From the NCBI RefSeq assembly GCF_000217815.1, contig NC_015707.1, positions 1,786,014 to 1,850,013 on the forward strand: 64,000 nt of DNA. Reading direction: 5' to 3'. Of this stretch, positions 1-64,000 are shown piece after piece (the stretch's first letter is position 1; each line of letters begins with the position of its first letter). The translations under genes were made by a program, and so were the position numbers. The notes below the pieces were generated by a model. That model had not been told where the DNA came from. It worked only from the letters and a program-made list of their open reading frames with translations, and did no database searches. Source of the stretch: Pseudothermotoga thermarum DSM 5069. GTDB lineage: Bacteria; Thermotogota; Thermotogae; Thermotogales; DSM-5069.

Positions 1-235
1 CTGCAGCAACGTTCGGATTACTCCCAGTACCTATGAGTGTCCTAAACAAAAGCTCTAAGTCCTTTCCAAATTGCAATCTTCCGTAAGGATGTGGTATGGC
101 AAGTGTCCCTGCAACGGCTTTTTCAGCGGCCTCAACGACAGCGTTAGATATGTCATCAACTGTTAGTAAAATCACGTAATTTCTAACACCAACACTACCA
201 TCGGGTCTTCTGTATGCAAGAATTTGTCTTTCCAT
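1..235 (-). CDS. UxaA-family dehydratase, large subunit (5' part)
   Basis: Only the first 78 codons are in the window; the gene continues past the left edge. The translated start, [19 protein letters not shown], followed by a VILLTVDD strand and an [11 protein letters not shown] segment, is typical of the catalytic domain of altronate/galactarate-type dehydratases (UxaA family), which remove water from aldonic acids. It starts 5 bases after the stop of a separate SAF-domain gene, so the two domains that are fused in Escherichia coli UxaA are split here. It would be the last visible gene of the operon transcribed from 4163. The exact substrate cannot be read from this fragment. Confidence 0.8.
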
Positions 236-240
236 GCTTT

Positions 241-522
241 TCACCCCCATCTGAGAGATCTGATGTTGTGAACATGAACGTGTGATCCTTTCAATATTCT
301 TTGAGTTGCTTTTCCTATAATTTCACCGTACTCTTTTACTTTTTCACCTTCCTCTATATCCCTTAAGGCGATTTTGTGACCATAGGGAATGTCTTCAACT
401 ACTTCTATTTCGTAAGTTTGTTCTCCGTCAAAAGTTCTTCCTCTAGCGATTTCACCCTTTTTCAAATCTTTAACAGCAACTCCAACGTCATCCCCATGTT
501 TGTGAACCAAGAAATCGATCAT
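241..522 (-). CDS. UxaA-family dehydratase, small SAF-domain subunit
   Basis: A 93-residue protein with the SAF fold seen at the N terminus of altronate dehydratases: the [13 protein letters not shown] segment near the start and the [17 protein letters not shown] segment in the middle are the usual signature. It ends in [13 protein letters not shown], matching the family's HVHN(V/I)xS motif just before the linker to the catalytic domain. The start has a strong ribosome binding site (GGGAGGG, 7 bases upstream). It lies between the transaldolase-like gene and the large subunit, so the two subunits probably form one enzyme for a sugar acid brought in by the same operon's transporter. Confidence 0.85.
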
Positions 523-537
523 AACCCTTCCCTCCCA

Positions 538-1194
538 TTATTGAATCTTTTGCCAAGCGTCGCAGAATATCTCAAGGCCAAGTTTTACATAGGGATTTTC
601 AAAACCTCTTTTGTAAACCTCAAATCCAGCGGTTATGATATCCGCACCGGCAAGTGCTGCTTCTTCAAAATGTTTTAAATTTCTAACCGCAGCTATCAAA
701 ATCTTGGATTTGAAACCGTAGTTCTTAACAGCTTTTACAATGGTTGCTATGAAGTCCTTATCGAAATCTCCTCTTTCTTCTTTCCAACCGACGAATGGGC
801 TTATGTAGTAAGCCCCAAGTTTAGCGGCTTGGAGTGCTTGCAAAACGTTGAAAATCAACGTCATGTTAACTTTCACGTTTTCTTTCGCAAGCTTTTCAAG
901 GGCGATGAAGCCAGGTTCTGTTGCTGGGATTTTTATCACGAAGTTCTCCGATAAAGTTGCCAAATTTCTTGCTTGTTCTATCATTTTTTCTGGGTCTTGT
1001 AGATGTGGATCGATTTCCAAACTCACCGTTATGTGTGTTCCTTCAACCATAGGTTTAATTTTTTTGATGAATTCGTCCATTTTCATACCTGCAGTCATAA
1101 GGTGTTTGGGGTTTGTTGTGATTCCATCGATCTTCCAATTTTTGATTGCATATTCAATCTCATCAAGTTTTGCACTGTCCAAGAAGAATAGCAT
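538..1194 (-). CDS. transaldolase-like / fructose-6-phosphate aldolase family protein
   Basis: 218 residues, the usual length of the short TalC/MipB group, which share a TIM barrel and form a Schiff base with the substrate. Visible hallmarks are LDSA at residues 5-8, TTNP at 26-29, the Schiff-base lysine in VIKIPAT (Lys88), NMTLIF near 110 and YISPFVGW near 129. The family motif usually ends in Arg (SPFVGR); Trp is found here, so the substrate may differ from the classical enzymes. It has a perfect AAGGAGGG site upstream of ATG. It sits between ABC permease genes and the UxaA-type pair, pointing to catabolism of the imported sugar or sugar acid rather than a core pentose phosphate role. Confidence 0.85.
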   Translation of the reverse strand: MLFFLDSAKLDEIEYAIKNWKIDGITTNPKHLMTAGMKMDEFIKKIKPMVEGTHITVSLEIDPHLQDPEKMIEQARNLATLSENFVIKIPATEPGFIALEKLAKENVKVNMTLIFNVLQALQAAKLGAYYISPFVGWKEERGDFDKDFIATIVKAVKNYGFKSKILIAAVRNLKHFEEAALAGADIITAGFEVYKRGFENPYVKLGLEIFCDAWQKIQ

Positions 1195-1206
1195 GTTTTT
1201 CCCTCC

Positions 1207-2027
1207 TTATCCTTTTATTCCACCAGCTGACAATCCCTTTATTATGTACTTTTGCAAACTGAGCGTTACGACAAAAACCGGCAAAAGCATTATTGTTCCG
1301 GCGGCTGAAAGCTGCCCCCAAAGTGGAGCGTACTGACCCAAGAATGCGTTGACAACCACCGGTGCGGTTTTAGCCTTTGAACCAGTTAAGACCAAGGCGT
1401 ATATGAACTCGTTCCAGCTCATCAAGAAAGCAAAAACAGTTGCGACAACGATACCAGCCGATGCAAGCGGGAAGAATATTCGCAAGAATATTTGAAAACC
1501 TTTGCAACCATCAACTTTTGCGGCTTCTTCGTATTCCTTTGGAATGCTTGAAAAGAAAGGAAGCAGCAAGGCTATCACATATGGTAAGTTAAAACTTATA
1601 TGCGCAAGAGAAAGACCAATCAAAGTGTCATTCAAACCAAGTGAGCGGAAAATCATGTAAAAGGGAACAGAAAGGGATATTTGTGGAATCATCCTGAGCA
1701 TCAGCAAACCAAAAACAATGAGTTCGTTGATTTTGAATCTAAATCTGGTTAAACCATATGCAGCCATAGCCCCAAGAGTGACAGAGACAATCGACGACAA
1801 GCTTGCAACGCAAAGGAATTTTTCATCGATCGCTTGAAATCCAAACTTTTGAATATTTGTTCGTAACTTCTCAAAGTTGGCTTGAAATAAAATGGATTAC
1901 GGCTCCATATGTCTATATCACGTTTGAATCCGTTGAAAACAATAACCGTTATTGGAAAAAGTTGAACGAGAACTATAAAGAATGCGACTGAAAAGGTCAC
2001 AAATTTTACAATTTTTTTCTTCCTCAA
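1207..2027 (-). pseudogene. MalG-type ABC sugar permease, frameshifted
   Basis: Two overlapping reading frames together make one carbohydrate ABC permease of about 273 residues. The first frame (TTG at 2027, overlapping the upstream stop) gives the first membrane helix up to KRSMKNSFALQA. The second frame, from about 1800, continues with LSSIVSVTLGAMAAYGL and contains the EAA loop (EEAAKVDGCKG) and the last helices. One missing base near 1798-1802 would rejoin them. No homopolymer or classical slippery heptamer is present, so this is a mutation or a sequence error rather than obvious programmed frameshifting. If real, the importer would lack its second permease unless a -1 shift occurs. Confidence 0.8.
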
Positions 2028-2932
2028 CTTACCTCACCACGCATCATTCTTTTAACAACAAAATAGGATATTCCCAAAGCTATAAGTAAGAGAAAAACAG
2101 CGATTGTCGAAGCATAAGAAATTTTTCCAAATTCAAAAGCTTGTTTATGTATGTACAAGGACAACAGCATTGTTGCATTCGACGGTCCCCCATAAGTCAT
2201 GACGTAGACTTCAGAGAATATCCTCAAAGCATCTATCATTCTCAAAAGAAAAGCCGTTGCTATAACTGGTTTCATACATGGTATGATCACATACCAAAGC
2301 CTTTGAAAAAAGCTTGCACCATCAACAAGCGATGCTTCAACGAATTCTGCTGGCAAAGAGGTCAGCCCAGCATACACGATTATGAAAACAAACGGCCACA
2401 TTCTCCAGATATCTTGAAGTAAAATCGCCAAGTATGCGTACTTTGGATCCGCAAGCCAAGCAATTGGTCCTATGGAAAGGGACCTGAAAAATTCAGCCAA
2501 CACTCCATAGCGCGGTTGAAGCATTAACCTCCAGGTTAAACCTGAAAGTACTGGCAAAACAAATACAGGCAGCATCAGCAAGGATCTCATGATTCGATTT
2601 AAAGGAAAGTTATTTGTGAACAACAATGCAACAGAAAAGCCGATAACTATTTCGATTGGCAAAGCTATACCTAGAAATCCCAACATCAATCGCAAAGAAT
2701 GCCAAAAATTTTTATCTTTAATCATTTCGATGTAATTCCTAACCCCAACAAATCTTGTAAAACCAAGGTAAAGCAGATGCCTATCTGTGAAAGAAATAGC
2801 AATTGCGTAAACGGCAGGATAAAAAATGATGATTCCAACAGCTAGCAAAGCAGGAAAGACAAAGACGAAGAAGGGAGTGATCCCCCTTCTTCGTCTAACC
2901 TCTTTAGTAACCGTATTTCTTGAGCAAAGCAT
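2024..2932 (-). CDS. MalF-type ABC sugar permease
   Basis: 302 residues with six predicted membrane helices and a cytoplasmic EAA loop (VEASLVDGASFFQRL), as in the MalF/UgpA permeases of carbohydrate importers. The ATG at 2932 lies 29 bases inside the 3' end of the binding-protein gene, and no in-frame ATG, GTG or TTG follows before the first membrane helix, so this overlap seems genuine. Its TGA overlaps the TTG start of the next permease. It should pair with the MalG-type subunit; no ATPase is encoded nearby, so a shared MsmK-like ATPase elsewhere is expected. Confidence 0.9.
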   Translation of the reverse strand: MLCSRNTVTKEVRRRRGITPFFVFVFPALLAVGIIIFYPAVYAIAISFTDRHLLYLGFTRFVGVRNYIEMIKDKNFWHSLRLMLGFLGIALPIEIVIGFSVALLFTNNFPLNRIMRSLLMLPVFVLPVLSGLTWRLMLQPRYGVLAEFFRSLSIGPIAWLADPKYAYLAILLQDIWRMWPFVFIIVYAGLTSLPAEFVEASLVDGASFFQRLWYVIIPCMKPVIATAFLLRMIDALRIFSEVYVMTYGGPSNATMLLSLYIHKQAFEFGKISYASTIAVFLLLIALGISYFVVKRMMRGEVS

Positions 2933-4163
2933 TGATATCGTTCACCATCCTATCAACTGCCACTTCTGGGCTGATCTTGCCAGATATTGCATCTAACCAA
3001 TGAGTCCTTATAATTTGGGATACCTCTGGATATTTTTCAAAGCGTGGTCTTTCAACCGCATAGTTCATCGAAAGGTATATTCCTTCAAACCATGGTCTTT
3101 CGACAACGTATTGTGGATCTCTTAACAAAGATTCTCTTGCTGGTGTGAGGCCAAACGGTATAAGTTTTCTACCTGTTTCCAGCGACATCCACCAATATGC
3201 AAACTCAGCGGCAGCGGCTTTTTCTTTGGCAGCCAAAGGTATGGCCACGATCCAACATCCCCTGATTGCGGCTCTTTTCGCTGGCCCAGCAGGTGGAGCT
3301 GTGTAAGCGATTCTACCGGCCACCAGCGATTTCTCGGGATTTTCAATATCAGGAACAAGTGCAGGCCAGTTGAACATCGAGAAGACTTCTCCACGTGCGA
3401 AAGCTGCTACACGTTCTGCATGACCATAGTCCAGCGCACCAGGAGGAGCGTATTTGAGAAGTTCTTTGTAGAAATTAATGGCTTCGACAGCTTTGGATTT
3501 GTCCAAGACAACTTTATAACCATCTGGGGTGACTTCGAGCACGCTGGTACCAAAACTTTCAAACATCCATATAGCTTCGCAAGTCGCACCTTCGGTTGGT
3601 TTTGTGAACGGTGCCCATCCGTATATGCCCTTCTTTGCCAAAAACTTCGACATATCAAGTAGTTCCTGTAAAGTTTGAGGAACTCTCATTTCATAGCCGT
3701 ATTCTTTCTTGAATTCTTCCTTGTACTGTTCGATGATATCTTTTCTGGTCAACCAGATGTAGACGTTTGAGTTCACAGGAAGTCCCATGAACTGACCTCT
3801 CCATTGACCAGCTGCAAGAGCCAGTGGCATTATGTCCGCCATACTTGGTCTAGTATAAAACTTCGTTTCAGGCCAATATGCAAGTGGGAGCAAAATTGGT
3901 GCAAGAAGTGGTATGTTTGGTTCGTCAACTGCTATTAAATCGTAGTCTGCACTTTTCGCAGTTACACTTATTAGGGTTTTTTGTAGCAAAGTACCACTTG
4001 GAACGAGTTCTAATTCCACCTTTATTCCAGTGGTTTTTTCGAATTCTGGTATACCCTGTCGCAAAGCTTGTGTAAGAGCATCATCCCAAAGAAGGACTCT
4101 TACAGTTGTGGCTAGAAGGGTGATAGTTAGCGTGACAATAAGAAAGGTTAACAGTCTTTTCAT
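2904..4163 (-). CDS. extracellular sugar-binding protein (family 1)
   Basis: 419 residues with an N-terminal signal peptide (MKRLLTFLIVTLTITLLATT) followed by a family 1 solute-binding protein: the VRVLLWDDALTQ strand, TGIKVELELVPSG, YDLIAVDEPN and AYWWMSLETGRKLIP regions. It captures a carbohydrate outside the membrane and delivers it to the two permeases just downstream. GAGGGGGTG precedes the ATG by about ten bases, and a promoter and hairpin leader lie upstream. The ligand cannot be read from sequence; the linked aldolase and UxaA-type dehydratase suggest a sugar acid, uronate or related oligosaccharide. Confidence 0.88.
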   Translation of the reverse strand: MKRLLTFLIVTLTITLLATTVRVLLWDDALTQALRQGIPEFEKTTGIKVELELVPSGTLLQKTLISVTAKSADYDLIAVDEPNIPLLAPILLPLAYWPETKFYTRPSMADIMPLALAAGQWRGQFMGLPVNSNVYIWLTRKDIIEQYKEEFKKEYGYEMRVPQTLQELLDMSKFLAKKGIYGWAPFTKPTEGATCEAIWMFESFGTSVLEVTPDGYKVVLDKSKAVEAINFYKELLKYAPPGALDYGHAERVAAFARGEVFSMFNWPALVPDIENPEKSLVAGRIAYTAPPAGPAKRAAIRGCWIVAIPLAAKEKAAAAEFAYWWMSLETGRKLIPFGLTPARESLLRDPQYVVERPWFEGIYLSMNYAVERPRFEKYPEVSQIIRTHWLDAISGKISPEVAVDRMVNDINALLKKYGY

Positions 4164-4187
4164 AACTTAACACACCCCCTCGCGGTT

Positions 4188-4202
4188 CCCGCTCTGCGCG
4201 GG
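4188..4202 (-). other. hairpin in the leader of the sugar operon
   Basis: A small stem (CCCGC / GCGGG, loop of five) lies between the predicted promoter and the ribosome binding site of the binding-protein gene. It may protect the 5' end of the mRNA or affect translation. No riboswitch architecture is apparent. Confidence 0.4.
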
Positions 4203-4217
4203 ATGATCGTCTTTAAA

Positions 4218-4247
4218 ATTATACAAGAGGTAATACCACTTTTTCAA
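4218..4247 (-). promoter_or_regulatory. sigma-A type promoter of the sugar operon
   Basis: On the minus strand TTGAAA (4247-4242) and TATAAT (4223-4218) are separated by 18 bases, close to consensus, about 55 bases upstream of the binding-protein start. The spacer contains AAAGTGGTA, which recurs near the divergent symporter gene and may be an operator. Confidence 0.7.
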
Positions 4248-4266
4248 GCAATTTCAAAGCTATTTT

Positions 4267-4300
4267 TTGGCAAAAATCACAGAAATATTGGCAAAAAATC
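4267..4300 (+). repeat. two direct repeats TTGGCAAAAA, 21 bp apart
   Basis: TTGGCAAAAATC at 4267 and TTGGCAAAAAATC at 4288 start 21 bases apart, two helical turns. They lie in the divergent intergenic space between the sugar operon and the symporter gene, which is AT-rich and otherwise gene-free. The spacing is what a cooperatively binding regulator would use, but no regulator is visible nearby. Confidence 0.45.
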
Positions 4301-4429
4301 GATATACTTTGGCGTTTTCTTGTAATTTCTTTGTTTTTCTCACGAAATCTTTTGTTTTCAAAGTGGTAAGTCCTCAAAGTTTTGTGATATTTTTATTTCT
4401 GGAAAATTTACAAAATGGGGGGATGTGAA

Positions 4430-5836
4430 GTGAAAGAAAGTTTTTCTGACAAGCTTTCTTTGAAGACCAAGATTTTCTTTGGTGCAGGTGACATTTATGG
4501 TGGAGGTGTTTTCAACATCGTTAACTTTTTCTACGCCATATTCCTAACCGACGTAGTTGGACTAGATCCAAGATGTGCCGCGCCGGTGTTTTTGATAGGA
4601 AAAATATGGGACGCTATAACTGATCCACTAATGGGAATGATAAGCGATCGAACAAAAAGCAAATGGGGTAGAAGAAGACCGTACTTTCTATTTGGGTTTC
4701 CATTTGTTTTTTTGTCATTTTTATTGCTTTGGATACCAGTCGGCTTTAGTTCAACAATTGGAAAATTTCTTTACGTTTTGACAACCTATCTGTTTTTAAA
4801 CACTGTCACCACAATGGTGATGGTACCCTATCAAGCTTTTGCCGGAGAAATAACTTTGGATTACCATGAGAGAACTTCTTTGAACACCATAAGACTTTTC
4901 TTCTCTTTAGCTTCTTCGCTCTTCTGTGCGGTTTTACCTATGATAATAGTTAACGCTGCACCAGATATAAAAAGAGGATATATCAACATGGCTTTGTTCT
5001 TTGGGGCGCTTTTTGCCATTCCTTGGATCGGCGTCTTTGCGTTTACGAAGGAGAGAGGATTTGAAAATGTACCAAAAAGGTTTGACATTAAATCTATGTT
5101 TTTGGAACCTCTCAAAGTAAGATCTTTTAGATTACTACTTTTGGTGTATTTGGGATCTTATCTTGCCATCGATGCTGTGTCGATAATCTTTGCGTATTTC
5201 ATGAGGTGGTACATAGGCAAACCGCAACTTTTGCCTTTGGTTCTTGGTACGTTGATACTAACTGAAATTGCCTTTCTCCCAGTTTATGCTGTAATTGCTC
5301 GAAAAACTAGCAAGAAAACAGCGTGGTTGCTTGGTTCACTCATTTGGACTGTTGCAAGTATTCTTATCTTCACACTTGCAAATCCTTCGATTCCTAATGC
5401 TATGCTAATTGCATTGGCTTTTGTGACGGGAGCTGGAGTATCAGCGGTTGCTGTTATGCCTCATGCGATGTTTGGCGATGTTGCAGATGTTGGTGAGCTC
5501 GCTTTTGGTGAAAGAAGAGAAGGTTCGTTCAGCGGTTTGATGACTTTCATCAGAAAAGTGGCATCAGCGGTAACGCAATCTTTGATACTTTACATTTTGG
5601 GTTTTGCTGGATACAATCCTCAGTTTGTCGCTCAACCTGATCGTGTCATTTTCGTCATAAGGTTTATACTTTGCTTTGTTCCTTTGATTTTGCTCGCATT
5701 TTCTGCAATTGCGGCTTGGAAATATCCTGTTAGTCCAACCATACATGCAGAGCTGAACAGGTATCTTGAAAGAAAAAGGATCTTTGGCGAGGTTAACGTA
5801 GAACTTGAGAGTAGGTTTAAGAAAGCTTTGGTGTGA
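4430..5836 (+). CDS. GPH-family sugar:cation symporter
   Basis: About 468 residues with twelve predicted membrane helices, belonging to the glycoside-pentoside-hexuronide:cation symporters of the major facilitator superfamily. Hallmarks are KIWDAITDPLMGMISDRTKS followed by KWGRRRPY in the first cytoplasmic loop and the YQAFAGEIT segment. An ATG at 4415 is in frame, but a GGGGGG ribosome binding site seven to eight bases before the GTG at 4430 favours the later start. It is divergent from the sugar ABC operon and probably imports a related glycoside or uronate. Its last 20 bases overlap the convergent DUF123 gene. Confidence 0.9.
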   Translation: MKESFSDKLSLKTKIFFGAGDIYGGGVFNIVNFFYAIFLTDVVGLDPRCAAPVFLIGKIWDAITDPLMGMISDRTKSKWGRRRPYFLFGFPFVFLSFLLLWIPVGFSSTIGKFLYVLTTYLFLNTVTTMVMVPYQAFAGEITLDYHERTSLNTIRLFFSLASSLFCAVLPMIIVNAAPDIKRGYINMALFFGALFAIPWIGVFAFTKERGFENVPKRFDIKSMFLEPLKVRSFRLLLLVYLGSYLAIDAVSIIFAYFMRWYIGKPQLLPLVLGTLILTEIAFLPVYAVIARKTSKKTAWLLGSLIWTVASILIFTLANPSIPNAMLIALAFVTGAGVSAVAVMPHAMFGDVADVGELAFGERREGSFSGLMTFIRKVASAVTQSLILYILGFAGYNPQFVAQPDRVIFVIRFILCFVPLILLAFSAIAAWKYPVSPTIHAELNRYLERKRIFGEVNVELESRFKKALV

Positions 5837-6236
5837 AAGAAATACTATAAAAAAGCTTTGAATCATCCATAACTTTTATCAACTCCTGTGCGCTTGAAAT
5901 TTTGAACAAATTTCCCTTGGTTTTGACATCAGTTGATCCAAAGTCTTTCACTGGCTCGAAGAATTTTTCAAGGTATCGAGCCACCTTTTCTTCTAACCTT
6001 TCGTTTGAAGGTATTTCTATGACCATGAGTACTTTTGCTTCTTTCAAAAGGTAATCCACGTGCCAATGCATCTTCTTGTTTTTTCGAAGGTGTCTTTCTA
6101 TACGCTTTTCAAGGTTGTTCATGGCAGATCCAACGTAAGCGTACAAACCTTTGGAAAGGTTCCAAGATTTCGCTTTTGATTTTATCGTTCGATCTTTTTC
6201 AAGTTTCACAACCAATATGTAAGTTCCCTTTGACAA
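5817..6236 (-). CDS. DUF123 (GIY-YIG-like) protein
   Basis: 139 residues matching the DUF123 family: GLYAYVGSA, LEKRIERHLR and KKMHWHVDYLL appear in the expected order. The family has a GIY-YIG-related fold and occurs alone or fused to endonuclease III in archaea; a nuclease role is suspected but not established. TTG at 6236 is used, with GGTGA seven bases upstream. The 3' end overlaps the end of the symporter gene by 20 bases on opposite strands. The start lies back to back with ddl in a very short shared promoter region. Confidence 0.85.
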   Translation of the reverse strand: MSKGTYILVVKLEKDRTIKSKAKSWNLSKGLYAYVGSAMNNLEKRIERHLRKNKKMHWHVDYLLKEAKVLMVIEIPSNERLEEKVARYLEKFFEPVKDFGSTDVKTKGNLFKISSAQELIKVMDDSKLFYSISFTPKLS

Positions 6237-6280
6237 GTTCTTTCACCATGTTGATAATATATTCTCTGAGGTGATTGAGT

Positions 6281-7174
6281 TTGAAAATAGCTGTTCTCAT
6301 GGGTGGTATTTCCAGGGAAAGACCCATATCACTCAAAAGCGGGGAAAATGTTGTCAAAGCTTTGAAGAAACTTGGCCATGAAGTTGCACCGATAGATGTC
6401 AACGGTGAGTTTTTAAACATAGCTCCAACTTTGAAGCAGTTTGATTTGGTTTTCAACGCTTTACATGGTCAATTTGGTGAGGATGGCACAGTTCAGGCAA
6501 TTTTGGATTGGCTTGGTGTTAAGTACACAGGATCAAAAGTCGTCGCCAGTGCAATTTGTTTTGACAAGGTCTTGACCTACAGGATGTTGACTGGTGTTGT
6601 TAGATATCCTGATTACATTCTCGTTGATAAACCGACCAAGGAATCTCCTTTTGGATTTCCATGTGTCATAAAACCACGTCGAGAAGGTTCAAGCATAGGA
6701 GTACACATCTGCGACGACCCTGATGAACTTTACAGAAACTTGCAGGAAGAACTCAGTGTTTACGGCGAGATGATTTTGCAAAGATATATAAAAGGTAGAG
6801 AGCTTACCGTTTCAATCTTAGAGATGAACAAAGAACTCAAAGTGCTACCAATATTGGAACTTCGACCAAAAAGGCGTTTTTACGACTACGTGGCTAAGTA
6901 CACACCGAACATGACAGAGTTTGTGCTTCCTGCACCTTTGAGCGAAGAAGAATTCAAAGAGGTTTCAGAATCAGCGATAAAAGCTTTCAAGACATGTCAG
7001 TGTGAAGGATTTGGAAGAGTCGATGGTATTTTGAGCGAAGGAAAGTTTTACGTTCTTGAGATAAACACGATACCGGGTTTGACCGATTTGAGCGATCTTC
7101 CAGCCAGCGCAAGGGCAGCTGGAATGAGCTTTGAGGAACTTATCGATGCGATAATCAAGACGGTGGTTTCATGA
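6281..7174 (+). CDS. ddl: D-alanine--D-alanine ligase
   Basis: Joins two D-alanines using ATP for the peptidoglycan precursor. The 297-residue ATP-grasp protein shows MKIAVLMGGISRERPISLKSG at the N terminus, the CVIKPRREGSSIGV loop near residue 130 and the metal-binding EINTIPGLT motif near residue 270. TTG at 6275 overlaps the ribosome binding site GAGGTG, so TTG at 6281 is chosen and also fits family alignments. The stop overlaps the ATG of the next gene (ATGA), so the two are translationally coupled. It is short for the family (about 300-360), as in other Thermotogales. Confidence 0.93.
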   Translation: MKIAVLMGGISRERPISLKSGENVVKALKKLGHEVAPIDVNGEFLNIAPTLKQFDLVFNALHGQFGEDGTVQAILDWLGVKYTGSKVVASAICFDKVLTYRMLTGVVRYPDYILVDKPTKESPFGFPCVIKPRREGSSIGVHICDDPDELYRNLQEELSVYGEMILQRYIKGRELTVSILEMNKELKVLPILELRPKRRFYDYVAKYTPNMTEFVLPAPLSEEEFKEVSESAIKAFKTCQCEGFGRVDGILSEGKFYVLEINTIPGLTDLSDLPASARAAGMSFEELIDAIIKTVVS

Positions 7175-8205
7175 TAGCCAGGTTAAAGGTTCAACAGCTT
7201 GAAAGATGGCTCAGGTTTAGCGACAGGGTAATGGGTTCGTCCGAGTACACGATGGGAAATGTGTACTTCTCCTACAAAGACGGATTGATTCTCAGATCAA
7301 CGGACGGTTGTCTCACCAGTTGGGTTAAAGTTGCCGACTGTCAGCCTTTTCACGGTGAAATAGCAATTTCCACGAGGTTGTTGAGAGGTTTTTTGATGGG
7401 TGAAAGTTCTCAAGAATTGGAACTAGAACTTTTTCAAGATTATTTGATCATCAAGTCGCAGCATGAGGTTTTGCGAGTGAAAATAGCTACTCCAAAGCAG
7501 CGAGAAGCAATGCAACCCTTTGAAGAAGTTGGTGAAACAACCACCAAGCAGATTTTGAAAGCTTTTGACTTTGCCACCGCAAGCCTTGAAGAAGGAGATA
7601 TGATGAAAATAGGTTCTTTGAGAAACCAAATATTTTTGGTTGGATCAACTCCCACTGTTTTGAATCTTTGCCAGCTTGAAGCCAACTTGTTGAAGGATTT
7701 TTGTTTCGCCATGCCTTATGCCAGTACCCGTAGGATAGTTAAGTCGCTGGATGTTTATAGCTTGGATGAAAAGACTATTTTGGGAATTTCACAGGAGAAG
7801 TTCACCATATTGACAAAGGAATTTGGAATGCAAGTTTGCGGTGAAATGGATAAAATCGATCCTCGCTTGGAGGAGCTTGCGTTTGTAAAAGGAGAGGAAG
7901 TACTTCCAAGTGGTTTTCAAAAATTTGTATCCAAAGCTGCCGTGATTTTGCCGAAAGATGCCACATTGAAAATAACAAAAACCAAGAAGGAAATAAGGTT
8001 TTTTGCAAGTTATGGGACCATCCAGTATAGAGGGTTTGTTCCGTGTTCAGAAGGTTTAGAATTTGAAACTGAGGTTTCTGCACACAAATTAAGATCTGCT
8101 TTGTCCAGGATGTCAAGTAGACTTTTTGTCCACGTTCAGGACGGATATGTGAAAATTTCCGATAGTTCAAATAGATCGGTCATTCTTAAGTCTTCAGAAG
8201 GCTGA
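7171..8205 (+). CDS. divergent beta-sliding-clamp-like protein
   Basis: 344 residues with no catalytic motif. Read against DnaN, the layout resembles a three-domain clamp: a hairpin FSYKDGLILRSTDG like the clamp's VKDG..ICATD, then GEIAISTRLLRGFL, then LEL-x5-LIIKS, then VLRVKIATPKQREAMQPFEE at the end of domain 1. Domains 2 and 3 show the same strand-helix-strand pattern. It lacks the C-terminal M-P-x-R-L strand of replicative clamps and ends SNRSVILKSSEG. So it is probably a degenerate paralogue, perhaps unable to close the usual ring or bind partners normally. It is coupled to ddl by an ATGA overlap, which says nothing clear about function. The assignment rests on recalled family features. 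Confidence 0.5.
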   Translation: MIARLKVQQLERWLRFSDRVMGSSEYTMGNVYFSYKDGLILRSTDGCLTSWVKVADCQPFHGEIAISTRLLRGFLMGESSQELELELFQDYLIIKSQHEVLRVKIATPKQREAMQPFEEVGETTTKQILKAFDFATASLEEGDMMKIGSLRNQIFLVGSTPTVLNLCQLEANLLKDFCFAMPYASTRRIVKSLDVYSLDEKTILGISQEKFTILTKEFGMQVCGEMDKIDPRLEELAFVKGEEVLPSGFQKFVSKAAVILPKDATLKITKTKKEIRFFASYGTIQYRGFVPCSEGLEFETEVSAHKLRSALSRMSSRLFVHVQDGYVKISDSSNRSVILKSSEG

Positions 8206-8980
8206 TCACACAGTCGTAGGCTTTCAAAATTTTCGAACACATTTGACTGCATTTGGCTTCCAGATCCAAACCTTCCAGAAGTTGGTTGTAATCAACCGTG
8301 AAAATCGTTAGAATTGGAGAATTTCCAAACCTTTTCACGTTTCCTTGATAAGCTTGACCGTACATCGGTCGGTAAACTCTTGCTATTTCAGCCAGCAAAG
8401 AAGCGTGGTCCAAAGGAGCACTTTTTGGAATTGTAATCACGCACGTGGCAAAGTCATCGAAAAGATGGATTTGGGCGAAATCGACCTTTTTTCCATTCCA
8501 ACGTCGAAATTTTTCGTACAATTCTTCGTTGATTTTGCTGGCAAAGGTGAAAAAAGAAAGAGAGTGGATCTTTTCCTTGAAGATTTCTTTTTCCAAAAAT
8601 TCATCTTCTCCGACAACGGCAATTGCTTTGCTTTGAAAAGGTAGTTTGATCACGGCACTTTTTTGAAACTGAGGCTGTTGGTCGAAAAGTTTTGAAAATA
8701 TTTCAGAAAGCAGGAAATCAACGTTTGATGTGCTGTACAAAGAAAGGTTTTTCTCAAAAGGATTCGACAAAGAGATTCCTAAAATTTTTCTACCGTAGAT
8801 GTCAATCAACGAAAAGACGGAAAAATGATTCTCTTTCCAAACAGCTGAAAGTACGGCATGCCTGTGAAATTGATCCAATCTTTCTTTGTGCTTTTGAAAC
8901 ATTTCAAAGGGTTGCGAAGTTTCAATTCTTTCTAAGTATGAAGCCAAAATTTGTGTTACACTTTCAGGACCAAGTTTGAT
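8186..8980 (-). CDS. unknown protein of the MoxR/VWA operon
   Basis: About 265 residues, not recognised. It is soluble-looking, without signal peptide or membrane helices, has an amphipathic N-terminal helix rich in Glu/Gln/His, then alternating strands (HFSVFSLIDIYGRKILGISL) and a C-terminal ATCVITIPKSAPLDHASLL segment. The GTG start lies at 8983-8981, overlapping the stop of the VWA gene as GTGA, so it is the third gene of the operon and probably acts with that pair. Its 3' end overlaps the clamp-like gene by 20 bases, convergently. No function is proposed. Confidence 0.6.
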   Translation of the reverse strand: MKLGPESVTQILASYLERIETSQPFEMFQKHKERLDQFHRHAVLSAVWKENHFSVFSLIDIYGRKILGISLSNPFEKNLSLYSTSNVDFLLSEIFSKLFDQQPQFQKSAVIKLPFQSKAIAVVGEDEFLEKEIFKEKIHSLSFFTFASKINEELYEKFRRWNGKKVDFAQIHLFDDFATCVITIPKSAPLDHASLLAEIARVYRPMYGQAYQGNVKRFGNSPILTIFTVDYNQLLEGLDLEAKCSQMCSKILKAYDCVISLLKT

Positions 8981-10152
8981 CACTTGAGAATCACCACGCT
9001 CGATCGTCCATAAACTTTGCGCGCCTGTTCTGCGAATTCTTCGTTGTAATAACTTGATAAAACAAAAAGAACCCTTCTTTTCACAACAGGAAGATCGGTG
9101 AACCCGTCTGTGAAGATAATCAAACCTTCTGGGTGGTACTTTTCTTGAAGGTAATCAACGGCTGGTTGAAGATCTGTTTCGCCTCCACCGATTATTTCCA
9201 TCTTTCTCCAAGCTCCTTTTGTATACCTCATCTCAAGGTTAACGGCTCTATCTACCTGAACCAGTACCAAGTTTGTGTCCACGTACTTTGAAAGACTTTC
9301 TATTTCGGAAAAGAACTGATCGAGTTCTTCGTCTATTATGCTCCCGCTTGTATCGACGATTATCGCAAGTTTTGCCATGTGCGATATCTTCCAGCCAGGT
9401 TGATTTTCATACCTTCTGTTGGGTTTAAGTGGTGTTGTGTGTCTTTCACCGTATTCCGAAAGCCCTGCAAATCTTCTGATCATATCCTTCCAATTGAGAA
9501 CTGGTCTGAAAATGGCAAGTTCAACTTGTCTTTTGATTCCACTTGGCAGCTTTTCACCGTAAAGGTTGAAAGCTTTCGCAAGATCGCTTTGTGTGAGCTC
9601 CAAAACCATATCGATGTTTTGAATTTTTTGAAGTGAATCGTGGCTGTCCGTTGACTTTTCACGAAGCTGTGCAACCAGAGTTACATCGAATCTTCCAAGT
9701 TCTTCCATTTTCTTCATTATCCATTTGTAGTATTCTTCGGCGCTCTCATCGGGCATCCAATCGGGTGGCAGAACGAACAGCCTTTCGTTATCGACACCGT
9801 GTCCTTCTTCAATCAGAAGGTTCAAAGGTATACCAAAGGCTGCAAGTTCTGGTATGTACTGGTTGATAGCCGCATCCATCGCAAGATCCCAGATCATTTT
9901 TTCCCTTTTGTTTTTGGGCTTTATCAAAAAATGAAGGTTTATAAGGTGCATCAAATGGTGCAAAATCAAAGCCTGTACAAAATTAACGTCAGTTTTTTCA
10001 ACCCATTCTGGGTTGTAAAGCAAGGTCCAACGATTTTGGGAAAAACTCAGTTCGATCGTTCTAACTTCGGTACTTGGTACTTTTGAAATGTTGAGCAGGA
10101 TGTAAAGGTAAAAGGGTGATCTTTTCCCAAGTAATAAAATGGCCTTCTCTAT
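8980..10152 (-). CDS. DUF2201-type protein: metallopeptidase-like domain plus VWA domain
   Basis: The C-terminal half is a von Willebrand A domain with an intact MIDAS: VDTSGSI, the Thr of GGGETDL and FTDGFTD. The N-terminal half matches the DUF2201 peptidase-like domain, but the usual HExxH reads HHLMH, so the catalytic Glu is missing. The first TTG is at 10023, yet the frame stays open and homologous-looking upstream (IEKAILLLGKRSPFYLYILL), reaching ATA at 10152, nine bases after GGAGG. No ATG, GTG or TTG exists in that stretch. The true start is therefore probably AUA, or the sequence has an error. Partner of the MoxR ATPase just upstream. Confidence 0.75.
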   Translation of the reverse strand: MEKAILLLGKRSPFYLYILLNISKVPSTEVRTIELSFSQNRWTLLYNPEWVEKTDVNFVQALILHHLMHLINLHFLIKPKNKREKMIWDLAMDAAINQYIPELAAFGIPLNLLIEEGHGVDNERLFVLPPDWMPDESAEEYYKWIMKKMEELGRFDVTLVAQLREKSTDSHDSLQKIQNIDMVLELTQSDLAKAFNLYGEKLPSGIKRQVELAIFRPVLNWKDMIRRFAGLSEYGERHTTPLKPNRRYENQPGWKISHMAKLAIIVDTSGSIIDEELDQFFSEIESLSKYVDTNLVLVQVDRAVNLEMRYTKGAWRKMEIIGGGETDLQPAVDYLQEKYHPEGLIIFTDGFTDLPVVKRRVLFVLSSYYNEEFAEQARKVYGRSSVVILK

Positions 10153-10153
10153 G

Positions 10154-11218
10154 TTACATCTCCTCCAAAATGGATTTTATTTGACCAAAGGTGGCAAGTT
10201 TTTCGACAAGTGCATCGAAGAATTCAGAGTATTTTTCACCGTTCGTTGATCTATCCACGATGTACCTTAAAAGTGCGTAAAAAGAGTCTTTTGGAAGAAC
10301 GCTGGCAAGATCACAGATGTTTTTTGCCACGGTTGAAAGATGAGCCTTCAAAAGTTCAACTGTTTCATCGTCCATCTTCGAGAAATAGTCGATCAACCTC
10401 AAAGTTAGAGAGTTTGCCTCGTCAATGTTTTGTTTCAAAGCCTGCGATAATCCTTCGATCAAAACTTTCTGTGGTGTTGGAACGGTTTTTTCACCTGAAA
10501 ACTCCACAAAAGCCCTTGCTGCTTCTGGTCCTAAAATTCCAGCGGCAAGTGTATATCCATATTTCTTTTTCTCTTCATCGGTTAAGAGTTTCATAACATT
10601 GCTCAGTTTGTGCCAACTTCTTGGGCTTGGTCTAAGTTCTATCTTCAAAGACATCGAAGAGTGGGTATACAAAAATTCTGGAAATTGCTCTATGAAATCA
10701 CAAATCTCTTGAATTACGTTGTTTTCTTTTGCCCAAACTTTCCATTCTTCAGGGGATGGAGTAACATCCAGTATGAAAAACCTTGATATGAAGGCTGGGT
10801 CGGTTATCAGCTCGGCTTGGTCGTATTCGTCATCGGGGGGATTCATGGTTGCCATTATCCAAGTTCCTTCTGGTAAAACGTGGTTGTGAATTCTTTTGTC
10901 TATGACAAGCTGCATTATCGCATTTCTTATCGATCTGTGTGCTCTGTTTATTTCATCAAGCAAAATTATCGTTTTACCGTCCTCAGGCCACCAATCGGGT
11001 TTGAGAAAGACCGTTTTCTCATCTTGCCTTGAAGGAAGTCCTATTAAATCACCTGGTTCCATTTGTGACAATATCAAGATCACCAACTTTCTACCGGTTT
11101 CTGCAGCTATTTGTCTTGCTATATCAGTTTTCCCAACCCCAAAGTGTCCAACCAAAAGGGGAACTTCCCCTGCTTCCATGATCTTTTTGCTTAAAAATTT
11201 TGCTTCGTTAACTGTCAA
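10154..11218 (-). CDS. MoxR-type AAA+ ATPase
   Basis: 354 residues. Visible elements are the P loop GHFGVGKTD, Walker B ILLDEINR, the sensor region IMATMNPP and the arginine-finger segment DPAFISRF. MoxR ATPases remodel or mature protein complexes together with a VWA-domain partner, which is the next gene. An in-frame TTG at 11245 falls inside the -10 box, so TTG at 11218, eight bases after GGAGG, is taken as the start. The operon is MoxR, VWA, then an unknown protein; the substrate complex is not evident. Confidence 0.88.
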   Translation of the reverse strand: MTVNEAKFLSKKIMEAGEVPLLVGHFGVGKTDIARQIAAETGRKLVILILSQMEPGDLIGLPSRQDEKTVFLKPDWWPEDGKTIILLDEINRAHRSIRNAIMQLVIDKRIHNHVLPEGTWIMATMNPPDDEYDQAELITDPAFISRFFILDVTPSPEEWKVWAKENNVIQEICDFIEQFPEFLYTHSSMSLKIELRPSPRSWHKLSNVMKLLTDEEKKKYGYTLAAGILGPEAARAFVEFSGEKTVPTPQKVLIEGLSQALKQNIDEANSLTLRLIDYFSKMDDETVELLKAHLSTVAKNICDLASVLPKDSFYALLRYIVDRSTNGEKYSEFFDALVEKLATFGQIKSILEEM

Positions 11219-11236
11219 ACCGATCGCCTCCGAAAA

Positions 11237-11269
11237 ATTATACAACGTGTGAAGAAGATTGTGTATAAT
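11237..11269. promoter_or_regulatory. divergent -10 boxes for the MoxR operon and rlmN
   Basis: TATAAT occurs on the minus strand at 11242-11237 (MoxR operon) and on the plus strand at 11264-11269 (rlmN). The two elements face away within 33 bases, so the promoters share upstream DNA and RNA polymerase binding may be mutually exclusive. Good -35 boxes are not obvious. Confidence 0.5.
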
Positions 11270-11288
11270 ATCTTATTGAGGTGATTTT

Positions 11289-12320
11289 TTGAACATTTTG
11301 GGATTTAGCTATGAAGAGTTCGTTGAAGAAATTGTGAAACTTGGGCTTGAAAGGTACAGGGCCGACCAGGTGCTGGACTGGGTTTATCAAAAGCTTGTCT
11401 TTTCTTTCGATCAAATGACAAACCTTTCCAAGGAGCACCGTCGGCTTTTGCCTCAACATTTCTCGATTGACTTACCAAAAGTTGTTGAGAAAAAGGTTTC
11501 AAAGTTCGATAAAACCACAAAGTATCTGTTCGAATTGAAGGATGGTAACACGATAGAATCGGTTCTGCTTTTCCACGAAGGTTACGCGACGGCGTGTATA
11601 TCCACCCAAGTCGGTTGTCCTATTCGCTGTTCATTTTGCGCGACTGGTCAAAGCGGCTTTGTCAGAAACCTCGAGGTGGACGAAATCGTCTCGCAGATTC
11701 TGGCAATAGAAGCCGATAGCAGGCAGAAAATACGCAACGTTGTGTACATGGGTATGGGCGAACCTTTGCTGAACTACGACAACGTGGTGAAAAGCGTTAG
11801 AATCCTAAATCACAAGAAGATGAAAAACATCGGTATAAGGAGGATAACCATAAGCACCGTTGGCATACCGGAAAAGATCATCAAGCTTGGGCAAGAAGGA
11901 CTGGACATCAATCTTGCTATTTCGCTTCATGCTTCAAGCAACGAAAAAAGAATGCAGATAATACCGCTTGCAAGCAAGTATGCCATCGAGGAAATTTTGG
12001 ATGCCGCAAAACAATTTCAACAAAACACTGATAGAAGGGTAACCATAGAGTACATATTGATAAAAGAGTTCAACGACTACGACGAAGATGCACGAAGATT
12101 GGCGAAGATTTTGAAGGAGATGAAGATGAAAGTTTTTGTGAATTTGATACCAGTCAATCCAGCTTTGCCCGGTCTTGAAAGGCCTTCCATTTGGAAGATA
12201 AACAGGTTCAAAGAAATATTAGTTGAATCCGGTATAGAAGCGGAAGTAAGACGCGAGAAAGGAGTTGACATAGAAGCAGCATGCGGTCAACTAAGACTAA
12301 GGGCTTTGCAAAAACGCTGA
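11289..12320 (+). CDS. rlmN: 23S rRNA (A2503-C2)/tRNA (A37-C2) methyltransferase
   Basis: Radical SAM enzyme that methylates C2 of adenine 2503 in 23S rRNA and of A37 in tRNAs. The 343 residues contain the cluster motif CPIRCSFC (Cys110, 114, 117), MGMGEPLLNYDNV, and the C-terminal cysteine of AACGQLR (Cys332) that forms the covalent intermediate. TTG start with GAGGTGAT upstream. The last 40 bases overlap the next gene. It heads the block rlmN, PASTA protein, rsgA, rpe. Confidence 0.95.
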   Translation: MNILGFSYEEFVEEIVKLGLERYRADQVLDWVYQKLVFSFDQMTNLSKEHRRLLPQHFSIDLPKVVEKKVSKFDKTTKYLFELKDGNTIESVLLFHEGYATACISTQVGCPIRCSFCATGQSGFVRNLEVDEIVSQILAIEADSRQKIRNVVYMGMGEPLLNYDNVVKSVRILNHKKMKNIGIRRITISTVGIPEKIIKLGQEGLDINLAISLHASSNEKRMQIIPLASKYAIEEILDAAKQFQQNTDRRVTIEYILIKEFNDYDEDARRLAKILKEMKMKVFVNLIPVNPALPGLERPSIWKINRFKEILVESGIEAEVRREKGVDIEAACGQLRLRALQKR

Positions 12321-12790
12321 AGTCCTTTTTTGTTTTCCTTTTTTATTTTTTGATCGGCACAGCGGTCGGAGCTCTTTTGTTTTTGGCTTATTTTTTGATT
12401 AAACCTCAAGAAGTAAAGGTTCCAGATGTCAAAGGTCTGAGTTTGGAAGAAGCTTCTTTGATCATCAAAAAAGCAGGTTTGAAGGTTGGGCAAGTTCAAG
12501 GCACAGGTTTTGTCGATCGCACCTATCCTTACGCTGGTGATGTGGTGAGAAAAGGTCGTGAAATAACTTTGTTTTTAAGTGATCCTTTTGAATTGGCTGT
12601 ACCAAATTTGGTTGGAGCTCCAAAAGAAACCGCTGAAAAAATACTTCTGGCAATGGGATTTAAAGTTAGGATCGTTCAATTGCCCTACAAGGGAACTGAT
12701 GGGAGAGTCCTAGGGGTTTATCCACCTCCAGGTAGCAAGTTGAAGGAAGGCGGCGAGGTATCTTTGCTGGTGGATGTTGGGGAACCGTAA
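12281..12790 (+). CDS. membrane-anchored PASTA-domain protein
   Basis: 169 residues: a short basic cytoplasmic tail, one membrane helix (about residues 17-40, FVFLFYFLIGTAVGALLFL), then two PASTA repeats (KVPDVKGLSLEEASLIIKKA and AVPNLVGAPKETAEKILLAM, each about 65 residues). PASTA domains bind peptidoglycan stem or muropeptide ligands. No kinase or transpeptidase domain is present. It starts inside rlmN and is followed by rsgA and rpe, the slot that holds the prpC-prkC phosphatase and PASTA kinase in Firmicutes. It may be a kinase-less cell-wall sensor or anchor. Confidence 0.85.
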   Translation: MRSTKTKGFAKTLKSFFVFLFYFLIGTAVGALLFLAYFLIKPQEVKVPDVKGLSLEEASLIIKKAGLKVGQVQGTGFVDRTYPYAGDVVRKGREITLFLSDPFELAVPNLVGAPKETAEKILLAMGFKVRIVQLPYKGTDGRVLGVYPPPGSKLKEGGEVSLLVDVGEP

Positions 12791-12799
12791 AGGAGGGAT

Positions 12800-13687
12800 G
12801 TGCGACTGAGAAGAAGAAGAGGGATAGTTGTCAAATTCATGTCGAACGCAGCTATAGTTGAAGATCTTGAAACTAAAGAAAGAGTGCGATGCTATCTTCG
12901 CGGTAGATTCAGATTGCAGGATCTTAAACCTATCGTTGGAGACATAGTTGAATACACAAAGGTCCTTGATGGAGGAGTAATCGAATCTATTTTGAAGAGA
13001 AAAAACGAGCTTTTGAAGCCAAGAGTTGCAAACATAGATCAGGTCATTTGTGTTTGCACTTTGAAAAGACCTGAGGTACCGCTGCTTGTTGTAGACAAAC
13101 TGCTTGTTTTGGTTGAGCAAACAGGTTTGGATGCCGTGGTTGTTTTGAACAAGATAGACCTGTTAACTGAGGAAGATGAACCGAAAAAACAAGAGTTCAT
13201 AAAAGCATACGGTTCGATATATCCGTTGATATGCACAAGTGCAAAAACCGGTGAAGGTTTGGACAAGCTGAAGGAAGTTTTGAAAGACAAAGTCAGCGTT
13301 TTTGCCGGAGTATCAGGTGTTGGAAAAAGCACAATTTTGAACGCCATCTGTCCTGGTGTGAGTCTTAAAACCCAAGAGGTGTCAGAGAAAACAGAACGCG
13401 GTAGGCATACTACGACTTCTGCAGAGCTTATAACCTTCCCGTTTGGAGGACATGTTGTGGATACACCCGGTTTCTCCTTGATAGAAATAACCCACATAAG
13501 GCCAGAGGAACTTCAACTGTACTTTAGAGATTTTAGAGAATTGAGTGAAAAATGTTTGTTTACAGATTGTACTCACACTTCTGAACCTGGATGTAAGGTG
13601 AGAGAGGCTGTGGAAAAAGGAATCTTGGCTAGAAGCAGATACGAAAGTTACCTTGAGATGATGGAAGAGGTGAAAGGCAAATCATGA
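12800..13687 (+). CDS. rsgA: ribosome small subunit-dependent GTPase A
   Basis: Circularly permuted GTPase that checks late 30S subunit assembly. The order of motifs shows the permutation: NKIDLL (G4) near residue 115, CTSAKTGEG (G5), then the P loop GVSGVGKST near 172, and DTPGF (G3) near 220. An OB fold precedes and a zinc finger follows (CLFTDCTHTSEPGC). 295 residues is typical. GTG start with AGGAGGG upstream. It ends in an overlap with rpe. Confidence 0.95.
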   Translation: MRLRRRRGIVVKFMSNAAIVEDLETKERVRCYLRGRFRLQDLKPIVGDIVEYTKVLDGGVIESILKRKNELLKPRVANIDQVICVCTLKRPEVPLLVVDKLLVLVEQTGLDAVVVLNKIDLLTEEDEPKKQEFIKAYGSIYPLICTSAKTGEGLDKLKEVLKDKVSVFAGVSGVGKSTILNAICPGVSLKTQEVSEKTERGRHTTTSAELITFPFGGHVVDTPGFSLIEITHIRPEELQLYFRDFRELSEKCLFTDCTHTSEPGCKVREAVEKGILARSRYESYLEMMEEVKGKS

Positions 13688-14334
13688 TACAGATTTCTGC
13701 ATCCATCCTTGCTTGCGATTTATCAAGACTTGCTGAGGAAATAAAAAGGGTGGAACCTTTCATCGACATGGTTCATTTGGATGTTATGGATGGAGTTTTT
13801 GTGCCAAACATAACTTTTGGTTTGCCGTTGCTTGAGGCAGTGAGAAGGTGTACCAATTTGCCGGTCGATGCACATCTTATGATCATCGATGCAGATAAAT
13901 ACGTTGAAAGATTTGTCAAAGCTGGCGCTTCGATTGTAACGGTTCATTATGAAGCCTGCACGCACCTTCATCGAACAATTTATAAGATCAAAGAAAATGG
14001 TGCCAAAGCTTTTGTCGCGCTCAACCCTCACACACCAGTTGAGGTTCTTGTGGACATTCTGCAGGACATAGATGGTGTTTTGATAATGACGGTCAACCCC
14101 GGTTTTTCCGGACAGAAGTTCATAGAATCGAGCGTTAAAAAAATTGCCAGAATGAAAAGAATGATAGTCGAAAACAACCTTGACGTGAAAATAATGGTCG
14201 ACGGTGGTGTAAACGAAGAAACGGTGGAAAAAGTTGTTTGTGCTGGCGCTGAAATTTTGGTCATGGGTTATGGAATTTTCAGATCGGATGCGCGAGTTTT
14301 CAGAAAGAAATTGGAGGAAATAAAATGCTTTTGA
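13684..14334 (+). CDS. rpe: ribulose-phosphate 3-epimerase
   Basis: Interconverts ribulose 5-phosphate and xylulose 5-phosphate. TIM barrel of 216 residues with ASILACD at the start, the metal-site HLDVMDGVFVPN segment, VDAHLMI, and the phosphate-binding VNPGFSGQKFI and VDGGVNEET loops. Overlaps rsgA by four bases and the next gene by ten, so the block is one transcription unit. Confidence 0.95.
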   Translation: MIQISASILACDLSRLAEEIKRVEPFIDMVHLDVMDGVFVPNITFGLPLLEAVRRCTNLPVDAHLMIIDADKYVERFVKAGASIVTVHYEACTHLHRTIYKIKENGAKAFVALNPHTPVEVLVDILQDIDGVLIMTVNPGFSGQKFIESSVKKIARMKRMIVENNLDVKIMVDGGVNEETVEKVVCAGAEILVMGYGIFRSDARVFRKKLEEIKCF

Positions 14335-14909
14335 TTGCAACCAGGAACAAACATAAGTTTGAAGAAATAAAGAGGTTTGTTCCAGATGGTATTCAAGTTG
14401 TATCCCTCGCGGATCTGGGAATTAATTTGGAAGTCGAGGAAGACGGGGAAAGTTTTGTGCAAAATTCCATCAAAAAAGCTGTTTTTTATGGAAACATGAC
14501 AAAGATGAAAGTTATCGCCGATGATTCTGGGTTGGTGATAGATGCACTCAATGGTTTTCCAGGCGTTCATTCGGCTCGTTTCATGAAAGATTACGATTAT
14601 AAAGAAAAAATGATGGTTATATTGAAAATGATGGAAAAAAAAGAAGAAAGATTCGCCAGGTTCGTTTGTGCAGCAACATATTACGATCCTGTGGGAAACA
14701 TTATCATCTGCTGCGAAGAGAAAGTTGAAGGAACGTTGGCTTACGAGATAAGAGGCTCTGAAGGTTTTGGTTATGATCCAATTTTTATTCCAAACGGTTA
14801 CGATAAAACTTTTGGAGAAATGGGGGAAGAAAAGCACAAAATTAGTCATAGGTACAAAGCTTTTACAAAACTTTTCTCGCTGTTACGTGCTATAATTTTT
14901 GACAAGTAA
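14325..14909 (+). CDS. rdgB: XTP/dITP diphosphatase (RdgB/HAM1)
   Basis: Removes deaminated purine nucleoside triphosphates. 194 residues, with LLIATRNKHKFEEI at the N terminus, DDSGLVIDALNGFPGVHSARF near residue 65 and GSEGFGYDPIFIP near 140, all family hallmarks. ATG at 14325 overlaps the end of rpe. leuS follows after 15 bases. Confidence 0.94.
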   Translation: MLLIATRNKHKFEEIKRFVPDGIQVVSLADLGINLEVEEDGESFVQNSIKKAVFYGNMTKMKVIADDSGLVIDALNGFPGVHSARFMKDYDYKEKMMVILKMMEKKEERFARFVCAATYYDPVGNIIICCEEKVEGTLAYEIRGSEGFGYDPIFIPNGYDKTFGEMGEEKHKISHRYKAFTKLFSLLRAIIFDK

Positions 14910-14924
14910 ACTGGAGGTGATCGT

Positions 14925-17372
14925 GTGCACAGGTATGAACCTGCTGAAATAGAACCAAAATGGCAAAGGTACTGGGAAGAAAAAGGATTTTTTAAAACTC
15001 CCCAATATTCTGAAAAGCCAAAATATTACATGCTTGTGATGTTCCCATACCCCTCTGGAACTTTGCATGTCGGACATGTTAAGAACTATGTTATAGGAGA
15101 TGCCGTTGCAAGGTACAAGAGGATGAGAGGTTACAACGTTCTACATCCCTTTGGTTACGACGCCTTTGGCTTGCCAGCCGAAAACGCGGCGATAGAAAAG
15201 AAGATTCATCCGCGCGATTGGACGATGGCAAACATCAACACGATTAGAAGACAAATAAAAAGACTTGGAATAAGCTACGATTGGGACAGGGAAATAATCA
15301 CATGCAACGAGGATTATTACAAGTGGACCCAGTGGATTTTCCTAAAACTCTATGAAGCAGGATTGGCTTACAAGAAAATGGCACCTGTTAACTGGTGTCC
15401 AAAATGCATGACTTCTTTGGCAAACGAACAGGTTAAAGATGGGGCATGTGAAAGATGTGGAACACCTGTGACAGTTAGACACCTTGAACAATGGTTCTTC
15501 AAAATAACCAACTATGCTGAAAGACTTTTGAAAGATTTGGACAAACTCACAGGTTGGCCTGAACATGTCAAAACTATGCAGAGAAACTGGATTGGACAAA
15601 GTGAAGGCGCAAAGGTTGCTTTCAAAGTTGATGGTTTAGATCTTGAAATAGAGGTGTTCACCACAAGGCCTGACACAATATGGGGAGTAACGTTCATGGC
15701 TTTGGCACCAGAATCACCTTTGGTTGAGAAAATAATCTTGCCAGAGCTTCGCGAAGAACTTGACAAATTTTTAGTGAGAATAATGTCTCAAGACAGGTTT
15801 AAAAGAGGTGCAGTAGAAGCTGAAAAGGAAGGATTTTTCACAGGAAGGTATGCTATCAATCCTGTTAACGGTGAAAAGGTTCCAATATACGTTGCAAACT
15901 ACGTTTTGATGGAATACGGTACTGGTGCGGTCATGGGAGTTCCTGCACATGATCAAAGGGATTATGACTTTGCCAAAAAGTACGGCATACCAATCAGGCA
16001 GGTTATCAAACCAGCGCATGAGATTTCTTTGGACAAAGCTTACGATGGGCCAGGGGTTATGATAAACAGCGGAGAGTTGACTGGAACAGTTGTACCAGAT
16101 GAAATGGAAAAAGTTTTCAGATGGCTTGAAGAAAAAGGAATAGGAAAGAAAACCGTTCAGTACAAGCTGAGGGACTGGTTGATTTCAAGGCAGCGTTATT
16201 GGGGTGCACCGATACCGATAGTTTACTGTGAAAAGTGCGGGATGGTTCCAGTTCCGGAAAAAGATTTACCCGTCAGATTGCCTTACAACGTGGAATTCCT
16301 TCCAACAGGTCAGTCTCCGTTGATGCTGAGCGAGGAATTCAAAAGCACCACCTGTCCGAAGTGTGGAGGACCAGCCCTTCGAGATGCTGATACAATGGAC
16401 ACTTTTGTTGACTCTTCTTGGTACTTTTTAAGGTACGTCAATCCAAAATTGGAAGATAAGCCGTTCTTGAAAGAAGATGTTGATTATTGGCTACCTGTTG
16501 ATCAATACGTTGGAGGAGTTGAACATGCGATATTACACTTGCTTTATTCGCGCTTTATAACGAAAGTCCTTTACGATCTTGGTTACATAAGCTTCGATGA
16601 GCCGTTCACAAACCTTTTCACTCAAGGCATGATATACAAAGATGGTTTCAAGATGTCTAAGAGCAAGGGCAACGTGGTCTCTCCAGATGAGATGATCGAA
16701 AAGTACGGTGCAGACACCTTAAGGCTTTACATACTCTTCATGGGACCACCTGAAAAGGATGCAGAGTGGAGCGATGCGGGAATTGAAGGAGTTTATAGAT
16801 TCATAAAAAGATCTTGGAACGTGATAAGCGAGATAATTTCCTTGGAAGAAACTGGCACCCAGGAATACTCTGAGCGAGAAAAACAACTTCTTAGAAAGCT
16901 TCACAGCATGCTCAAAAAGATCACAGAAGACATGGAAGGTGGCTTCAAGTTCAACACAGCCATCAGTGGATTGATGGAACTGATCAACGCTATTTCCGAT
17001 TATATGAGCGAAGTTCCAAGAGAAAAGTGGAACACAAAACTTTTGAAAGAATGCGCCGAAAAGTTCTTGCTGATGATTTCACCGTTTGCTCCACACTTTG
17101 CAGAAGAGTTGTGGCACATGATGGGTAAAAAAGAATCGATCATGCTTGAAAACTGGCCACAGTACGACGAAAACGCCTTAAAAGTTGAGGAAATAGAAAT
17201 AGCTGTGCAGGTGAATGGCAAAGTTAGAGACAAAATAAAGGTTCCAGCCAATGCCGATGAAGAACTTGTTAAACAGCTAGCGCTCAGCAGTGAAAGGGTT
17301 AGAAAATTTTTGAACGGTGAACCAAAGAAAATCGTGTACGTCAAAGGAAGATTGTTAAGTATCACTTGTTGA
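14925..17372 (+). CDS. leuS: leucyl-tRNA synthetase
   Basis: Class I aminoacyl-tRNA synthetase, 815 residues. The HIGH-type motif is in PYPSGTLHVGHVKNY (about 45-60); the editing domain carries TTRPDTIWG; the catalytic WYFLRY segment and the KMSKS motif (GFKMSKSKGN) follow; the anticodon-binding domain and C-terminal VQVNGKVRDKI close the protein. GTG start with GGAGGTGAT upstream. It ends just before a strong terminator and is the last intact gene before the decayed ABC locus. Confidence 0.97.
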   Translation: MHRYEPAEIEPKWQRYWEEKGFFKTPQYSEKPKYYMLVMFPYPSGTLHVGHVKNYVIGDAVARYKRMRGYNVLHPFGYDAFGLPAENAAIEKKIHPRDWTMANINTIRRQIKRLGISYDWDREIITCNEDYYKWTQWIFLKLYEAGLAYKKMAPVNWCPKCMTSLANEQVKDGACERCGTPVTVRHLEQWFFKITNYAERLLKDLDKLTGWPEHVKTMQRNWIGQSEGAKVAFKVDGLDLEIEVFTTRPDTIWGVTFMALAPESPLVEKIILPELREELDKFLVRIMSQDRFKRGAVEAEKEGFFTGRYAINPVNGEKVPIYVANYVLMEYGTGAVMGVPAHDQRDYDFAKKYGIPIRQVIKPAHEISLDKAYDGPGVMINSGELTGTVVPDEMEKVFRWLEEKGIGKKTVQYKLRDWLISRQRYWGAPIPIVYCEKCGMVPVPEKDLPVRLPYNVEFLPTGQSPLMLSEEFKSTTCPKCGGPALRDADTMDTFVDSSWYFLRYVNPKLEDKPFLKEDVDYWLPVDQYVGGVEHAILHLLYSRFITKVLYDLGYISFDEPFTNLFTQGMIYKDGFKMSKSKGNVVSPDEMIEKYGADTLRLYILFMGPPEKDAEWSDAGIEGVYRFIKRSWNVISEIISLEETGTQEYSEREKQLLRKLHSMLKKITEDMEGGFKFNTAISGLMELINAISDYMSEVPREKWNTKLLKECAEKFLLMISPFAPHFAEELWHMMGKKESIMLENWPQYDENALKVEEIEIAVQVNGKVRDKIKVPANADEELVKQLALSSERVRKFLNGEPKKIVYVKGRLLSITC

Positions 17373-17392
17373 TGATAAGTTTGAAAACCTCG

Positions 17393-17416
17393 ACCGGCTC
17401 GCAAGAGCCGGTTTTT
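17393..17416 (+). terminator. rho-independent terminator of leuS
   Basis: Eight-base stem ACCGGCTC / GAGCCGGT with a GCAA loop followed by TTTTTT, twenty bases after the leuS stop. Confidence 0.85.
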
Positions 17417-17430
17417 TCACGGCAAAGCCG

Positions 17431-17451
17431 CCAAAGGTTTTTTACCTTTGG
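17431..17451 (+). terminator. second hairpin behind leuS
   Basis: CCAAAGGT / ACCTTTGG with a five-T loop, right after the main terminator. It lacks a clean U tract, so it may back up termination or form part of an antisense signal. The 17452-17740 stretch that follows shows no gene, RNA or repeat that I recognise. Confidence 0.5.
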
Positions 17452-17745
17452 CCTTTTGGACTAGTCCATTAATACAGTATACGGCAGAAAAAATTTAACA
17501 TTTAGTATTTTTCAAACAACCAACGCGGTATTGTTCATCTTGATCTTCACATTTTGCACATTTTTATAGCAATTCAACGTATCAGTTTAAAATGGCAAGC
17601 TCGCTCAAAAAATCGTTAAGTTTGTTTAACAACCCTTTTTTGAACCTTTCACAAAAGCTTTGCGTCTAAAAAATTGGAAAGTGGATATGACCCCCCACCC
17701 TCCTTTTGAACTATAGATCCAAAAAAGTTCTATACATGTACTTTA

Positions 17746-17771
17746 GGCGACCTTCTGGTCGCCTTTTTGTT
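17746..17771 (+). terminator. orphan rho-independent terminator
   Basis: AGGCGACC / GGTCGCCT with a TTCT loop and a long T tract. No gene lies between it and the leuS terminators 300 bases upstream, so it is either the 3' end of a lost gene or of a small RNA transcribed through 17452-17745. Confidence 0.75.
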
Positions 17772-17786
17772 TTTTTTATTTTCTGC

Positions 17787-17815
17787 TTGACAAAATATCA
17801 AGGTCAGTTTAAGAT
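17787..17815 (+). promoter_or_regulatory. promoter of the decayed ABC locus
   Basis: TTGACA (17787-17792) and TAAGAT (17810-17815) with a 17-base spacer, 29 bases before the start of the permease remnant. The promoter appears intact although the genes behind it are broken. Confidence 0.7.
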
Positions 17816-17843
17816 ATTTTAAAGAGAAAGGGAATATGTCAAA

Positions 17844-18016
17844 ATGTTTGAGGCATTCCTTGCGAATTTTAAAAAAGACTTATTGAATTTAAAAGGTACT
17901 ACTTCAATTCTATCTCTGGGCTTGCAACGATCCTGATATTTTTCTATTTGATCTTCTTTGGTTTGAAAGACGTCGGAGGTTCGATGCCATCGTCTGGTGA
18001 GACGATCAATGTATAA
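17844..18016 (+). pseudogene. ABC-2 type permease remnant
   Basis: Starts with MFEAFLANFKKDLLNLKG in one frame and continues in another with YYFNSISGLATILIFFYLIF and FGLKDVGGSMPSSGETINV before a stop. The two pieces form the N-terminal cytoplasmic segment and first membrane helix of an ABC-2 exporter permease. A frameshift lies near 17900, and the remaining 200 or so residues are absent: the ATPase remnant begins 27 bases after the stop. This is a deletion plus frameshift relic. Confidence 0.75.
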
Positions 18017-18042
18017 TCAAAGCACGCCAAATTTTCGTTTGA

Positions 18043-18913
18043 AAGGACTTTGAAATAGAAAAAGGGGAGATCTTTGCACTTCTTGGACCAAACGGTGCGG
18101 GTAAAACAATTACCATAAAATGCATCTGCGGTTTGATAATCCCAGACGAAGGTGAGATAAAAATAAACGGTTTTGATCTTTATTAAGGAAAGATCGAAAG
18201 CTCTTTCTCAAATAAGCGTTGTTCTTGAGGGAAACAGGAATTTGTATTGGAGAATGACGCTTGTGGAGAACATGATGTACTTTGCCGGGATCAGGGGAAA
18301 GAGACTCAAGAAATCCGAGGCTTTGGAAATACTTGAAAAGCTTGGCATTGCAAACAAAGCCAACGAGATAGTTCACAGGTTATCAAGAGATATGCAACAA
18401 AAGACAGCCATAGCCGTTTGTTTAGCCGCTGGGACGGATATCTTGATACTGGATGAACCAACGTTAGGATTGGACGTAAATTCATCCGTGGAATTTAGAT
18501 CTTTGATAGGTGGGCTTAAAGATTTGGGAAAAACGATACTTTTGTCGACCCACGACATGGCTTTGGTAGAAGCTGTGGCAGACAAGGTTGCAATAATGAG
18601 CAATGGAAGAATAGTTGTCTGTGAGGAGAAAAAGAAACTTTTGAATCTTTTCAGCGCAAGAAGGTACAAAATAAAGGTCATCGAAAATGACCATGTGTTG
18701 GAGAAGTTAAAAGAATTTGGTTTCAACGAATACAAACAGGATGGGAATCTGCTGGAAATCACAGTTGATTTGCAAACATCGAGCGATTTGTACAAAACGA
18801 TAGATTTCTTTAAAGCAAACGGATTGGAGATTGAAAGCGTCGAAAAAGAGTTTGTGAATTTTGAAAAGATATTCATGTCTTTCACAAAAGAGGATTCGTC
18901 TGTCAAAGTTTAG
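18043..18913 (+). pseudogene. ABC-2 transporter ATPase, broken
   Basis: The first frame gives [20 protein letters not shown] with Walker A (GPNGAGKT), ending at a TAA at 18184; one extra T there shifts the rest into the next frame, which continues KERSKALSQISVVLEGNRN through Walker B (DILILDEPTLGLD) and the His switch (LSTHD). The ABC signature is unusual (LSRDMQQK in place of LSGGQ-type). The N-terminal strand before Walker A is also missing and preceded by a stop. The long 3' frame (18173-18913) may be misread as an intact gene, but it lacks Walker A. Confidence 0.8.
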
Positions 18914-19016
18914 CTGGTATCCTATCAGCACGTTTTTCCCACAGTTTTTTGCCCTTCTTTTTTGCTTGCCAGATTTTAGTGCAAGAAATCCGTCAATCGT
19001 GTATGATATAGTATAG
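18900..19016 (+). pseudogene. second ABC permease remnant
   Basis: In the frame overlapping the end of the ATPase relic, LSKFSWYPISTFFPQFFALL looks like the N-terminal segment of a further ABC-2 permease, following a GAGG site. Similarity fades after about 20 residues and a stop comes at 19014. The rest seems deleted and the frr promoter region begins here. Weak evidence because the piece is short. Confidence 0.4.
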
Positions 19017-19056
19017 TCGAAAAAACAATCGACAAAGTTTGAAGGAGGGAAGGGCT

Positions 19057-19614
19057 GTGAAACATCCTCTTGTGAAGTCTGCGGAGGATAAGATGAACAA
19101 AACGGTTGAAAAGATAAGTGAAGAACTTCGAAAGATGAGAACCGGAAGGCCTTCGCCAGCCATCTTAGAAGAAATAAAAGTTGATTATTACGGAGCACCA
19201 ACACCCATCAACCAGCTTGCCACCGTTAGCATTTCAGAGGATCGTGCACTCGTTATAAAACCGTGGGATAAGTCTGTTCTTTCTGCGATTGAAAAGGCGA
19301 TTTTTGCTTCAGACCTTGGTTTAACACCACAGAACGATGGAAATGTTATAAGAATAATTTTTCCAACGCCTACAACCGAACAAAGACAAAAATGGGTTAA
19401 AAAGGCAAAAGAAATCGCTGAGCAAGGTAAAATAGCCATAAGGAATATCAGAAGAGATGTTTTGAAAGAGCTCAAGGACCTTGTGAAAAATGGAAAAATT
19501 TCCGAAGATGACGAAAAAAGGCTTGAAAAGGAAATACAGGATCTGACAGATAAGAAGATAGAAGAGATAGACAAACTTTTTGAGAAGAAGGAAAAGGAGA
19601 TAATGGAAGTGTGA
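19057..19614 (+). CDS. frr: ribosome recycling factor
   Basis: Splits post-termination ribosomes with EF-G. The 185-residue protein starts at GTG 19057 ([19 protein letters not shown]), preceded by GGAGGGAAGGG; an upstream in-frame TTG at 19039 overlaps that site and is rejected. [19 protein letters not shown], the hinge around PTPINQLA and FPTPTTEQR are diagnostic. Its TGA overlaps the GTG of uppS. Confidence 0.96.
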
Positions 19615-20312
19615 AACCTTTACATGTTGGAATCATAATGGATGGAAACGGTAGATGGGCGCAAAAAAGAGGATTGCCGAGAATCGAGGGTCACAGGCGA
19701 GGTGCCTTGAAGGCTGAGCGCGTGGTTGAATGGGCTGCACAGGAAGGCATAAAATACCTTACGCTTTATGCTTTTTCGACGGAGAATTGGAAAAGACCGA
19801 AAGAGGAAGTTGAATATCTTTTCTCTTTGCTCGCAAAGTTGCTTAGGAAAAAATTCAATAAATTGATGAAAAACGGCGTAAGACTTAGGTTTGCTGGAAG
19901 AATTCATCAACTTCCAAAAGAGATTTACGAACTTTGTCTTGAATTCGAGGAAAAAACAAAAAACAATTCGATGATTCAGGTCATCCTTGCTTTGAATTAC
20001 GGCGGAAGAGCAGAACTTGTTGATGCTTTCAACAAAGCGATTGAAAGTGGTGTTCAAAAGCTTGACGAATCCACTTTGAGGAACTTTTTGTACCTACCCG
20101 ATGTTCCCGATCCTGACCTTGTAATAAGAACTTCTGGGGAAAAAAGGCTAAGCAACTTTTTGATCTGGCAAATTGCTTACAGCGAACTGTACTTTACCAA
20201 AAAACTTTGGCCGGATTTTTCGAGAGAAGATTTCAAAAAAGCCTTGGAAGATTTTGAAAAAAGGCAAAGAAGATTCGGGGGATTGGTATGTCCGAAACAA
20301 GAACAAGGGTGA
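19611..20312 (+). CDS. uppS: isoprenyl (undecaprenyl) diphosphate synthase
   Basis: Makes the long-chain cis-prenyl diphosphate that carries cell-wall precursors. 233 residues with the catalytic [12 protein letters not shown] near residue 10, [15 protein letters not shown], and [20 protein letters not shown] near 180. GTG start overlapping frr; the 3' end overlaps cdsA by 25 bases. frr-uppS-cdsA is a conserved bacterial order. Confidence 0.95.
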
Positions 20313-21103
20313 TAACCGCTTTCATCGTCGCACCATTTGTCGTAGCATGCTTTGTGAGCTATAAAAGTTTGATCGGTCTGGTGAGCGCGGTTGTTCTGCT
20401 TGCATCGTACGAACTTTTGAGTATGAGTACTTCGAGTGATAAGAACAAATATTTGATCCACGTTGGGGTGATTTTGAACGTTGCTTTTGTGGTTCTCTAT
20501 GGTTTTAGCAAAGCCGAGAATGGCTTACTTTATCTTTCTTTGATGTTCATAGCCAGCGCAATCTTTTTGGTGATTTTTGTAGAAGAAATCCCACAAGTGT
20601 GGAATGCTGTTCTTGGTACGATTTTGTCCTTAATCTACGTTGCCGGCTGTCTTTCTTTTTTCTTTCCAATCTATTTGAAATTTGGTTGGGCAAACGCCTT
20701 ACTCACTTTGACTGCAGTATGGCTTTACGATACCGGAGCTTACTTTGTTGGTATAAAGTTTGGTAAAACGAAGATTTCCAAAAAGTTCAGTCCAAACAAA
20801 AGTTTAGAAGGGATAATCGGTGGTTTTCTATCTTGTCTTGCCTTTTCGATTGTTTACAAAGCCTTTTTTGAATGGCTTTTCGATGCGCAGGTTATGCCTT
20901 ACGCTTCTTTGCCCATTTTTTCCGCTGTTGTTTCTGTTTTCGACACCTTTGGTGATATATTTGAATCTGCTTTGAAAAGGTATTTCAACAAAAAAGATTC
21001 AGGAGTTGTTTTACCTGGTCATGGTGGCATGCTGGATAGAATAGACGGTTTGCTTTTTGTAACCCCAGTTACTTACATCCTTCTAACTTACGGGATACTG
21101 TGA
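20288..21103 (+). CDS. cdsA: phosphatidate cytidylyltransferase
   Basis: Makes CDP-diacylglycerol for phospholipid synthesis. 271 residues with about eight membrane helices and the C-terminal family signature spread over SALKRYFNKKDSGVVLPGHG and MLDRIDG. The start lies inside uppS. alaS follows after 11 bases. Confidence 0.94.
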   Translation: MSETRTRVITAFIVAPFVVACFVSYKSLIGLVSAVVLLASYELLSMSTSSDKNKYLIHVGVILNVAFVVLYGFSKAENGLLYLSLMFIASAIFLVIFVEEIPQVWNAVLGTILSLIYVAGCLSFFFPIYLKFGWANALLTLTAVWLYDTGAYFVGIKFGKTKISKKFSPNKSLEGIIGGFLSCLAFSIVYKAFFEWLFDAQVMPYASLPIFSAVVSVFDTFGDIFESALKRYFNKKDSGVVLPGHGGMLDRIDGLLFVTPVTYILLTYGIL

Positions 21104-21114
21104 GGTGGTAAGAG

Positions 21115-23706
21115 GTGACAGGTAACGAAATAAGAAAACAGTTTCTCGCTTTTTTTGAATCAAAAGGTCACAAAGTTCTTCCAAGTGCATCCCTGATACC
21201 GGATGATCCACAGCTTTTGTTCACGGTTGCAGGAATGGTGCCGTTCAAACCGATCTTTTGGGGAAAGGTTGAGCCTGTCTACACAAGGGTTGCAACGTGC
21301 CAAAAGTGTCTAAGGACCAACGACATAGAAAACGTGGGAAGAACACCAAGGCATCACACTTTTTTTGAAATGCTTGGAAACTTTTCCTTTGGCGATTATT
21401 TCAAAAAAGAGGCAATTTTGTGGGCTTGGGAGTTTGTGACGAAGGTCTTGAAACTTCCAGAAGAAAAACTTTGGGTGACGATTTACAAAGATGACGATGA
21501 GGCTTTCATGATATGGAGAGATCTTGTAGGTGTTCCTGAGAAAAAGATAATTCGCATGGGTAAAGATACCAACTTCTGGGGTCCGGCAGGTCCGACAGGT
21601 CCGTGTGGTCCCTGTTCAGAAATTCATTACGATACAGGTGCTGCAGATGAACGCGGTGAAGAAGAAAGCACACCTGCCACCGACGATAAAAGATTTCTCG
21701 AAATATGGAACCTTGTTTTCACTGAATTTTACCAAGATGAGGAAGGCAAGCTTCACCCACTTCCGAAAAAGAACATAGATACCGGTGCTGGTTTGGAAAG
21801 GGTCACAGCGGTTGTTCAAGGTGTTTCAAGTAACTTTGAAACAGATCTTTTTGCACCAATAATGTCTAGGATTGAGGAAATCTCAGGTGTTAAATACAAG
21901 CAAGACCCGCAGAAAGATATTTCCATGCGCGTTATAGCCGACCATTCGCGAGCTGTGAGTTTTTTGATAGCCGATGGTGTTTTCCCGTCGAACGAGGAAA
22001 GAGGGTATGTGCTTAGAAGAATCCTACGCAGAGCAGTGAGACATGGGGTTTTGCTTGGGTTGGAAAAAACGTTTTTGTATTTGGTGAACGATGCTGTTAT
22101 CGAAGCCATGAAGGACGTTTATCCGGAGCTGGCAGAAAGAAGGCAACTCATCTTGGAGGTTACAAAAGCTGAGGAAGAAAGATTTTTCAAAACGATAGTT
22201 CAAGGCAGCGAACTTTTAAAAGAGATTATTGCGAAATCCAAAGATGTTATATCCGGTGAAGATCTTTTCAGATTATACGATACCTACGGCTTTCCACCTG
22301 ACATAGTCATCGACGTTGCGAAGGAAAAAGGTTTGAAAGTCGATTTGGAAGGCTTTGAAAAGTTGATGCAAGCTCAAAGAGAAAGGGCACGTGAAGCCAG
22401 AGGAGAAGTTGCTTACGCTAAAAAGACTGTCTTTGAAGATCTTGCCAAAACCATTCAGACAAAGTTTTTGGGTTATGAAAAATTTGAATGTCAAGCCAAA
22501 GTTGTTGCGATGGATCCACCGGTGGCCAGTGAAGAGCAAAAGGCGGAAGTTGTTTTTGATCAAACGGTTTTCTACGCTGAAAAAGGTGGACAAGTTAGCG
22601 ACACTGGTGTGATAGTTTGGCAAGATGGTCAAGCCGAGGTTGAGTACGTTTATGTGCCAGTTGAAGGAGTTGTTTCCCATGTCGTAACGGTTAAAAAAGG
22701 CACTTTGAAACCAGATTTGGTTTGCACCTTGAAAATCGATGTTGAAAGAAGACTTGATACGATGAGAAATCACACCGCAACGCATTTGCTACATGCAGCT
22801 TTGAGAAAGGTTTTGGGAACGCACGTAAGACAGTTCGGTTCCTTGGTGGCACCAGATAGATTAAGGTTTGATTTTACACACTATCAAGCATTAAAAGAGG
22901 AAGAATTGCAACAAGTGGAAAATCTAGTGAACGAAGCCATCATGAATGCAATACCGGTTATAGTCGAAGAAAAACCTTTCAAAGAAGCCGTTGCAGAAGG
23001 TGCCATAGCGCTTTTCGGTGAGAAATACGGAGAATTTGTGCGAGTTGTGAAAGTTCCAAATTTCAGTGAAGAGCTTTGTGGAGGTACTCATGTTTCGAAC
23101 ACTGGAAACATAGGTTTGTTCAAAATAGTTTCTGAAAGTGCTATATCCGCAGGTGTTAGAAGGATAGAGGCTGTCACTGGAAGGAAGGCCTTGGAGTATT
23201 TGAGAAGTAAAGAATTCGTCGTTAAAGAACTTACAAAGATCTTGGGATGTTCAGAGCAGGAAATTTTGCAAAGGGTTTCACAGATTTTGGAAAAGCAACA
23301 AGAACTTTCCAAACAGCTTGAACAACTAAAAGAAAAACTTTTGTCGATGCAAGTTAAAGCCTTGGTAGGAGAAAAGATTTTGAACATCGAACTTTTCCAC
23401 ACTGTTTTCCAAAATGTCGAGCCGAACACCCTGAGAAATCTTTCAGACGTTGCCATAGGTGGAAAGTCAAATTCGATTGTGGCTTTGTTCTCGACAGATG
23501 GAGAAAAGGTCAACTGCGTTATCAGGGTTTCATCTGATCTGACAAGTCGTGTAAAAGCAGGAGAGCTTGCAAAGATCGTTGCGGCAACTCTTGGGGGTGG
23601 CGGTGGCGGCAGACCTGACATGGCCCAGGCAGGTGGTAAAGATCTTTCCAAGATAGCAGAAGCAGTCAAAGCATTGAAGGAATATTTGACGAAAATGCAA
23701 GGTTGA
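21115..23706 (+). CDS. alaS: alanyl-tRNA synthetase
   Basis: Class II synthetase of 863 residues: aminoacylation core (GMVPFKPIFWG; MLGNFSFGDYFK), tRNA-recognition part, editing domain with the zinc ligands HTATHLLHAAL and CGGTHVSNTG, and the C-Ala domain with GGGGGGRPDMAQAGG at the end. GTG start with GAGGTGG upstream. Last gene of the frr-uppS-cdsA-alaS run, followed by a strong terminator. Confidence 0.97.
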   Translation: MTGNEIRKQFLAFFESKGHKVLPSASLIPDDPQLLFTVAGMVPFKPIFWGKVEPVYTRVATCQKCLRTNDIENVGRTPRHHTFFEMLGNFSFGDYFKKEAILWAWEFVTKVLKLPEEKLWVTIYKDDDEAFMIWRDLVGVPEKKIIRMGKDTNFWGPAGPTGPCGPCSEIHYDTGAADERGEEESTPATDDKRFLEIWNLVFTEFYQDEEGKLHPLPKKNIDTGAGLERVTAVVQGVSSNFETDLFAPIMSRIEEISGVKYKQDPQKDISMRVIADHSRAVSFLIADGVFPSNEERGYVLRRILRRAVRHGVLLGLEKTFLYLVNDAVIEAMKDVYPELAERRQLILEVTKAEEERFFKTIVQGSELLKEIIAKSKDVISGEDLFRLYDTYGFPPDIVIDVAKEKGLKVDLEGFEKLMQAQRERAREARGEVAYAKKTVFEDLAKTIQTKFLGYEKFECQAKVVAMDPPVASEEQKAEVVFDQTVFYAEKGGQVSDTGVIVWQDGQAEVEYVYVPVEGVVSHVVTVKKGTLKPDLVCTLKIDVERRLDTMRNHTATHLLHAALRKVLGTHVRQFGSLVAPDRLRFDFTHYQALKEEELQQVENLVNEAIMNAIPVIVEEKPFKEAVAEGAIALFGEKYGEFVRVVKVPNFSEELCGGTHVSNTGNIGLFKIVSESAISAGVRRIEAVTGRKALEYLRSKEFVVKELTKILGCSEQEILQRVSQILEKQQELSKQLEQLKEKLLSMQVKALVGEKILNIELFHTVFQNVEPNTLRNLSDVAIGGKSNSIVALFSTDGEKVNCVIRVSSDLTSRVKAGELAKIVAATLGGGGGGRPDMAQAGGKDLSKIAEAVKALKEYLTKMQG

Positions 23707-23721
23707 CGAAAATTTAACATC

Positions 23722-23757
23722 AATACCGCCGGCTAGCGTATGCCGGCGGTATTTTTT
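23722..23757 (+). terminator. rho-independent terminator of alaS
   Basis: A 12-base stem (AATACCGCCGGC with its complement) and an eight-base loop, followed by TTTTATTTC, 16 bases after the alaS stop. Confidence 0.88.
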
Positions 23758-23783
23758 ATTTCATTTTATTTCACTTGACTGAG

Positions 23784-23813
23784 TTGCCACATATATGGTA
23801 TAGATGCTATAAT
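23784..23813 (+). promoter_or_regulatory. promoter of the family 5 ABC operon
   Basis: TTGCCA (23784-23789) and TATAAT (23808-23813), 18-base spacer. Transcription would begin around 23820, only about 20 bases before the first usable start codon, so there is little or no leader. Confidence 0.65.
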
Positions 23814-23841
23814 TATATTATTCTTCAAAAAATGGTTAGTA

Positions 23842-25410
23842 GTGTTGCTGTGGTTGCTGGGCATCGTTGTGGTGCTGGCTAGTGAACTCACGATGATACT
23901 ATCGGTAACAGGTCCACATCCGAGGAATTTCAACCCTTATCTCTCAACAGGTCCTGGTCCTAACTATGCTGCAGCCGGCTTCATTTACGAAACATTGTAT
24001 TATGTCAACAATTACACAGGTGATCTTGTTCCATGGCTTGCGACGAACTATAAGTGGAGTGAAGATTTCAAAACTTTGACATTGGAAATTAGGCAGAATG
24101 TCAAATGGTCGGATGGAACACCATTCTCAGTAGATGATGTTGTTTTCACCTTTGAAATGTTGAAAAAATTTCCAGCCTTGGACGTCACAGGTGTTTGGCG
24201 AGCAGGTTTGACAACTGTGGAAAAAGTCGACAACAAGACGGTAAAATTTGTCCTTTCCGATGTTAACACATTGTTCTTGTACAACTTGTTCGGTGTTTAC
24301 ATCGTTCCAAAGCATATTTGGGAAAAAATTGAAGATCCTTCAAAGTTCGCAAATGAGGAACCAGTTGGAACTGGCGCGTATCTTTTGGAAAGCTTTACAC
24401 CCCAGGTTTTTGTCTTGAGAAAAAATCCCAATTATTGGCAAGCTGAAAAAATTAAAGTTGAAAGAATCAGAGTTCCTGCTTTCAGTGGAAATGAATCAGC
24501 TCAGCTTGCAGTCGCCAATGGTGAAATCGATTGGGCTGGTATAAATTATCCTCGTATTGAAAAAATTCCAAATCCAGATATAAAATTCTGGTTCGTTGGT
24601 GGTAACCCTGTTTTTGTGTTCTTCAACCTCGAAAGAGAACCATTCAATGATCCAAGGTTCAGAAAAGCAATAGCGTATGCTATTGATACAGATCAGTTGA
24701 TCAAGATAGCTATGACAAATTATGCCGTTAAGATAAATCCAGTTGGGATCAAAGATGGTTACTCATATTTAATCGATGAAAAGCTCAAAAGCAAATGGTG
24801 GTCTTACAATCCTCAAGAAGTTGCGAAAATACTTGAGCAAATTGGATACAGGAAGGGTAAAGATGGTATTTATGAAAGGGATGGAAAGAAATTATCCTAC
24901 GAAATTATAGTACCAGCTGGTTGGACGGACTGGATTGCCGTTTGTGAACTTATTTCCCAGCAGCTCAAAAAGATCGGTGTAGAATTCAAAACCACTCCTG
25001 TTGATTTTGGCCAATATCTTGATATGATCAGAAATAAAAATTACGACGTAGCTTTAAGCTGGGCAAATTATGGTGCAAACCCATACATCTTTTACGACAA
25101 CTTTATGAATTCTTCGAATGCTTATAGGGGCAGCAACAGAGGCGGATGGATCGATAAGGAAACAGATGAATTACTCGCTAAGATAAAACTTACAGACGAC
25201 CTTGAAACAAGGAAAGTCATAATGAGCCGACTGCAGGAAATAATTCTCGATAACGTTCCAGCCGTACCTTTGTTCTACAATCCTGTTTGGTTTATCTACT
25301 CTGAAAAGAATTTCACAGGATGGCCCAACGAAAATAATCCATTTGTAGAACCAAGAACAACCGGAATGGATAAGATATATATTATCATGAGATTAACCCC
25401 GAAGAAATGA
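23842..25410 (+). CDS. ABC transporter family 5 substrate-binding protein
   Basis: 522 residues of an oligopeptide/oligosaccharide-binding protein: LTMILSVTGPHPRNFNPY, FIYETLYYVN, the family 5 VKWSDGTPFSVDDVVFTFE block and the DPRFRKAIAYAID segment. In Thermotogales many such proteins bind oligosaccharides, so peptide specificity should not be assumed. The GTG at 23842 has no ribosome binding site and gives a signal peptide (MLLWLLGIVVVLASEL) without basic residues; the frame is open upstream as FFKKWLVV, which would supply the missing basic residues but has no standard start codon. The original 5' end may have been lost. Confidence 0.88.
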   Translation: MLLWLLGIVVVLASELTMILSVTGPHPRNFNPYLSTGPGPNYAAAGFIYETLYYVNNYTGDLVPWLATNYKWSEDFKTLTLEIRQNVKWSDGTPFSVDDVVFTFEMLKKFPALDVTGVWRAGLTTVEKVDNKTVKFVLSDVNTLFLYNLFGVYIVPKHIWEKIEDPSKFANEEPVGTGAYLLESFTPQVFVLRKNPNYWQAEKIKVERIRVPAFSGNESAQLAVANGEIDWAGINYPRIEKIPNPDIKFWFVGGNPVFVFFNLEREPFNDPRFRKAIAYAIDTDQLIKIAMTNYAVKINPVGIKDGYSYLIDEKLKSKWWSYNPQEVAKILEQIGYRKGKDGIYERDGKKLSYEIIVPAGWTDWIAVCELISQQLKKIGVEFKTTPVDFGQYLDMIRNKNYDVALSWANYGANPYIFYDNFMNSSNAYRGSNRGGWIDKETDELLAKIKLTDDLETRKVIMSRLQEIILDNVPAVPLFYNPVWFIYSEKNFTGWPNENNPFVEPRTTGMDKIYIIMRLTPKK

Positions 25411-25430
25411 TTGTTAATTTCTCTCTCGTC

Positions 25431-25456
25431 ACCCTCAGCCCGCGTGGGCTGAGGGT
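25431..25456 (+). other. intercistronic stem-loop behind the binding-protein gene
   Basis: Perfect 11-base stem (ACCCTCAGCCC with its complement) and GCGT loop, followed by only TTT and then the permease's GGGGAGG site. Such structures commonly stabilise the upstream binding-protein mRNA and partly terminate, giving more binding protein than permease. Confidence 0.7.
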
Positions 25457-25476
25457 TTAACAAGGGGAGGATTGTT

Positions 25477-26445
25477 GTGAAATATTTCCTTCAAAGGATG
25501 TTGTTCTACCTTTTTACATTGTTTGTGGCTGTTACGTTAAACTTCTTAATCCCAAGGTTGATGCCAGGTGATCCCGCTGAAAGAATCCTTTCAAGATATG
25601 AAGCTGATCCAAATGCCATTGCAGCTATGAAAATAGCCCTAGGAATAGAGACTGATAAGCCTTTGCTCAAGCAGTATTTTGAATACCTGAAAAACACTTT
25701 CACTGGAAATTTTGGAATCTCTTACGTTTATTACCCTATCAAGGTGGAAAAAGTGATATCAACTGCTTTACCTTGGACCATAGGTCTTGTTGGTATATCA
25801 ACGATAATAAGCTTCATAATAGGCACTTTTCTTGGCGTTTACGCAGGTTGGAATCGTGAAAAAGTTTCTGGAATAAGTCTTTTAATGATCTCAATACTTT
25901 TGAGATCTATACCGTATTTTTGGCTAGCCATGCTTATGGTGTACGTTTTTGGCTTTAAGCTAAAATGGTTTCCAATCTCAGGAGCTTATTCAACAAGGCA
26001 AATCTTGGAAGGATTTCAGTTCCTAAGGAATGTACTTTATCATGGTTTTTTACCAAGTATAACACTAATCATAGCCTCCTTAGGTGGTTGGATACTCACG
26101 ATGAGAAACAATATGGTTGCAGTCCTTTCAGAAGATTTTGTACTCCTTGCCGAAGCTAAAGGTTTGAAGAAAAGGGATATCCTCTTCAGATATGCCGCTA
26201 GAAATGCCATATTGCCAAGCTTCACGGCTTTCGGTTTATCTTTAGGTTTTGTGGTTAGTGGTGCACTTTTGACAGAAATAGTTTTCTCCTATCCTGGAAT
26301 AGGATTCACTTTGTACAGAGCTGTTATAAGCCAAGATTACCCGTTGATTCAAGCGCTTTTTTTGATAATTTCCGTAGCAGTTTTAACTGCAAACTTAGTG
26401 GTTGACCTTACGTACGGTTTCCTTGATCCAAGAGTAAGGGTATAA
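25477..26445 (+). CDS. DppB/OppB-type ABC permease
   Basis: 322 residues, six predicted membrane helices, N-terminal QRMLFYLFTLFVAVTLNFLI and PRLMPGDPAE typical of the family, and the cytoplasmic EAA-like loop AKGLKKRDILFRYAARNAIL. GTG start with GGGGAGG upstream. Forms a heterodimeric channel with the next gene product. Confidence 0.92.
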   Translation: MKYFLQRMLFYLFTLFVAVTLNFLIPRLMPGDPAERILSRYEADPNAIAAMKIALGIETDKPLLKQYFEYLKNTFTGNFGISYVYYPIKVEKVISTALPWTIGLVGISTIISFIIGTFLGVYAGWNREKVSGISLLMISILLRSIPYFWLAMLMVYVFGFKLKWFPISGAYSTRQILEGFQFLRNVLYHGFLPSITLIIASLGGWILTMRNNMVAVLSEDFVLLAEAKGLKKRDILFRYAARNAILPSFTAFGLSLGFVVSGALLTEIVFSYPGIGFTLYRAVISQDYPLIQALFLIISVAVLTANLVVDLTYGFLDPRVRV

Positions 26446-26463
26446 CTTGGAGGGTAAATAGTT

Positions 26464-27273
26464 ATGAAAAAACTCTACGTTGCAATAGCGATACTGATAA
26501 TACACTTAATTGTTGCCATTTTTGCGGATTTTATAGCTCCTTTTGATCCAAGAGAAATTGTGGATTTACCCTATCAACCCCCTTCGAAAGAGCATTGGCT
26601 TGGAACGGATAGGCTTGGAAGAGATATATTTTCACAACTCATACATGGTTCAAGATTGTCGATACTGATAGGAATCTCAGTTGGAGCACTCATGACTTTT
26701 CTTTCCACAATGATTGGTATGATGGCGGGGTATTACGGAGGAATTGTTGATAGGATTCTCTCCACGTTGACAGATGTGTTTCTAGTTATACCGAGACTTC
26801 CGTTGATGATAGTTATATCGGCTTATGTTAGAGTACGTGGGCCACTTGTGGTCATATTGGTTATAGCTCTAACAAGTTGGGGTGGAGGAGCAAGAATTAT
26901 AAGATCTCAGGTTCTTTCCTTGAAGAACAGAGATTTTGTTGCGGCACTAAAAGCAACAGGTGAAAGCGATTGGAGAATAATGTTTTTTGAAATGCTTCCA
27001 AATATGCTTTCCTTGCTGGCAGCGAACTTTTTCTCTGCGGTTTTGTATGGAATCCTAGGGGAAGCTTCCTTGTCATTCCTTGGATTAAGTGATGTAAGCA
27101 AAATAACATGGGGAACGATGCTTTATTGGGCTCAGTCTGCCAATGCGCTTTTAAACGGCATGTGGTATTGGGTTCTTGCACCTGGTGCCGCTATAGCAAG
27201 CCTTGGAACAGCCTTTGCCCTGTTGAACTTCTATGTCGACGAGATGACTAATCCAAGATTGCGTAAGTCTTGA
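26464..27273 (+). CDS. DppC/OppC-type ABC permease
   Basis: 269 residues. HWLGTDRLGRDIFSQLIHG after the first helix and the loop LKATGESDWRIMFFEMLPN, then GEASLSFLGL, are diagnostic for the DppC family. Partner of the preceding permease. ATG start, GGAGGG upstream. Confidence 0.92.
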   Translation: MKKLYVAIAILIIHLIVAIFADFIAPFDPREIVDLPYQPPSKEHWLGTDRLGRDIFSQLIHGSRLSILIGISVGALMTFLSTMIGMMAGYYGGIVDRILSTLTDVFLVIPRLPLMIVISAYVRVRGPLVVILVIALTSWGGGARIIRSQVLSLKNRDFVAALKATGESDWRIMFFEMLPNMLSLLAANFFSAVLYGILGEASLSFLGLSDVSKITWGTMLYWAQSANALLNGMWYWVLAPGAAIASLGTAFALLNFYVDEMTNPRLRKS

Positions 27274-27282
27274 GGTGATGAA

Positions 27283-28254
27283 ATGTTCAACAAAGTGTTA
27301 CTCGAAGTTCGAAATTTGGATGCGGGATATTTTAAGGGGAAAAAGTTTTATCATGCAGTTCGTGATTGTTCCTTTAAACTTTACAAAAATGATTTTTTAG
27401 GAATAGCAGGTGAGTCCGGTTGTGGTAAATCGACTCTGGCTTTAGCCATATTAAGGCTTCTTAAACCGCCAGGAAAAGTAATATCAGGACAGGTGATATT
27501 CGACGGAGTAGATTTATTTGAATTATCCGAAGAAGAATTAAGACAAAAAAGATGGGGCGAGTTCTCGCTTGTTACACAAAGTTCTATGAATTCCCTTAAT
27601 CCTGTACTTAAAATCAAAGATCAACTTCTTGATGTTTACCTTGAACACAGCAAGGAGAAAGACTTGGAAAAGGCAAATAAAAGGTTGTTTGAAGTTATGA
27701 GATTGGTGAACATAGATCCAAAATTTTTAAATTCCTATCCACACCAGCTTTCAGGTGGTATGCGTCAAAGAGTTGTAATAGCGATGGCTTTACTTTTTGC
27801 ACCAAAATTGATAGTGCTGGATGAACCGACAACAGCTCTGGATGTTATCGTTCAAAGATCAATAATCGAAGAATTTCAAGAACTTTTTGAGAAGATTGGA
27901 TTTTCGGCTATACTAATAACTCACGATATATCTCTTCTTTTCGAAATCACAAAACATATTGCAATAATGTACGCCGGAGAAATAGTTGAATATGGTCAAT
28001 CGCGAGAAGTTTTTGATGACCCTAAACATCCTTATACAAAAGCTCTTTTGCAGGCTATTCCAAGTATTTCTGGAGAATTAAAAGAGTACAAGAGCATACC
28101 TGGTAGACCACCGGATTTATCGAAGGAAATAGTCGGTTGTTCTTTTGTAGACAGATGCGAATATGCCTTTGAAAGGTGTGAAAAATTACATCCTCAGGTG
28201 ACTTTGGTTTCGGAAAGTGGTAGGTGGGTTAGATGCCATCTATACTCGAAGTAA
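27283..28254 (+). CDS. DppD/OppD-type ABC ATPase
   Basis: 323 residues with Walker A GESGCGKST, signature LSGGMRQRV, Walker B LIVLDEPTTALD, His switch ITHD, and the C-terminal oligopeptide-ATPase extension with cysteines (CSFVDRCEYAFERCEK) that in relatives holds an iron-sulfur cluster or zinc. ATG with GAGGTGATG upstream. The last 22 bases overlap the second ATPase gene. Confidence 0.93.
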   Translation: MFNKVLLEVRNLDAGYFKGKKFYHAVRDCSFKLYKNDFLGIAGESGCGKSTLALAILRLLKPPGKVISGQVIFDGVDLFELSEEELRQKRWGEFSLVTQSSMNSLNPVLKIKDQLLDVYLEHSKEKDLEKANKRLFEVMRLVNIDPKFLNSYPHQLSGGMRQRVVIAMALLFAPKLIVLDEPTTALDVIVQRSIIEEFQELFEKIGFSAILITHDISLLFEITKHIAIMYAGEIVEYGQSREVFDDPKHPYTKALLQAIPSISGELKEYKSIPGRPPDLSKEIVGCSFVDRCEYAFERCEKLHPQVTLVSESGRWVRCHLYSK

Positions 28255-29186
28255 AAGGACTTAAAAAGACTTTCACCATACGCAAAGGATTTAAGACATT
28301 CAAAGTGAAAGTACTTAGAGGTGTGGATTTAACTCTTTCGGAAAGAGAGATAGTTTCAATAGTTGGCGAAAGCGGTTCCGGTAAAACTACCCTTTTAAGA
28401 GTAATTGGACGCCTGTACAGTGAAGATGAAGGAGAAATAGTTTTATTTGGATCATCTTTACCAAAGAAATTCAAAAGGAAAGAAGAGCTGGATTTTAGAA
28501 GAAAGGTTCAAATAGTTTTCCAAGATCCTTTTTCATCTTTGAACCCTGTCAAAAAGGTTAAATACATATTGGAAAGGCCTCTTAAAATTTACGGGATAAA
28601 AGAAGAAAGGGAAATTCTAAGAAGAATCGAAGAAGCTTTGCAAGATGTTGAGCTCCTTCCACCAGAACTTTTTTTAAACAAGTATCCACATGAACTTTCC
28701 GGCGGGCAAAGACAAAGAGTAGCGTTTGCCCGCTCGATAATCACAAGGCCAAAAATAATTCTTGCTGACGAGCCGACCTCTATGCTGGATGTTTCTATAA
28801 AATCAAGTATCTTAAATCTCATACTCAAACTCCGGGAAGAACACGGAATAGCCTTCATTCATGTAACGCACGATTTAGCTTCAGCAAGGTACATTTCGGA
28901 CAAAATAATGGTTATGTATGCCGGAATGGTTTTGGAAGAGGGTGATGCAAAAGAGCTAGTTAGCAATCCTTTACATCCGTACACTCAGTTGTTGTTGAAA
29001 GCATTTCCAGATCCGAAATCACCAAGAAGTAAAATTGGAAATCTTGGTGAACCACCAAGTTTGATAGAGCCTCCGCCCGGTTGTCCGTTTGAACCAAGGT
29101 GTAAATATAGGCAAGAAAGATGTAAGAACTATGTTGAGTTGAAAAAATTCTCCAACAGGTTAATAAGATGTATTTTGTACGAATAA
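28233..29186 (+). CDS. DppF/OppF-type ABC ATPase
   Basis: 317 residues with Walker A GESGSGKTT, signature LSGGQRQRV, Walker B ILADEPTSMLD, and the C-terminal CPFEPRCKYRQERC segment. Works as a heterodimer with the upstream ATPase to power the DppBC channel. Last gene of the five-gene operon. No terminator is visible before the tRNA promoter. Confidence 0.93.
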   Translation: MPSILEVKGLKKTFTIRKGFKTFKVKVLRGVDLTLSEREIVSIVGESGSGKTTLLRVIGRLYSEDEGEIVLFGSSLPKKFKRKEELDFRRKVQIVFQDPFSSLNPVKKVKYILERPLKIYGIKEEREILRRIEEALQDVELLPPELFLNKYPHELSGGQRQRVAFARSIITRPKIILADEPTSMLDVSIKSSILNLILKLREEHGIAFIHVTHDLASARYISDKIMVMYAGMVLEEGDAKELVSNPLHPYTQLLLKAFPDPKSPRSKIGNLGEPPSLIEPPPGCPFEPRCKYRQERCKNYVELKKFSNRLIRCILYE

Positions 29187-29217
29187 AAAGTATTCTAGTA
29201 TTCTTTTGTTTTTTCTC

Positions 29218-29245
29218 TTGATTTTTTGGCTTGGTGTATTATAAT
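29218..29245 (+). promoter_or_regulatory. promoter of the tRNA pair
   Basis: TTGATT (29218-29223) and TATAAT (29240-29245), 16-base spacer, 23 bases upstream of tRNA-Ser. Confidence 0.65.
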
Positions 29246-29267
29246 GAAAATTGGTTTGGATGAAAGT

Positions 29268-29362
<95 letters not shown>

Positions 29363-29366
29363 GCTC

Positions 29367-29443
29367 GTGCCCGTAGCTCAGCTGGATAGAGCGCCAGACT
29401 GCGGATCTGGAGGTCGGGAGTTCAAATCTCCCCGGGCACGCCA
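29367..29443 (+). tRNA. tRNA-Arg (GCG)
   Basis: Acceptor stem GTGCCCG / CGGGCAC, discriminator G, encoded CCA, normal D and T arms (T loop TTCAAAT). The anticodon stem CCAGA / TCTGG encloses CTGCGGA, so the anticodon is GCG, read as Arg CGC/CGU. Most bacteria use ACG with inosine at this position instead. It starts four bases after tRNA-Ser and overlaps the 3' end of the antisense Ppx/GppA-like gene. Confidence 0.92.
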
Positions 29444-30271
29444 AGGTTGCGTTAGTCTTCCTGTTTTTTCTAGCATTCTTGCCACCGCATGTCTGTACCC
29501 TTTTGTTGAAACGATAACTTCTTTTGAAAGTTCGCATATTACGAAAGCCACGACTAAACCTGCGACCAACGTTCTTTCTCTTCCTTGTGGAATAATCTGC
29601 ATACTCTTTATTTCTTCAAGACTTTTGTTTTTCACCTTTTCAAAAACATTCAAAACATCCTTTTGTGTGATGGTTTCTCCATCCAAGCTTTTTAAGTCCC
29701 AACGTCCTTTCTTAAAAGCCGCAATTGCCACAAACGAGCCACCGACTGTGTAAACTTTTCCAAGGTCTTGAGAGATTTGTTCTTTCACATAAAATACGGC
29801 TTTCTCAAAATCTTTTGCCCCCGGCAAGGTTAGATCAAAGAGACTGTTCAAAACATGTGTTCCAAGCGGATAACTTTTGAAGGTATTTTTTCTTACTATT
29901 TCTAGACTTCCCCCACCAAGGTCAACCACCGTTATATCCATCTCAAAATTTGGGTCTATCGACATGTATGAGTACATGGCTTCCTCTTCTTCTGAAAGGA
30001 TATAACCGATTATACCAAACTCTTTGACCAAGGAATGGAAGAAGTCTGGATTTTCCCTAAAAACCGATGTTCCGAAAGCATAAGTTGGGCATGAAAAATT
30101 CGATTCATTCAAAGCTTTTGAAAGCGTTTGCTTTGCGATTTCGAAAGCTTTTTCTTGGTCTTTCATGAGTGATTTCAATCCAACTTCATAGACTTTTTCA
30201 AACAAAACTTTTTCTCCATCCAAGACCAATACTATAAAGGAATTCGAACCAAGATCTAACACTCTAATCAT
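29378..30271 (-). CDS. Ppx/GppA phosphatase-like protein
   Basis: About 297 residues. IRVLDLGSNSFIVLVLDG (phosphate 1 loop), ILSEEEEA and VVDLGGGSLEIV (phosphate 2) and the VGGSFVAIA segment mark the exopolyphosphatase/ppGppase family with the actin-like ATPase fold. ATG at 30271 follows GGTGATG; an earlier TTG lies in the -10 box (30295-30290). The last 22 or so codons are antisense to tRNA-Arg, giving the well-known spurious tail GDLNSRPPDPQSGALSS. The natural C terminus was probably near MLEKTG and its stop seems displaced or lost. Confidence 0.82.
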   Translation of the reverse strand: MIRVLDLGSNSFIVLVLDGEKVLFEKVYEVGLKSLMKDQEKAFEIAKQTLSKALNESNFSCPTYAFGTSVFRENPDFFHSLVKEFGIIGYILSEEEEAMYSYMSIDPNFEMDITVVDLGGGSLEIVRKNTFKSYPLGTHVLNSLFDLTLPGAKDFEKAVFYVKEQISQDLGKVYTVGGSFVAIAAFKKGRWDLKSLDGETITQKDVLNVFEKVKNKSLEEIKSMQIIPQGRERTLVAGLVVAFVICELSKEVIVSTKGYRHAVARMLEKTGRLTQPWRARGDLNSRPPDPQSGALSS

Positions 30272-30357
30272 CGTTTCATCACCAGGAAAATTATACAAAT
30301 CACAGTCTAGGATAAACCAAGCTTACCGTTGAAAAATTATTCAGGAGGAATAGGACT

Positions 30358-31311
30358 CTGGCTGAGCAAAAGGAAAAAAGAAGAGGCTTGAAAGGATTTT
30401 TCAAAGCATTTTTGATAGCCTTGTTCATAGGTTTTACGATATTGGTCTACGGTTATTTCATCTTTGAATACAACAGGTTGAAGGGCATAAACGTCCAACC
30501 TTTTGAAGGTTGGAGAAGTTATATTTCATATCTGCTTTCGAACACTCCATACGTTAATCGTTTTGTCAAATATGAGCCTTTGAAAATCTTGACCGTTGGA
30601 CAATACTTTGAAGAAAGCGCCCAAGCCACACTTGAAAGAGTCCAACAGCTTTTGGCTGAAATAAATGCCAAATCACAGCAACTGGTTTTGGATTTTCAAA
30701 CTTTGGAACTTTCAAGAAAAGCTGTTTTGGAACTCAGAAAATCTTGGGAAGAGAAAAATTTAGAGCTTGATATTTTGCTTCAAAGGCTGAGAATGCCTGA
30801 GGACATAAAGAAGATAAGCGAAACACTTAAAGAAGCTGATCCGGCAAATATAGCAAACGTTTTGGCGAGCGAGAATCTTTCAGCTACTTCTATAGCAACG
30901 GCACTGTTAGCACTTGATGCAGCAACAAGATCAGACATCATCGCTGAGCTTGGAAGAATTGACCCAGCCAAAGCAGCGGATGTTATCAACGAAATTGGAA
31001 GTGTTGAAAAAATTGTAAACGATTTGACCACACTCAGCGCAAACCTTGAAAAGAAAAGGCAACAGCTTGTAAGGCAGGAATCTGCTTTGATAGAGGCAGA
31101 AATTTTGAAAAAGTTGTTTTCTGAAGTTCTTAGAAACATGAGCGACGAGCAAATTCTTAAGATGATCGACACCCTTTCTTTGGACGAAACATCGGTCATG
31201 GTTATATTCTCACAACTTCCTGTTGAAAGAATCAAAGAGCTTTTAAAGCAGATACGCGATCAAAAACCTGAGCTGTTTGAAAAACTCGTTGTAAAGGGTG
31301 TGAGCTTGTGA
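30358..31311 (+). CDS. MotE-like flagellar protein
   Basis: An N-terminal membrane helix (FLIALFIGFTILVYGYFI), a long coiled coil (about residues 85-150) and a C-terminal helical MgtE-N/FliG-like region (ADPANIANVLASENLSATSI; QILKMIDTLSLDETSVMVIF) resemble MotE-type periplasmic helpers of flagellar motors. The TTG at 30388 is one base after AGAGG and unsuitable; the CTG at 30358 sits nine bases after GGAGG and gives AEQKEKRRG before the helix. CTG is thus the likely start. First gene of the flagellar operon. Confidence 0.7.
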   Translation: MAEQKEKRRGLKGFFKAFLIALFIGFTILVYGYFIFEYNRLKGINVQPFEGWRSYISYLLSNTPYVNRFVKYEPLKILTVGQYFEESAQATLERVQQLLAEINAKSQQLVLDFQTLELSRKAVLELRKSWEEKNLELDILLQRLRMPEDIKKISETLKEADPANIANVLASENLSATSIATALLALDAATRSDIIAELGRIDPAKAADVINEIGSVEKIVNDLTTLSANLEKKRQQLVRQESALIEAEILKKLFSEVLRNMSDEQILKMIDTLSLDETSVMVIFSQLPVERIKELLKQIRDQKPELFEKLVVKGVSL

Positions 31312-33365
31312 ACATGAACATTTTTGTAAAAGTTGCGGACCTTCAAAAAACTGAAAATCACGTTCAAGATACGACTTCAAAGTCGAAAAAACTTCCTTTT
31401 CATGTGGTGCTAGAGCTAGTTAAAGCCAAATTTTCAGCAAACGGGCAACAGGTTGCCTTTCAAAAGCTTTCAGTTTTAGACGAGCAACCTGCTCAGCAAA
31501 AAAAGACATTGCATAACGAACAGGATCAACTGTTGACAACAGATTTTGCAAAAACGCAAGTTGAAAAGTTGAGCAAAGACGACAAGCAAAATCAAATACC
31601 TTTAAAGTCTCAAAATGAATCTTTCAAAAAAGTCTCAAGTTTACCATTGACAGCTGATCTCAAGTCTGGCATCCAAAAGGTGGACAAACAAGCCGTTTTA
31701 AACGAAAAGCAAGAGCAACCATCTTCAAAACCCCAAATTAGCTCTTTCGAAAAAATTTCGAGTCAATCTTCGCCAACTGAACGCAAACTCGACATTCAAA
31801 AGGTGGACGGGCAGTTTGTTCAACAGAGCGATTCGTTGAATCACCTTGAAGACACAGTCCAAATTGTTGAAGACAAAAAAGGCAACTTCAAATTGATTCA
31901 AACAAACCAAGACATGGCCGTACAAAAAACACCAGAAAAGAAGGAGGTTCAACTGACCAAGGAAATTGCCTTTGAAAACAACTTGAACCAAAAAGATTCA
32001 AACACCTTTGTTGCCCATCTTTTGGCTCGTCAAGAAGTTGTAAATTCAAGCCAAAATCAAGTGAACATCAAAGTTGAGAAAAACCAACAAGCAAAGCCAT
32101 CAGGTGAAGAAACTTTGAAATCTTTGAACGCTTTTGTCAAAGTTCAAGCACATGAACAAAAACCAATAAGTGAGCATTCAAAACTTTCGGTGCAGGGACA
32201 AACTTTACTTTCAAATGAACACAAAAACATTTCTGACAAAAAGCAGGAAAATGCGATCTTTGAGGACGCATCAACCAATTTGCAGAAAAATTCTGTTCAA
32301 AACTTTCAAGAATTCGTTTTGCCTGTGAAGGAAACTTTGAACGATAAAATTTCTTCAAGTATTTTTGATAAGCATCAAAATAACCTTGTCAGTGAAAAAG
32401 TACAGAGTAACCTGCAAAGATCGTCAAAGAAAGAACCAGATACATTGACTTCATCGTTGAAAAATGCTGTGGAAACCAGCAAGATTGAGCTTACGGTTGT
32501 CGATCAAGCGAAAGTTGTTGAAATAGGTTCAAGAAATCTTCAAGCTTCAAGGATGGTGGAAAACCGCAAAGAAGTAAAAGTTACAGCCAACGAAAGTGCG
32601 TCGACTGAAAAACTGACAATAACCATAAAACAGGTTCAGATTGTTCTAAGAAATCTGGCTAAAGGTGTTGAAGAATACAAAAGCGAGTTTTCCCAGTACA
32701 GAAACTTGAAGAAAAAGATCCCGCAGAATTTGAAAGTATCAGAACCGATAAAGATAGAAAATCTGAAATTTGAAATAGCAAGAGACCTTAAGAAAGACAA
32801 ACCAACGGTTGAGGAGAAACCAATCTATTCAAAACTTGAACAAACTCAGAAAACCAAAGAACTAGCGGATGCAAAAATTGGAAAAAAGGTTTATGAAAAC
32901 GAGCAAACCATTGTTGAAGTTCGTCAGCTTCCAAGAACTTTGGAGACCATCGTGGCAAAAGTTGAACAGCAGCAAAAAGTCGACAACCTTACCACAATAG
33001 TTGAAACGATAAGGCAGATGAACAACGCATCGATCGAGAAAGCCTTTGTGGATCTCAGTCCACCGTCCCTTGGACGGCTTGAGATACAAATTGTAAAACA
33101 AGGTGAAACCTTAAACATTGTTTTCAAAGTTGCAAGCGATGAAGCAAAAGAGCTTTTGGAAAAAAGTTCGAAAGATCTTCTCTCAAGACTTTCAGCTGTT
33201 GGGTTCAAGGTGGAATCAATTGAAGTTAAAACAACTCCAAAGTTTGAGCAAGAACAACCTTTGCACGATAGAGAGCAAAATCAACAACACGAACAACACC
33301 ATCACCAAAGACAAAGAAAATGGCAAGAAAGTGAGGTGATGAGCGATGATAAACGCGATAAGTAA
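31308..33365 (+). CDS. fliK: flagellar hook-length control protein
   Basis: 685 residues. The N-terminal 430 are low-complexity, rich in Lys, Gln, Ser and Glu with recurring short pieces (for example FEKISS and FKKVSS; IQKVDKQ and IQKVDGQ). The C-terminal domain, about residues 560-640 (FVDLSPPSLGRLEIQIVKQG), matches the FliK C-terminal fold that switches export specificity when the hook is complete. A His/Gln-rich tail ends the protein. Position between the MotE-like gene and flgD supports the call. The start overlaps the upstream stop. Confidence 0.8.
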   Translation: MNMNIFVKVADLQKTENHVQDTTSKSKKLPFHVVLELVKAKFSANGQQVAFQKLSVLDEQPAQQKKTLHNEQDQLLTTDFAKTQVEKLSKDDKQNQIPLKSQNESFKKVSSLPLTADLKSGIQKVDKQAVLNEKQEQPSSKPQISSFEKISSQSSPTERKLDIQKVDGQFVQQSDSLNHLEDTVQIVEDKKGNFKLIQTNQDMAVQKTPEKKEVQLTKEIAFENNLNQKDSNTFVAHLLARQEVVNSSQNQVNIKVEKNQQAKPSGEETLKSLNAFVKVQAHEQKPISEHSKLSVQGQTLLSNEHKNISDKKQENAIFEDASTNLQKNSVQNFQEFVLPVKETLNDKISSSIFDKHQNNLVSEKVQSNLQRSSKKEPDTLTSSLKNAVETSKIELTVVDQAKVVEIGSRNLQASRMVENRKEVKVTANESASTEKLTITIKQVQIVLRNLAKGVEEYKSEFSQYRNLKKKIPQNLKVSEPIKIENLKFEIARDLKKDKPTVEEKPIYSKLEQTQKTKELADAKIGKKVYENEQTIVEVRQLPRTLETIVAKVEQQQKVDNLTTIVETIRQMNNASIEKAFVDLSPPSLGRLEIQIVKQGETLNIVFKVASDEAKELLEKSSKDLLSRLSAVGFKVESIEVKTTPKFEQEQPLHDREQNQQHEQHHHQRQRKWQESEVMSDDKRDK

Positions 33366-34005
33366 TCAAATGTACTTTCCAACTCAAACGACTAGAAAAC
33401 CTAGTAACACACTGGATAAGGATGCGTTCCTGTTGCTTTTGATAACCCAACTTAAAAACCAAAACCCGCTTGAGCCGATGGACAACAAAGATTTCATAGC
33501 CCAACTTGCACAGTTTTCAACGCTTGAACAGATAACCAACATGACGAAATCCATTGAAAAATTCTTAACACTTCAACAAGGAGCTCTTCAGGCGCAGGCA
33601 GCCTCTCTGATAGGCAAGTACGCTGTCGTTCAATCAGATGAAATAACGGTGAGCAACGGCGTTGCTGAAAGTATAATCTTTGAACTTGACGAAAGCGCAC
33701 CAGTAGTTGTTAGAATTTACGATTCAAATGGAAAACTTATCAAAGAAGTGACAAGTAATGTTCTTGAAAAGGGAACCCACGCGTTCCAGTGGGATGGAAG
33801 AGATAGCACAGGCTTACCTGTAGCCGATGGAACTTACAAATACGCCGTTTACAAGATCAATTCCGATGGTTCAGAGACAATTATAAGTGGTGTGGATGGT
33901 GGAAAAATTGAATCGGTGAAGTTTAAGAACAACCAGATTTACGTTTACATCAATGGTAAAGAATATCCGCTCGCATCGGTTGTCGAGATTGCTCAGGAGG
34001 GGTGA
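33346..34005 (+). CDS. flgD: flagellar hook capping protein
   Basis: 219 residues. The N terminus has LDKDAFLLLLITQLKNQNPL and DNKDFIAQLAQFSTLEQ, the FlgD hallmark. The C-terminal part has FlgD Ig-like (FAWDGRD-type) and tudor-like segments: AFQWDGRDSTGLPVADGTY. It caps the growing hook for FlgE assembly. ATG with GAGGTGATG upstream, starting inside the fliK end. Confidence 0.92.
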   Translation: MINAISNQMYFPTQTTRKPSNTLDKDAFLLLLITQLKNQNPLEPMDNKDFIAQLAQFSTLEQITNMTKSIEKFLTLQQGALQAQAASLIGKYAVVQSDEITVSNGVAESIIFELDESAPVVVRIYDSNGKLIKEVTSNVLEKGTHAFQWDGRDSTGLPVADGTYKYAVYKINSDGSETIISGVDGGKIESVKFKNNQIYVYINGKEYPLASVVEIAQEG

Positions 34006-34011
34006 ACTGGT

Positions 34012-35883
34012 ATGATGCGCTCGATGTTCAGTGGTGTTTCGGGAATGAGAAACTTTCAATACGCACTTGATGTTGTGAGTAACAATATTTCAAATGTCAA
34101 CACCGTTGGATTTAAAGGCTCAAGGGTGACATTTCAAACGGCACTTTCCCAAACTTTGAAAGCTGCAAGAAGTCCACAGAACAACGTTGGTGGAACAAAT
34201 CCGATTCAAATAGGACTTGGTTCTCAGCTTGCCACAGTTGACAAAATCATGACACAAGGATCATTTGAAAACACTGGAAGAACCCTTGACCTTGCCATTC
34301 AGGGTGACGGATTTTTTGTGATATCCAACGGTACTCAGTACTTTTACACAAGATCTGGTGCATTTGACGTTGACACAAACGGAACGCTTATACACTCTTC
34401 AACAGGTTTGAAAGTGCAAGGTTGGAGAGCAGTTCAAGATCCAACGACAGGAAAAAGGTATGTTGACACAAACCAACCGATAGGTGATATCGTGATAGGT
34501 GCGGGTTTGACAATGCCAGCTAGAGCAACAACTGCAGCAGCTTTGGCTGGTAATTTGCAGTCAAATGTTGGACCGCTACCGTTTTCTATGACGGTTACCG
34601 ATAGCTCCACAAACACGAACTACACGGTTAGGTTTACTTTCGAAAAAACAAGCGCTGATTTTGTGAGACAAAACGGTCCATTCGGAAGTACACAAAGCTA
34701 TACGTGGGAGCTCAGAAACGAACAGAATCAACTCACAGAAGTTGGATTCATTGAATTCAACGAGTTTGGTAGGGTCGTAAGGTCGGGAACAGCTTTCAAA
34801 GTGACACCAGCCAGCGCTGGACAGATTGATGAAGGTGATTTTACGTCGAGCTTTGAGGATGGAAATTATTATGTCATAATCAAAAATTCTGATGGCGAGA
34901 TCATTTACGAAGGTCTAACAACAGTAACAGGAGGTAATTTCACAATCTCAGATCCTGATATCCTTAACACAGAAGAATACTTTGTCATCTTTGGTAACGA
35001 AAGTGCGGGAGATGAAATCACCATCGCTGGGGATGCTACGATTTCAATCCCCACCGCAGGTGAGCCAAGGTTTTATGAATCGGATAATCCATCCAACATG
35101 ACTGTACTTCAATATCAAAGCCCAAAGTACATTACGTCTGTTCAAGTTTACGATTCACTCGGAAATCCATACACGCTGTATCTTGAACTTACAAGAATCG
35201 GCCAGTTTGGTGATATGAAAAACGCTTGGCTTTGGAGAGCTTACACGGCAAGTGGCGAGCCAATAACTTACATTGATGCAAGTAATAATACAGGTTATGT
35301 CGGAGGAATCATAAACTTTAACGAATCTGGCAGACTTCAAAGTTTGTATGGAGTAAAATGGGATGGATCAAATTTAACCTTGGGAAACGTTGAACTTCGC
35401 ACAATTCAGTTTAACGCTAATCATATGGGTGATAGTGTTGTAACCATCAATCTTGATTTTACGGCTTTGACTCAGTTTGCAGGTTCAAGTTCTGCATCTT
35501 TTGTTTATCAAAACGGTAATCCGCTTGGCTATCTTCAGTCTTTTGCGATCAACGAAAATGGTGAAATAATAGGAACTTTCAGCAATGGTTTGACGGATAT
35601 TCTTGGACAAGTTGCACTTGCCATTTTCAACAACCCGGCTGGTTTGACTGAGGTTGGAAACTCTTTGTACACTGTATCGGCAAACAGTGGCTTACATTTG
35701 ATAGGTGCGGCTGGAACTGGTGGCAGAGGAACTTTGATACCAGGTGCTTTGGAGATGTCCAACGTCGATTTGGCTGAGGAATTTGCAAGAATGATAATAG
35801 CTCAACGTGGCTTTCAAGCGAACGCAAGAGTTATAACAACGGCTGATACAATTCTTGGAGAAGTAGTTGCGTTGAGGAGGTAA
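34012..35883 (+). CDS. flgE: flagellar hook protein
   Basis: 623 residues, longer than the roughly 400 of enteric FlgE, with extra surface domains in the middle. N-terminal D0 (MFSGVSGMRNFQYALDVVSN; NISNVNTVGFKGSR) and the C-terminal D0 (LEMSNVDLAEEFARMIIAQR, then GFQANARVI) are typical. Forms the hook polymer. GGAGGGG upstream of ATG. Confidence 0.94.
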   Translation: MMRSMFSGVSGMRNFQYALDVVSNNISNVNTVGFKGSRVTFQTALSQTLKAARSPQNNVGGTNPIQIGLGSQLATVDKIMTQGSFENTGRTLDLAIQGDGFFVISNGTQYFYTRSGAFDVDTNGTLIHSSTGLKVQGWRAVQDPTTGKRYVDTNQPIGDIVIGAGLTMPARATTAAALAGNLQSNVGPLPFSMTVTDSSTNTNYTVRFTFEKTSADFVRQNGPFGSTQSYTWELRNEQNQLTEVGFIEFNEFGRVVRSGTAFKVTPASAGQIDEGDFTSSFEDGNYYVIIKNSDGEIIYEGLTTVTGGNFTISDPDILNTEEYFVIFGNESAGDEITIAGDATISIPTAGEPRFYESDNPSNMTVLQYQSPKYITSVQVYDSLGNPYTLYLELTRIGQFGDMKNAWLWRAYTASGEPITYIDASNNTGYVGGIINFNESGRLQSLYGVKWDGSNLTLGNVELRTIQFNANHMGDSVVTINLDFTALTQFAGSSSASFVYQNGNPLGYLQSFAINENGEIIGTFSNGLTDILGQVALAIFNNPAGLTEVGNSLYTVSANSGLHLIGAAGTGGRGTLIPGALEMSNVDLAEEFARMIIAQRGFQANARVITTADTILGEVVALRR

Positions 35884-35891
35884 TTTGAAGT

Positions 35892-36107
35892 ATGATTTGG
35901 CTTACCAACCTTCGTGGTAAGCCCTTTGTGCTGAATGCTGAAATGATAGAAACAATCGAAGCTTTGCCGGATACAACTATCACACTTTTTAACGGAAGAA
36001 AGTACATAGTTCGCGAAACTGTCGAAGAGGTTATTTCAAAGGTGATAGAATACAAAAGACAGGCATATCCTGTTCTTGATATCTTGAAATATCTTCCAAG
36101 ACAGTAG
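35892..36107 (+). CDS. flbD: FlbD-family flagellar protein
   Basis: 71 residues: MIWLTNLRGKPFVLNAEMIE, then TTITLFNGRKYIVRETVEEV, the FlbD family pattern seen between flgE and motA in many Gram-positive and Thermotogales operons. A motility role is inferred from conservation; the biochemical function is unknown. Confidence 0.88.
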   Translation: MIWLTNLRGKPFVLNAEMIETIEALPDTTITLFNGRKYIVRETVEEVISKVIEYKRQAYPVLDILKYLPRQ

Positions 36108-36119
36108 GCAGGTGGTTCC

Positions 36120-36908
36120 ATGGATATTTCAACAGTGTTAGGAGTTCTAATGGCTTTTGGAATGATACTGTTTGGGATCATTTCAAACAGAGCTTCCTTA
36201 GGGATCTACTACAACTTGCCATCTTTGTTCATAACAGTTGGTGGTGCTATAGCTTCGACGATAGCTTCGCACCCACGTGAAAAGAGCTTCAAGATATTCA
36301 AAATTATGATGTCGACTTTCAAAGAGTTAAAAGTTGACAATATAGGCCTTATAAGAACTCTTGTTTCTTTCTCGGAAAAAGCAAGAAGGGAAGGTTTGCT
36401 TTCTTTGGAAGAACATTTGAATGAAATAGAAGATCCATTCATGAAAAAAGCTTTACAACTAGTAATAGACGGAACCGATCCAGATCTTTTGAAGAACATG
36501 ATGGAAACTGAGATGGATTTAATCGAGGAAGATTTTGCAGCCGAGAAAGCCTTGCTTGATTCAGCAGGAGCTTTTGCACCTGCCTACGGAATGATAGGAA
36601 CCTTGATAGGTCTAATAGCAATGCTGAAAACCCTTAACAATCCAGAAACCCTTGGGCCAGGAATGTCCGTTGCTTTGATAACCACCTTTTATGGTTCGCT
36701 TCTTTCAAACGCGGTGTTCTTACCGATGGCTGAAAAAATAGGAAGAAGGGCCGCAAAGATATTGAGGCAAAAGCAAATGATTCTTGAAGGAGTTTTGTCA
36801 ATTCAAGCAGGAGAAAATCCAAGGGTTTTGGAAGAAAAGTTGAAATCGTTTTTAACAAATGAGGAAAAACAGGCTTATGAATTGGCTATTCAGGAGGCAC
36901 GTACTTAA
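36120..36908 (+). CDS. motA: flagellar motor stator protein A
   Basis: 262 residues, four membrane helices, GAFAPAYGMIGTLIGLIAML in the third helix region with the stator proline, and PETLGPGMSVALITTFYGSL. The cytoplasmic loop has the charged residues that touch FliG. The product forms the ion channel with MotB, whose ATG overlaps the motA stop. Confidence 0.94.
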   Translation: MDISTVLGVLMAFGMILFGIISNRASLGIYYNLPSLFITVGGAIASTIASHPREKSFKIFKIMMSTFKELKVDNIGLIRTLVSFSEKARREGLLSLEEHLNEIEDPFMKKALQLVIDGTDPDLLKNMMETEMDLIEEDFAAEKALLDSAGAFAPAYGMIGTLIGLIAMLKTLNNPETLGPGMSVALITTFYGSLLSNAVFLPMAEKIGRRAAKILRQKQMILEGVLSIQAGENPRVLEEKLKSFLTNEEKQAYELAIQEART

Positions 36909-37777
36909 TGCCAAGAAAAAAGAAGGCCATGGAAGCACCTAAAGCAAATTGGTTGACAACTTATTCGGACATGGTGACGCTGCTTTTGACGTTTTTTGTG
37001 CTTTTATTTGCGATGTCAACGATAAGCCCTGGTAAGTTTCAACAAATCGTAGTTGGTTTAAGGACAGCATTGACCGGTATGCCACCAAGTGTTTTAACTG
37101 GTGGCAAATCAATGGCTGAGGAACCGCTTGTTACTTCTAGAAGAGGAGTTTACGAAGAATTGATGAGGATAGCCGAGGAATACAAGGGAAAAATAACGAT
37201 AGAAGAACGTGATGAAGGAACAGTTATCATAATGAAGGACATGGCTTTTTTCGTTCCTGGAAGCGCGATTTTAACGGTTGAAGCCAAAGAACTTTTAGGA
37301 AAAATAGGAAGAATAATTATTGAACATACTACAAATGTCTTGCAGGTATACGGTTATGCGGATGATCAACCGCTTCCACCTGATTCAATATATGCCTCAA
37401 ACTGGCATTTGAGTGCTGCAAGGGCTGCAAGTGTTGTACAATTTTTTACAGAGGAGTTAAAGCGGCGTAGAACGGTGGAAAGATTAGCTGACATTAGGGC
37501 TGGTAGGTTTGACCCAGAGTACTTTTACGATCCAAAAAGGTTTGTTCCAATAGGAATGGGAGATTGGGCGATAAAAAATGAAATAGAGGCATTTAGAAAA
37601 TCGATTGAACTTGAAAAGCAAACTTTGGCCGATAAATTATCCAGAAACGAAATAACTTACAGTCAATACGTCAGCGAAGTGAACAAACTCGATAGACAAT
37701 TCGATGAAAAACTTCGTGAACTTAGGGCTTTGTACAGAAGAATAGATATTCTTATAAAACGTGAAAAGGCAAAGTAG
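36908..37777 (+). CDS. motB: flagellar motor stator protein B
   Basis: 289 residues. One membrane helix with the ion-binding Asp21 (TTYSDMVTLLLTFFVLLFA), a plug/linker, then an OmpA-like peptidoglycan-binding domain (FFVPGSAILTVEAKELLGKI; VYGYADDQPLPP; NWHLSAARAASVVQFF). The usual NxxxAxNRRVEI ending is interrupted: after PIGMGDWA there is a roughly 55-residue charged helical insertion (about 221-275) before YRRIDILIKR. This may be a lineage feature or adapt stator anchoring. Confidence 0.9.
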   Translation: MPRKKKAMEAPKANWLTTYSDMVTLLLTFFVLLFAMSTISPGKFQQIVVGLRTALTGMPPSVLTGGKSMAEEPLVTSRRGVYEELMRIAEEYKGKITIEERDEGTVIIMKDMAFFVPGSAILTVEAKELLGKIGRIIIEHTTNVLQVYGYADDQPLPPDSIYASNWHLSAARAASVVQFFTEELKRRRTVERLADIRAGRFDPEYFYDPKRFVPIGMGDWAIKNEIEAFRKSIELEKQTLADKLSRNEITYSQYVSEVNKLDRQFDEKLRELRALYRRIDILIKREKAK

Positions 37778-37785
37778 GTGATAGC

Positions 37786-38295
37786 ATGCCTGATGAAGTT
37801 CAACAGGAAAAGAAAAAAGGTGGTTTGGGATCTATTTTGGGGATGATAATCATCCCGGCAGTAGTTGCCTTTGGAGCAACTTTTGCTGTCTTGTTTGTGC
37901 TTGGAAGCAACGTTTTGCCATCAAAGAAAACCGACCAACAGTTAACACCTGTTCCTGTTGAAATAAAAGCTGTGATTATCCAACCTGGTACTTATCAAAC
38001 CTTTATGTTAAAGGGTGGGAAAGAAGTTGCGGTGATAGATTCACTTACAGTTACAGTTGCAAGTGATGCATGTCGAGCAACGATAGCTGAACGCCACGAT
38101 CGAATAATGGATGGTTTGATGCTTATATTTTTGAGCAAAGAAAGGTCAGAGCTAAACACTGTCGCTGGCATTGAACTTTTGAAAAAGCAAATAAGATCGA
38201 TGATCAATGAGGTTACTGGATTTACGGGAGATCGCGAAAGACTTGGAGTCATTGGTGTTTATCTTTACATAAAAGCCATCAGTTCTGTTGAATAG
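37786..38295 (+). CDS. fliL: flagellar basal body-associated protein FliL
   Basis: 169 residues: a short Lys-rich cytoplasmic tail, one membrane helix (IIIPAVVAFGATFAVLFVLG) and a periplasmic domain ending ERLGVIGVYLYIKAISS. FliL surrounds MotAB stators and supports torque. Position between motB and fliM is diagnostic, since the family is variable in sequence. Confidence 0.85.
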   Translation: MPDEVQQEKKKGGLGSILGMIIIPAVVAFGATFAVLFVLGSNVLPSKKTDQQLTPVPVEIKAVIIQPGTYQTFMLKGGKEVAVIDSLTVTVASDACRATIAERHDRIMDGLMLIFLSKERSELNTVAGIELLKKQIRSMINEVTGFTGDRERLGVIGVYLYIKAISSVE

Positions 38296-38305
38296 GGGTG
38301 ATGGC

Positions 38306-39304
38306 GTGTCTGATATCTTGAGCCAAGAGGAAATAGATAGACTTTTGCAAGCCGTCGCATCTGGACAAATATCTGTTGAGGAAATAAAGAAAGAGGAAGA
38401 GAAGAAAAAAGTAAAGCTGTACGACTTTAAGCGCCCAAGCAAGTTCTCAAAAGAACACATCAGAGTTTTTGATATGATTCATGAAAACTTTGCCAGGGCT
38501 TTGTCGACGTACTTGTCAGGGCGTGTGCGTACTTTTGCAAATGTCACCCTTGCTTCAATAGATCAGGTACCTTATGAAGAGTTTGTAAGGTCTTTGCCAA
38601 GCCCATCGTTCATCGTTGTCTTCTCTGCACCTGAGTTTGTCGGAAGTGGAGTTTTTGAGATGAATTTAGAGCTATTTTACACCATTCTTGATTTGATTTT
38701 GGGTGGACCAGGAATTCCAGCAGTCAAGAGAACCCCTTCGGACATAGAGATATCCATCATGAGAAAAGAAGTTATGAACATGCTCACAACGTTGGCGCAA
38801 GCGTGGAGTGAAATATATAACTTTTCCCCTTCAATAGAGAGTATAGAAAACAACCCGTTGTTCGTTCAGATCGCGCCGGCGACAGAGATGGTTTTGCTTG
38901 TTTCTTTGGTTACAACTGTTGGTAAAACAGAGGGATTCATAAACATTTGTTGGCCATCTTCTTTGGTTGAGCCATTTTTGGATAAGTTGACATCCAGAAT
39001 GTGGTTTGCAGCTAAAAGGCCAGAGAAGGTCGGGGAGTTTTCAAAAGAACTGAAATCCAACGTTATGAACATGAAAGTAACTGTTTCTGCTGTTTTGGGG
39101 CAAGCCATTTTAAACGTTGGAGAAATCTTAGACCTTGAAGTTGGAGATGTTATAAGGTTGGATACGCACGTTGGCGATGACATAACAGTTTATGTGCAGG
39201 ATAAACCAAAGTTCACTGCACAACCTGGTGTGTACAAAGATCGTAAGGCTGTGAAAATAACTGGCTTGATCAGCCAGGAGGTGGAATTCCATGAACAGCA
39301 GTGA
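38306..39304 (+). CDS. fliM: flagellar motor switch protein FliM
   Basis: 332 residues from GTG 38306 (AGGGGTGAT upstream); a TTG at 38288 overlaps this site and is rejected. The N-terminal LSQEEIDRLLQAV is the CheY-P binding peptide, the CheC-like middle domain spans about 45-230, and the C-terminal SpoA domain ends the protein (DLEVGDVIRLDTHVGDDITV). Part of the C ring. Confidence 0.94.
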   Translation: MSDILSQEEIDRLLQAVASGQISVEEIKKEEEKKKVKLYDFKRPSKFSKEHIRVFDMIHENFARALSTYLSGRVRTFANVTLASIDQVPYEEFVRSLPSPSFIVVFSAPEFVGSGVFEMNLELFYTILDLILGGPGIPAVKRTPSDIEISIMRKEVMNMLTTLAQAWSEIYNFSPSIESIENNPLFVQIAPATEMVLLVSLVTTVGKTEGFINICWPSSLVEPFLDKLTSRMWFAAKRPEKVGEFSKELKSNVMNMKVTVSAVLGQAILNVGEILDLEVGDVIRLDTHVGDDITVYVQDKPKFTAQPGVYKDRKAVKITGLISQEVEFHEQQ

Positions 39305-40310
39305 TTTTTTAAGCCAAGAAGAACTCGATGCGCTTTTGAAAAGTTTATCGGGTGAGTTGAGTGATGAAGATGTTAATAGCGTCAAAGAGGTTTTGAATAT
39401 ATTCATGGGAGCGGCTAGTTCGGCTTTGTCAGTCATTGTAGGAAGGGATGTTTCTTTTTCCATTGATAATGTTTTTCAAAAACCGCTTGAAGATTTTCTA
39501 AAGGAACTTACAGATGAAATGGTTATAGCCGAGATAAAATTGGCAGAAGGTATAAAAGGAGATTTTGCCACTTTGATTCCCGTAAGCCTTGGGATAAAGA
39601 TTGCCAACATGATGATGGGAGGTTTAGAAGAACCTGCGGTTGGTGAGTTGGATGAAATTAGACTGAGTGCTTTGCAGGAGACTTTCAACCAAATAGTCAG
39701 TGCCGGTGTTACAGAACTTTCAACCAAAACTAAAAAGAAGATAAGCGTTGAGAGCATAAAACTTTCGATCGTTAAAAAACAAGAGCAGGCAAAGCTTACC
39801 TTCAATCCGGCTGAGATTCTAACCATCGCTTCCGGTGGATTGACCATAAATGGTTCAAAGTCTTCTTATTTTGTCCTTGCGCCGTTTTTGTTCTTCAAGA
39901 ACATTTACAACACCATTCATGCAAAGGCTGAGGAGAAAAAACCAAAGCAGGAAGAAAAAGTTAAGGTTCAGCCTGTTCAATTTCAAAGCTTTGAAGAACC
40001 AAAACAAAAAGTTGTTGCTGAACCATCAGAACTTCAAAGTAAACTCGAGCTGCTTTACGATGTCCCACTGAAGGTTGTCGTAGAACTTGGAAGAGCCAGG
40101 CTCACTTTAAAGCAGGTTTTGGAGTTGGGAGTTGGCTCTTTGATAGAACTTGACAAATTAACGGGAGAACCCGTTGATATACTTGTCAACGGAAGGCTTA
40201 TAGCTCGAGGAGAAGTAGTTGTTATCGATGAAAGTTTTGGTGTTAGAATAACTGAAATAGTCAGTCCAAAGCAAAGATTGTATTCGATAAGGGAGACAAA
40301 CGGGCTTTGA
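39291..40310 (+). CDS. fliY: flagellar motor switch phosphatase FliY
   Basis: 339 residues. The N terminus repeats a CheY-P binding peptide (LSQEELDALLKSL). A CheC-like domain with the two phosphatase helices (EIRLSALQETFNQIVSAG and a first NxxxG-type segment near residue 30) follows, then a linker, then a FliN-type SpoA domain (DVPLKVVVELGRARLTLKQV). In Bacillus and Thermotoga FliY dephosphorylates CheY-P at the switch. Start inside the fliM end. Confidence 0.9.
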   Translation: MNSSDFLSQEELDALLKSLSGELSDEDVNSVKEVLNIFMGAASSALSVIVGRDVSFSIDNVFQKPLEDFLKELTDEMVIAEIKLAEGIKGDFATLIPVSLGIKIANMMMGGLEEPAVGELDEIRLSALQETFNQIVSAGVTELSTKTKKKISVESIKLSIVKKQEQAKLTFNPAEILTIASGGLTINGSKSSYFVLAPFLFFKNIYNTIHAKAEEKKPKQEEKVKVQPVQFQSFEEPKQKVVAEPSELQSKLELLYDVPLKVVVELGRARLTLKQVLELGVGSLIELDKLTGEPVDILVNGRLIARGEVVVIDESFGVRITEIVSPKQRLYSIRETNGL

Positions 40311-40903
40311 AGCTTCAAACTTTTTTGTTGCTTTTGTTGTGTAGCACAGTTTTGCTATCAAATCCTATATTGGACTTTACTGAGAAAGTCGCTGGAGTAA
40401 AAGATTTTGCAGTTACTTTGAAAATCGACGCGCAAGTTTTTCAGAACGGTACACGTTATACCCTTAATTTTCTAGTGGATCTTGTGGTTAGAAACCACGA
40501 GGATTTCTACTTGGAAATCAAAAATCCTGTGGAACTATTTGGTCTGAAATTTTGGTACTATGGCAGGCCAAGGAGGCTTTATTTTGAATCGTTGGATTAC
40601 GCTGGTATGGAAAACATTGAACTGCCGATATCGAACTTTGTATCTTTGTTTGAACTGCTTTTCAAAATGCTTCAAACACCCCTTACCGTTTTGAAAATCG
40701 AAGAGAATTGTGTTACGGTTAAACCTGCTAGCACTTTTACGGCGCAGGCAAAAGAACCTGTTGTTCTCAAGTTGTTTTTTCAAAAAGGTTTGATAAAGCA
40801 GATCGTTATAACTCCGGAAAACAACCAAGAGGAATTCGTGAGGCTGACCTTCGAAGATCTCAAACTGGGAGTCGTTGTGGATCGGTTCTTTCGAACAAGG
40901 TGA
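40307..40903 (+). CDS. secreted protein of the flagellar operon, LolA-like fold possible
   Basis: 198 residues with a signal peptide (MKLQTFLLLLLCSTVLLSNP). The mature part is a run of long alternating strands (FAVTLKIDAQVFQNGTRYTL; DFYLEIKNP; RRLYFESLDY), reminiscent of LolA/LolB-type half-barrels that carry lipoproteins or lipids. The match is structural impression only. TTG start overlapping the fliY stop, so it is cotranscribed with the flagellar genes; it ends three bases before a convergent gene. Confidence 0.55.
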   Translation: MKLQTFLLLLLCSTVLLSNPILDFTEKVAGVKDFAVTLKIDAQVFQNGTRYTLNFLVDLVVRNHEDFYLEIKNPVELFGLKFWYYGRPRRLYFESLDYAGMENIELPISNFVSLFELLFKMLQTPLTVLKIEENCVTVKPASTFTAQAKEPVVLKLFFQKGLIKQIVITPENNQEEFVRLTFEDLKLGVVVDRFFRTR

Positions 40904-40906
40904 TGC

Positions 40907-41653
40907 TCATTTTACCCTTTGTTTGAGTAAGTTGTCTATCGCCCAAGAAAAGAGTTCTGGGAATTTTCTTTTTTCAAAATTTGGATCATTCAAAAGATCT
41001 TTGTAAGTGATCTTGCCTTCTATCATTCTCAATATCTTCAGAAGGTATTTTTTCATTTCTTCAATGCAACTCTCGCCTGACACTGGTCCATGACCAGGAA
41101 CAACGTATTGAATCTTGTACTTCTTCAAAGATTCAAGAACTTGCAGCCATTGATTCAGATCGCTGTCTGGCACTATTTCTGCGTGCAGATTGTTGAAAAT
41201 CAAATCCCCTGCTATTAACAGTTTTTGTGATGGAACATAAACAATGGATGAATCTGGAGTATGACCACCAACTAGTTTTACCAGCACGCGTTTATCCATC
41301 CATTCTTCAACGAAGGTTACTTGTGGAACGACGATTTTTTCAATCTTTGGCAGATTTTCTAAGTAATGCTGATCCATCAGTGTCATATTGTTTGCAGTTT
41401 GAGCTGAAGAAATTATTTGAAGATCTTCAAATGCTGCGTTACCAAAGCAATGATCAGGATGATAGTGCGTGTTGACAACGTAGAGTATGGGTTTTTTTAT
41501 CGTGTTTTCAACAAACTGCCTTATTTTCGATGCCTTTTCCGGAAAAAGCGATGTGTCAACAATTATTATTCCTTCTTGAAAGATGACTATCGTCACATTG
41601 GAGGACGCATCTAAGCCTATTACAATTATGTTGTCGTTGATTTTCTGTATCAT
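40907..41653 (-). CDS. metallo-beta-lactamase-fold hydrolase
   Basis: About 248 residues from ATG 41653, which has GGGAGAAGG upstream; the longer frame to 41815 runs into the divergent gene and is rejected. Zinc ligands are THYHPDH, the His of GGHTPDS, the Asp of LIAGDLI and the His of VPGHGPV. The substrate is unknown; the class includes glyoxalase II-like thioesterases and cyclases. Confidence 0.85.
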   Translation of the reverse strand: MIQKINDNIIVIGLDASSNVTIVIFQEGIIIVDTSLFPEKASKIRQFVENTIKKPILYVVNTHYHPDHCFGNAAFEDLQIISSAQTANNMTLMDQHYLENLPKIEKIVVPQVTFVEEWMDKRVLVKLVGGHTPDSSIVYVPSQKLLIAGDLIFNNLHAEIVPDSDLNQWLQVLESLKKYKIQYVVPGHGPVSGESCIEEMKKYLLKILRMIEGKITYKDLLNDPNFEKRKFPELFSWAIDNLLKQRVK

Positions 41654-41668
41654 CCCAACCTTCTCCCT

Positions 41669-41697
41669 GTTATAATCTCGTTTGGATAATTCTACAA
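41669..41697 (-). promoter_or_regulatory. promoter of the metallo-hydrolase gene
   Basis: TTGTAG (41697-41692) and TATAAC (41674-41669) with a 17-base spacer on the minus strand, about 16 bases before the start codon. It overlaps the upstream region of csaB. Confidence 0.5.
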
Positions 41698-41713
41698 AAA
41701 GGAAGGTTTTTCC

Positions 41714-42706
41714 TTGAAAACGGCATTTGTTTTTGGATATTACGGTTACGGCAACGTTGGAGATGAACTTTTGTGTAAGGCAACGCTGAAACTTCTTGAG
41801 GAAGCAGGATTTCACAAGATTTATCTTGCTGTTCCAAAAGAAAGAGTAAACGATTATACAAGCAAATTGGTAAAGCCTGTGGATAGGTTCTCACCCTTTG
41901 CAGTGATCAAAGCCATAACAAAAAGTAGTGTTGTAGTTTGTGGCGGCGGAGGAATTTTTCAAGACGAAACAAGTTTTAGAAGTCTTCTTTATTACTCTTC
42001 AATAGTCTTTCTTTCAATCTTGCTTCGAAAACCAGTCATTCTACTTGGTAATAGCTTTGGTCCTTTGAAAAGGAAAAGTTCAAGGTTTCTTGTGAAAAGT
42101 TTTCTGGCCAGCCGAAAAGTTTACGTTTTTGCGAGAGATCCTGTGAGCTATAGGTACGCAAGAATGGTTGGAAAGAATGTTTATCAAGGGACTGATCTTG
42201 CCGTCCTTGCCTTTGATTTTGATCCGGATTTTCAATCAAGCTCAAATTGGATTTGTTTTTGCGTAAAAAAACCAATGGATTTGAGTCATCTCGTGAACGT
42301 GATTGAAGAAAAGGTGGGCAAAGAAAACGTTGTCATCACGGCGTTCAGCGAGGAGGACGAGGAAGTTTCACTGCAAATTGCATCGAAACACAATTTGAAA
42401 TACGTGGAAGACCCAATAAAAGCCGTGCTTTCTTCAAGGTTGGTTGTTTCTCAAAGGATGCACGCAAGTTTGTTGGCTGCCTACTATGGTATTCCATTTA
42501 TAAGTTTGAACAACAGTAAAGCAAACAGGTTTATGAAGAAATACTTGCCGAAGTACGAAGGCTATCTAAAAGAGGATGAAGTGGAAGTAGCTTTGGCGGT
42601 GGTGAAATTGCTTGACAAAAAAATCGATGTGGCAAAGCAAATGATGAACGATGCCAAAGACATGGCGGAAAGGTTCAAAAAACTTTTGAAAGTTTTATGT
42701 AAGTGA
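41714..42706 (+). CDS. csaB: polysaccharide pyruvyl transferase CsaB
   Basis: 330 residues with a GT-B-like fold: FGYYGYGNVGDELL near the start, VVCGGGGIFQDETS near 75, GNSFGPLK near 115 and SQRMHASLLAAYYGIPFI near 250. CsaB adds ketal pyruvate to secondary cell-wall polysaccharide, the ligand of SLH domains. In Thermotogales this could anchor SLH-bearing toga proteins (inference). TTG start, GGAAGG upstream. Confidence 0.9.
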   Translation: MKTAFVFGYYGYGNVGDELLCKATLKLLEEAGFHKIYLAVPKERVNDYTSKLVKPVDRFSPFAVIKAITKSSVVVCGGGGIFQDETSFRSLLYYSSIVFLSILLRKPVILLGNSFGPLKRKSSRFLVKSFLASRKVYVFARDPVSYRYARMVGKNVYQGTDLAVLAFDFDPDFQSSSNWICFCVKKPMDLSHLVNVIEEKVGKENVVITAFSEEDEEVSLQIASKHNLKYVEDPIKAVLSSRLVVSQRMHASLLAAYYGIPFISLNNSKANRFMKKYLPKYEGYLKEDEVEVALAVVKLLDKKIDVAKQMMNDAKDMAERFKKLLKVLCK

Positions 42707-42712
42707 AATTGT

Positions 42713-43834
42713 CTATCGTACGAGTTTGTGCAAAAACTTGTGAAAACCAGCCAAGGCTACCCCAAATTCCCAGTTTGCGTTTGCTGTTTCGAAAACCACG
42801 GAGTTTACGAATTCTTTGTTGAAGTTGGTTTCAACGTGGTTTTTCATCAGTTTAATCATCTCAACGTTTGTCAAACCTTCTCCAAGAAAGAAAACCTTCG
42901 ATGGCTTTAAAATTAGCAAAAGGTTACCAATGACTAAAGAAAGCAAACGAAAAGCTGGTTCGTAAAAACTTCTTACCCTTTCAAAGTCACTTTTGGAAAG
43001 TTCCCTAAGTTCGTTGATTTTATCTCGGTATTTTTCTTCCTCGTTGGCTGCGAAATCTTCGAATGAAAAGTTCTTATTCAAGAATGCTTTTAAGACGGCG
43101 TATTCCGACGCATGATACTCTAAACAGCCAACTTGTCCACAGTAACACTTTCCAGTTTTTGAAACAATTGAATGCCCGATTTCTATGTGCTGTGCCTTTC
43201 CAAATTTGTAGTAACTTGCACCTATTCCTGTTCCATATGTGAGTACAAGAAAATTTGTTTCTCCTATGTTAGATATGGCATAACTTAACGCATCAACATC
43301 GTTCATGAGAACAAAATTTTCAATATTCATTTGGGATAATAATTCAGCTACGTTCAAGTTTCTTACATTCATCAAGTGAGAAACAATAATGCTTTTTTCA
43401 TCAACTATACCACTCGAACAGATCCCCACACACAACAATTTTTCGCATATAAGGTTTTCTACCACTTCTTTGATCGCCTTCGAATAACCTGCGTTGTTTC
43501 TCATCTCTGCCATTATTCTGACAGAGTAAGTGTGAATATTTTGCATCAGAGCGTTGAAAAGAGTTCCCCTGACTTCCTCTCTTCCAACCTTTACTCCTAT
43601 GGAGAACCATGCGTCGGGCTTTATTCGGTACAGTTGCATTGGTCTACCTCGAGATTTGGGGAGAGTTATAGCTGTTACAAGTTGTTCTTCCGTAAGTTCT
43701 CTCAAAATATAACTGAGAGTACTCAAAGACAGTTTCGTCTCTAAAGCAAGTTGTTCCCTAGAGCACTCTTTTTTCTTGAATATGGTCAAAAGTACCTGTT
43801 GCTTGTTTTGTTTTCTCATTGCCGGCGCAGGCAA
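42713..43834 (-). CDS. ROK-family transcriptional repressor
   Basis: About 373 residues: an N-terminal winged helix (NKQQVLLTIFKKKECSREQL with the recognition-helix region LSLSTLSYILREL), then a ROK sugar-binding domain with LTYGTGIGA and the zinc motif CYCGQVGCLE. TTG at 43834 follows GAGGTGG by seven bases. Last gene of the trehalose-type operon, so it probably represses this operon and is relieved by its sugar. Confidence 0.88.
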   Translation of the reverse strand: MPAPAMRKQNKQQVLLTIFKKKECSREQLALETKLSLSTLSYILRELTEEQLVTAITLPKSRGRPMQLYRIKPDAWFSIGVKVGREEVRGTLFNALMQNIHTYSVRIMAEMRNNAGYSKAIKEVVENLICEKLLCVGICSSGIVDEKSIIVSHLMNVRNLNVAELLSQMNIENFVLMNDVDALSYAISNIGETNFLVLTYGTGIGASYYKFGKAQHIEIGHSIVSKTGKCYCGQVGCLEYHASEYAVLKAFLNKNFSFEDFAANEEEKYRDKINELRELSKSDFERVRSFYEPAFRLLSLVIGNLLLILKPSKVFFLGEGLTNVEMIKLMKNHVETNFNKEFVNSVVFETANANWEFGVALAGFHKFLHKLVR

Positions 43835-43845
43835 GATATCCCACC

Positions 43846-45081
43846 TCAAGATCGATAATACATTATGCTATTTAAAAGTTTCAGATAATTGGTAAGATTA
43901 GCCGTTATAATGAATTTTTCTATCACATCTTTCCCACCAGCAATACCCATGGTTTTTCTTTTTGTTTCATCCTTTACAAGTTCTACAACATACCTTGCAA
44001 GCTCTTCAACATCCCAAGCAAGGTATCCTGTTTCACCGTGTCTGATTTGGATCTTTACTCCACCAACAGGTCTTGCCACAACAGGAACCTCCTTGTACAA
44101 AGCCTCACTTATCACCAATCCGAAGCCCTCTCTGGTTGCAGTATGAAGCGCCACAGTTGTTGATCTTTGAATTGCGTTGACTTCCAAATTTCCCACACCG
44201 TTCAAGTTGGTGCAGAAATGAATGTCTTTGTCGGTTCCTGCATACCTTGCAACCCTTTCAAAGAAAATCCAACCTTCCGGATCATCGGATGCCATTGCGG
44301 AAACTATTGCAAGTTGAACCTCAGGTATGGTTTTCTTAACTATTCTATAGACGTCTATCGCCGAGAAAAGATCTTTCCAGGGATCGAACCGTGCTACAAC
44401 TGTGATCAAAGGTCTTGTTGGATCTATGCCAAGCCTTTCGAGAACTTTAAAGCAAAAATCTTTATCGAGTTCTTTGTTCTTGTCGCTCAAGGGATCTATA
44501 CTCGGTGGAAATGCCACACATTTTGAGGCAAGATCTTTCGGGAAATATTCTGAAAGGTGGAATATCAACCTGTCGTAATCTTTCACGTAACTGCTGAATT
44601 TTGACCAGACTACTTGATTTGGTGTGGACAGGTCGATATGGCAGCGCCAAATCCACTTTGTGGAAGAATTGACTTTTGCAAACTTTTTTATCGCAGCTGG
44701 CTGAGGATCGTGAATAATAATCACATCGTAGTTGTCTTCTACCATGTGGGAATTTTGTTCACAAACTTTTTCGTACAGATCCCATTCGGTATCGGCAATT
44801 TCAATTTCAGCTCCCTGAAGCGTGTTGTGAAACTTCTTAGTCACGTTGAAAAAGTCGTTTGGAGCTTCCAACGCGTGCCATTGAGCGTCAAGACCAACAG
44901 ATCTCATCAGAGGAACAAGGTTTTGAAGAATTTCAGCCACTCCTCCACCGAATGCAGTTGCGTTCACATGGACAATCCTTAAACCTTTCAAAGGATCAGC
45001 CAACTGCTTGATTTTTTCAACTTGATCACCGATGATAGGTTTGTATTCATCAACACTTCTTTCTTTTAAAACCACTTTCAC
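43846..45081 (-). CDS. treT: trehalose glycosyltransferring synthase
   Basis: 411 residues from GTG 45081 (GGGGG seven bases upstream). GT4 glycosyltransferase with VNATAFGGGVAEILQNLVPL near residue 45, HIDLSTPN near 150, VARFDPWKD near 230 and EGFGLVISEAL near 320, close to archaeal and bacterial TreT. The enzyme reversibly makes trehalose from NDP-glucose and glucose; beside a sugar importer it likely works in the breakdown direction on imported trehalose. Substrate choice is inference from family. Confidence 0.88.
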   Translation of the reverse strand: MKVVLKERSVDEYKPIIGDQVEKIKQLADPLKGLRIVHVNATAFGGGVAEILQNLVPLMRSVGLDAQWHALEAPNDFFNVTKKFHNTLQGAEIEIADTEWDLYEKVCEQNSHMVEDNYDVIIIHDPQPAAIKKFAKVNSSTKWIWRCHIDLSTPNQVVWSKFSSYVKDYDRLIFHLSEYFPKDLASKCVAFPPSIDPLSDKNKELDKDFCFKVLERLGIDPTRPLITVVARFDPWKDLFSAIDVYRIVKKTIPEVQLAIVSAMASDDPEGWIFFERVARYAGTDKDIHFCTNLNGVGNLEVNAIQRSTTVALHTATREGFGLVISEALYKEVPVVARPVGGVKIQIRHGETGYLAWDVEELARYVVELVKDETKRKTMGIAGGKDVIEKFIITANLTNYLKLLNSIMYYRS

Positions 45082-45095
45082 AACTTTTCCCCCTT

Positions 45096-45917
45096 TCACT
45101 TAAGTGACCAACCGATCATGCCTCGTATGTAATATTTTTGCAGCAACAAATAGACGATTATCGGAACTATCATGACCATTATCGATGCCGATGCAAGTAA
45201 TCCCCAATCCACGTGGTAAACACCACGCATCAAAGGTATTCGTTGTGTTGCAAGCAGCTTGTTTGGAGAGTAAACCAATATCAGCGCAAGGAAGAAATCG
45301 CTCCAAACCCATGTGAACTGCAAAGCGCACGCAGAACCAATTGCCGGTAGGGCAATTGGCAGTATTATCCTGAAGAATGTCTGTATATCATTTGCTCCAT
45401 CGATCCTTGCGGCTTCCTCCATTTCCTTTGGTACCGTGTAGAAGAAATTTCTCATGAAAAAGGTTATCCACGGTATTCCCCAAGCTGTATGAACAATCAC
45501 CAAACCAAGGTAACTGTCAATTAACCCAAGGAAGTTCATCATTTGAAAGATTGGGACAGCTATCGTTTGCTGTGGTAAGGCAAGCGTTATAACAACAAGC
45601 ACAAAAAGACTTTTCTTAAAGCGGAATTTGTATCTTGAAAATCCGTAACCTGCCATAGTTGCTATCAGAAGTGGAATTACTGTTGCAGGTACTGCAACCA
45701 TAAGGGAATTGACCACGCCGTTCTTCAAGGAAGCGGTTGGGTGATTCCAAGCTCCGGCGAAATTTTTCCATGTGAACGTGAAAGAATCAAATCGCCACCA
45801 ACCTCTCATAAGTTCACTCATAGGGCGAGTGGCTGTCATCAAGAGTCCAACGAAAGGCAAAATCCAAATCAACCCAATGATCCATGCGATCATAGTCAAA
45901 ATAATTTTTTTCTTCAT
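45096..45917 (-). CDS. MalG-type ABC permease (trehalose-type operon)
   Basis: 273 residues, six membrane helices, EAA loop MEEAARIDGANDIQTFFRI. Its ATG overlaps the stop of the preceding permease and its stop is 12 bases before treT. Partner of the MalF-type subunit. Confidence 0.92.
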   Translation of the reverse strand: MKKKIILTMIAWIIGLIWILPFVGLLMTATRPMSELMRGWWRFDSFTFTWKNFAGAWNHPTASLKNGVVNSLMVAVPATVIPLLIATMAGYGFSRYKFRFKKSLFVLVVITLALPQQTIAVPIFQMMNFLGLIDSYLGLVIVHTAWGIPWITFFMRNFFYTVPKEMEEAARIDGANDIQTFFRIILPIALPAIGSACALQFTWVWSDFFLALILVYSPNKLLATQRIPLMRGVYHVDWGLLASASIMVMIVPIIVYLLLQKYYIRGMIGWSLK

Positions 45918-46798
45918 GTTTCATCCCTCACAGACTTGAGAAGAGCGAAGCTTGCGGCAAGAGTGGACAAGGCTAGTAAAACCGCAACAACAGCCGCTCT
46001 GTTGAAATCAAAAGCTCTGAATGCGTAAACATACATCTGCAATGCCAAGACGTTTGAGGCACCGCCTGGTCCGCCCATGGTTGCAACGTAAACTATATCG
46101 AAGACCTTCAGTTCCCAAAGCAAAGTCATCGTGGCAACTACCACTGTGATGGGTCTTAACAGAGGCACTGTTATTCTCCTAAAGATGGTAAAAGAAGATG
46201 CTCCATCTAGTTGTGCAGCTTCGTAGATGTCTTTTGGTATTGTTTCAAGGCCTGCGGAGTAAAGAACAACAGAAAAACCAGTCCATAGCCAAACAGATCC
46301 AAAGATGAGCGATAGAAGTGCGCTATCTGGATGAGCGGTCCAAGTTTTTGTTGGTAGTCCAAAAAGACTAAGAATACCGTTGACAATTCCAAGGTTTCTG
46401 TCGAAAATGAAATTGATCATAACACCACCGACTATCATTGGCATAACCATTCCGAGGAAGATAACAGCTTTGATAACGGTTCCACCGTACACATTTCTGA
46501 GTAAGACCGCTAAAAGTAAACCTATTCCAACGGTCATCGGTAGATGTATACCTATCCACAAAAGATTGTGCAAAAGGGCCCCCAGGGGAAAGCCCCTGGA
46601 AAAGCCCCTTGTATCGATTATTTCACGGCTGAGGATGACTTGTACATAGTTCTTCAATCCAACAAAGTTCCCGTCTTGATCCAGAAAGCTGTATACTACA
46701 GTTCTTATAACCGGATATACAACGAATGTAAGTAGCATCAAAACAGCTGGTAGGAGAAAGAACAGAACATATCTTTTTCGTGCTTTCATGGTCATCAT
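45914..46798 (-). CDS. MalF-type ABC permease (trehalose-type operon)
   Basis: 294 residues, six membrane helices, EAA loop YEAAQLDGASSFTIFRRITV. The start overlaps the stop of the binding-protein gene as ATGA; in-frame ATGs at 46798, 46795 and 46789 are all possible. No ATPase is encoded in the cluster. Confidence 0.92.
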   Translation of the reverse strand: MMTMKARKRYVLFFLLPAVLMLLTFVVYPVIRTVVYSFLDQDGNFVGLKNYVQVILSREIIDTRGFSRGFPLGALLHNLLWIGIHLPMTVGIGLLLAVLLRNVYGGTVIKAVIFLGMVMPMIVGGVMINFIFDRNLGIVNGILSLFGLPTKTWTAHPDSALLSLIFGSVWLWTGFSVVLYSAGLETIPKDIYEAAQLDGASSFTIFRRITVPLLRPITVVVATMTLLWELKVFDIVYVATMGGPGGASNVLALQMYVYAFRAFDFNRAAVVAVLLALSTLAASFALLKSVRDET

Positions 46799-47967
46799 TT
46801 CCTTGGTGCTTTTTCTTGCAGAACTTTTATGATTTCTTCCAACCTATCAGGTCTAACCCACAACAGCTTGAGCTGATCCCAGAAAGTCGGTTGCCATTGT
46901 CCACCGATGGTATCATCAAGATCTGGTAGTGCTGCTACTCCCTGTATTATCTTCGCAACTTCTCGATCAACTGCAGGGTAGTTCGAAAGATCTATGCCGA
47001 CAACTGTGGCGATATGACCTCCCTGTTTGATTTGAACAGTTTGACCTTCTGGACCACAAAGCCAGCTTATGAGCTTCTTCGCTTCTTCAGGATATTGAGT
47101 ATATTTTGGAACGAATGCATAATCAGGTCCGAATACAACACCCTTTGTTCCTGGAAGTGCGAATACTCCAAGGTCATTTGGATCTTTCACCATACCCGTT
47201 ATCCAGCTTCCCATGAAGTACAAAGCATAATCGCCATTCCACCATTGTTCAAGTGCAAGTGTCCACTCGGTTGGCTCTCCGAAGTAGCGTTTCTCCAGTA
47301 GATATACCAATTTGTTCAAAGCATTTCGAACTGTGTAGCTATCCCACCTGATGTTGCCTTCGACAAGATCGTAGATAACCTCTGGCCCAGCGAATGAAAT
47401 GAGAAAATGTTCCGTGACATCCGACAGTGGCCAACCGACTCCGTCACCGCTTGCGATAGGTGCTTTTATGCCAGGGATCTTTTTGATCTTCTCAAGCAAT
47501 TCCACGAACTCTTCCCAGCTTGTCGGTGGTTGCAGTCCATGTTTTTCAAAGAAACTCTTTCTGTACCAGAATCCTGGTTTGACTTTGCCTGTGTACGCTG
47601 CACCATACAGTTCCTTGCCAACCTTCACGGCATCAAGCGCACCTGCCAGGTACTTGGTCTCGTCTATTACACCAGTTAAAGGCAAAATGTGTCCGCGTTG
47701 ACCATACTCTCTGATGAAGTGTGCCCACATGAATATGACATCTCCAGGTGTTCTTTTTGCAGCAAACTGAGCAGGAAGAAGGTTTGCAAGATCCTCTGCT
47801 CTGTAGATCTTGTACTCCACTTTGATACCAGTTTGTTTTGTGAACTCTTCCAGAACTGGCATGAACTTATCCATCTCGGCTCCGGACCACGGACCTATGA
47901 CAGTTAAGGTTGTGGCACTGAGAACAACGGCTACCGTAAGAGCAAGAACCGCAAGTAACCTCTTCAT
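46795..47967 (-). CDS. extracellular sugar-binding protein (trehalose-type operon)
   Basis: 390 residues from ATG 47967, which has GGAGGG five bases upstream; the longer frame to 48021 adds a non-signal leader and is rejected. Signal peptide MKRLLAVLALTVAVVLSATT, then family 1 binding-protein features (LTVIGPWSGAEMDKFMPVLE, TGIKVEYKIYRAED, YALYFMGSWITGMV, WLCGPEGQTVQIKQGG). The GT4 TreT-like gene and ROK regulator in the operon suggest trehalose or a similar disaccharide as ligand. Confidence 0.88.
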   Translation of the reverse strand: MKRLLAVLALTVAVVLSATTLTVIGPWSGAEMDKFMPVLEEFTKQTGIKVEYKIYRAEDLANLLPAQFAAKRTPGDVIFMWAHFIREYGQRGHILPLTGVIDETKYLAGALDAVKVGKELYGAAYTGKVKPGFWYRKSFFEKHGLQPPTSWEEFVELLEKIKKIPGIKAPIASGDGVGWPLSDVTEHFLISFAGPEVIYDLVEGNIRWDSYTVRNALNKLVYLLEKRYFGEPTEWTLALEQWWNGDYALYFMGSWITGMVKDPNDLGVFALPGTKGVVFGPDYAFVPKYTQYPEEAKKLISWLCGPEGQTVQIKQGGHIATVVGIDLSNYPAVDREVAKIIQGVAALPDLDDTIGGQWQPTFWDQLKLLWVRPDRLEEIIKVLQEKAPRK

Positions 47968-47982
47968 GTTATCCCTCCTTGT

Positions 47983-48005
47983 TTCCCCCAACGTAGAGGG
48001 GGGAG
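47983..48005 (-). other. hairpin in the leader of the trehalose-type operon
   Basis: CCCCC / GGGGG stem with a short loop, just upstream of the ribosome binding site, similar in position to the hairpin ahead of the first binding-protein gene. Possible mRNA stability element. Confidence 0.4.
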
Positions 48006-48194
48006 ATTTTTGTCGTAACATAAATTAATTCCGTGATAATAATAAGCCAACAAAATTTACATGTCAAACTTTGAGAGAGAAAGAAAAATGAAGAAAAAAG
48101 GAGAATACTTGAGAAAATTGAAAGAAAAGGAACTTTTTGGATGAAATTGGAAAAAAACAGAGATTATTGGGCAGAAAAGAAGAATTTTGTGATA

Positions 48195-49301
48195 TTACAC
48201 ATCAAAATCCTTTATTTTTGCGATCTCTTTGAGAAGTTGTTCCTCTTTTGCGGAAAGTTTCTCTGGGAATTTTACGTTAACGGTGACAAGCAAATCTCCT
48301 CTTCTGCCAGTTCTTGGAGAATAAAATCCCAAACCTTTTAACCTGAAAACTGTGCCAGGCTGAGTCAAAGGCGGTATCTTTAACATCGTCGAATCGCCTG
48401 TTGGCAAATCGATTCTCACCGTTGTACCAAGAAGTGCTTGTACATAATCGATATCGATTTCGGTGAGAATATCGTCGTCTTGCCTTTTGAATCTTCTATC
48501 GGGTTTCACATGAACGGTTACATACAACGCACCGTATCCTCCTCCGTTGTATCCTGCGTTTCCTGCCCCATCTATTCTAATTCTTGTTCCGTCGCTGACA
48601 CCTGGTGGAATATCCACAACGGTTCTATACCTTCTTTTAACACGACCTGTTCCACCGCAATAATGACATCTTTCTTTAACGACTTTTCCAGTTCCACCGC
48701 AAGTTGTACAGGTTGTGGTGCTTACAAAAATTCCAAAAACGCTTCTTCTTTCTTCCCTTATCACACCGGATCCTCGGCACCTTGGACAAGTTTGATATCC
48801 ACTGCCAGGTTCAACACCTGTTCCATTGCAATGTTCACATTTTTCATATCTATCGTACTCAATTGGTACTTGCTTACCTGTTATGGCGTCTGCAAAGCTT
48901 ATTTCAACGGTTACAGAGATATCTTCCCCAGGTCTTCTTCTTGCTTGTTGTCGTTCTTCCGCACCACGCTCTCCGAAAAAGATATCGAATATATCTCTTC
49001 CAAAGAAGCTTTCAAAGTCTTTGAAGATGTCTTCAAAGGTTGTTCCACCGGTTGGTTGTTCGTACGCCGGTTCCCCAATGTATCCAAAGCGATCGTACAT
49101 GGCTCTTTTCTGTGGATCGCTCAAAACTTCGTAAGCTTCCTGTATTTCTTTGAATTTTTCTTCAGCTTCTTTTTTGTTTTCTGGATGTAGGTCGGGGTGC
49201 CATTCTTTTATTAACTTTCTATACGCTTTTTTAATTTCTTCTTGAGATGCATCTCTTGGAACACCAAGTATGGCGTAGTAATCTTTACTCTGCCTTGGCA
49301 C
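48195..49301 (-). CDS. dnaJ: co-chaperone DnaJ
   Basis: About 368 residues. J domain ([29 protein letters not shown] with HPD), G/F-rich region, four zinc repeats ([32 protein letters not shown]) and the substrate-binding C-terminal domains. GAGGTG lies six bases before GTG 49301; GTG 49310 overlaps it. Stimulates DnaK ATPase. The start lies inside grpE. Confidence 0.95.
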
Positions 49302-49833
49302 GGTTGTCACCTCTTGGTTTAACGGCTACTTGAACTTTCAAAGGTTTTATGACCTTGTTTCTGTATTTGTAACCATTCTCAAGAACCTTAAGTACCGTGT
49401 ACTCTTCGTACTGGTCTGTTTCAACTCTTTCAACGGCTTCGTGTTCGAATGGATCGAAAGTTGGTTTTGGTTCGATTTTGAAAAAGCCCTCGTCGTTCAG
49501 AATTTTCCACAGTTTTTTGTATACCATTTCAACGGCTTTTTTCAAAGAATCAAAGGAACTTGAAGTTTGTGAATTCTCTAAGATCCTTTCAAAGTCGTCC
49601 AAAGCTGGTATAAGTTTTGAAAGCAGATATTCGTTGGCATTTTTGAGTATCTGTTCTCTATCTCGAAGAGAATCTTTTTTGAAATTTTCATACTCAGCAG
49701 TAAGCTCTTTAAGAGCTTTTAGCAATTTTTCATTTTCTTTTTGAAGCTCTTCAAGTTTTGCTTTCAAATCTTCACTGGTTTGATTGCTCATTTCACTTAT
49801 TTGTTGACCGTTGATATACTCTTTTTCGTTCAT
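49285..49833 (-). CDS. grpE: nucleotide exchange factor GrpE
   Basis: 182 residues: a long N-terminal coiled coil (about residues 20-75) and the C-terminal beta domain ([37 protein letters not shown]). Releases ADP from DnaK. ATG overlaps the hrcA stop; AAGGAGGG upstream. Confidence 0.93.
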
Positions 49834-50858
49834 TGCTCTATTCCCTCCTTTCTGATGGCAAGCGTGAAGTATTCTGTCAACCTGCTTGTTATGTATCTTA
49901 AGGATGAAAAGATTTCTTCGTATTTTACCACTTTTGAAGTTATCACCATGATTTTTCCTATGCTTCTGTCCTCTTTTTTGTATTCATCTATGAACAGTGC
50001 GAAATTCTCAAGACCTTGTAAGCCATGTTCTGATCCGATCAAGATTTGAGGTAAATCTTGGGTTTGATCCATAACCTTTTTTAAAGCTAGATCTTCCGAG
50101 AAAAACTGTGAAAGTTTTCTTATCTCTTGGATGTTGAAATCTTCGCTGTTTATAAGAGTATCAAGGCCTACTTTGATCAAGGAATTTCTAAGATCTTCCG
50201 AAAGAGATTTAACCAGATTTTCTGCTATCTCTATCATTTCTTCGTTGATGTTTTCTTCAAATCTTCTCTGTGGCATTTGTTCCAACGCGTATCCTACAAG
50301 CAATTTGTTTAGAAGTTTTTCAAAGTTTGCCACATCTATTTTCTCAAATGTTCTGAAAGGAATGAATTTCATGAATCCAAGTTCTGTTGTCACAGTCATT
50401 ATATAATAGTGCCTTGTAACGGGCACGACGAAAACGCGTATGATTTTCAATTTGTCAATTTTTGGTTTTTCTAGTACAACGGCTCCTTGCGTGATCTTTG
50501 AGAGTGCCCTTGCTGCTCCTTCCAATATTTTCTCCATGTCTCCAAAACTCATAGGGTATGTTGAATGAATCGATGCAGATGGCTGATAGTATTCCTTCAT
50601 CAATTTCAAAGTTTCTTCAACGTAGAATTTAAAGCCTTTGTCCGTTGGAATTCTTCCAGCGGAAGTATGAGGCTGGCGTAGATAACCTAAATATTCCAGC
50701 CTTCGAAGATCGTTTCTAACCGTCGCACCACTACATTGAATATCCGAGGTTTCAAGGATTCTCTCGGAGCTAACAGGTTTTTTCGTCAATATGTATTCAC
50801 GAACGGCGCAGAAAAGAACCTTTCTTTGCCTTTCGTTTATCCTTGAATCCCGTTTCAT
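49830..50858 (-). CDS. hrcA: heat-inducible transcription repressor HrcA
   Basis: 342 residues: N-terminal winged helix (RKVLFCAVREYILTKKPVSS; GATVRNDLRRLEYLGYLRQP; HTSAGRIPTDKGFKFYV) and GAF-like effector domain (IGSEHGLQGLENFALF). Binds CIRCE and is itself kept active by GroEL in relatives. Heads hrcA-grpE-dnaJ, with dnaK absent from this operon. Confidence 0.95.
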   Translation of the reverse strand: MKRDSRINERQRKVLFCAVREYILTKKPVSSERILETSDIQCSGATVRNDLRRLEYLGYLRQPHTSAGRIPTDKGFKFYVEETLKLMKEYYQPSASIHSTYPMSFGDMEKILEGAARALSKITQGAVVLEKPKIDKLKIIRVFVVPVTRHYYIMTVTTELGFMKFIPFRTFEKIDVANFEKLLNKLLVGYALEQMPQRRFEENINEEMIEIAENLVKSLSEDLRNSLIKVGLDTLINSEDFNIQEIRKLSQFFSEDLALKKVMDQTQDLPQILIGSEHGLQGLENFALFIDEYKKEDRSIGKIMVITSKVVKYEEIFSSLRYITSRLTEYFTLAIRKEGIEQ

Positions 50859-50861
50859 TTT

Positions 50862-50888
50862 TTATCACTCTCACACCTTGAGTGCTAA
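50862..50888 (-). promoter_or_regulatory. CIRCE operator
   Basis: On the minus strand TTAGCACTC, nine bases, GAGTGATAA: eight of nine bases of the second half match the CIRCE consensus. It lies directly before hrcA, four bases from the start and downstream of the -10 box, where HrcA would block transcription. Confidence 0.93.
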
Positions 50889-50892
50889 TTTT

Positions 50893-50921
50893 AGCCTACC
50901 ACGTTTTGGCCAACTTGTCAA
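50893..50921 (-). promoter_or_regulatory. promoter of hrcA-grpE-dnaJ
   Basis: TTGACA (50921-50916) and TAGGCT (50898-50893) on the minus strand, 17-base spacer, directly upstream of CIRCE. Confidence 0.65.
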
Positions 50922-50961
50922 GTTGGTGCTGTAATGTTAAAATTGCTTTGAGGTGATGAAA

Positions 50962-52443
50962 ATGCTTGTGCGAAACATTGTTGCAGCAATCGAAGGAATG
51001 GTTGTGAATGCTTCGCTGGATGGGGCTTTGGACAAGGAAGTTCTTGGTTTAACGAATCATTCTGCACAGGTTAAGCCAGGGTATGTGTTCATATGTCGCA
51101 AGGGTAGCAAGTTTGATTCGCACGAGCTGGTTCCCGAGGTGGCAAAGAGAGATCCTGCCTTGATCGTTATGGAAAAAGTTGTTCCTTGCAAAGTCCCACA
51201 CGTGATTGTTCCAGACAGTAGATTAGCCGAAGCTTTAATTGCAGCTGAATTTTACAACCATCCTTACAAAAAGCTTTTGACGATCGGCGTAACTGGAACA
51301 AACGGTAAGACAACCTGTGTCCACTTGTTTCATCACGTTCTCAAACAGTTGGGCTTAAAGGGTAGCATGTTGGGAACGGTGGTTTACGACATTTTAGGTG
51401 AAAAACCTTTTCATGCCGACAACACAACGCCTGATGCGATTGTCACACTGTCTGCAATGGCCAAAACTGTACAAAGAAATGGTCAATACTTTGCGATGGA
51501 AGTTTCATCTCATGCTCTTGCGATGAAAAGGGTTGAAAGCATAAGATTTGATATAGCTGGCTTGACAAATATAACAAGGGATCATTTGGATTATCATCAA
51601 AACTTTGAAGATTACGTCAAAACCAAACTCCACATTTTTGATTTGCTTAAGGATGAAGGAATAGCTGTTATAAGCGATGAGTATCAACATTTGTTGAGCA
51701 AAAAGGTTAGGAAAGTTGTCTACGGTATATCGACTAAAAGTGATTATAAAATTTTGGACATGGATGTGGAAAAACACAAGACGAAGTTCAGATTTTCAAC
51801 TAAATTTGGGATTTTCGACTGCGAGATCAATCAACCAGGGGTTCACTTTGCTTACAATGCTTCACTTGTGATGGCTGCCTTGATGGAAATAGGGTACGAT
51901 CCAAAAGCGGTTGTTGAGGCAGTTAAAACTTTCCCAGGTGTCGAGGGAAGGTTTCAATACGTTCCAGAGGCAAGTTTGCTTGGAATAGAAGTAGTCGTAG
52001 ATTTTGCACACAGTCCTGATGCACTTGAGAAAACTTTGATAACCGCAAGAAAGCTTTCTTCTGGAAGAGTGATAACGGTTTTTGGTGCAGGTGGGCAAGC
52101 AGATAAGGGTAAAAGACCTTTAATGGCAGAAGTGGTGTGCAAGTACTCGGACATAACGATCATCACAACTGACGATCCAAGAGGGGAAGATCCGGAGGAA
52201 ATTCTGCGCCAAGTTGAAAAGGGAGTTATCCCAGGTTGTCCTTACCTTTTGATACCAGATAGGGCTGAAGCCATCGAAACTGCCTTAACAATTGCCAACC
52301 GAGGAGATATGGTAATAGTTGCAGGTAGAGGGCACGAGGAGTATCAAATTTTCAGCGAGGAAAAGAAAATACCCTTTAAAGATGCTGATGTGATAAGAGA
52401 ACTTATAAAAAAAGTTGCAGGGAAGGGAAAAGATGTTGCTTGA
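50962..52443 (+). CDS. murE: UDP-MurNAc-tripeptide synthetase (MurE)
   Basis: Adds the third amino acid of the peptidoglycan stem. 493 residues from ATG 50962 (GAGGTG six bases before). VTGTNGKTT P loop near 115, EVSSHAL with the carbamoylated-lysine region, NITRDHLDYH, and the amino-acid selecting motif region DDPRGEDPEEI near 405. The DDPR(G)ED form resembles the Thermotoga enzyme, which uses lysine, rather than DNPR of meso-DAP enzymes; this is inference from motif. Confidence 0.93.
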   Translation: MLVRNIVAAIEGMVVNASLDGALDKEVLGLTNHSAQVKPGYVFICRKGSKFDSHELVPEVAKRDPALIVMEKVVPCKVPHVIVPDSRLAEALIAAEFYNHPYKKLLTIGVTGTNGKTTCVHLFHHVLKQLGLKGSMLGTVVYDILGEKPFHADNTTPDAIVTLSAMAKTVQRNGQYFAMEVSSHALAMKRVESIRFDIAGLTNITRDHLDYHQNFEDYVKTKLHIFDLLKDEGIAVISDEYQHLLSKKVRKVVYGISTKSDYKILDMDVEKHKTKFRFSTKFGIFDCEINQPGVHFAYNASLVMAALMEIGYDPKAVVEAVKTFPGVEGRFQYVPEASLLGIEVVVDFAHSPDALEKTLITARKLSSGRVITVFGAGGQADKGKRPLMAEVVCKYSDITIITTDDPRGEDPEEILRQVEKGVIPGCPYLLIPDRAEAIETALTIANRGDMVIVAGRGHEEYQIFSEEKKIPFKDADVIRELIKKVAGKGKDVA

Positions 52444-53710
52444 TTTGTTTGAAAACACAACTTTTGTAATTGACTCAAGAAAGGTTGTTCCAGGTTGTGT
52501 TTTTGTTGCGCTAAAAGGAGAAAAAACTGATGGTCATCTTTACGTGAGGGAAGCTCTTGAAAAAGGGGCAAAACTTGCTGTAGTGGAGAAGCAAGTTGAT
52601 GCACCTAGCGACAAACTTGTTTTCGTGCCAAGTACTGTTGATTTTCTTGCTCAATTGGCTTCTTATAGGCTTTCAAAGCACAATCCTTTAGTTATAGGCA
52701 TCACTGGATCTAACGGAAAAACCACAACCAAGGAAATTTTGTTCAAACTTTTGGAAAATTATGGTCCTTTTCGAAATGAAGGAAACTTGAATACCGAGAT
52801 AGGCCTTCCTTTATCCATCATCAACGGTTATCTTGGGCAAAAAATAGTGATTTTGGAAATGGCTATGAACAAGGTGGGAGATATCGCAAAACTATGCCAA
52901 GTGGCTAGGCCAAGGATAGCAGTTTTGCTGAACGTTGGAAGTGCACACAGAGGGGTTGCAGGAGGAGATGAGGCAATTTTGAGAGGAAAACTTGAGATCG
53001 TTGAAAACATGGCGGTAGATGGAACAGCAGTTGTTTTGGATGACGAGCGAATTGTTTCAAGAATTAAGGGCAAAAACTGCGTTACCTTTGGTTATTTGAA
53101 GGGAGATTATCAACTGATTTCCTTTGAATACAAAAACTTAAAAACGATAACGGTTTATTCTGCCAAAGGAAAAATTTTAAAAGTTGAATTAAGCAATATT
53201 TGGAACACAGGTCAGCTTACAAACCTTGCGGCTGTTTTCGCCGTTTTGGATCTTTTGGGTTTGGAAGTTGATTTGAAAAAACTTGAAGAATTTGACTTTG
53301 TGCCTGGTCGATTCAAACTTGTTGAGTGCAAAGGTATTTACATTTTTGACGATTGTTACAACGCTAGCTTGGAGTCTTTCAAAGTTGCCGTTGATACCAT
53401 CAAGAAAGTTGGTAAGAGGGCTTTTGCAGTTGTTGGTTCCATAAAGGAACAAGGGGAATTTTCAAATCAAACTCATCTTGAACTTGGAAAGATTTTGGAA
53501 CAGCTTGACGGTGTGATCGTGTATACAAAAGAACCGGAGATAGAAGTGATGAAGTGCTCAAAGGAAATTTTGCGAACATCGATCGTTGATGAGATTGTTC
53601 AAAAGTTGAGTGATATTCTCAAGGCTGAAGATGCCGTGTTGTTCAAAGCATCCAGAGCAGTTGAAATGGAAAAGGTTTTGCAGAGATTTTTGGAGGTGTT
53701 GAAATGTTAA
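52433..53710 (+). CDS. murF: UDP-MurNAc-pentapeptide synthetase (MurF)
   Basis: 425 residues from ATG 52433. DSRKVVPGCVFVALKGEKTD at the start, ITGSNGKTTTKE P loop near 90, LEMAMNKVGDIAKLC near 140, NVGSAHRG, and FDDCYNASLES near 300. Adds D-Ala-D-Ala made by Ddl. Starts inside murE and ends inside mraY. Confidence 0.94.
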   Translation: MLLDLFENTTFVIDSRKVVPGCVFVALKGEKTDGHLYVREALEKGAKLAVVEKQVDAPSDKLVFVPSTVDFLAQLASYRLSKHNPLVIGITGSNGKTTTKEILFKLLENYGPFRNEGNLNTEIGLPLSIINGYLGQKIVILEMAMNKVGDIAKLCQVARPRIAVLLNVGSAHRGVAGGDEAILRGKLEIVENMAVDGTAVVLDDERIVSRIKGKNCVTFGYLKGDYQLISFEYKNLKTITVYSAKGKILKVELSNIWNTGQLTNLAAVFAVLDLLGLEVDLKKLEEFDFVPGRFKLVECKGIYIFDDCYNASLESFKVAVDTIKKVGKRAFAVVGSIKEQGEFSNQTHLELGKILEQLDGVIVYTKEPEIEVMKCSKEILRTSIVDEIVQKLSDILKAEDAVLFKASRAVEMEKVLQRFLEVLKC

Positions 53711-54606
53711 AAGTTTTGGTTTCCTTTATCGTTTCAGTGAGCTTGTATCCGTTTTTGATTAAAGCTTTCAAAAAATGGAAAATAGGGCAGTTCATAAGAG
53801 AGGAAGGGCCTGACCTGCACAACTACAAAGCAGGAACTCCAACCATGGGTGGGATATTGTTTGTAACTGTGGCAGTCGTGGGATGCTTGTTTTCGCGTTT
53901 GTACATAGATGCTTTAGCGTTGGCTATGTTTGGTTTTGTTGGATTTTTGGATGACTTTCTGAGCGTAAGAAGAAAAAAAGCCCTAGGCCTTAGAGCATGG
54001 CAAAAGTTTTCACTGCAGGTTGTTTTTGCAACTGTGCTTTATCTTTTGATCAAACCGGAAAGCTATGTCGCCATTTCAAAATTTGGAAAGATTGAACTTG
54101 GAGGCTTTTATCCTATTTTTGCCGTGCTTTTGATCAGCGGCTTTAGCAACGCCGTTAATTTAACCGATGGGCTCGATGGTTTGGCTGGAACAATCTATTT
54201 AATAACCGCTGTTTTTTATTGGATATCTTTGAAAGGAAAAGTGGATTCATTGCTTTACAGCCTGGTCGCGGTTATGGCTTTTTTGTTTTACAACGTAAAA
54301 CCTGCGAAAATTTTCATGGGGGATACAGGTGCACTTGCGTTGGGAGGATTGCTTGGAACAATTGCAGTGCGCACCAAATCCGAAATGTTTTTGATAGCTT
54401 TATCTCCTATTTTTCTTGTCGAAGTGATAAGCGTCATAATGCAGGTTACCAGTTTTAAACTGTTTAAACGCAGAATTTTCAAAATGTCCCCGTTGCACCA
54501 TCATTTTGAACTTTTGGGTTGGAAAGAAGAAAGGGTTGTACAGATTTTCGCACTTGTAAACATTCTCTTTGCAACAGTTGTTTTGGCGGAGGTATATGGA
54601 ATTTGA
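53704..54606 (+). CDS. mraY: phospho-MurNAc-pentapeptide transferase
   Basis: 300 residues with about ten membrane helices: GTPTMGGILF, FLDDFLSVRRKKALGLRAWQ, NAVNLTDGLDGLAG and SPLHHHFELLGWKE, all diagnostic. Makes lipid I. The usual next gene murD is missing; an unrelated gene overlaps the stop. Confidence 0.95.
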   Translation: MLKVLVSFIVSVSLYPFLIKAFKKWKIGQFIREEGPDLHNYKAGTPTMGGILFVTVAVVGCLFSRLYIDALALAMFGFVGFLDDFLSVRRKKALGLRAWQKFSLQVVFATVLYLLIKPESYVAISKFGKIELGGFYPIFAVLLISGFSNAVNLTDGLDGLAGTIYLITAVFYWISLKGKVDSLLYSLVAVMAFLFYNVKPAKIFMGDTGALALGGLLGTIAVRTKSEMFLIALSPIFLVEVISVIMQVTSFKLFKRRIFKMSPLHHHFELLGWKEERVVQIFALVNILFATVVLAEVYGI

Positions 54607-55625
54607 GTTTAAAAATCAAGTGTTTCTTTTCACTCGTATGTTTTTTGTTCTGCACCTGTATTTTGCTAGCATCCTTTACTTACAAAGTTCAAAGCATTCC
54701 AACAGGATACATGAGGATATCCTTCAACGATGGAATTATATGTTTGGTGCGCTCTAAACCAGCATCTGTTTTGGTTTTTGATCAAAGCGGCCAATTTTTG
54801 AGTGAGATAACCTTTAACTTATCTTACCCAGTTTCTGCTGTTCACGTGGCTGGGATGATATACGTTTCCGATTATTATCGTTCCAGCGTTATGGTTTACA
54901 CAATTTTTGGGGCATTTTTGAAAAGAATCGAAGTTGGAAAGTATCCAACCATGGTAAAAGTTTTTCGGGAAAATGTCTACGTTGTATGCTCTGGTGATAG
55001 CACCGTGTACAGGATAAACATTTGGAAAAATGTGGTGGAAGAAAAGCTAACATTTGATAGTCCAACTTTGTATTTTGAACCTTTTCAAGACGAGGTAGTT
55101 TACCTGTACTATTACGACACCGGCAAAACTTTGGAAATCAGGCAAGGTTTGAGAAGGAAAGTTGTAAACCTTCAAAATTTGAAAAATCCTGTCAAATATT
55201 ACCGCGGGGACGAGGGAGAGTATCTTTTGGGATACACCGATGGTATTTTGGTTAAGCTGAACGAAGGAAAGGAAGTATGGAGGGTTAATTTACCGGATTT
55301 TGCACGCGATTTTGTGGTTTTAAATGATTCTTTGGTCGTAACCAGTTTGTTTGAGCCGGTTTTAAGTTTTGTTTCCACAAGGGACGGAAAACTGATCAAA
55401 CAGATTAAATTACCAAACCCAACACATAAAATTTTGTCGGTGGCTGATAAGCTGGTTACACTTAATCATTTACCTGGAGAAGTTTACATCGTAGATCCAA
55501 CAACTGGAAATTTTGAAACGATAAAAGTTGGAGAATACGCAATCGAAATGGTCAAGATCAACGATCAAACTTTTGTCGTTCTTTGCTGTGACAGTGGAGA
55601 GTTGTTCTTTTTCGTCAAATCCTGA
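54603..55625 (+). CDS. membrane-anchored beta-propeller-like protein
   Basis: About 340 residues from TTG 54603 (GGAGG upstream; TTGA overlap with mraY). One N-terminal membrane helix, no convincing lipobox. The rest is repetitive strands of about 40 residues, each with a pattern like FNDGIICLVRSKPASVLVFD, AVHVAGMIYVSDYYRSSVMV and LVTLNHLPGEVYIVDPTTGN, as in NHL/YVTN propellers. Function unknown; location next to mraY hints at the envelope only. Confidence 0.6.
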   Translation: MSLKIKCFFSLVCFLFCTCILLASFTYKVQSIPTGYMRISFNDGIICLVRSKPASVLVFDQSGQFLSEITFNLSYPVSAVHVAGMIYVSDYYRSSVMVYTIFGAFLKRIEVGKYPTMVKVFRENVYVVCSGDSTVYRINIWKNVVEEKLTFDSPTLYFEPFQDEVVYLYYYDTGKTLEIRQGLRRKVVNLQNLKNPVKYYRGDEGEYLLGYTDGILVKLNEGKEVWRVNLPDFARDFVVLNDSLVVTSLFEPVLSFVSTRDGKLIKQIKLPNPTHKILSVADKLVTLNHLPGEVYIVDPTTGNFETIKVGEYAIEMVKINDQTFVVLCCDSGELFFFVKS

Positions 55626-55646
55626 GGGAAAATTCCCTCAGGATTT
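55617..55646. terminator. bidirectional terminator between convergent genes
   Basis: Perfect 14-base inverted repeat (AAATCCTGAGGGAA with its complement, two-base loop). It contains the 3' ends of both the propeller gene and acpP, so it is partly coding on each strand. No long U tract, so efficiency is uncertain. Confidence 0.65.
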
Positions 55647-55877
55647 GGAAAGTATGTAATCTACCACATCTTTTACCGTTGTTATTTTGTCCAAATCTGA
55701 GTCGTCGATTTTAACACCAAAGTTTTCTTCAACAGCCATCACAAGGTCGACCAAATCCAAAGAATCTGCGTTTAGATCATCGATGAGTTTGCTTGTTTCT
55801 TTCACTTCGGATTCTGAAATACCAAGTTTTTCGGCAATGATTTTGGTCACTTTTTCAAGCACTTCTTGTCTGCTCAT
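55638..55877 (-). CDS. acpP: acyl carrier protein
   Basis: 79 residues. The phosphopantetheine serine is in ADSLDLVDLVMAVEE (Ser38-Leu-Asp region), with the acidic helix II typical of fatty acid synthesis ACPs. ATG with GGGAGGG upstream and its own strong promoter; it stands alone rather than in a fab cluster. Confidence 0.95.
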   Translation of the reverse strand: MSRQEVLEKVTKIIAEKLGISESEVKETSKLIDDLNADSLDLVDLVMAVEENFGVKIDDSDLDKITTVKDVVDYILSKS

Positions 55878-55912
55878 TTTTTTCCCTCCCAGTGCATAGT
55901 TGTTTCGCAGCT

Positions 55913-55941
55913 ATTATACAAACCCTTTGAAGATTAGTCAA
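55913..55941 (-). promoter_or_regulatory. promoter of acpP
   Basis: TTGACT (55941-55936) and TATAAT (55918-55913) on the minus strand with a 17-base spacer, about 35 bases before the start codon. Confidence 0.8.
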
Positions 55942-56058
55942 ACAAATCTTAATTTTTGAAAGTAATTTTTAGTGGTCAAACTGAAAGACTTATAAAAATT
56001 CTTATCTAAAGGCGGTTTGTGAGTAGATGATTTGTAAAAAAAAATTGTCGTTTAAACC

Positions 56059-56847
56059 TCAAAAAAGCTTTTCTTCTATCATTTTTCTAAGGGATATGGC
56101 ATTTTTGACCGCTTTGCCACGATAACAGTTGTTGAAGAAGGCGAAAACATCAGAAGTTTCCTTGCTTGCAGTTAATATGTCTTGGGCAAATTTTGAAAGT
56201 TCTGTTTCGTTGTAGTCGTAGTTGTACCTTTCTCCTTCTGGGGCTTCAAACCATTGCTCGTTTCTGCCGTGAAACCTAAAGTAAGCAATCTTCGTCGTCC
56301 AAGCTGGCTTGTAAGGGAAAAGAGCTCTTATCTGAGGTTCGTCAACGACAACGTAAGTTAATTCATATTTTTTCAAAAAGTCAAAGGTAACTTCGTTGTC
56401 CCAGGAGTTATGCCTGAACTCAACTGCCAATGGTTCTTTTATCATCTGTCTGAGGCTTGCAAGGTAATCCATGTTTTGCTCGCTGAATTTGAAACTATAT
56501 GGAAATTGCGCTAAAAAAGCTTTTAATCTTCCTTCTTCCAACATCGGTTGTAAAGCTTGAAAGGTATTTTTTAGATCATCAACTGGAATTTTTTGATTTT
56601 TCCAACCTTCGTGTGTAACCGAAGCAGGTAATTTAACGGCGAAGACAAAATCTGGGGGAGTTCGTCTGAGCATTGAAACGGTTGTTTTATAACTTGGGAG
56701 TCTGTAATAGGTGTAGTTGATTTCTACCGCTTTAAAGCCAAGTACTGCGTAATAATAAGAAAGCATTTCAGAACCTTTTATGTTTTGGGGATAAACCGTT
56801 CCGATCCAATCTTCGAAATGATAACCACTGGTTCCTATGTAAATCAA
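56059..56847 (-). CDS. DUF72 family protein
   Basis: 262 residues: IYIGTSGYHFEDWIGTVYP at the N terminus, VEINYTYYRLPS near 45, FAVKLPASVTHE near 80, LAVEFRHNSW near 145 and YFRFHGRN near 205, the DUF72 TIM-barrel family. Biochemical role unknown. TTG start with GGTGAT six bases upstream, back to back with nfo. Confidence 0.88.
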   Translation of the reverse strand: MIYIGTSGYHFEDWIGTVYPQNIKGSEMLSYYYAVLGFKAVEINYTYYRLPSYKTTVSMLRRTPPDFVFAVKLPASVTHEGWKNQKIPVDDLKNTFQALQPMLEEGRLKAFLAQFPYSFKFSEQNMDYLASLRQMIKEPLAVEFRHNSWDNEVTFDFLKKYELTYVVVDEPQIRALFPYKPAWTTKIAYFRFHGRNEQWFEAPEGERYNYDYNETELSKFAQDILTASKETSDVFAFFNNCYRGKAVKNAISLRKMIEEKLF

Positions 56848-56892
56848 ATTCCATCACCAAAGTTTATGTTATCATCAATTCGGTGATCGGTG

Positions 56893-57747
56893 ATGGTGAA
56901 AGTGGGAGCTCATATGCCAATCGCTTTAGGTTTTGAAAAGGTACCGAAGTTGACAGTTGAAGTTGGAGGAAATGCCTTTCAAATTTTTCCCCACAGTCCA
57001 AGAACTTGGACTGCAAAAATTCCTGACAAGAAAGTTTGCAATCAATTCAAAGCCGAGATGGAAAAATATGGTATATCCTTCGATGCGGCTTTTTGCCATA
57101 CCGGTTATCTGATAAACCTTGCAAGCCCAAGGGAAGATGTGTGGAAAAAATCCGTTGAATTGTTCATACTCGAAGGGAAAATATGTCAAGCTTTGGGGAT
57201 AAAGTATCTCAACGTTCATCCTGGAAGCCATCTTGGTTTTGGAATAGAAGTTGGCATTGACAACATCGTTAAAGCTTTGGATTTGTTCCTTCAACAGGTG
57301 AAGGATGTTTTTGTGCTTCTTGAAAACACATCACCAAAAGGTGGAAACATTGGATACAACTTTTCACAGATGAAATCGATTTTAAGCAAAGTATCAGATC
57401 CTTCGAGAATAATGCTCACTTACGATACGTGTCATGGTTTTGATTCAGGTTACGACATAACGAACAAAGACGGGGTAAGAAAACTCTTAGACGAGATAGA
57501 TAAAGAAGTAGGTTTTTGGCGCGTGAAGATGATTCATTTGAACGATTCAAAGGCACCACTTGGAAAACCAATGGATCGGCATGAAAACATAGGAAAAGGC
57601 ACCATAGGAATTGATGGATTCAAATGTTTCTTGAGCTTTGAGGAAATTAGGGCAATTCCGCTTATCCTTGAAACTCCACAGGAAGAAGATATGTACCGCA
57701 AAGAGATAGCTTTGATCAAATCTTTGGTTGGAGAGATGCAAGCTTGA
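56893..57747 (+). CDS. nfo: endonuclease IV (AP endonuclease)
   Basis: 284 residues from ATG 56893. VGAHMPIALGF, NAFQIFPHSPRTW, FCHTGYLINLASP, YLNVHPGSHLGFG, LLENTSPKGGNIG, YDTCHGFDSGYD and MIHLNDSKAPLG provide the zinc ligands in order. Cuts abasic sites in base excision repair. The stop overlaps the start of rqcH. Confidence 0.95.
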   Translation: MVKVGAHMPIALGFEKVPKLTVEVGGNAFQIFPHSPRTWTAKIPDKKVCNQFKAEMEKYGISFDAAFCHTGYLINLASPREDVWKKSVELFILEGKICQALGIKYLNVHPGSHLGFGIEVGIDNIVKALDLFLQQVKDVFVLLENTSPKGGNIGYNFSQMKSILSKVSDPSRIMLTYDTCHGFDSGYDITNKDGVRKLLDEIDKEVGFWRVKMIHLNDSKAPLGKPMDRHENIGKGTIGIDGFKCFLSFEEIRAIPLILETPQEEDMYRKEIALIKSLVGEMQA

Positions 57748-59408
57748 TAGACGGTTTTGTACTTAGAAAAGTAACCGATGAACTTCAAAGCTTGAGATCA
57801 GAGCGACTTAGGCAAATTTATCAGTATGAGAAATTTGTTTTATACCTTTACTTTGAAAGTTCGGTTGTTAGAATCTGTTTGCAACCGTTGCTGCAACATG
57901 TTTGTTTAACGCAGAAAGAAGACTTTTCAGATCATCATCCTTCGAATTTCGTGATGCTTCTTCGCTCAAGGTTGAGAAATGGGAAACTCATCGAAATTGA
58001 CCAGCACGAGCTTGACAGGATATTGTTTTTCACGATCGACAAAATAGACGAAGTAGGCCAAAGGCACGAGTACAAACTTTACGTTGAACTTTTTGGTACG
58101 CACAGCAATCTTGTTCTTGTGGAAGATGGCATTGTGATCGACTGTTTTAGGGAAGTGAAAAGCACTGCAAGACAAGTTGTCAAAGGTGAGCCTTATACGC
58201 TTCCGACTAGAAGTTTAAATCCACTGAAAATTGATTATGCGGATTTTCAGTTGAGTTCTTTCGAAAAGGTCTCTAAGTACATTCAAAGCACTTTTTACGG
58301 TTTTTCAAAGATACTTGTCAACGAAATTTTGCATCGAGCAGGAGTAAGTGATCTTCCAATTTCTGCACTTTCAGAAAAGGAGAAAGCCTTGTTGAAACAC
58401 GCTTTCTTTTCCATAATCGACGACTTCTATAAATCTCAAGTTTGCGTTTACTCGTTGGAAGAAAAGTTTATACTTTCCTGCATACCTTTGACCATGCCTT
58501 TTGCAAGAAAATTGAAATGTTTCGAAAGCCCTTCAGCTGCTGTTGATGGACTTTACCAAATAGAATCAAAAAGGCAAAAGGCAAAGAAACTTTCTGAAGA
58601 ACTCAGAAAAGCCGTTGAGGATATGATTCAAAAGGAGGAGAAATTGATCGAATCAGTTGAGAATGAGATTAAAGAGTGTGAAAAGATGAATGAATACTTC
58701 AAATTTGGAGAATTGTTGAAATATGCATCCGAATCGGATAGACAAGGCGATCAGGCGCTTGTTTTTGATTGGTACACTGGTCAAAAGGTTTGTATTCCTC
58801 TTGTTAAAGGTAAATCAGTTAAGGAAAGCTCGCAGCATTACTTTGAGTTGTATAAGAAAATGAAGGAAAAATTACCTGTACTTAAGGCAAAATTAGATCG
58901 AGCGAAGTCAAGATTAGATTACCTAAAAAATTTGAAAAAACAAATAGAATCGAGCGAAGATTTAGAAGTACTTGAAGGTATAAAAGAAGAGCTTTTTCCG
59001 CAGAAAAAAAGAAGTGATCAACGCGCTGAGGATAAACCTGGATTTAGAATTTTCCAATATGAAGGATTCACGATAGTGGTTGGCAGAAACAACAAGCAGA
59101 ACGATGAGCTGGTTAGAAAATCCAGCAGCAAAGATATATGGTTGCATGCTCAAGGAATCCCTGGAGCACATGTGGTGATAAAGGTACAAGACAAAGTTCC
59201 TCCAGAATCTGTGATACGTTTTGCCGCTGGTCTTGCAGCTTATTATTCCAACGCTCGTTATTCCAGCAATGTTCCTGTCGATTACACTGAAGTAAAAAAC
59301 GTTTACAAACCAAAAGGATTTCCACCGGGTAAAGTTTTGTACACGAATTTCAGCACAGTGTTTGTAGATCCGCTGAGCGTTGAACAGTTTGTTCAAAAGG
59401 CAGATTAA
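57744..59408 (+). CDS. rqcH: NFACT / RqcH-family ribosome quality control factor
   Basis: 554 residues. NFACT-N domain (IDGFVLRKVTDELQSL; FVMLLRSRLRNGKLIEID), a long central coiled coil (about 275-430) and the NFACT-R domain (FTIVVGRNNKQNDELVRKSS; DIWLHAQGIPGAHVVIK) at 440-530. RqcH binds stalled 50S subunits and directs alanine tailing. TTG start overlapping nfo. Confidence 0.9.
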   Translation: MIDGFVLRKVTDELQSLRSERLRQIYQYEKFVLYLYFESSVVRICLQPLLQHVCLTQKEDFSDHHPSNFVMLLRSRLRNGKLIEIDQHELDRILFFTIDKIDEVGQRHEYKLYVELFGTHSNLVLVEDGIVIDCFREVKSTARQVVKGEPYTLPTRSLNPLKIDYADFQLSSFEKVSKYIQSTFYGFSKILVNEILHRAGVSDLPISALSEKEKALLKHAFFSIIDDFYKSQVCVYSLEEKFILSCIPLTMPFARKLKCFESPSAAVDGLYQIESKRQKAKKLSEELRKAVEDMIQKEEKLIESVENEIKECEKMNEYFKFGELLKYASESDRQGDQALVFDWYTGQKVCIPLVKGKSVKESSQHYFELYKKMKEKLPVLKAKLDRAKSRLDYLKNLKKQIESSEDLEVLEGIKEELFPQKKRSDQRAEDKPGFRIFQYEGFTIVVGRNNKQNDELVRKSSSKDIWLHAQGIPGAHVVIKVQDKVPPESVIRFAAGLAAYYSNARYSSNVPVDYTEVKNVYKPKGFPPGKVLYTNFSTVFVDPLSVEQFVQKAD

Positions 59409-59411
59409 CAC

Positions 59412-59600
59412 GGAGTGACTTCTTCCTATTCCTTAAAAGGAATAGGCTTCCTGCTTCATCGCATTTTCCTGCTCCACAGGCTTTACTTCGGGCTGGTCCG
59501 ACCCTAGGGCTTGATTCAGCTTCAAGCCAAAACAACTATGCCAAACAATTGCAGTTTAAAATCAATCCATTCATCACAATCCCTTGAAAGGGATGTGCTT
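59412..59600 (-). mobile_element. relic of an IS200/IS605-type element (TnpB 3' end plus hairpins)
   Basis: On the minus strand the frame ending at about 59430 reads PEVKPVEQENAMKQEAYSF then stop, like C termini of TnpB/OrfB, and the next bases (CACTCC of the right end) fit this family's end. Two palindromes are present: CCTATTCCTT/AAGGAATAGG at 59426-59447 and ATCCCTT/AAGGGAT at 59579-59594, like subterminal hairpins. Everything else of the element is missing. The rest of 59409-59786 has no other gene. Confidence 0.5.
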
Positions 59601-59719
59601 TCTGGCTAAATTTCTGTAATTTTATAGAAAAATCCAAAAAATTTAAGCCTTTTGAGACAAATTACACCCGAAATTTCTCCAAATTGTTTGTTTAATCTCC
59701 CTCAATCACTTATTTACTT

Positions 59720-59753
59720 TGATTTACAACCACTCCACATTGTGATAAAATAT
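59720..59753 (+). promoter_or_regulatory. promoter of the DUF4912-GH57-por genes
   Basis: TTTACA and TAAAAT with a 17-base spacer, about 40 bases upstream of the DUF4912 start; a further TATAAA lies closer. Moderate match. Confidence 0.4.
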
Positions 59754-59786
59754 TTTGTAAACCTTGTATAAAGGAGGCGTCAAAAA

Positions 59787-60470
59787 ATGACGCGAAAAGA
59801 GATTCTCGATTTTTTATCATCCCAGCCGTCCATCCAATCTGCGAAAGCCTTTGCAAAAAAGCTCGGATTGAAAGTGAAAAAGCGCATGAAAAAACAAGAA
59901 GTTTACAAGATGCTTTATCAATACGCTGATTCCCTGAAGGAAGAAGAAAAACCAGATTTCTCGCAACCTGTTCAGCAAGAAGGTGTTCAAGATATTCCAA
60001 CCTCTTATGGTTCAGATCGACTCGTTTTGCTCGCAGTTAATCCATATTTGGTCCATGTGTTTTGGGATCTATCTTTTTCCACGTACGAGAAACTTGCAAA
60101 AACAGGAAACGTTGTACTTAGACTTTACGATGTAACGTTCATTATTTTTGATGGAACAAATGCTCACAGAATTTTTGAAGCGGGAGTTCACCTAGACATG
60201 TGCAAAAACTATTATTTCAAAGTTCCAATGGCAAATGCCGATTATTTAGCGGAATTGGGTTATAAAAAAGATAATGGGGAATTTATCCCTGTACTTCGGT
60301 CAAACATATGTAGAACTCCATCCGCTTTTCCATCTTCTTCAGATAGACAAAGGTGGTATGTACGAGGAAAACCACAGATTGTAACGATTGGTGAGGTTTT
60401 GATCAAACCAGTTGAGAAAATAAGCGCTGTTGGAGGATCTTTTGAAGAGACTCTTTCAGGGAGGAGATAA
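59787..60470 (+). CDS. DUF4912 domain protein
   Basis: 227 residues: a basic N-terminal SAP-like helical part (MTRKEILDFLSSQPSIQSAK; LGLKVKKRMKKQEVYKMLYQ), then the DUF4912 domain (DRLVLLAVNPYLVHVFWDLS; NYYFKVPMANADYLAELGYK; RSNICRTPSA). It precedes the GH57 enzyme by three bases and is presumably cotranslated; a role in glycogen or glycan handling is only inferred. Confidence 0.85.
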   Translation: MTRKEILDFLSSQPSIQSAKAFAKKLGLKVKKRMKKQEVYKMLYQYADSLKEEEKPDFSQPVQQEGVQDIPTSYGSDRLVLLAVNPYLVHVFWDLSFSTYEKLAKTGNVVLRLYDVTFIIFDGTNAHRIFEAGVHLDMCKNYYFKVPMANADYLAELGYKKDNGEFIPVLRSNICRTPSAFPSSSDRQRWYVRGKPQIVTIGEVLIKPVEKISAVGGSFEETLSGRR

Positions 60471-60473
60471 AAG

Positions 60474-62054
60474 ATGAAAGGATATTTTTGCCTAGTTTTA
60501 CACACTCATCTTCCATACGTTCATCATCCTGAGTACGAAGAGTTTCTTGAAGAAAGGTGGTTTTTCGAAGCAATTAATGAAACTTACATACCTCTTTTGA
60601 TGGTTTTTGATCGATTGGCTGAAAAGAAAATACCATTCAAAATCACCGTTTCATTGACTCCTCCTTTACTTGAAATGATGAGTGAGAAAAATCTTTCAGA
60701 AAAATTTGTCAAGCATACAAAGAAATTGATCGAACTTTGTGAGAAAGAACTGAATTATGTGAAGAGTTCAGAAGAGAAACAATTGGCGATGTTCTACAAA
60801 AAGAGGTTTGAAGATAACCTTCAGTACTATGAGTCTCTCTCTGAAAATCTAATCGAGGGTTTTAAAAAACATGCCACAGCTGGAAATTTGGAGCTTATAA
60901 CTTGTAACGCAACGCACGCTTATCTTCCATTACTGCAGCACGACAAAAGATCTGTTGAAATTCAAGTGAAAGTTGGAGTGGAGGCTTTTAAACAAAGAGT
61001 TGGATACAACCCGAGGGGTATATGGCTTGCAGAATGTGGATATTATCCAGGCTTAGATGAAATCCTATCAAAATACGGTTTGAAATTTTTCTTCGTTGAT
61101 TCACACGCCTTTTGGTATGCCGATGAAAAACCAAAGTTTGGGGTTTACAGACCCATTATGACATCATTTGGAATTTTTGCGCTTGCCAGGGATCCAGAAT
61201 CCAGCGAGCAGGTTTGGAGCGCAACCTTGGGATATCCAGGTGATGGAAGGTACAGGGAATTTTACAGAGACATCGGTTATGATAGAGAGTATGAATACAT
61301 AAAACCCTACATAGACCCATCTGGAGTCAGGGTCAACACTGGAATAAAGTATCACAAAATAACATCAAGGGAAACTCCTCTTGATAAAAAAGAATTTTAC
61401 AACCGTTTCGAGGCTCTTAAAGCAGCTGAAGAACATGCAGAAGATTTCTTAAAAAAGAAAATTCATCAAGTCGAAAGACTTTTCAACATCTTTGGCGAAC
61501 CACCGTTGATTGTAGCACCTTTCGATACAGAACTTTTTGGACATTGGTGGTTTGAAGGTCCAGAGTTCATAGAAGCTTTTTTCACAAAAATGGCAGAAAC
61601 CCGCGTTTTAAAACCGCTTACAGCTTTGGAAGCAATTGAAAAATATGATTCTTATCAAATTTTAACTCCCGCTGAATCTTCCTGGGGCAACGGTGGTTAT
61701 CACGAAACTTGGTTGAACGGAAAAAACGATTGGATTCAATTGCATATAAAAGAACTTTCTGAAAGGCTTTACAAGCACATTGATAATTTTAGGAATGAAA
61801 CAGATCCCTTGAAATTTAGACTTCTCAACCAAATGCTAAGAGAAGTCCTTCTACTTCAATCCAGTGATTGGCCTTTCTTGATCACAACCGGTACAGCTGA
61901 GGAATATGCGGTTAACAGAATCAAAACACATGTGAAAAGATTTTTAGATTTGGAAAAGCAGCTTTTGGAGGATAATATAGATGAAGCGTATTTAACAAAG
62001 GTTGAGTCCATTGATTCAATCTTTCCTTGGTTGGATTTTAGAATTCATAGTTAA
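60474..62054 (+). CDS. GH57 1,4-alpha-glucan branching enzyme
   Basis: 526 residues. Nucleophile Glu187 in GIWLAECGYYPG and acid/base Asp351 in APFDTELFGHWWFEG; LVLHTHLPYVHHPEYEEF at the start and the C-terminal helical domain with LQSSDWPFLITTGTAEEYA. Forms alpha-1,6 branches in glycogen-like glucan. ATG start. Downstream genes are porGDA, the same order as expected in Thermotogales. Confidence 0.9.
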   Translation: MKGYFCLVLHTHLPYVHHPEYEEFLEERWFFEAINETYIPLLMVFDRLAEKKIPFKITVSLTPPLLEMMSEKNLSEKFVKHTKKLIELCEKELNYVKSSEEKQLAMFYKKRFEDNLQYYESLSENLIEGFKKHATAGNLELITCNATHAYLPLLQHDKRSVEIQVKVGVEAFKQRVGYNPRGIWLAECGYYPGLDEILSKYGLKFFFVDSHAFWYADEKPKFGVYRPIMTSFGIFALARDPESSEQVWSATLGYPGDGRYREFYRDIGYDREYEYIKPYIDPSGVRVNTGIKYHKITSRETPLDKKEFYNRFEALKAAEEHAEDFLKKKIHQVERLFNIFGEPPLIVAPFDTELFGHWWFEGPEFIEAFFTKMAETRVLKPLTALEAIEKYDSYQILTPAESSWGNGGYHETWLNGKNDWIQLHIKELSERLYKHIDNFRNETDPLKFRLLNQMLREVLLLQSSDWPFLITTGTAEEYAVNRIKTHVKRFLDLEKQLLEDNIDEAYLTKVESIDSIFPWLDFRIHS

Positions 62055-62072
62055 AAGAAAGGAGGATTAAAG

Positions 62073-62645
62073 GTGCCAGCAAAATATTTCGAAGTCAGAT
62101 GGCATTCAAGGGCTGGACAAGGCGCCAAAAGTGCTGCTCAACTTTTAGCCGAAGCAGTCCTTGATATGGGAAAGTACGCGCAAGCTTTTCCAGAGTATGG
62201 TGCAGAAAGATCTGGTGCACCCATGAGAGCTTTCAACAGAATCAGTGACGAAAAAATCACAGTACATTCTGCAGTTGAAAATCCGGATGTCGTCGTGGTA
62301 ATCGATGATACCTTGCTCTCACCTGCTGTTGTTGTGGGTTTGAAAAAAGAAGGCGTTTTGATAGTCAACACCGCACATCCTATAGAATTTGTGAGAAAGA
62401 AAACAGGTTTTGAAGGGAAAATATGCATTGTGAGAGCAACTGATATTGCGTTAGAAGAACTCAAAAGGGGTATTCCAAATACGGTGATGCTCGGAACTAT
62501 CGCTAGAGTTACTGGGCTTATAACCCTAGAAACAGCAGCCCAGAGGATAAGAGAGATGTTCGAAAGAAAATTACCCGAAGAAATGATTCAAGCAAACTTG
62601 AGAGCACTGAAGCGAGGTTACGAGGAGGTGACTTGCAGTGGCTGA
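62073..62645 (+). CDS. porG: pyruvate:ferredoxin oxidoreductase gamma subunit
   Basis: 190 residues: RWHSRAGQGAKSAAQLLAEA, AQAFPEYGAERSGAPMRAFN and LLSPAVVVGLKKEGVLIVNT define the gamma subunit, which helps bind coenzyme A in the four-subunit enzyme. GTG start with GGAGGA upstream. Overlaps porD by eight bases. Confidence 0.95.
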   Translation: MPAKYFEVRWHSRAGQGAKSAAQLLAEAVLDMGKYAQAFPEYGAERSGAPMRAFNRISDEKITVHSAVENPDVVVVIDDTLLSPAVVVGLKKEGVLIVNTAHPIEFVRKKTGFEGKICIVRATDIALEELKRGIPNTVMLGTIARVTGLITLETAAQRIREMFERKLPEEMIQANLRALKRGYEEVTCSG

Positions 62646-62940
62646 ACTTAAGGGGTGGAAGGAACTGCCAATAGCTGGTCTAGTCATAGAACCTGGCACA
62701 GCTAGAAAATATAAAACTGGTGATTGGAGAGTCAAAAGACCTGTTTATGATAGATCAAAATGTATCGATTGCATGATGTGCTGGTTCTATTGTCCAGATC
62801 AAGCGATAATCCAAGAGAATGCTGTGATGAAGGGAATAAATTATTTCTATTGCAAAGGTTGTGGAGTTTGTGCAAACGTTTGCCCAAAGAAAGCTATCGA
62901 GATGAGACCAGAGACAGAGTTTATAACCAAGGAGGAATGA
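62638..62940 (+). CDS. porD: pyruvate:ferredoxin oxidoreductase delta subunit
   Basis: 100-residue ferredoxin with two [4Fe-4S] motifs: CIDCMMCWFYCP and CKGCGVCANVCP. Passes electrons from the TPP-bearing beta subunit to ferredoxin. GTG start with GGAGGTG upstream. Confidence 0.95.
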   Translation: MAELKGWKELPIAGLVIEPGTARKYKTGDWRVKRPVYDRSKCIDCMMCWFYCPDQAIIQENAVMKGINYFYCKGCGVCANVCPKKAIEMRPETEFITKEE

Positions 62941-62943
62941 GAA

Positions 62944-64000
62944 ATGGCTAAGAAAATGATTCAAGCAATAACTGGTGCGGAAGCAGCTGCTTATGCAATG
63001 AAGCAAATAGAACCTGATGTTGTTGCAGCTTATCCGATAACTCCTCAAACACCTATCGTTGAATATTACGCAAAATTCGTTGCCGATGGTCTTGTGAAAA
63101 CTGAGATGATTCCTGTTGAAAGTGAGCATAGTGCCATGAGTGCTGTTGTTGGAGCAGCTGCGGCTGGTGCAAGGGCGATGACTGCCACCAGTGCTGTTGG
63201 TTTGGCTTTGATGCACGAAATTGTTTACATAGCTGCTTCCATGCGGTTGCCAGTCGTCATGCACGTTGTCAACCGCGCTTTGAGTGCCCCGCTAAACATT
63301 CACTGCGATCACAGCGATGCTATGGCAGAAAGAGATTCTGGATGGATACAGCTTTATTGTGAAAATGCGCAAGAAGTCTACGATTTGACGATTTTAGCCG
63401 TTAGACTTGCGGAGCATGAAGACGTTAGGCTTCCCGTGATGGTCAACCAGGATGGATTTATAATCTCGCACGGTGTTGAACCTGTGGAACTTTTGCCAGA
63501 CGAAGTTGTGAAAGCCTTCGTTGGTGAATTGAAACCTTTGTATCCACTTCTTGACACTGATCATCCCGTCACCTACGGTTCTCTTGATCTTTACGATTAC
63601 TACTTTGAGCACAAAAGGCAGCAAATAGAAGCTATGAAAAATGTGCTTAAAGTTTTCCCACAAGTTGCGGAAGAGTTTTACAAAATATCTGGTAGAAAGT
63701 ACAACTTTGTTGAGCCATACAAAATGGAAGATGCTCAGTATGTGATGGTGGCTTTGGGTTCAACGAATGGTACGATCAAGTATGTGGTCGATGAGCTCAG
63801 AGAAAAAGGACACAAAGTTGGGCTTTTGAAGATATGGATGTTCAGACCGTTCCCGAAGGCGGAAATACAAAGATGGCTTACTGGAAGAAAAGCAGTTGTT
63901 GTTCTTGATAGGTCAGTTTCTTTTGGAGCTGAAGCACCGTTGTACGAAGCGATAAAATCTGCGCTTTACGAAGCTGCTTCTAGACCTTTGCTTGGTTCAT
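62944..64000 (+). CDS. porA: pyruvate:ferredoxin oxidoreductase alpha subunit (5' part)
   Basis: Open to the right edge, 352 codons visible. MAKKMIQAITGAEAAAYAMK, AAYPITPQTPIVEYYAKF, ESEHSAMSAVVGAAAAGARA and NIHCDHSDAM are diagnostic. With the beta subunit (expected just outside) it oxidises pyruvate to acetyl-CoA. ATG three bases after the porD stop. Confidence 0.95.
   Translation, partial: MAKKMIQAITGAEAAAYAMKQIEPDVVAAYPITPQTPIVEYYAKFVADGLVKTEMIPVESEHSAMSAVVGAAAAGARAMTATSAVGLALMHEIVYIAASMRLPVVMHVVNRALSAPLNIHCDHSDAMAERDSGWIQLYCENAQEVYDLTILAVRLAEHEDVRLPVMVNQDGFIISHGVEPVELLPDEVVKAFVGELKPLYPLLDTDHPVTYGSLDLYDYYFEHKRQQIEAMKNVLKVFPQVAEEFYKISGRKYNFVEPYKMEDAQYVMVALGSTNGTIKYVVDELREKGHKVGLLKIWMFRPFPKAEIQRWLTGRKAVVVLDRSVSFGAEAPLYEAIKSALYEAASRPLLGS

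Follow-up and report, generated by a model that had tools for sequence, protein, structure and literature searches.

Sliding clamps, the rings that keep DNA polymerase on DNA, are regarded as one of the best-conserved components of the bacterial replisome, with a single partner pocket. The locus described here raises the question of whether Pseudothermotoga thermarum DSM 5069 encodes, besides its DnaN, a second clamp of a very different kind, and what such a protein might do. The gene lies in a stretch of 64,000 nucleotides from contig NC_015707.1 (the window), where an open reading frame on the plus strand at 7171-8205, running from an ATG at 7171 to a TGA at 8203-8205, encodes 344 residues. 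An initial annotation of this DNA, which placed the frame correctly, had taken the product for a degenerate clamp paralogue coupled to ddl, unusual in Thermotogales, with a role of its own in repair, replication control or phage defence.

The stop codon of ddl and the start codon of the clamp paralogue share the ATGA at 7171-7174, giving a 4-bp overlap (Table 1). A gene for a small DUF123/GIY-YIG-like protein (5817-6236, minus strand, Pfam 2.3e-23) is divergent from ddl, and a gene for a DUF4895 protein (8186-8983, minus strand, Pfam 1.8e-99) is convergent with the clamp gene, overlapping its 3' end by 20 bases. After the DUF4895 gene, positions 8980-11245 hold genes resembling those for a VWA/metallopeptidase-like protein and a MoxR-like ATPase.

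Table 1. Features of the clamp-paralogue gene and its upstream neighbour, in window coordinates.
Feature	Position	Strand	Evidence or conservation
ddl (D-Ala-D-Ala ligase), upstream of the clamp paralogue	6275..7174	+	Pfam 1.7e-48; NCBIfam PRK14571 8e-150
Clamp-paralogue CDS, 344 aa	7171..8205	+	AlphaFold2 pLDDT 94.5, pTM 0.91; Foldseek PDB best 1.3e-19
Clamp domain I, residues 1-112	7171..7506	+	hhalign vs DnaN domain I, probability 96.3%, score 53.2
G22-E25, shortened counterpart of E. coli DNA loop I (R24)	7234..7245	+	G22 100%, E25 95% (D 4%)
D45-G46-C47 motif, domain I	7303..7311	+	D 96%, G 90%, C 90%
Clamp domain II, residues 113-226	7507..7848	+	hhalign vs DnaN domain II, probability 87.4%, score 36.0
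D133..E141-G142 (DFxSxxxEEG), shortened counterpart of E. coli DNA loop II	7567..7596	+	4-residue deletion vs DnaN 151-154
P182-K191 (PYxSxRHxxK), pore helix 2 of domain II	7714..7743	+	R187 100%, K191 100%, P182 96%, H/R188
C223-G224-E225, last strand of domain II	7837..7845	+	C223 94%
Clamp domain III, residues 240-344	7888..8202	+	hhalign vs DnaN domain III, probability 95.0%, score 43.6
C-terminal strand, residues 335-341, counterpart of the MPxRL strand, motif lost	8173..8193	+	structure model and alignment

Fold and homology

As a single sequence the window protein gave no match in Pfam, NCBIfam or PDB (phmmer), and the curated models of Pfam and NCBIfam all miss it; hence all evidence for homology comes from profiles and from a structure model. 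The AlphaFold2 model shows six helices and three domains in clamp topology, in agreement with the strand order of the three DnaN domains that had been noted earlier. When this model was compared with the PDB using Foldseek, the top matches were all bacterial beta clamps, the best at around 13% identity, with TM-scores (by query length) of 0.82 against E. coli beta and 0.77 against T. maritima DnaN (1vpk, 14% identity). A divergent orthologue of 323 residues, around 20% identical to the window protein, was modelled with a pLDDT of 94.2 and also gave beta clamps as its top PDB matches. The C-terminal strand, reported as missing in the initial annotation, is present in the model and exists in every family member examined; what has gone are the letters of its MPxRL motif, and several lineages end in [IL]LPL[LI].

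Orthologues were gathered by whole-genome search and 32 of them were aligned for a family profile, whose significant matches in the PDB were all beta clamps (best 8dt6, 4.3e-5). Searched against a DnaN-rich pool of 637 open reading frames from the loci retrieved, the family HMM recovered only DnaN besides the family itself (best E 1.8e-14). An hhalign comparison of 70 family members with 31 DnaN sequences extended over the full length (339 columns) with a probability of 98.5% and an E-value of 1.6e-15, and domains I, II and III of the paralogue each paired best with the same-numbered domain of DnaN. A circular permutation, suggested by a domain I ATDG motif like that of DnaN domain II, was rejected because every domain best matches its own counterpart.

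Existing models reach individual family members. PF00712 weakly matches 9 of the 32 (best 1.1e-5), and phrog_947 (DNA polymerase processivity factor) aligns with the T. maritima orthologue from end to end (E 3.1e-6). The model for canonical DnaN, TIGR00663, does not match the window protein, and just one of the 32 orthologues gives a match, at no better than E 9.8e-6. These data firmly identify the window protein as a true three-domain beta-clamp homologue, with its fold and DnaN ancestry settled as far as computation allows. The paralogue lies inside the beta-clamp superfamily, yet it fails the tests for canonical DnaN.

Distribution and inheritance

A separate, canonical dnaN was found in the window genome at C1:849104-850189 (E 1.9e-84), and in 58 of 61 relatives. 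With fold, homology and this separate dnaN in agreement, the reading of the gene as a clamp paralogue proved correct. Far from being unusual in Thermotogales, however, it is a phylum-wide core gene, present in 98 of 103 Thermotogota genomes and nearly always in single copy; the second weak matches in some of these genomes are their DnaN. The search covered 390 genomes in all, and none of the roughly 287 from other phyla carried the paralogue, the weak matches in six of them (1e-5 to 1e-7) each being that genome's own DnaN. A search of genome contigs with the window protein alone found no related loci, and with a narrow alignment it found loci in Thermotogota only, three of the four matches being named Thermosipho. 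The family is thus confined to Thermotogota at the search sensitivity used.

In five genomes (G009, both g13 genomes, G033 and G035, and both g18 genomes, G048 and G054) a second profile found no paralogue at E up to 10, and DnaN alone came up. All five are drafts, and loss of the paralogue from them is possible. The g13 and g18 genomes represent two small genera that have kept DnaN and PolC, and would be useful for comparison if these are natural losses; their seeming lack of the paralogue is a point against the explanation favoured below.

A maximum-likelihood tree built from 52 members places each family with more than one row in a group of its own, with the exception of f2, which falls into two groups and is compatible with a single origin. 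On the strength of this tree the paralogue is inherited vertically. Its dN/dS in the two closest pairs within Thermotoga was 0.048 and 0.039, and it evolves faster than DnaN (the window genome and T. maritima share 27% identity in the paralogue and 51% in DnaN). Genome G021 was taken as T. maritima as its DnaN matches 1vpk by identity and its Hsp33 matches 1vq0; the orthologue there is presumably TM1395. The low omega of the close pairs (0.04-0.05) points to clear purifying selection, and the term degenerate does not fit a gene so constrained and near-universal in its phylum.

Extra copies were seen in a few genomes. In G004 (L065:6053-7598) the clamp paralogue is followed by a tandem partial second copy (residues ~166-345) and the C terminus of the first copy is altered, an arrangement that is a local partial duplication. 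G039 (L035, L171) has a second, divergent full-length DnaN, G060 (L172) a second DnaN-like copy with two stop codons, and G058 (L173) a DnaN-like relative below the cut-off within a 502-aa frame; these extra DnaN-like genes are possibly mobile or phage copies.

Phage clamps of similar fold exist (BFVD best 5.8e-20), which could suggest a clamp derived from a phage or plasmid, or a defence or counter-defence protein. The BFVD matches, however, reflect the clamp fold alone; no PADLOC defence model matches the window protein, and tblastn against phage records found no recognisable relative encoded there. Together with the near-universal presence of the gene in single copy and its vertical inheritance, this largely refutes a phage origin or the defence role first entertained, either of which we now find scarcely credible.

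Conserved residues and partner pockets

Published work describes the partner-pocket residues of DnaN, with H175 and M362 in a bridging role (PMC11139829). We measured conservation over the canonical pocket between domains II and III (TDGHR, P242/R246/V247, N320/Y323 and MPxR). Read in the register of the alignment, these positions scored 0.306 in the paralogue family against a background of 0.361, whereas a comparable test of DnaN gave 0.737 against 0.566. The suspicion that the partner-binding residues are unconserved was thus well founded.

This bears on whether the paralogue is a redundant second replicative clamp. A partly redundant second dnaN is documented in Bacillus anthracis, and Bacillus DnaN-2 is around 40% alike to DnaN-1 and able to take part in replication (PMC3290774). 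The overall fold shared with DnaN is in keeping with such a role, but identity to DnaN is only ~13-15% rather than ~40%, and with the clamp-binding-motif pocket unconserved ordinary QLxLF partners should not bind. Redundancy of the Bacillus type is therefore very unlikely.

Conservation in the family is instead concentrated in domains I and II, which contain 17 of the 20 most conserved positions, mainly charged or catalytic-type residues. The top-conserved set comprises G22, E25, D45-G46-C47, S67, I128, D133, T136, E141, P182, Y183, S185, R187, R/H188, K191 and C223. The pseudo-equivalents of the pocket at the domain I/II junction score 0.562, a value that random sets reach with a frequency of 0.0003 (10 of 18 positions mapped, in a test that treats positions as independent). 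In a domain-shifted hhalign, D45-G46-C47 is the pseudo-equivalent of TDGHR in DnaN domain II, with H175 falling on C47. C47 and C223 are likely the equivalents of H175 and M362, C223 having been matched to M362 by eye. The argument for a partner pocket at this junction is built on the pseudo-symmetry of the clamp domains, one of the points that weigh against the explanation favoured below.

The near-invariant polar residues (E25, D45, C47, D133, E141, Y183, R187, H188, K191 and C223) might alternatively mark a ligand, metal, redox or catalytic site on a repurposed clamp fold that does not tether anything. Their concentration in domains I and II would suit this, as would the joint loss of C47 and C223 in three f8 genomes. 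However, two f4 genomes that lose C47 still have C223, and the same residues also fit a partner pocket together with a DNA-facing helix. We know of no enzyme built on a beta-clamp scaffold, and regard repurposing of this kind as improbable.

Pore, DNA loops and subunit interface

DNA loops I and II and the pore residues of DnaN are known from earlier work (PMC5042465). Loop I of the paralogue is two residues shorter than that of DnaN, with R24 falling in an alignment gap, and loop II (Q149-Y154 in DnaN) is four residues shorter, with 151-154 in gaps. In E. coli, shortened loops and the loss of R24 would weaken loading, which counts against the DNA-bound role that we favour below. The six pore helices have a summed charge of around +7.9 per subunit, compared with around +0.5 in DnaN, and the net charge of the whole protein is +5.6, compared with -18.7. 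Conserved basic residues in the pore are R187 and K191 (both 100%), K255 and R313. The initial annotation had considered the DNA-facing residues unconserved; in fact they include invariant positions, on pore helices with a stronger basic character than in DnaN. At the subunit interface positions 74 and 101 stay hydrophobic but the salt bridges that join the DnaN subunits are lost, so that a closed ring remains a proposal, another point against the favoured explanation.

The strongest rival to that explanation is a regulatory clamp, forming a heterodimer with DnaN or competing with it, which would not encircle DNA alone and would control PolC, initiation or clamp unloading. The opposite net charges of the two proteins, the retention of interface hydrophobics with loss of the salt bridges, and a gene that adjoins polC in two families (see below) are all consistent with it. 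The strongly conserved basic pore helices nevertheless suggest that the paralogue makes its own contact with DNA, and on balance we consider a purely regulatory clamp unlikely.

Gene neighbourhood

Coupling to ddl holds in the window's own family, where the order is topA-ddl-clamp or ddl-clamp, but not beyond it, as ddl lies upstream of the paralogue in this family only. In T. maritima the paralogue lies behind alaS and faces hsp33, in part of family f3 it lies behind tsaD, and in family f5 behind ychF and a small protein gene. A function read from the operon via ddl was rejected, since the neighbouring gene differs between families.

In families f9 and f11 the paralogue is found directly behind polC, the gene of the main replication polymerase, with gaps of -8 to +14 bp in 15 gene maps, most of which have ruvC before polC and hence the order ruvC-polC-clamp. 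By coordinates, it lies within around 20 bp behind polC in 16 of 17 f11 genomes and 14 of 21 f9 genomes (30/38). No family besides these two has the paralogue immediately behind polC, and the Thermotogales, window included, are without the linkage, which weighs against the explanation favoured below. The f9 and f11 sequences are strongly different, implying that the polC-clamp order has long been maintained. This linkage is the best functional clue, short of proof.

PolC itself is present in 102 of 103 Thermotogota genomes, and every PolC examined retains a C-terminal QxxLF motif. As this tail fits canonical DnaN, an accessory role for the paralogue is probable. Many f9 genomes also encode a shorter PolC paralogue of ~970-1025 aa, mostly matching profile positions 376-1176; G060:C1:1829520-1831880 and G096:C1:1984984-1987356 are examples of the shorter PolC-like reading frame.

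Discussion

Our analysis suggests that the paralogue is probably an ancient, Thermotogota-specific second DNA-bound clamp that serves replication-linked genome maintenance through a different partner site. Its homology is firm, whereas its function is what we infer. On its own or jointly with DnaN, the protein would sit on DNA as a ring or half-ring of clamp type, held through its basic pore helices, and would tether a partner for replication or fork repair linked to PolC. This partner may dock where domains I and II meet, a site corresponding by pseudo-symmetry to the DnaN II/III pocket, rather than at the usual QLxLF pocket. The second clamp would be accessory, not replicative, and could be loaded by the standard loader. 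Among the roles first listed, replication or repair is the better reading and phage defence is unsupported. A bolder version, which we put forward tentatively as possible rather than expected, is a two-clamp replisome throughout the phylum, in which the second ring has its partner site moved from II/III to I/II, with H175/M362 giving way to co-varying C47/C223, and acts at high temperature in replication or repair tied to PolC.

The paralogue resembles canonical DnaN (TIGR00663; PF00712, PF02767 and PF02768; 1vpk) in three-domain topology, colinear full-length homology, basic pore helices and a TM-score of 0.77-0.82 by query length. It differs in its 13-15% identity, its unconserved TDGHR/MPxRL pocket with a conserved site in domains I/II, its shortened loops I and II and lost R24, its positive net charge and the missing dimer salt bridges. 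Like Bacillus DnaN-2 it is a second clamp beside the canonical dnaN of one genome, but it is far more divergent and is phylum-wide. With the phage beta clamps (phrog_947) it shares its fold and, in the T. maritima orthologue, a full-length match, but it is chromosomal, single-copy and, by its tree, vertically inherited. We found no description of a Thermotogota clamp paralogue in the open-access literature; second clamps are known already, and none was found that is both phylum-wide and so divergent.

If our reading is true, the Thermotogota, a deep-branching phylum that serves as a model group and includes T. maritima, have a second, unannotated core clamp and the description of their replication machinery is incomplete. 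The paralogue would also offer a natural case in which the canonical pocket has been lost and another site is tightly conserved, making pocket relocation on the clamp scaffold directly testable, and it can be named as a specific candidate for an accessory factor of PolC.
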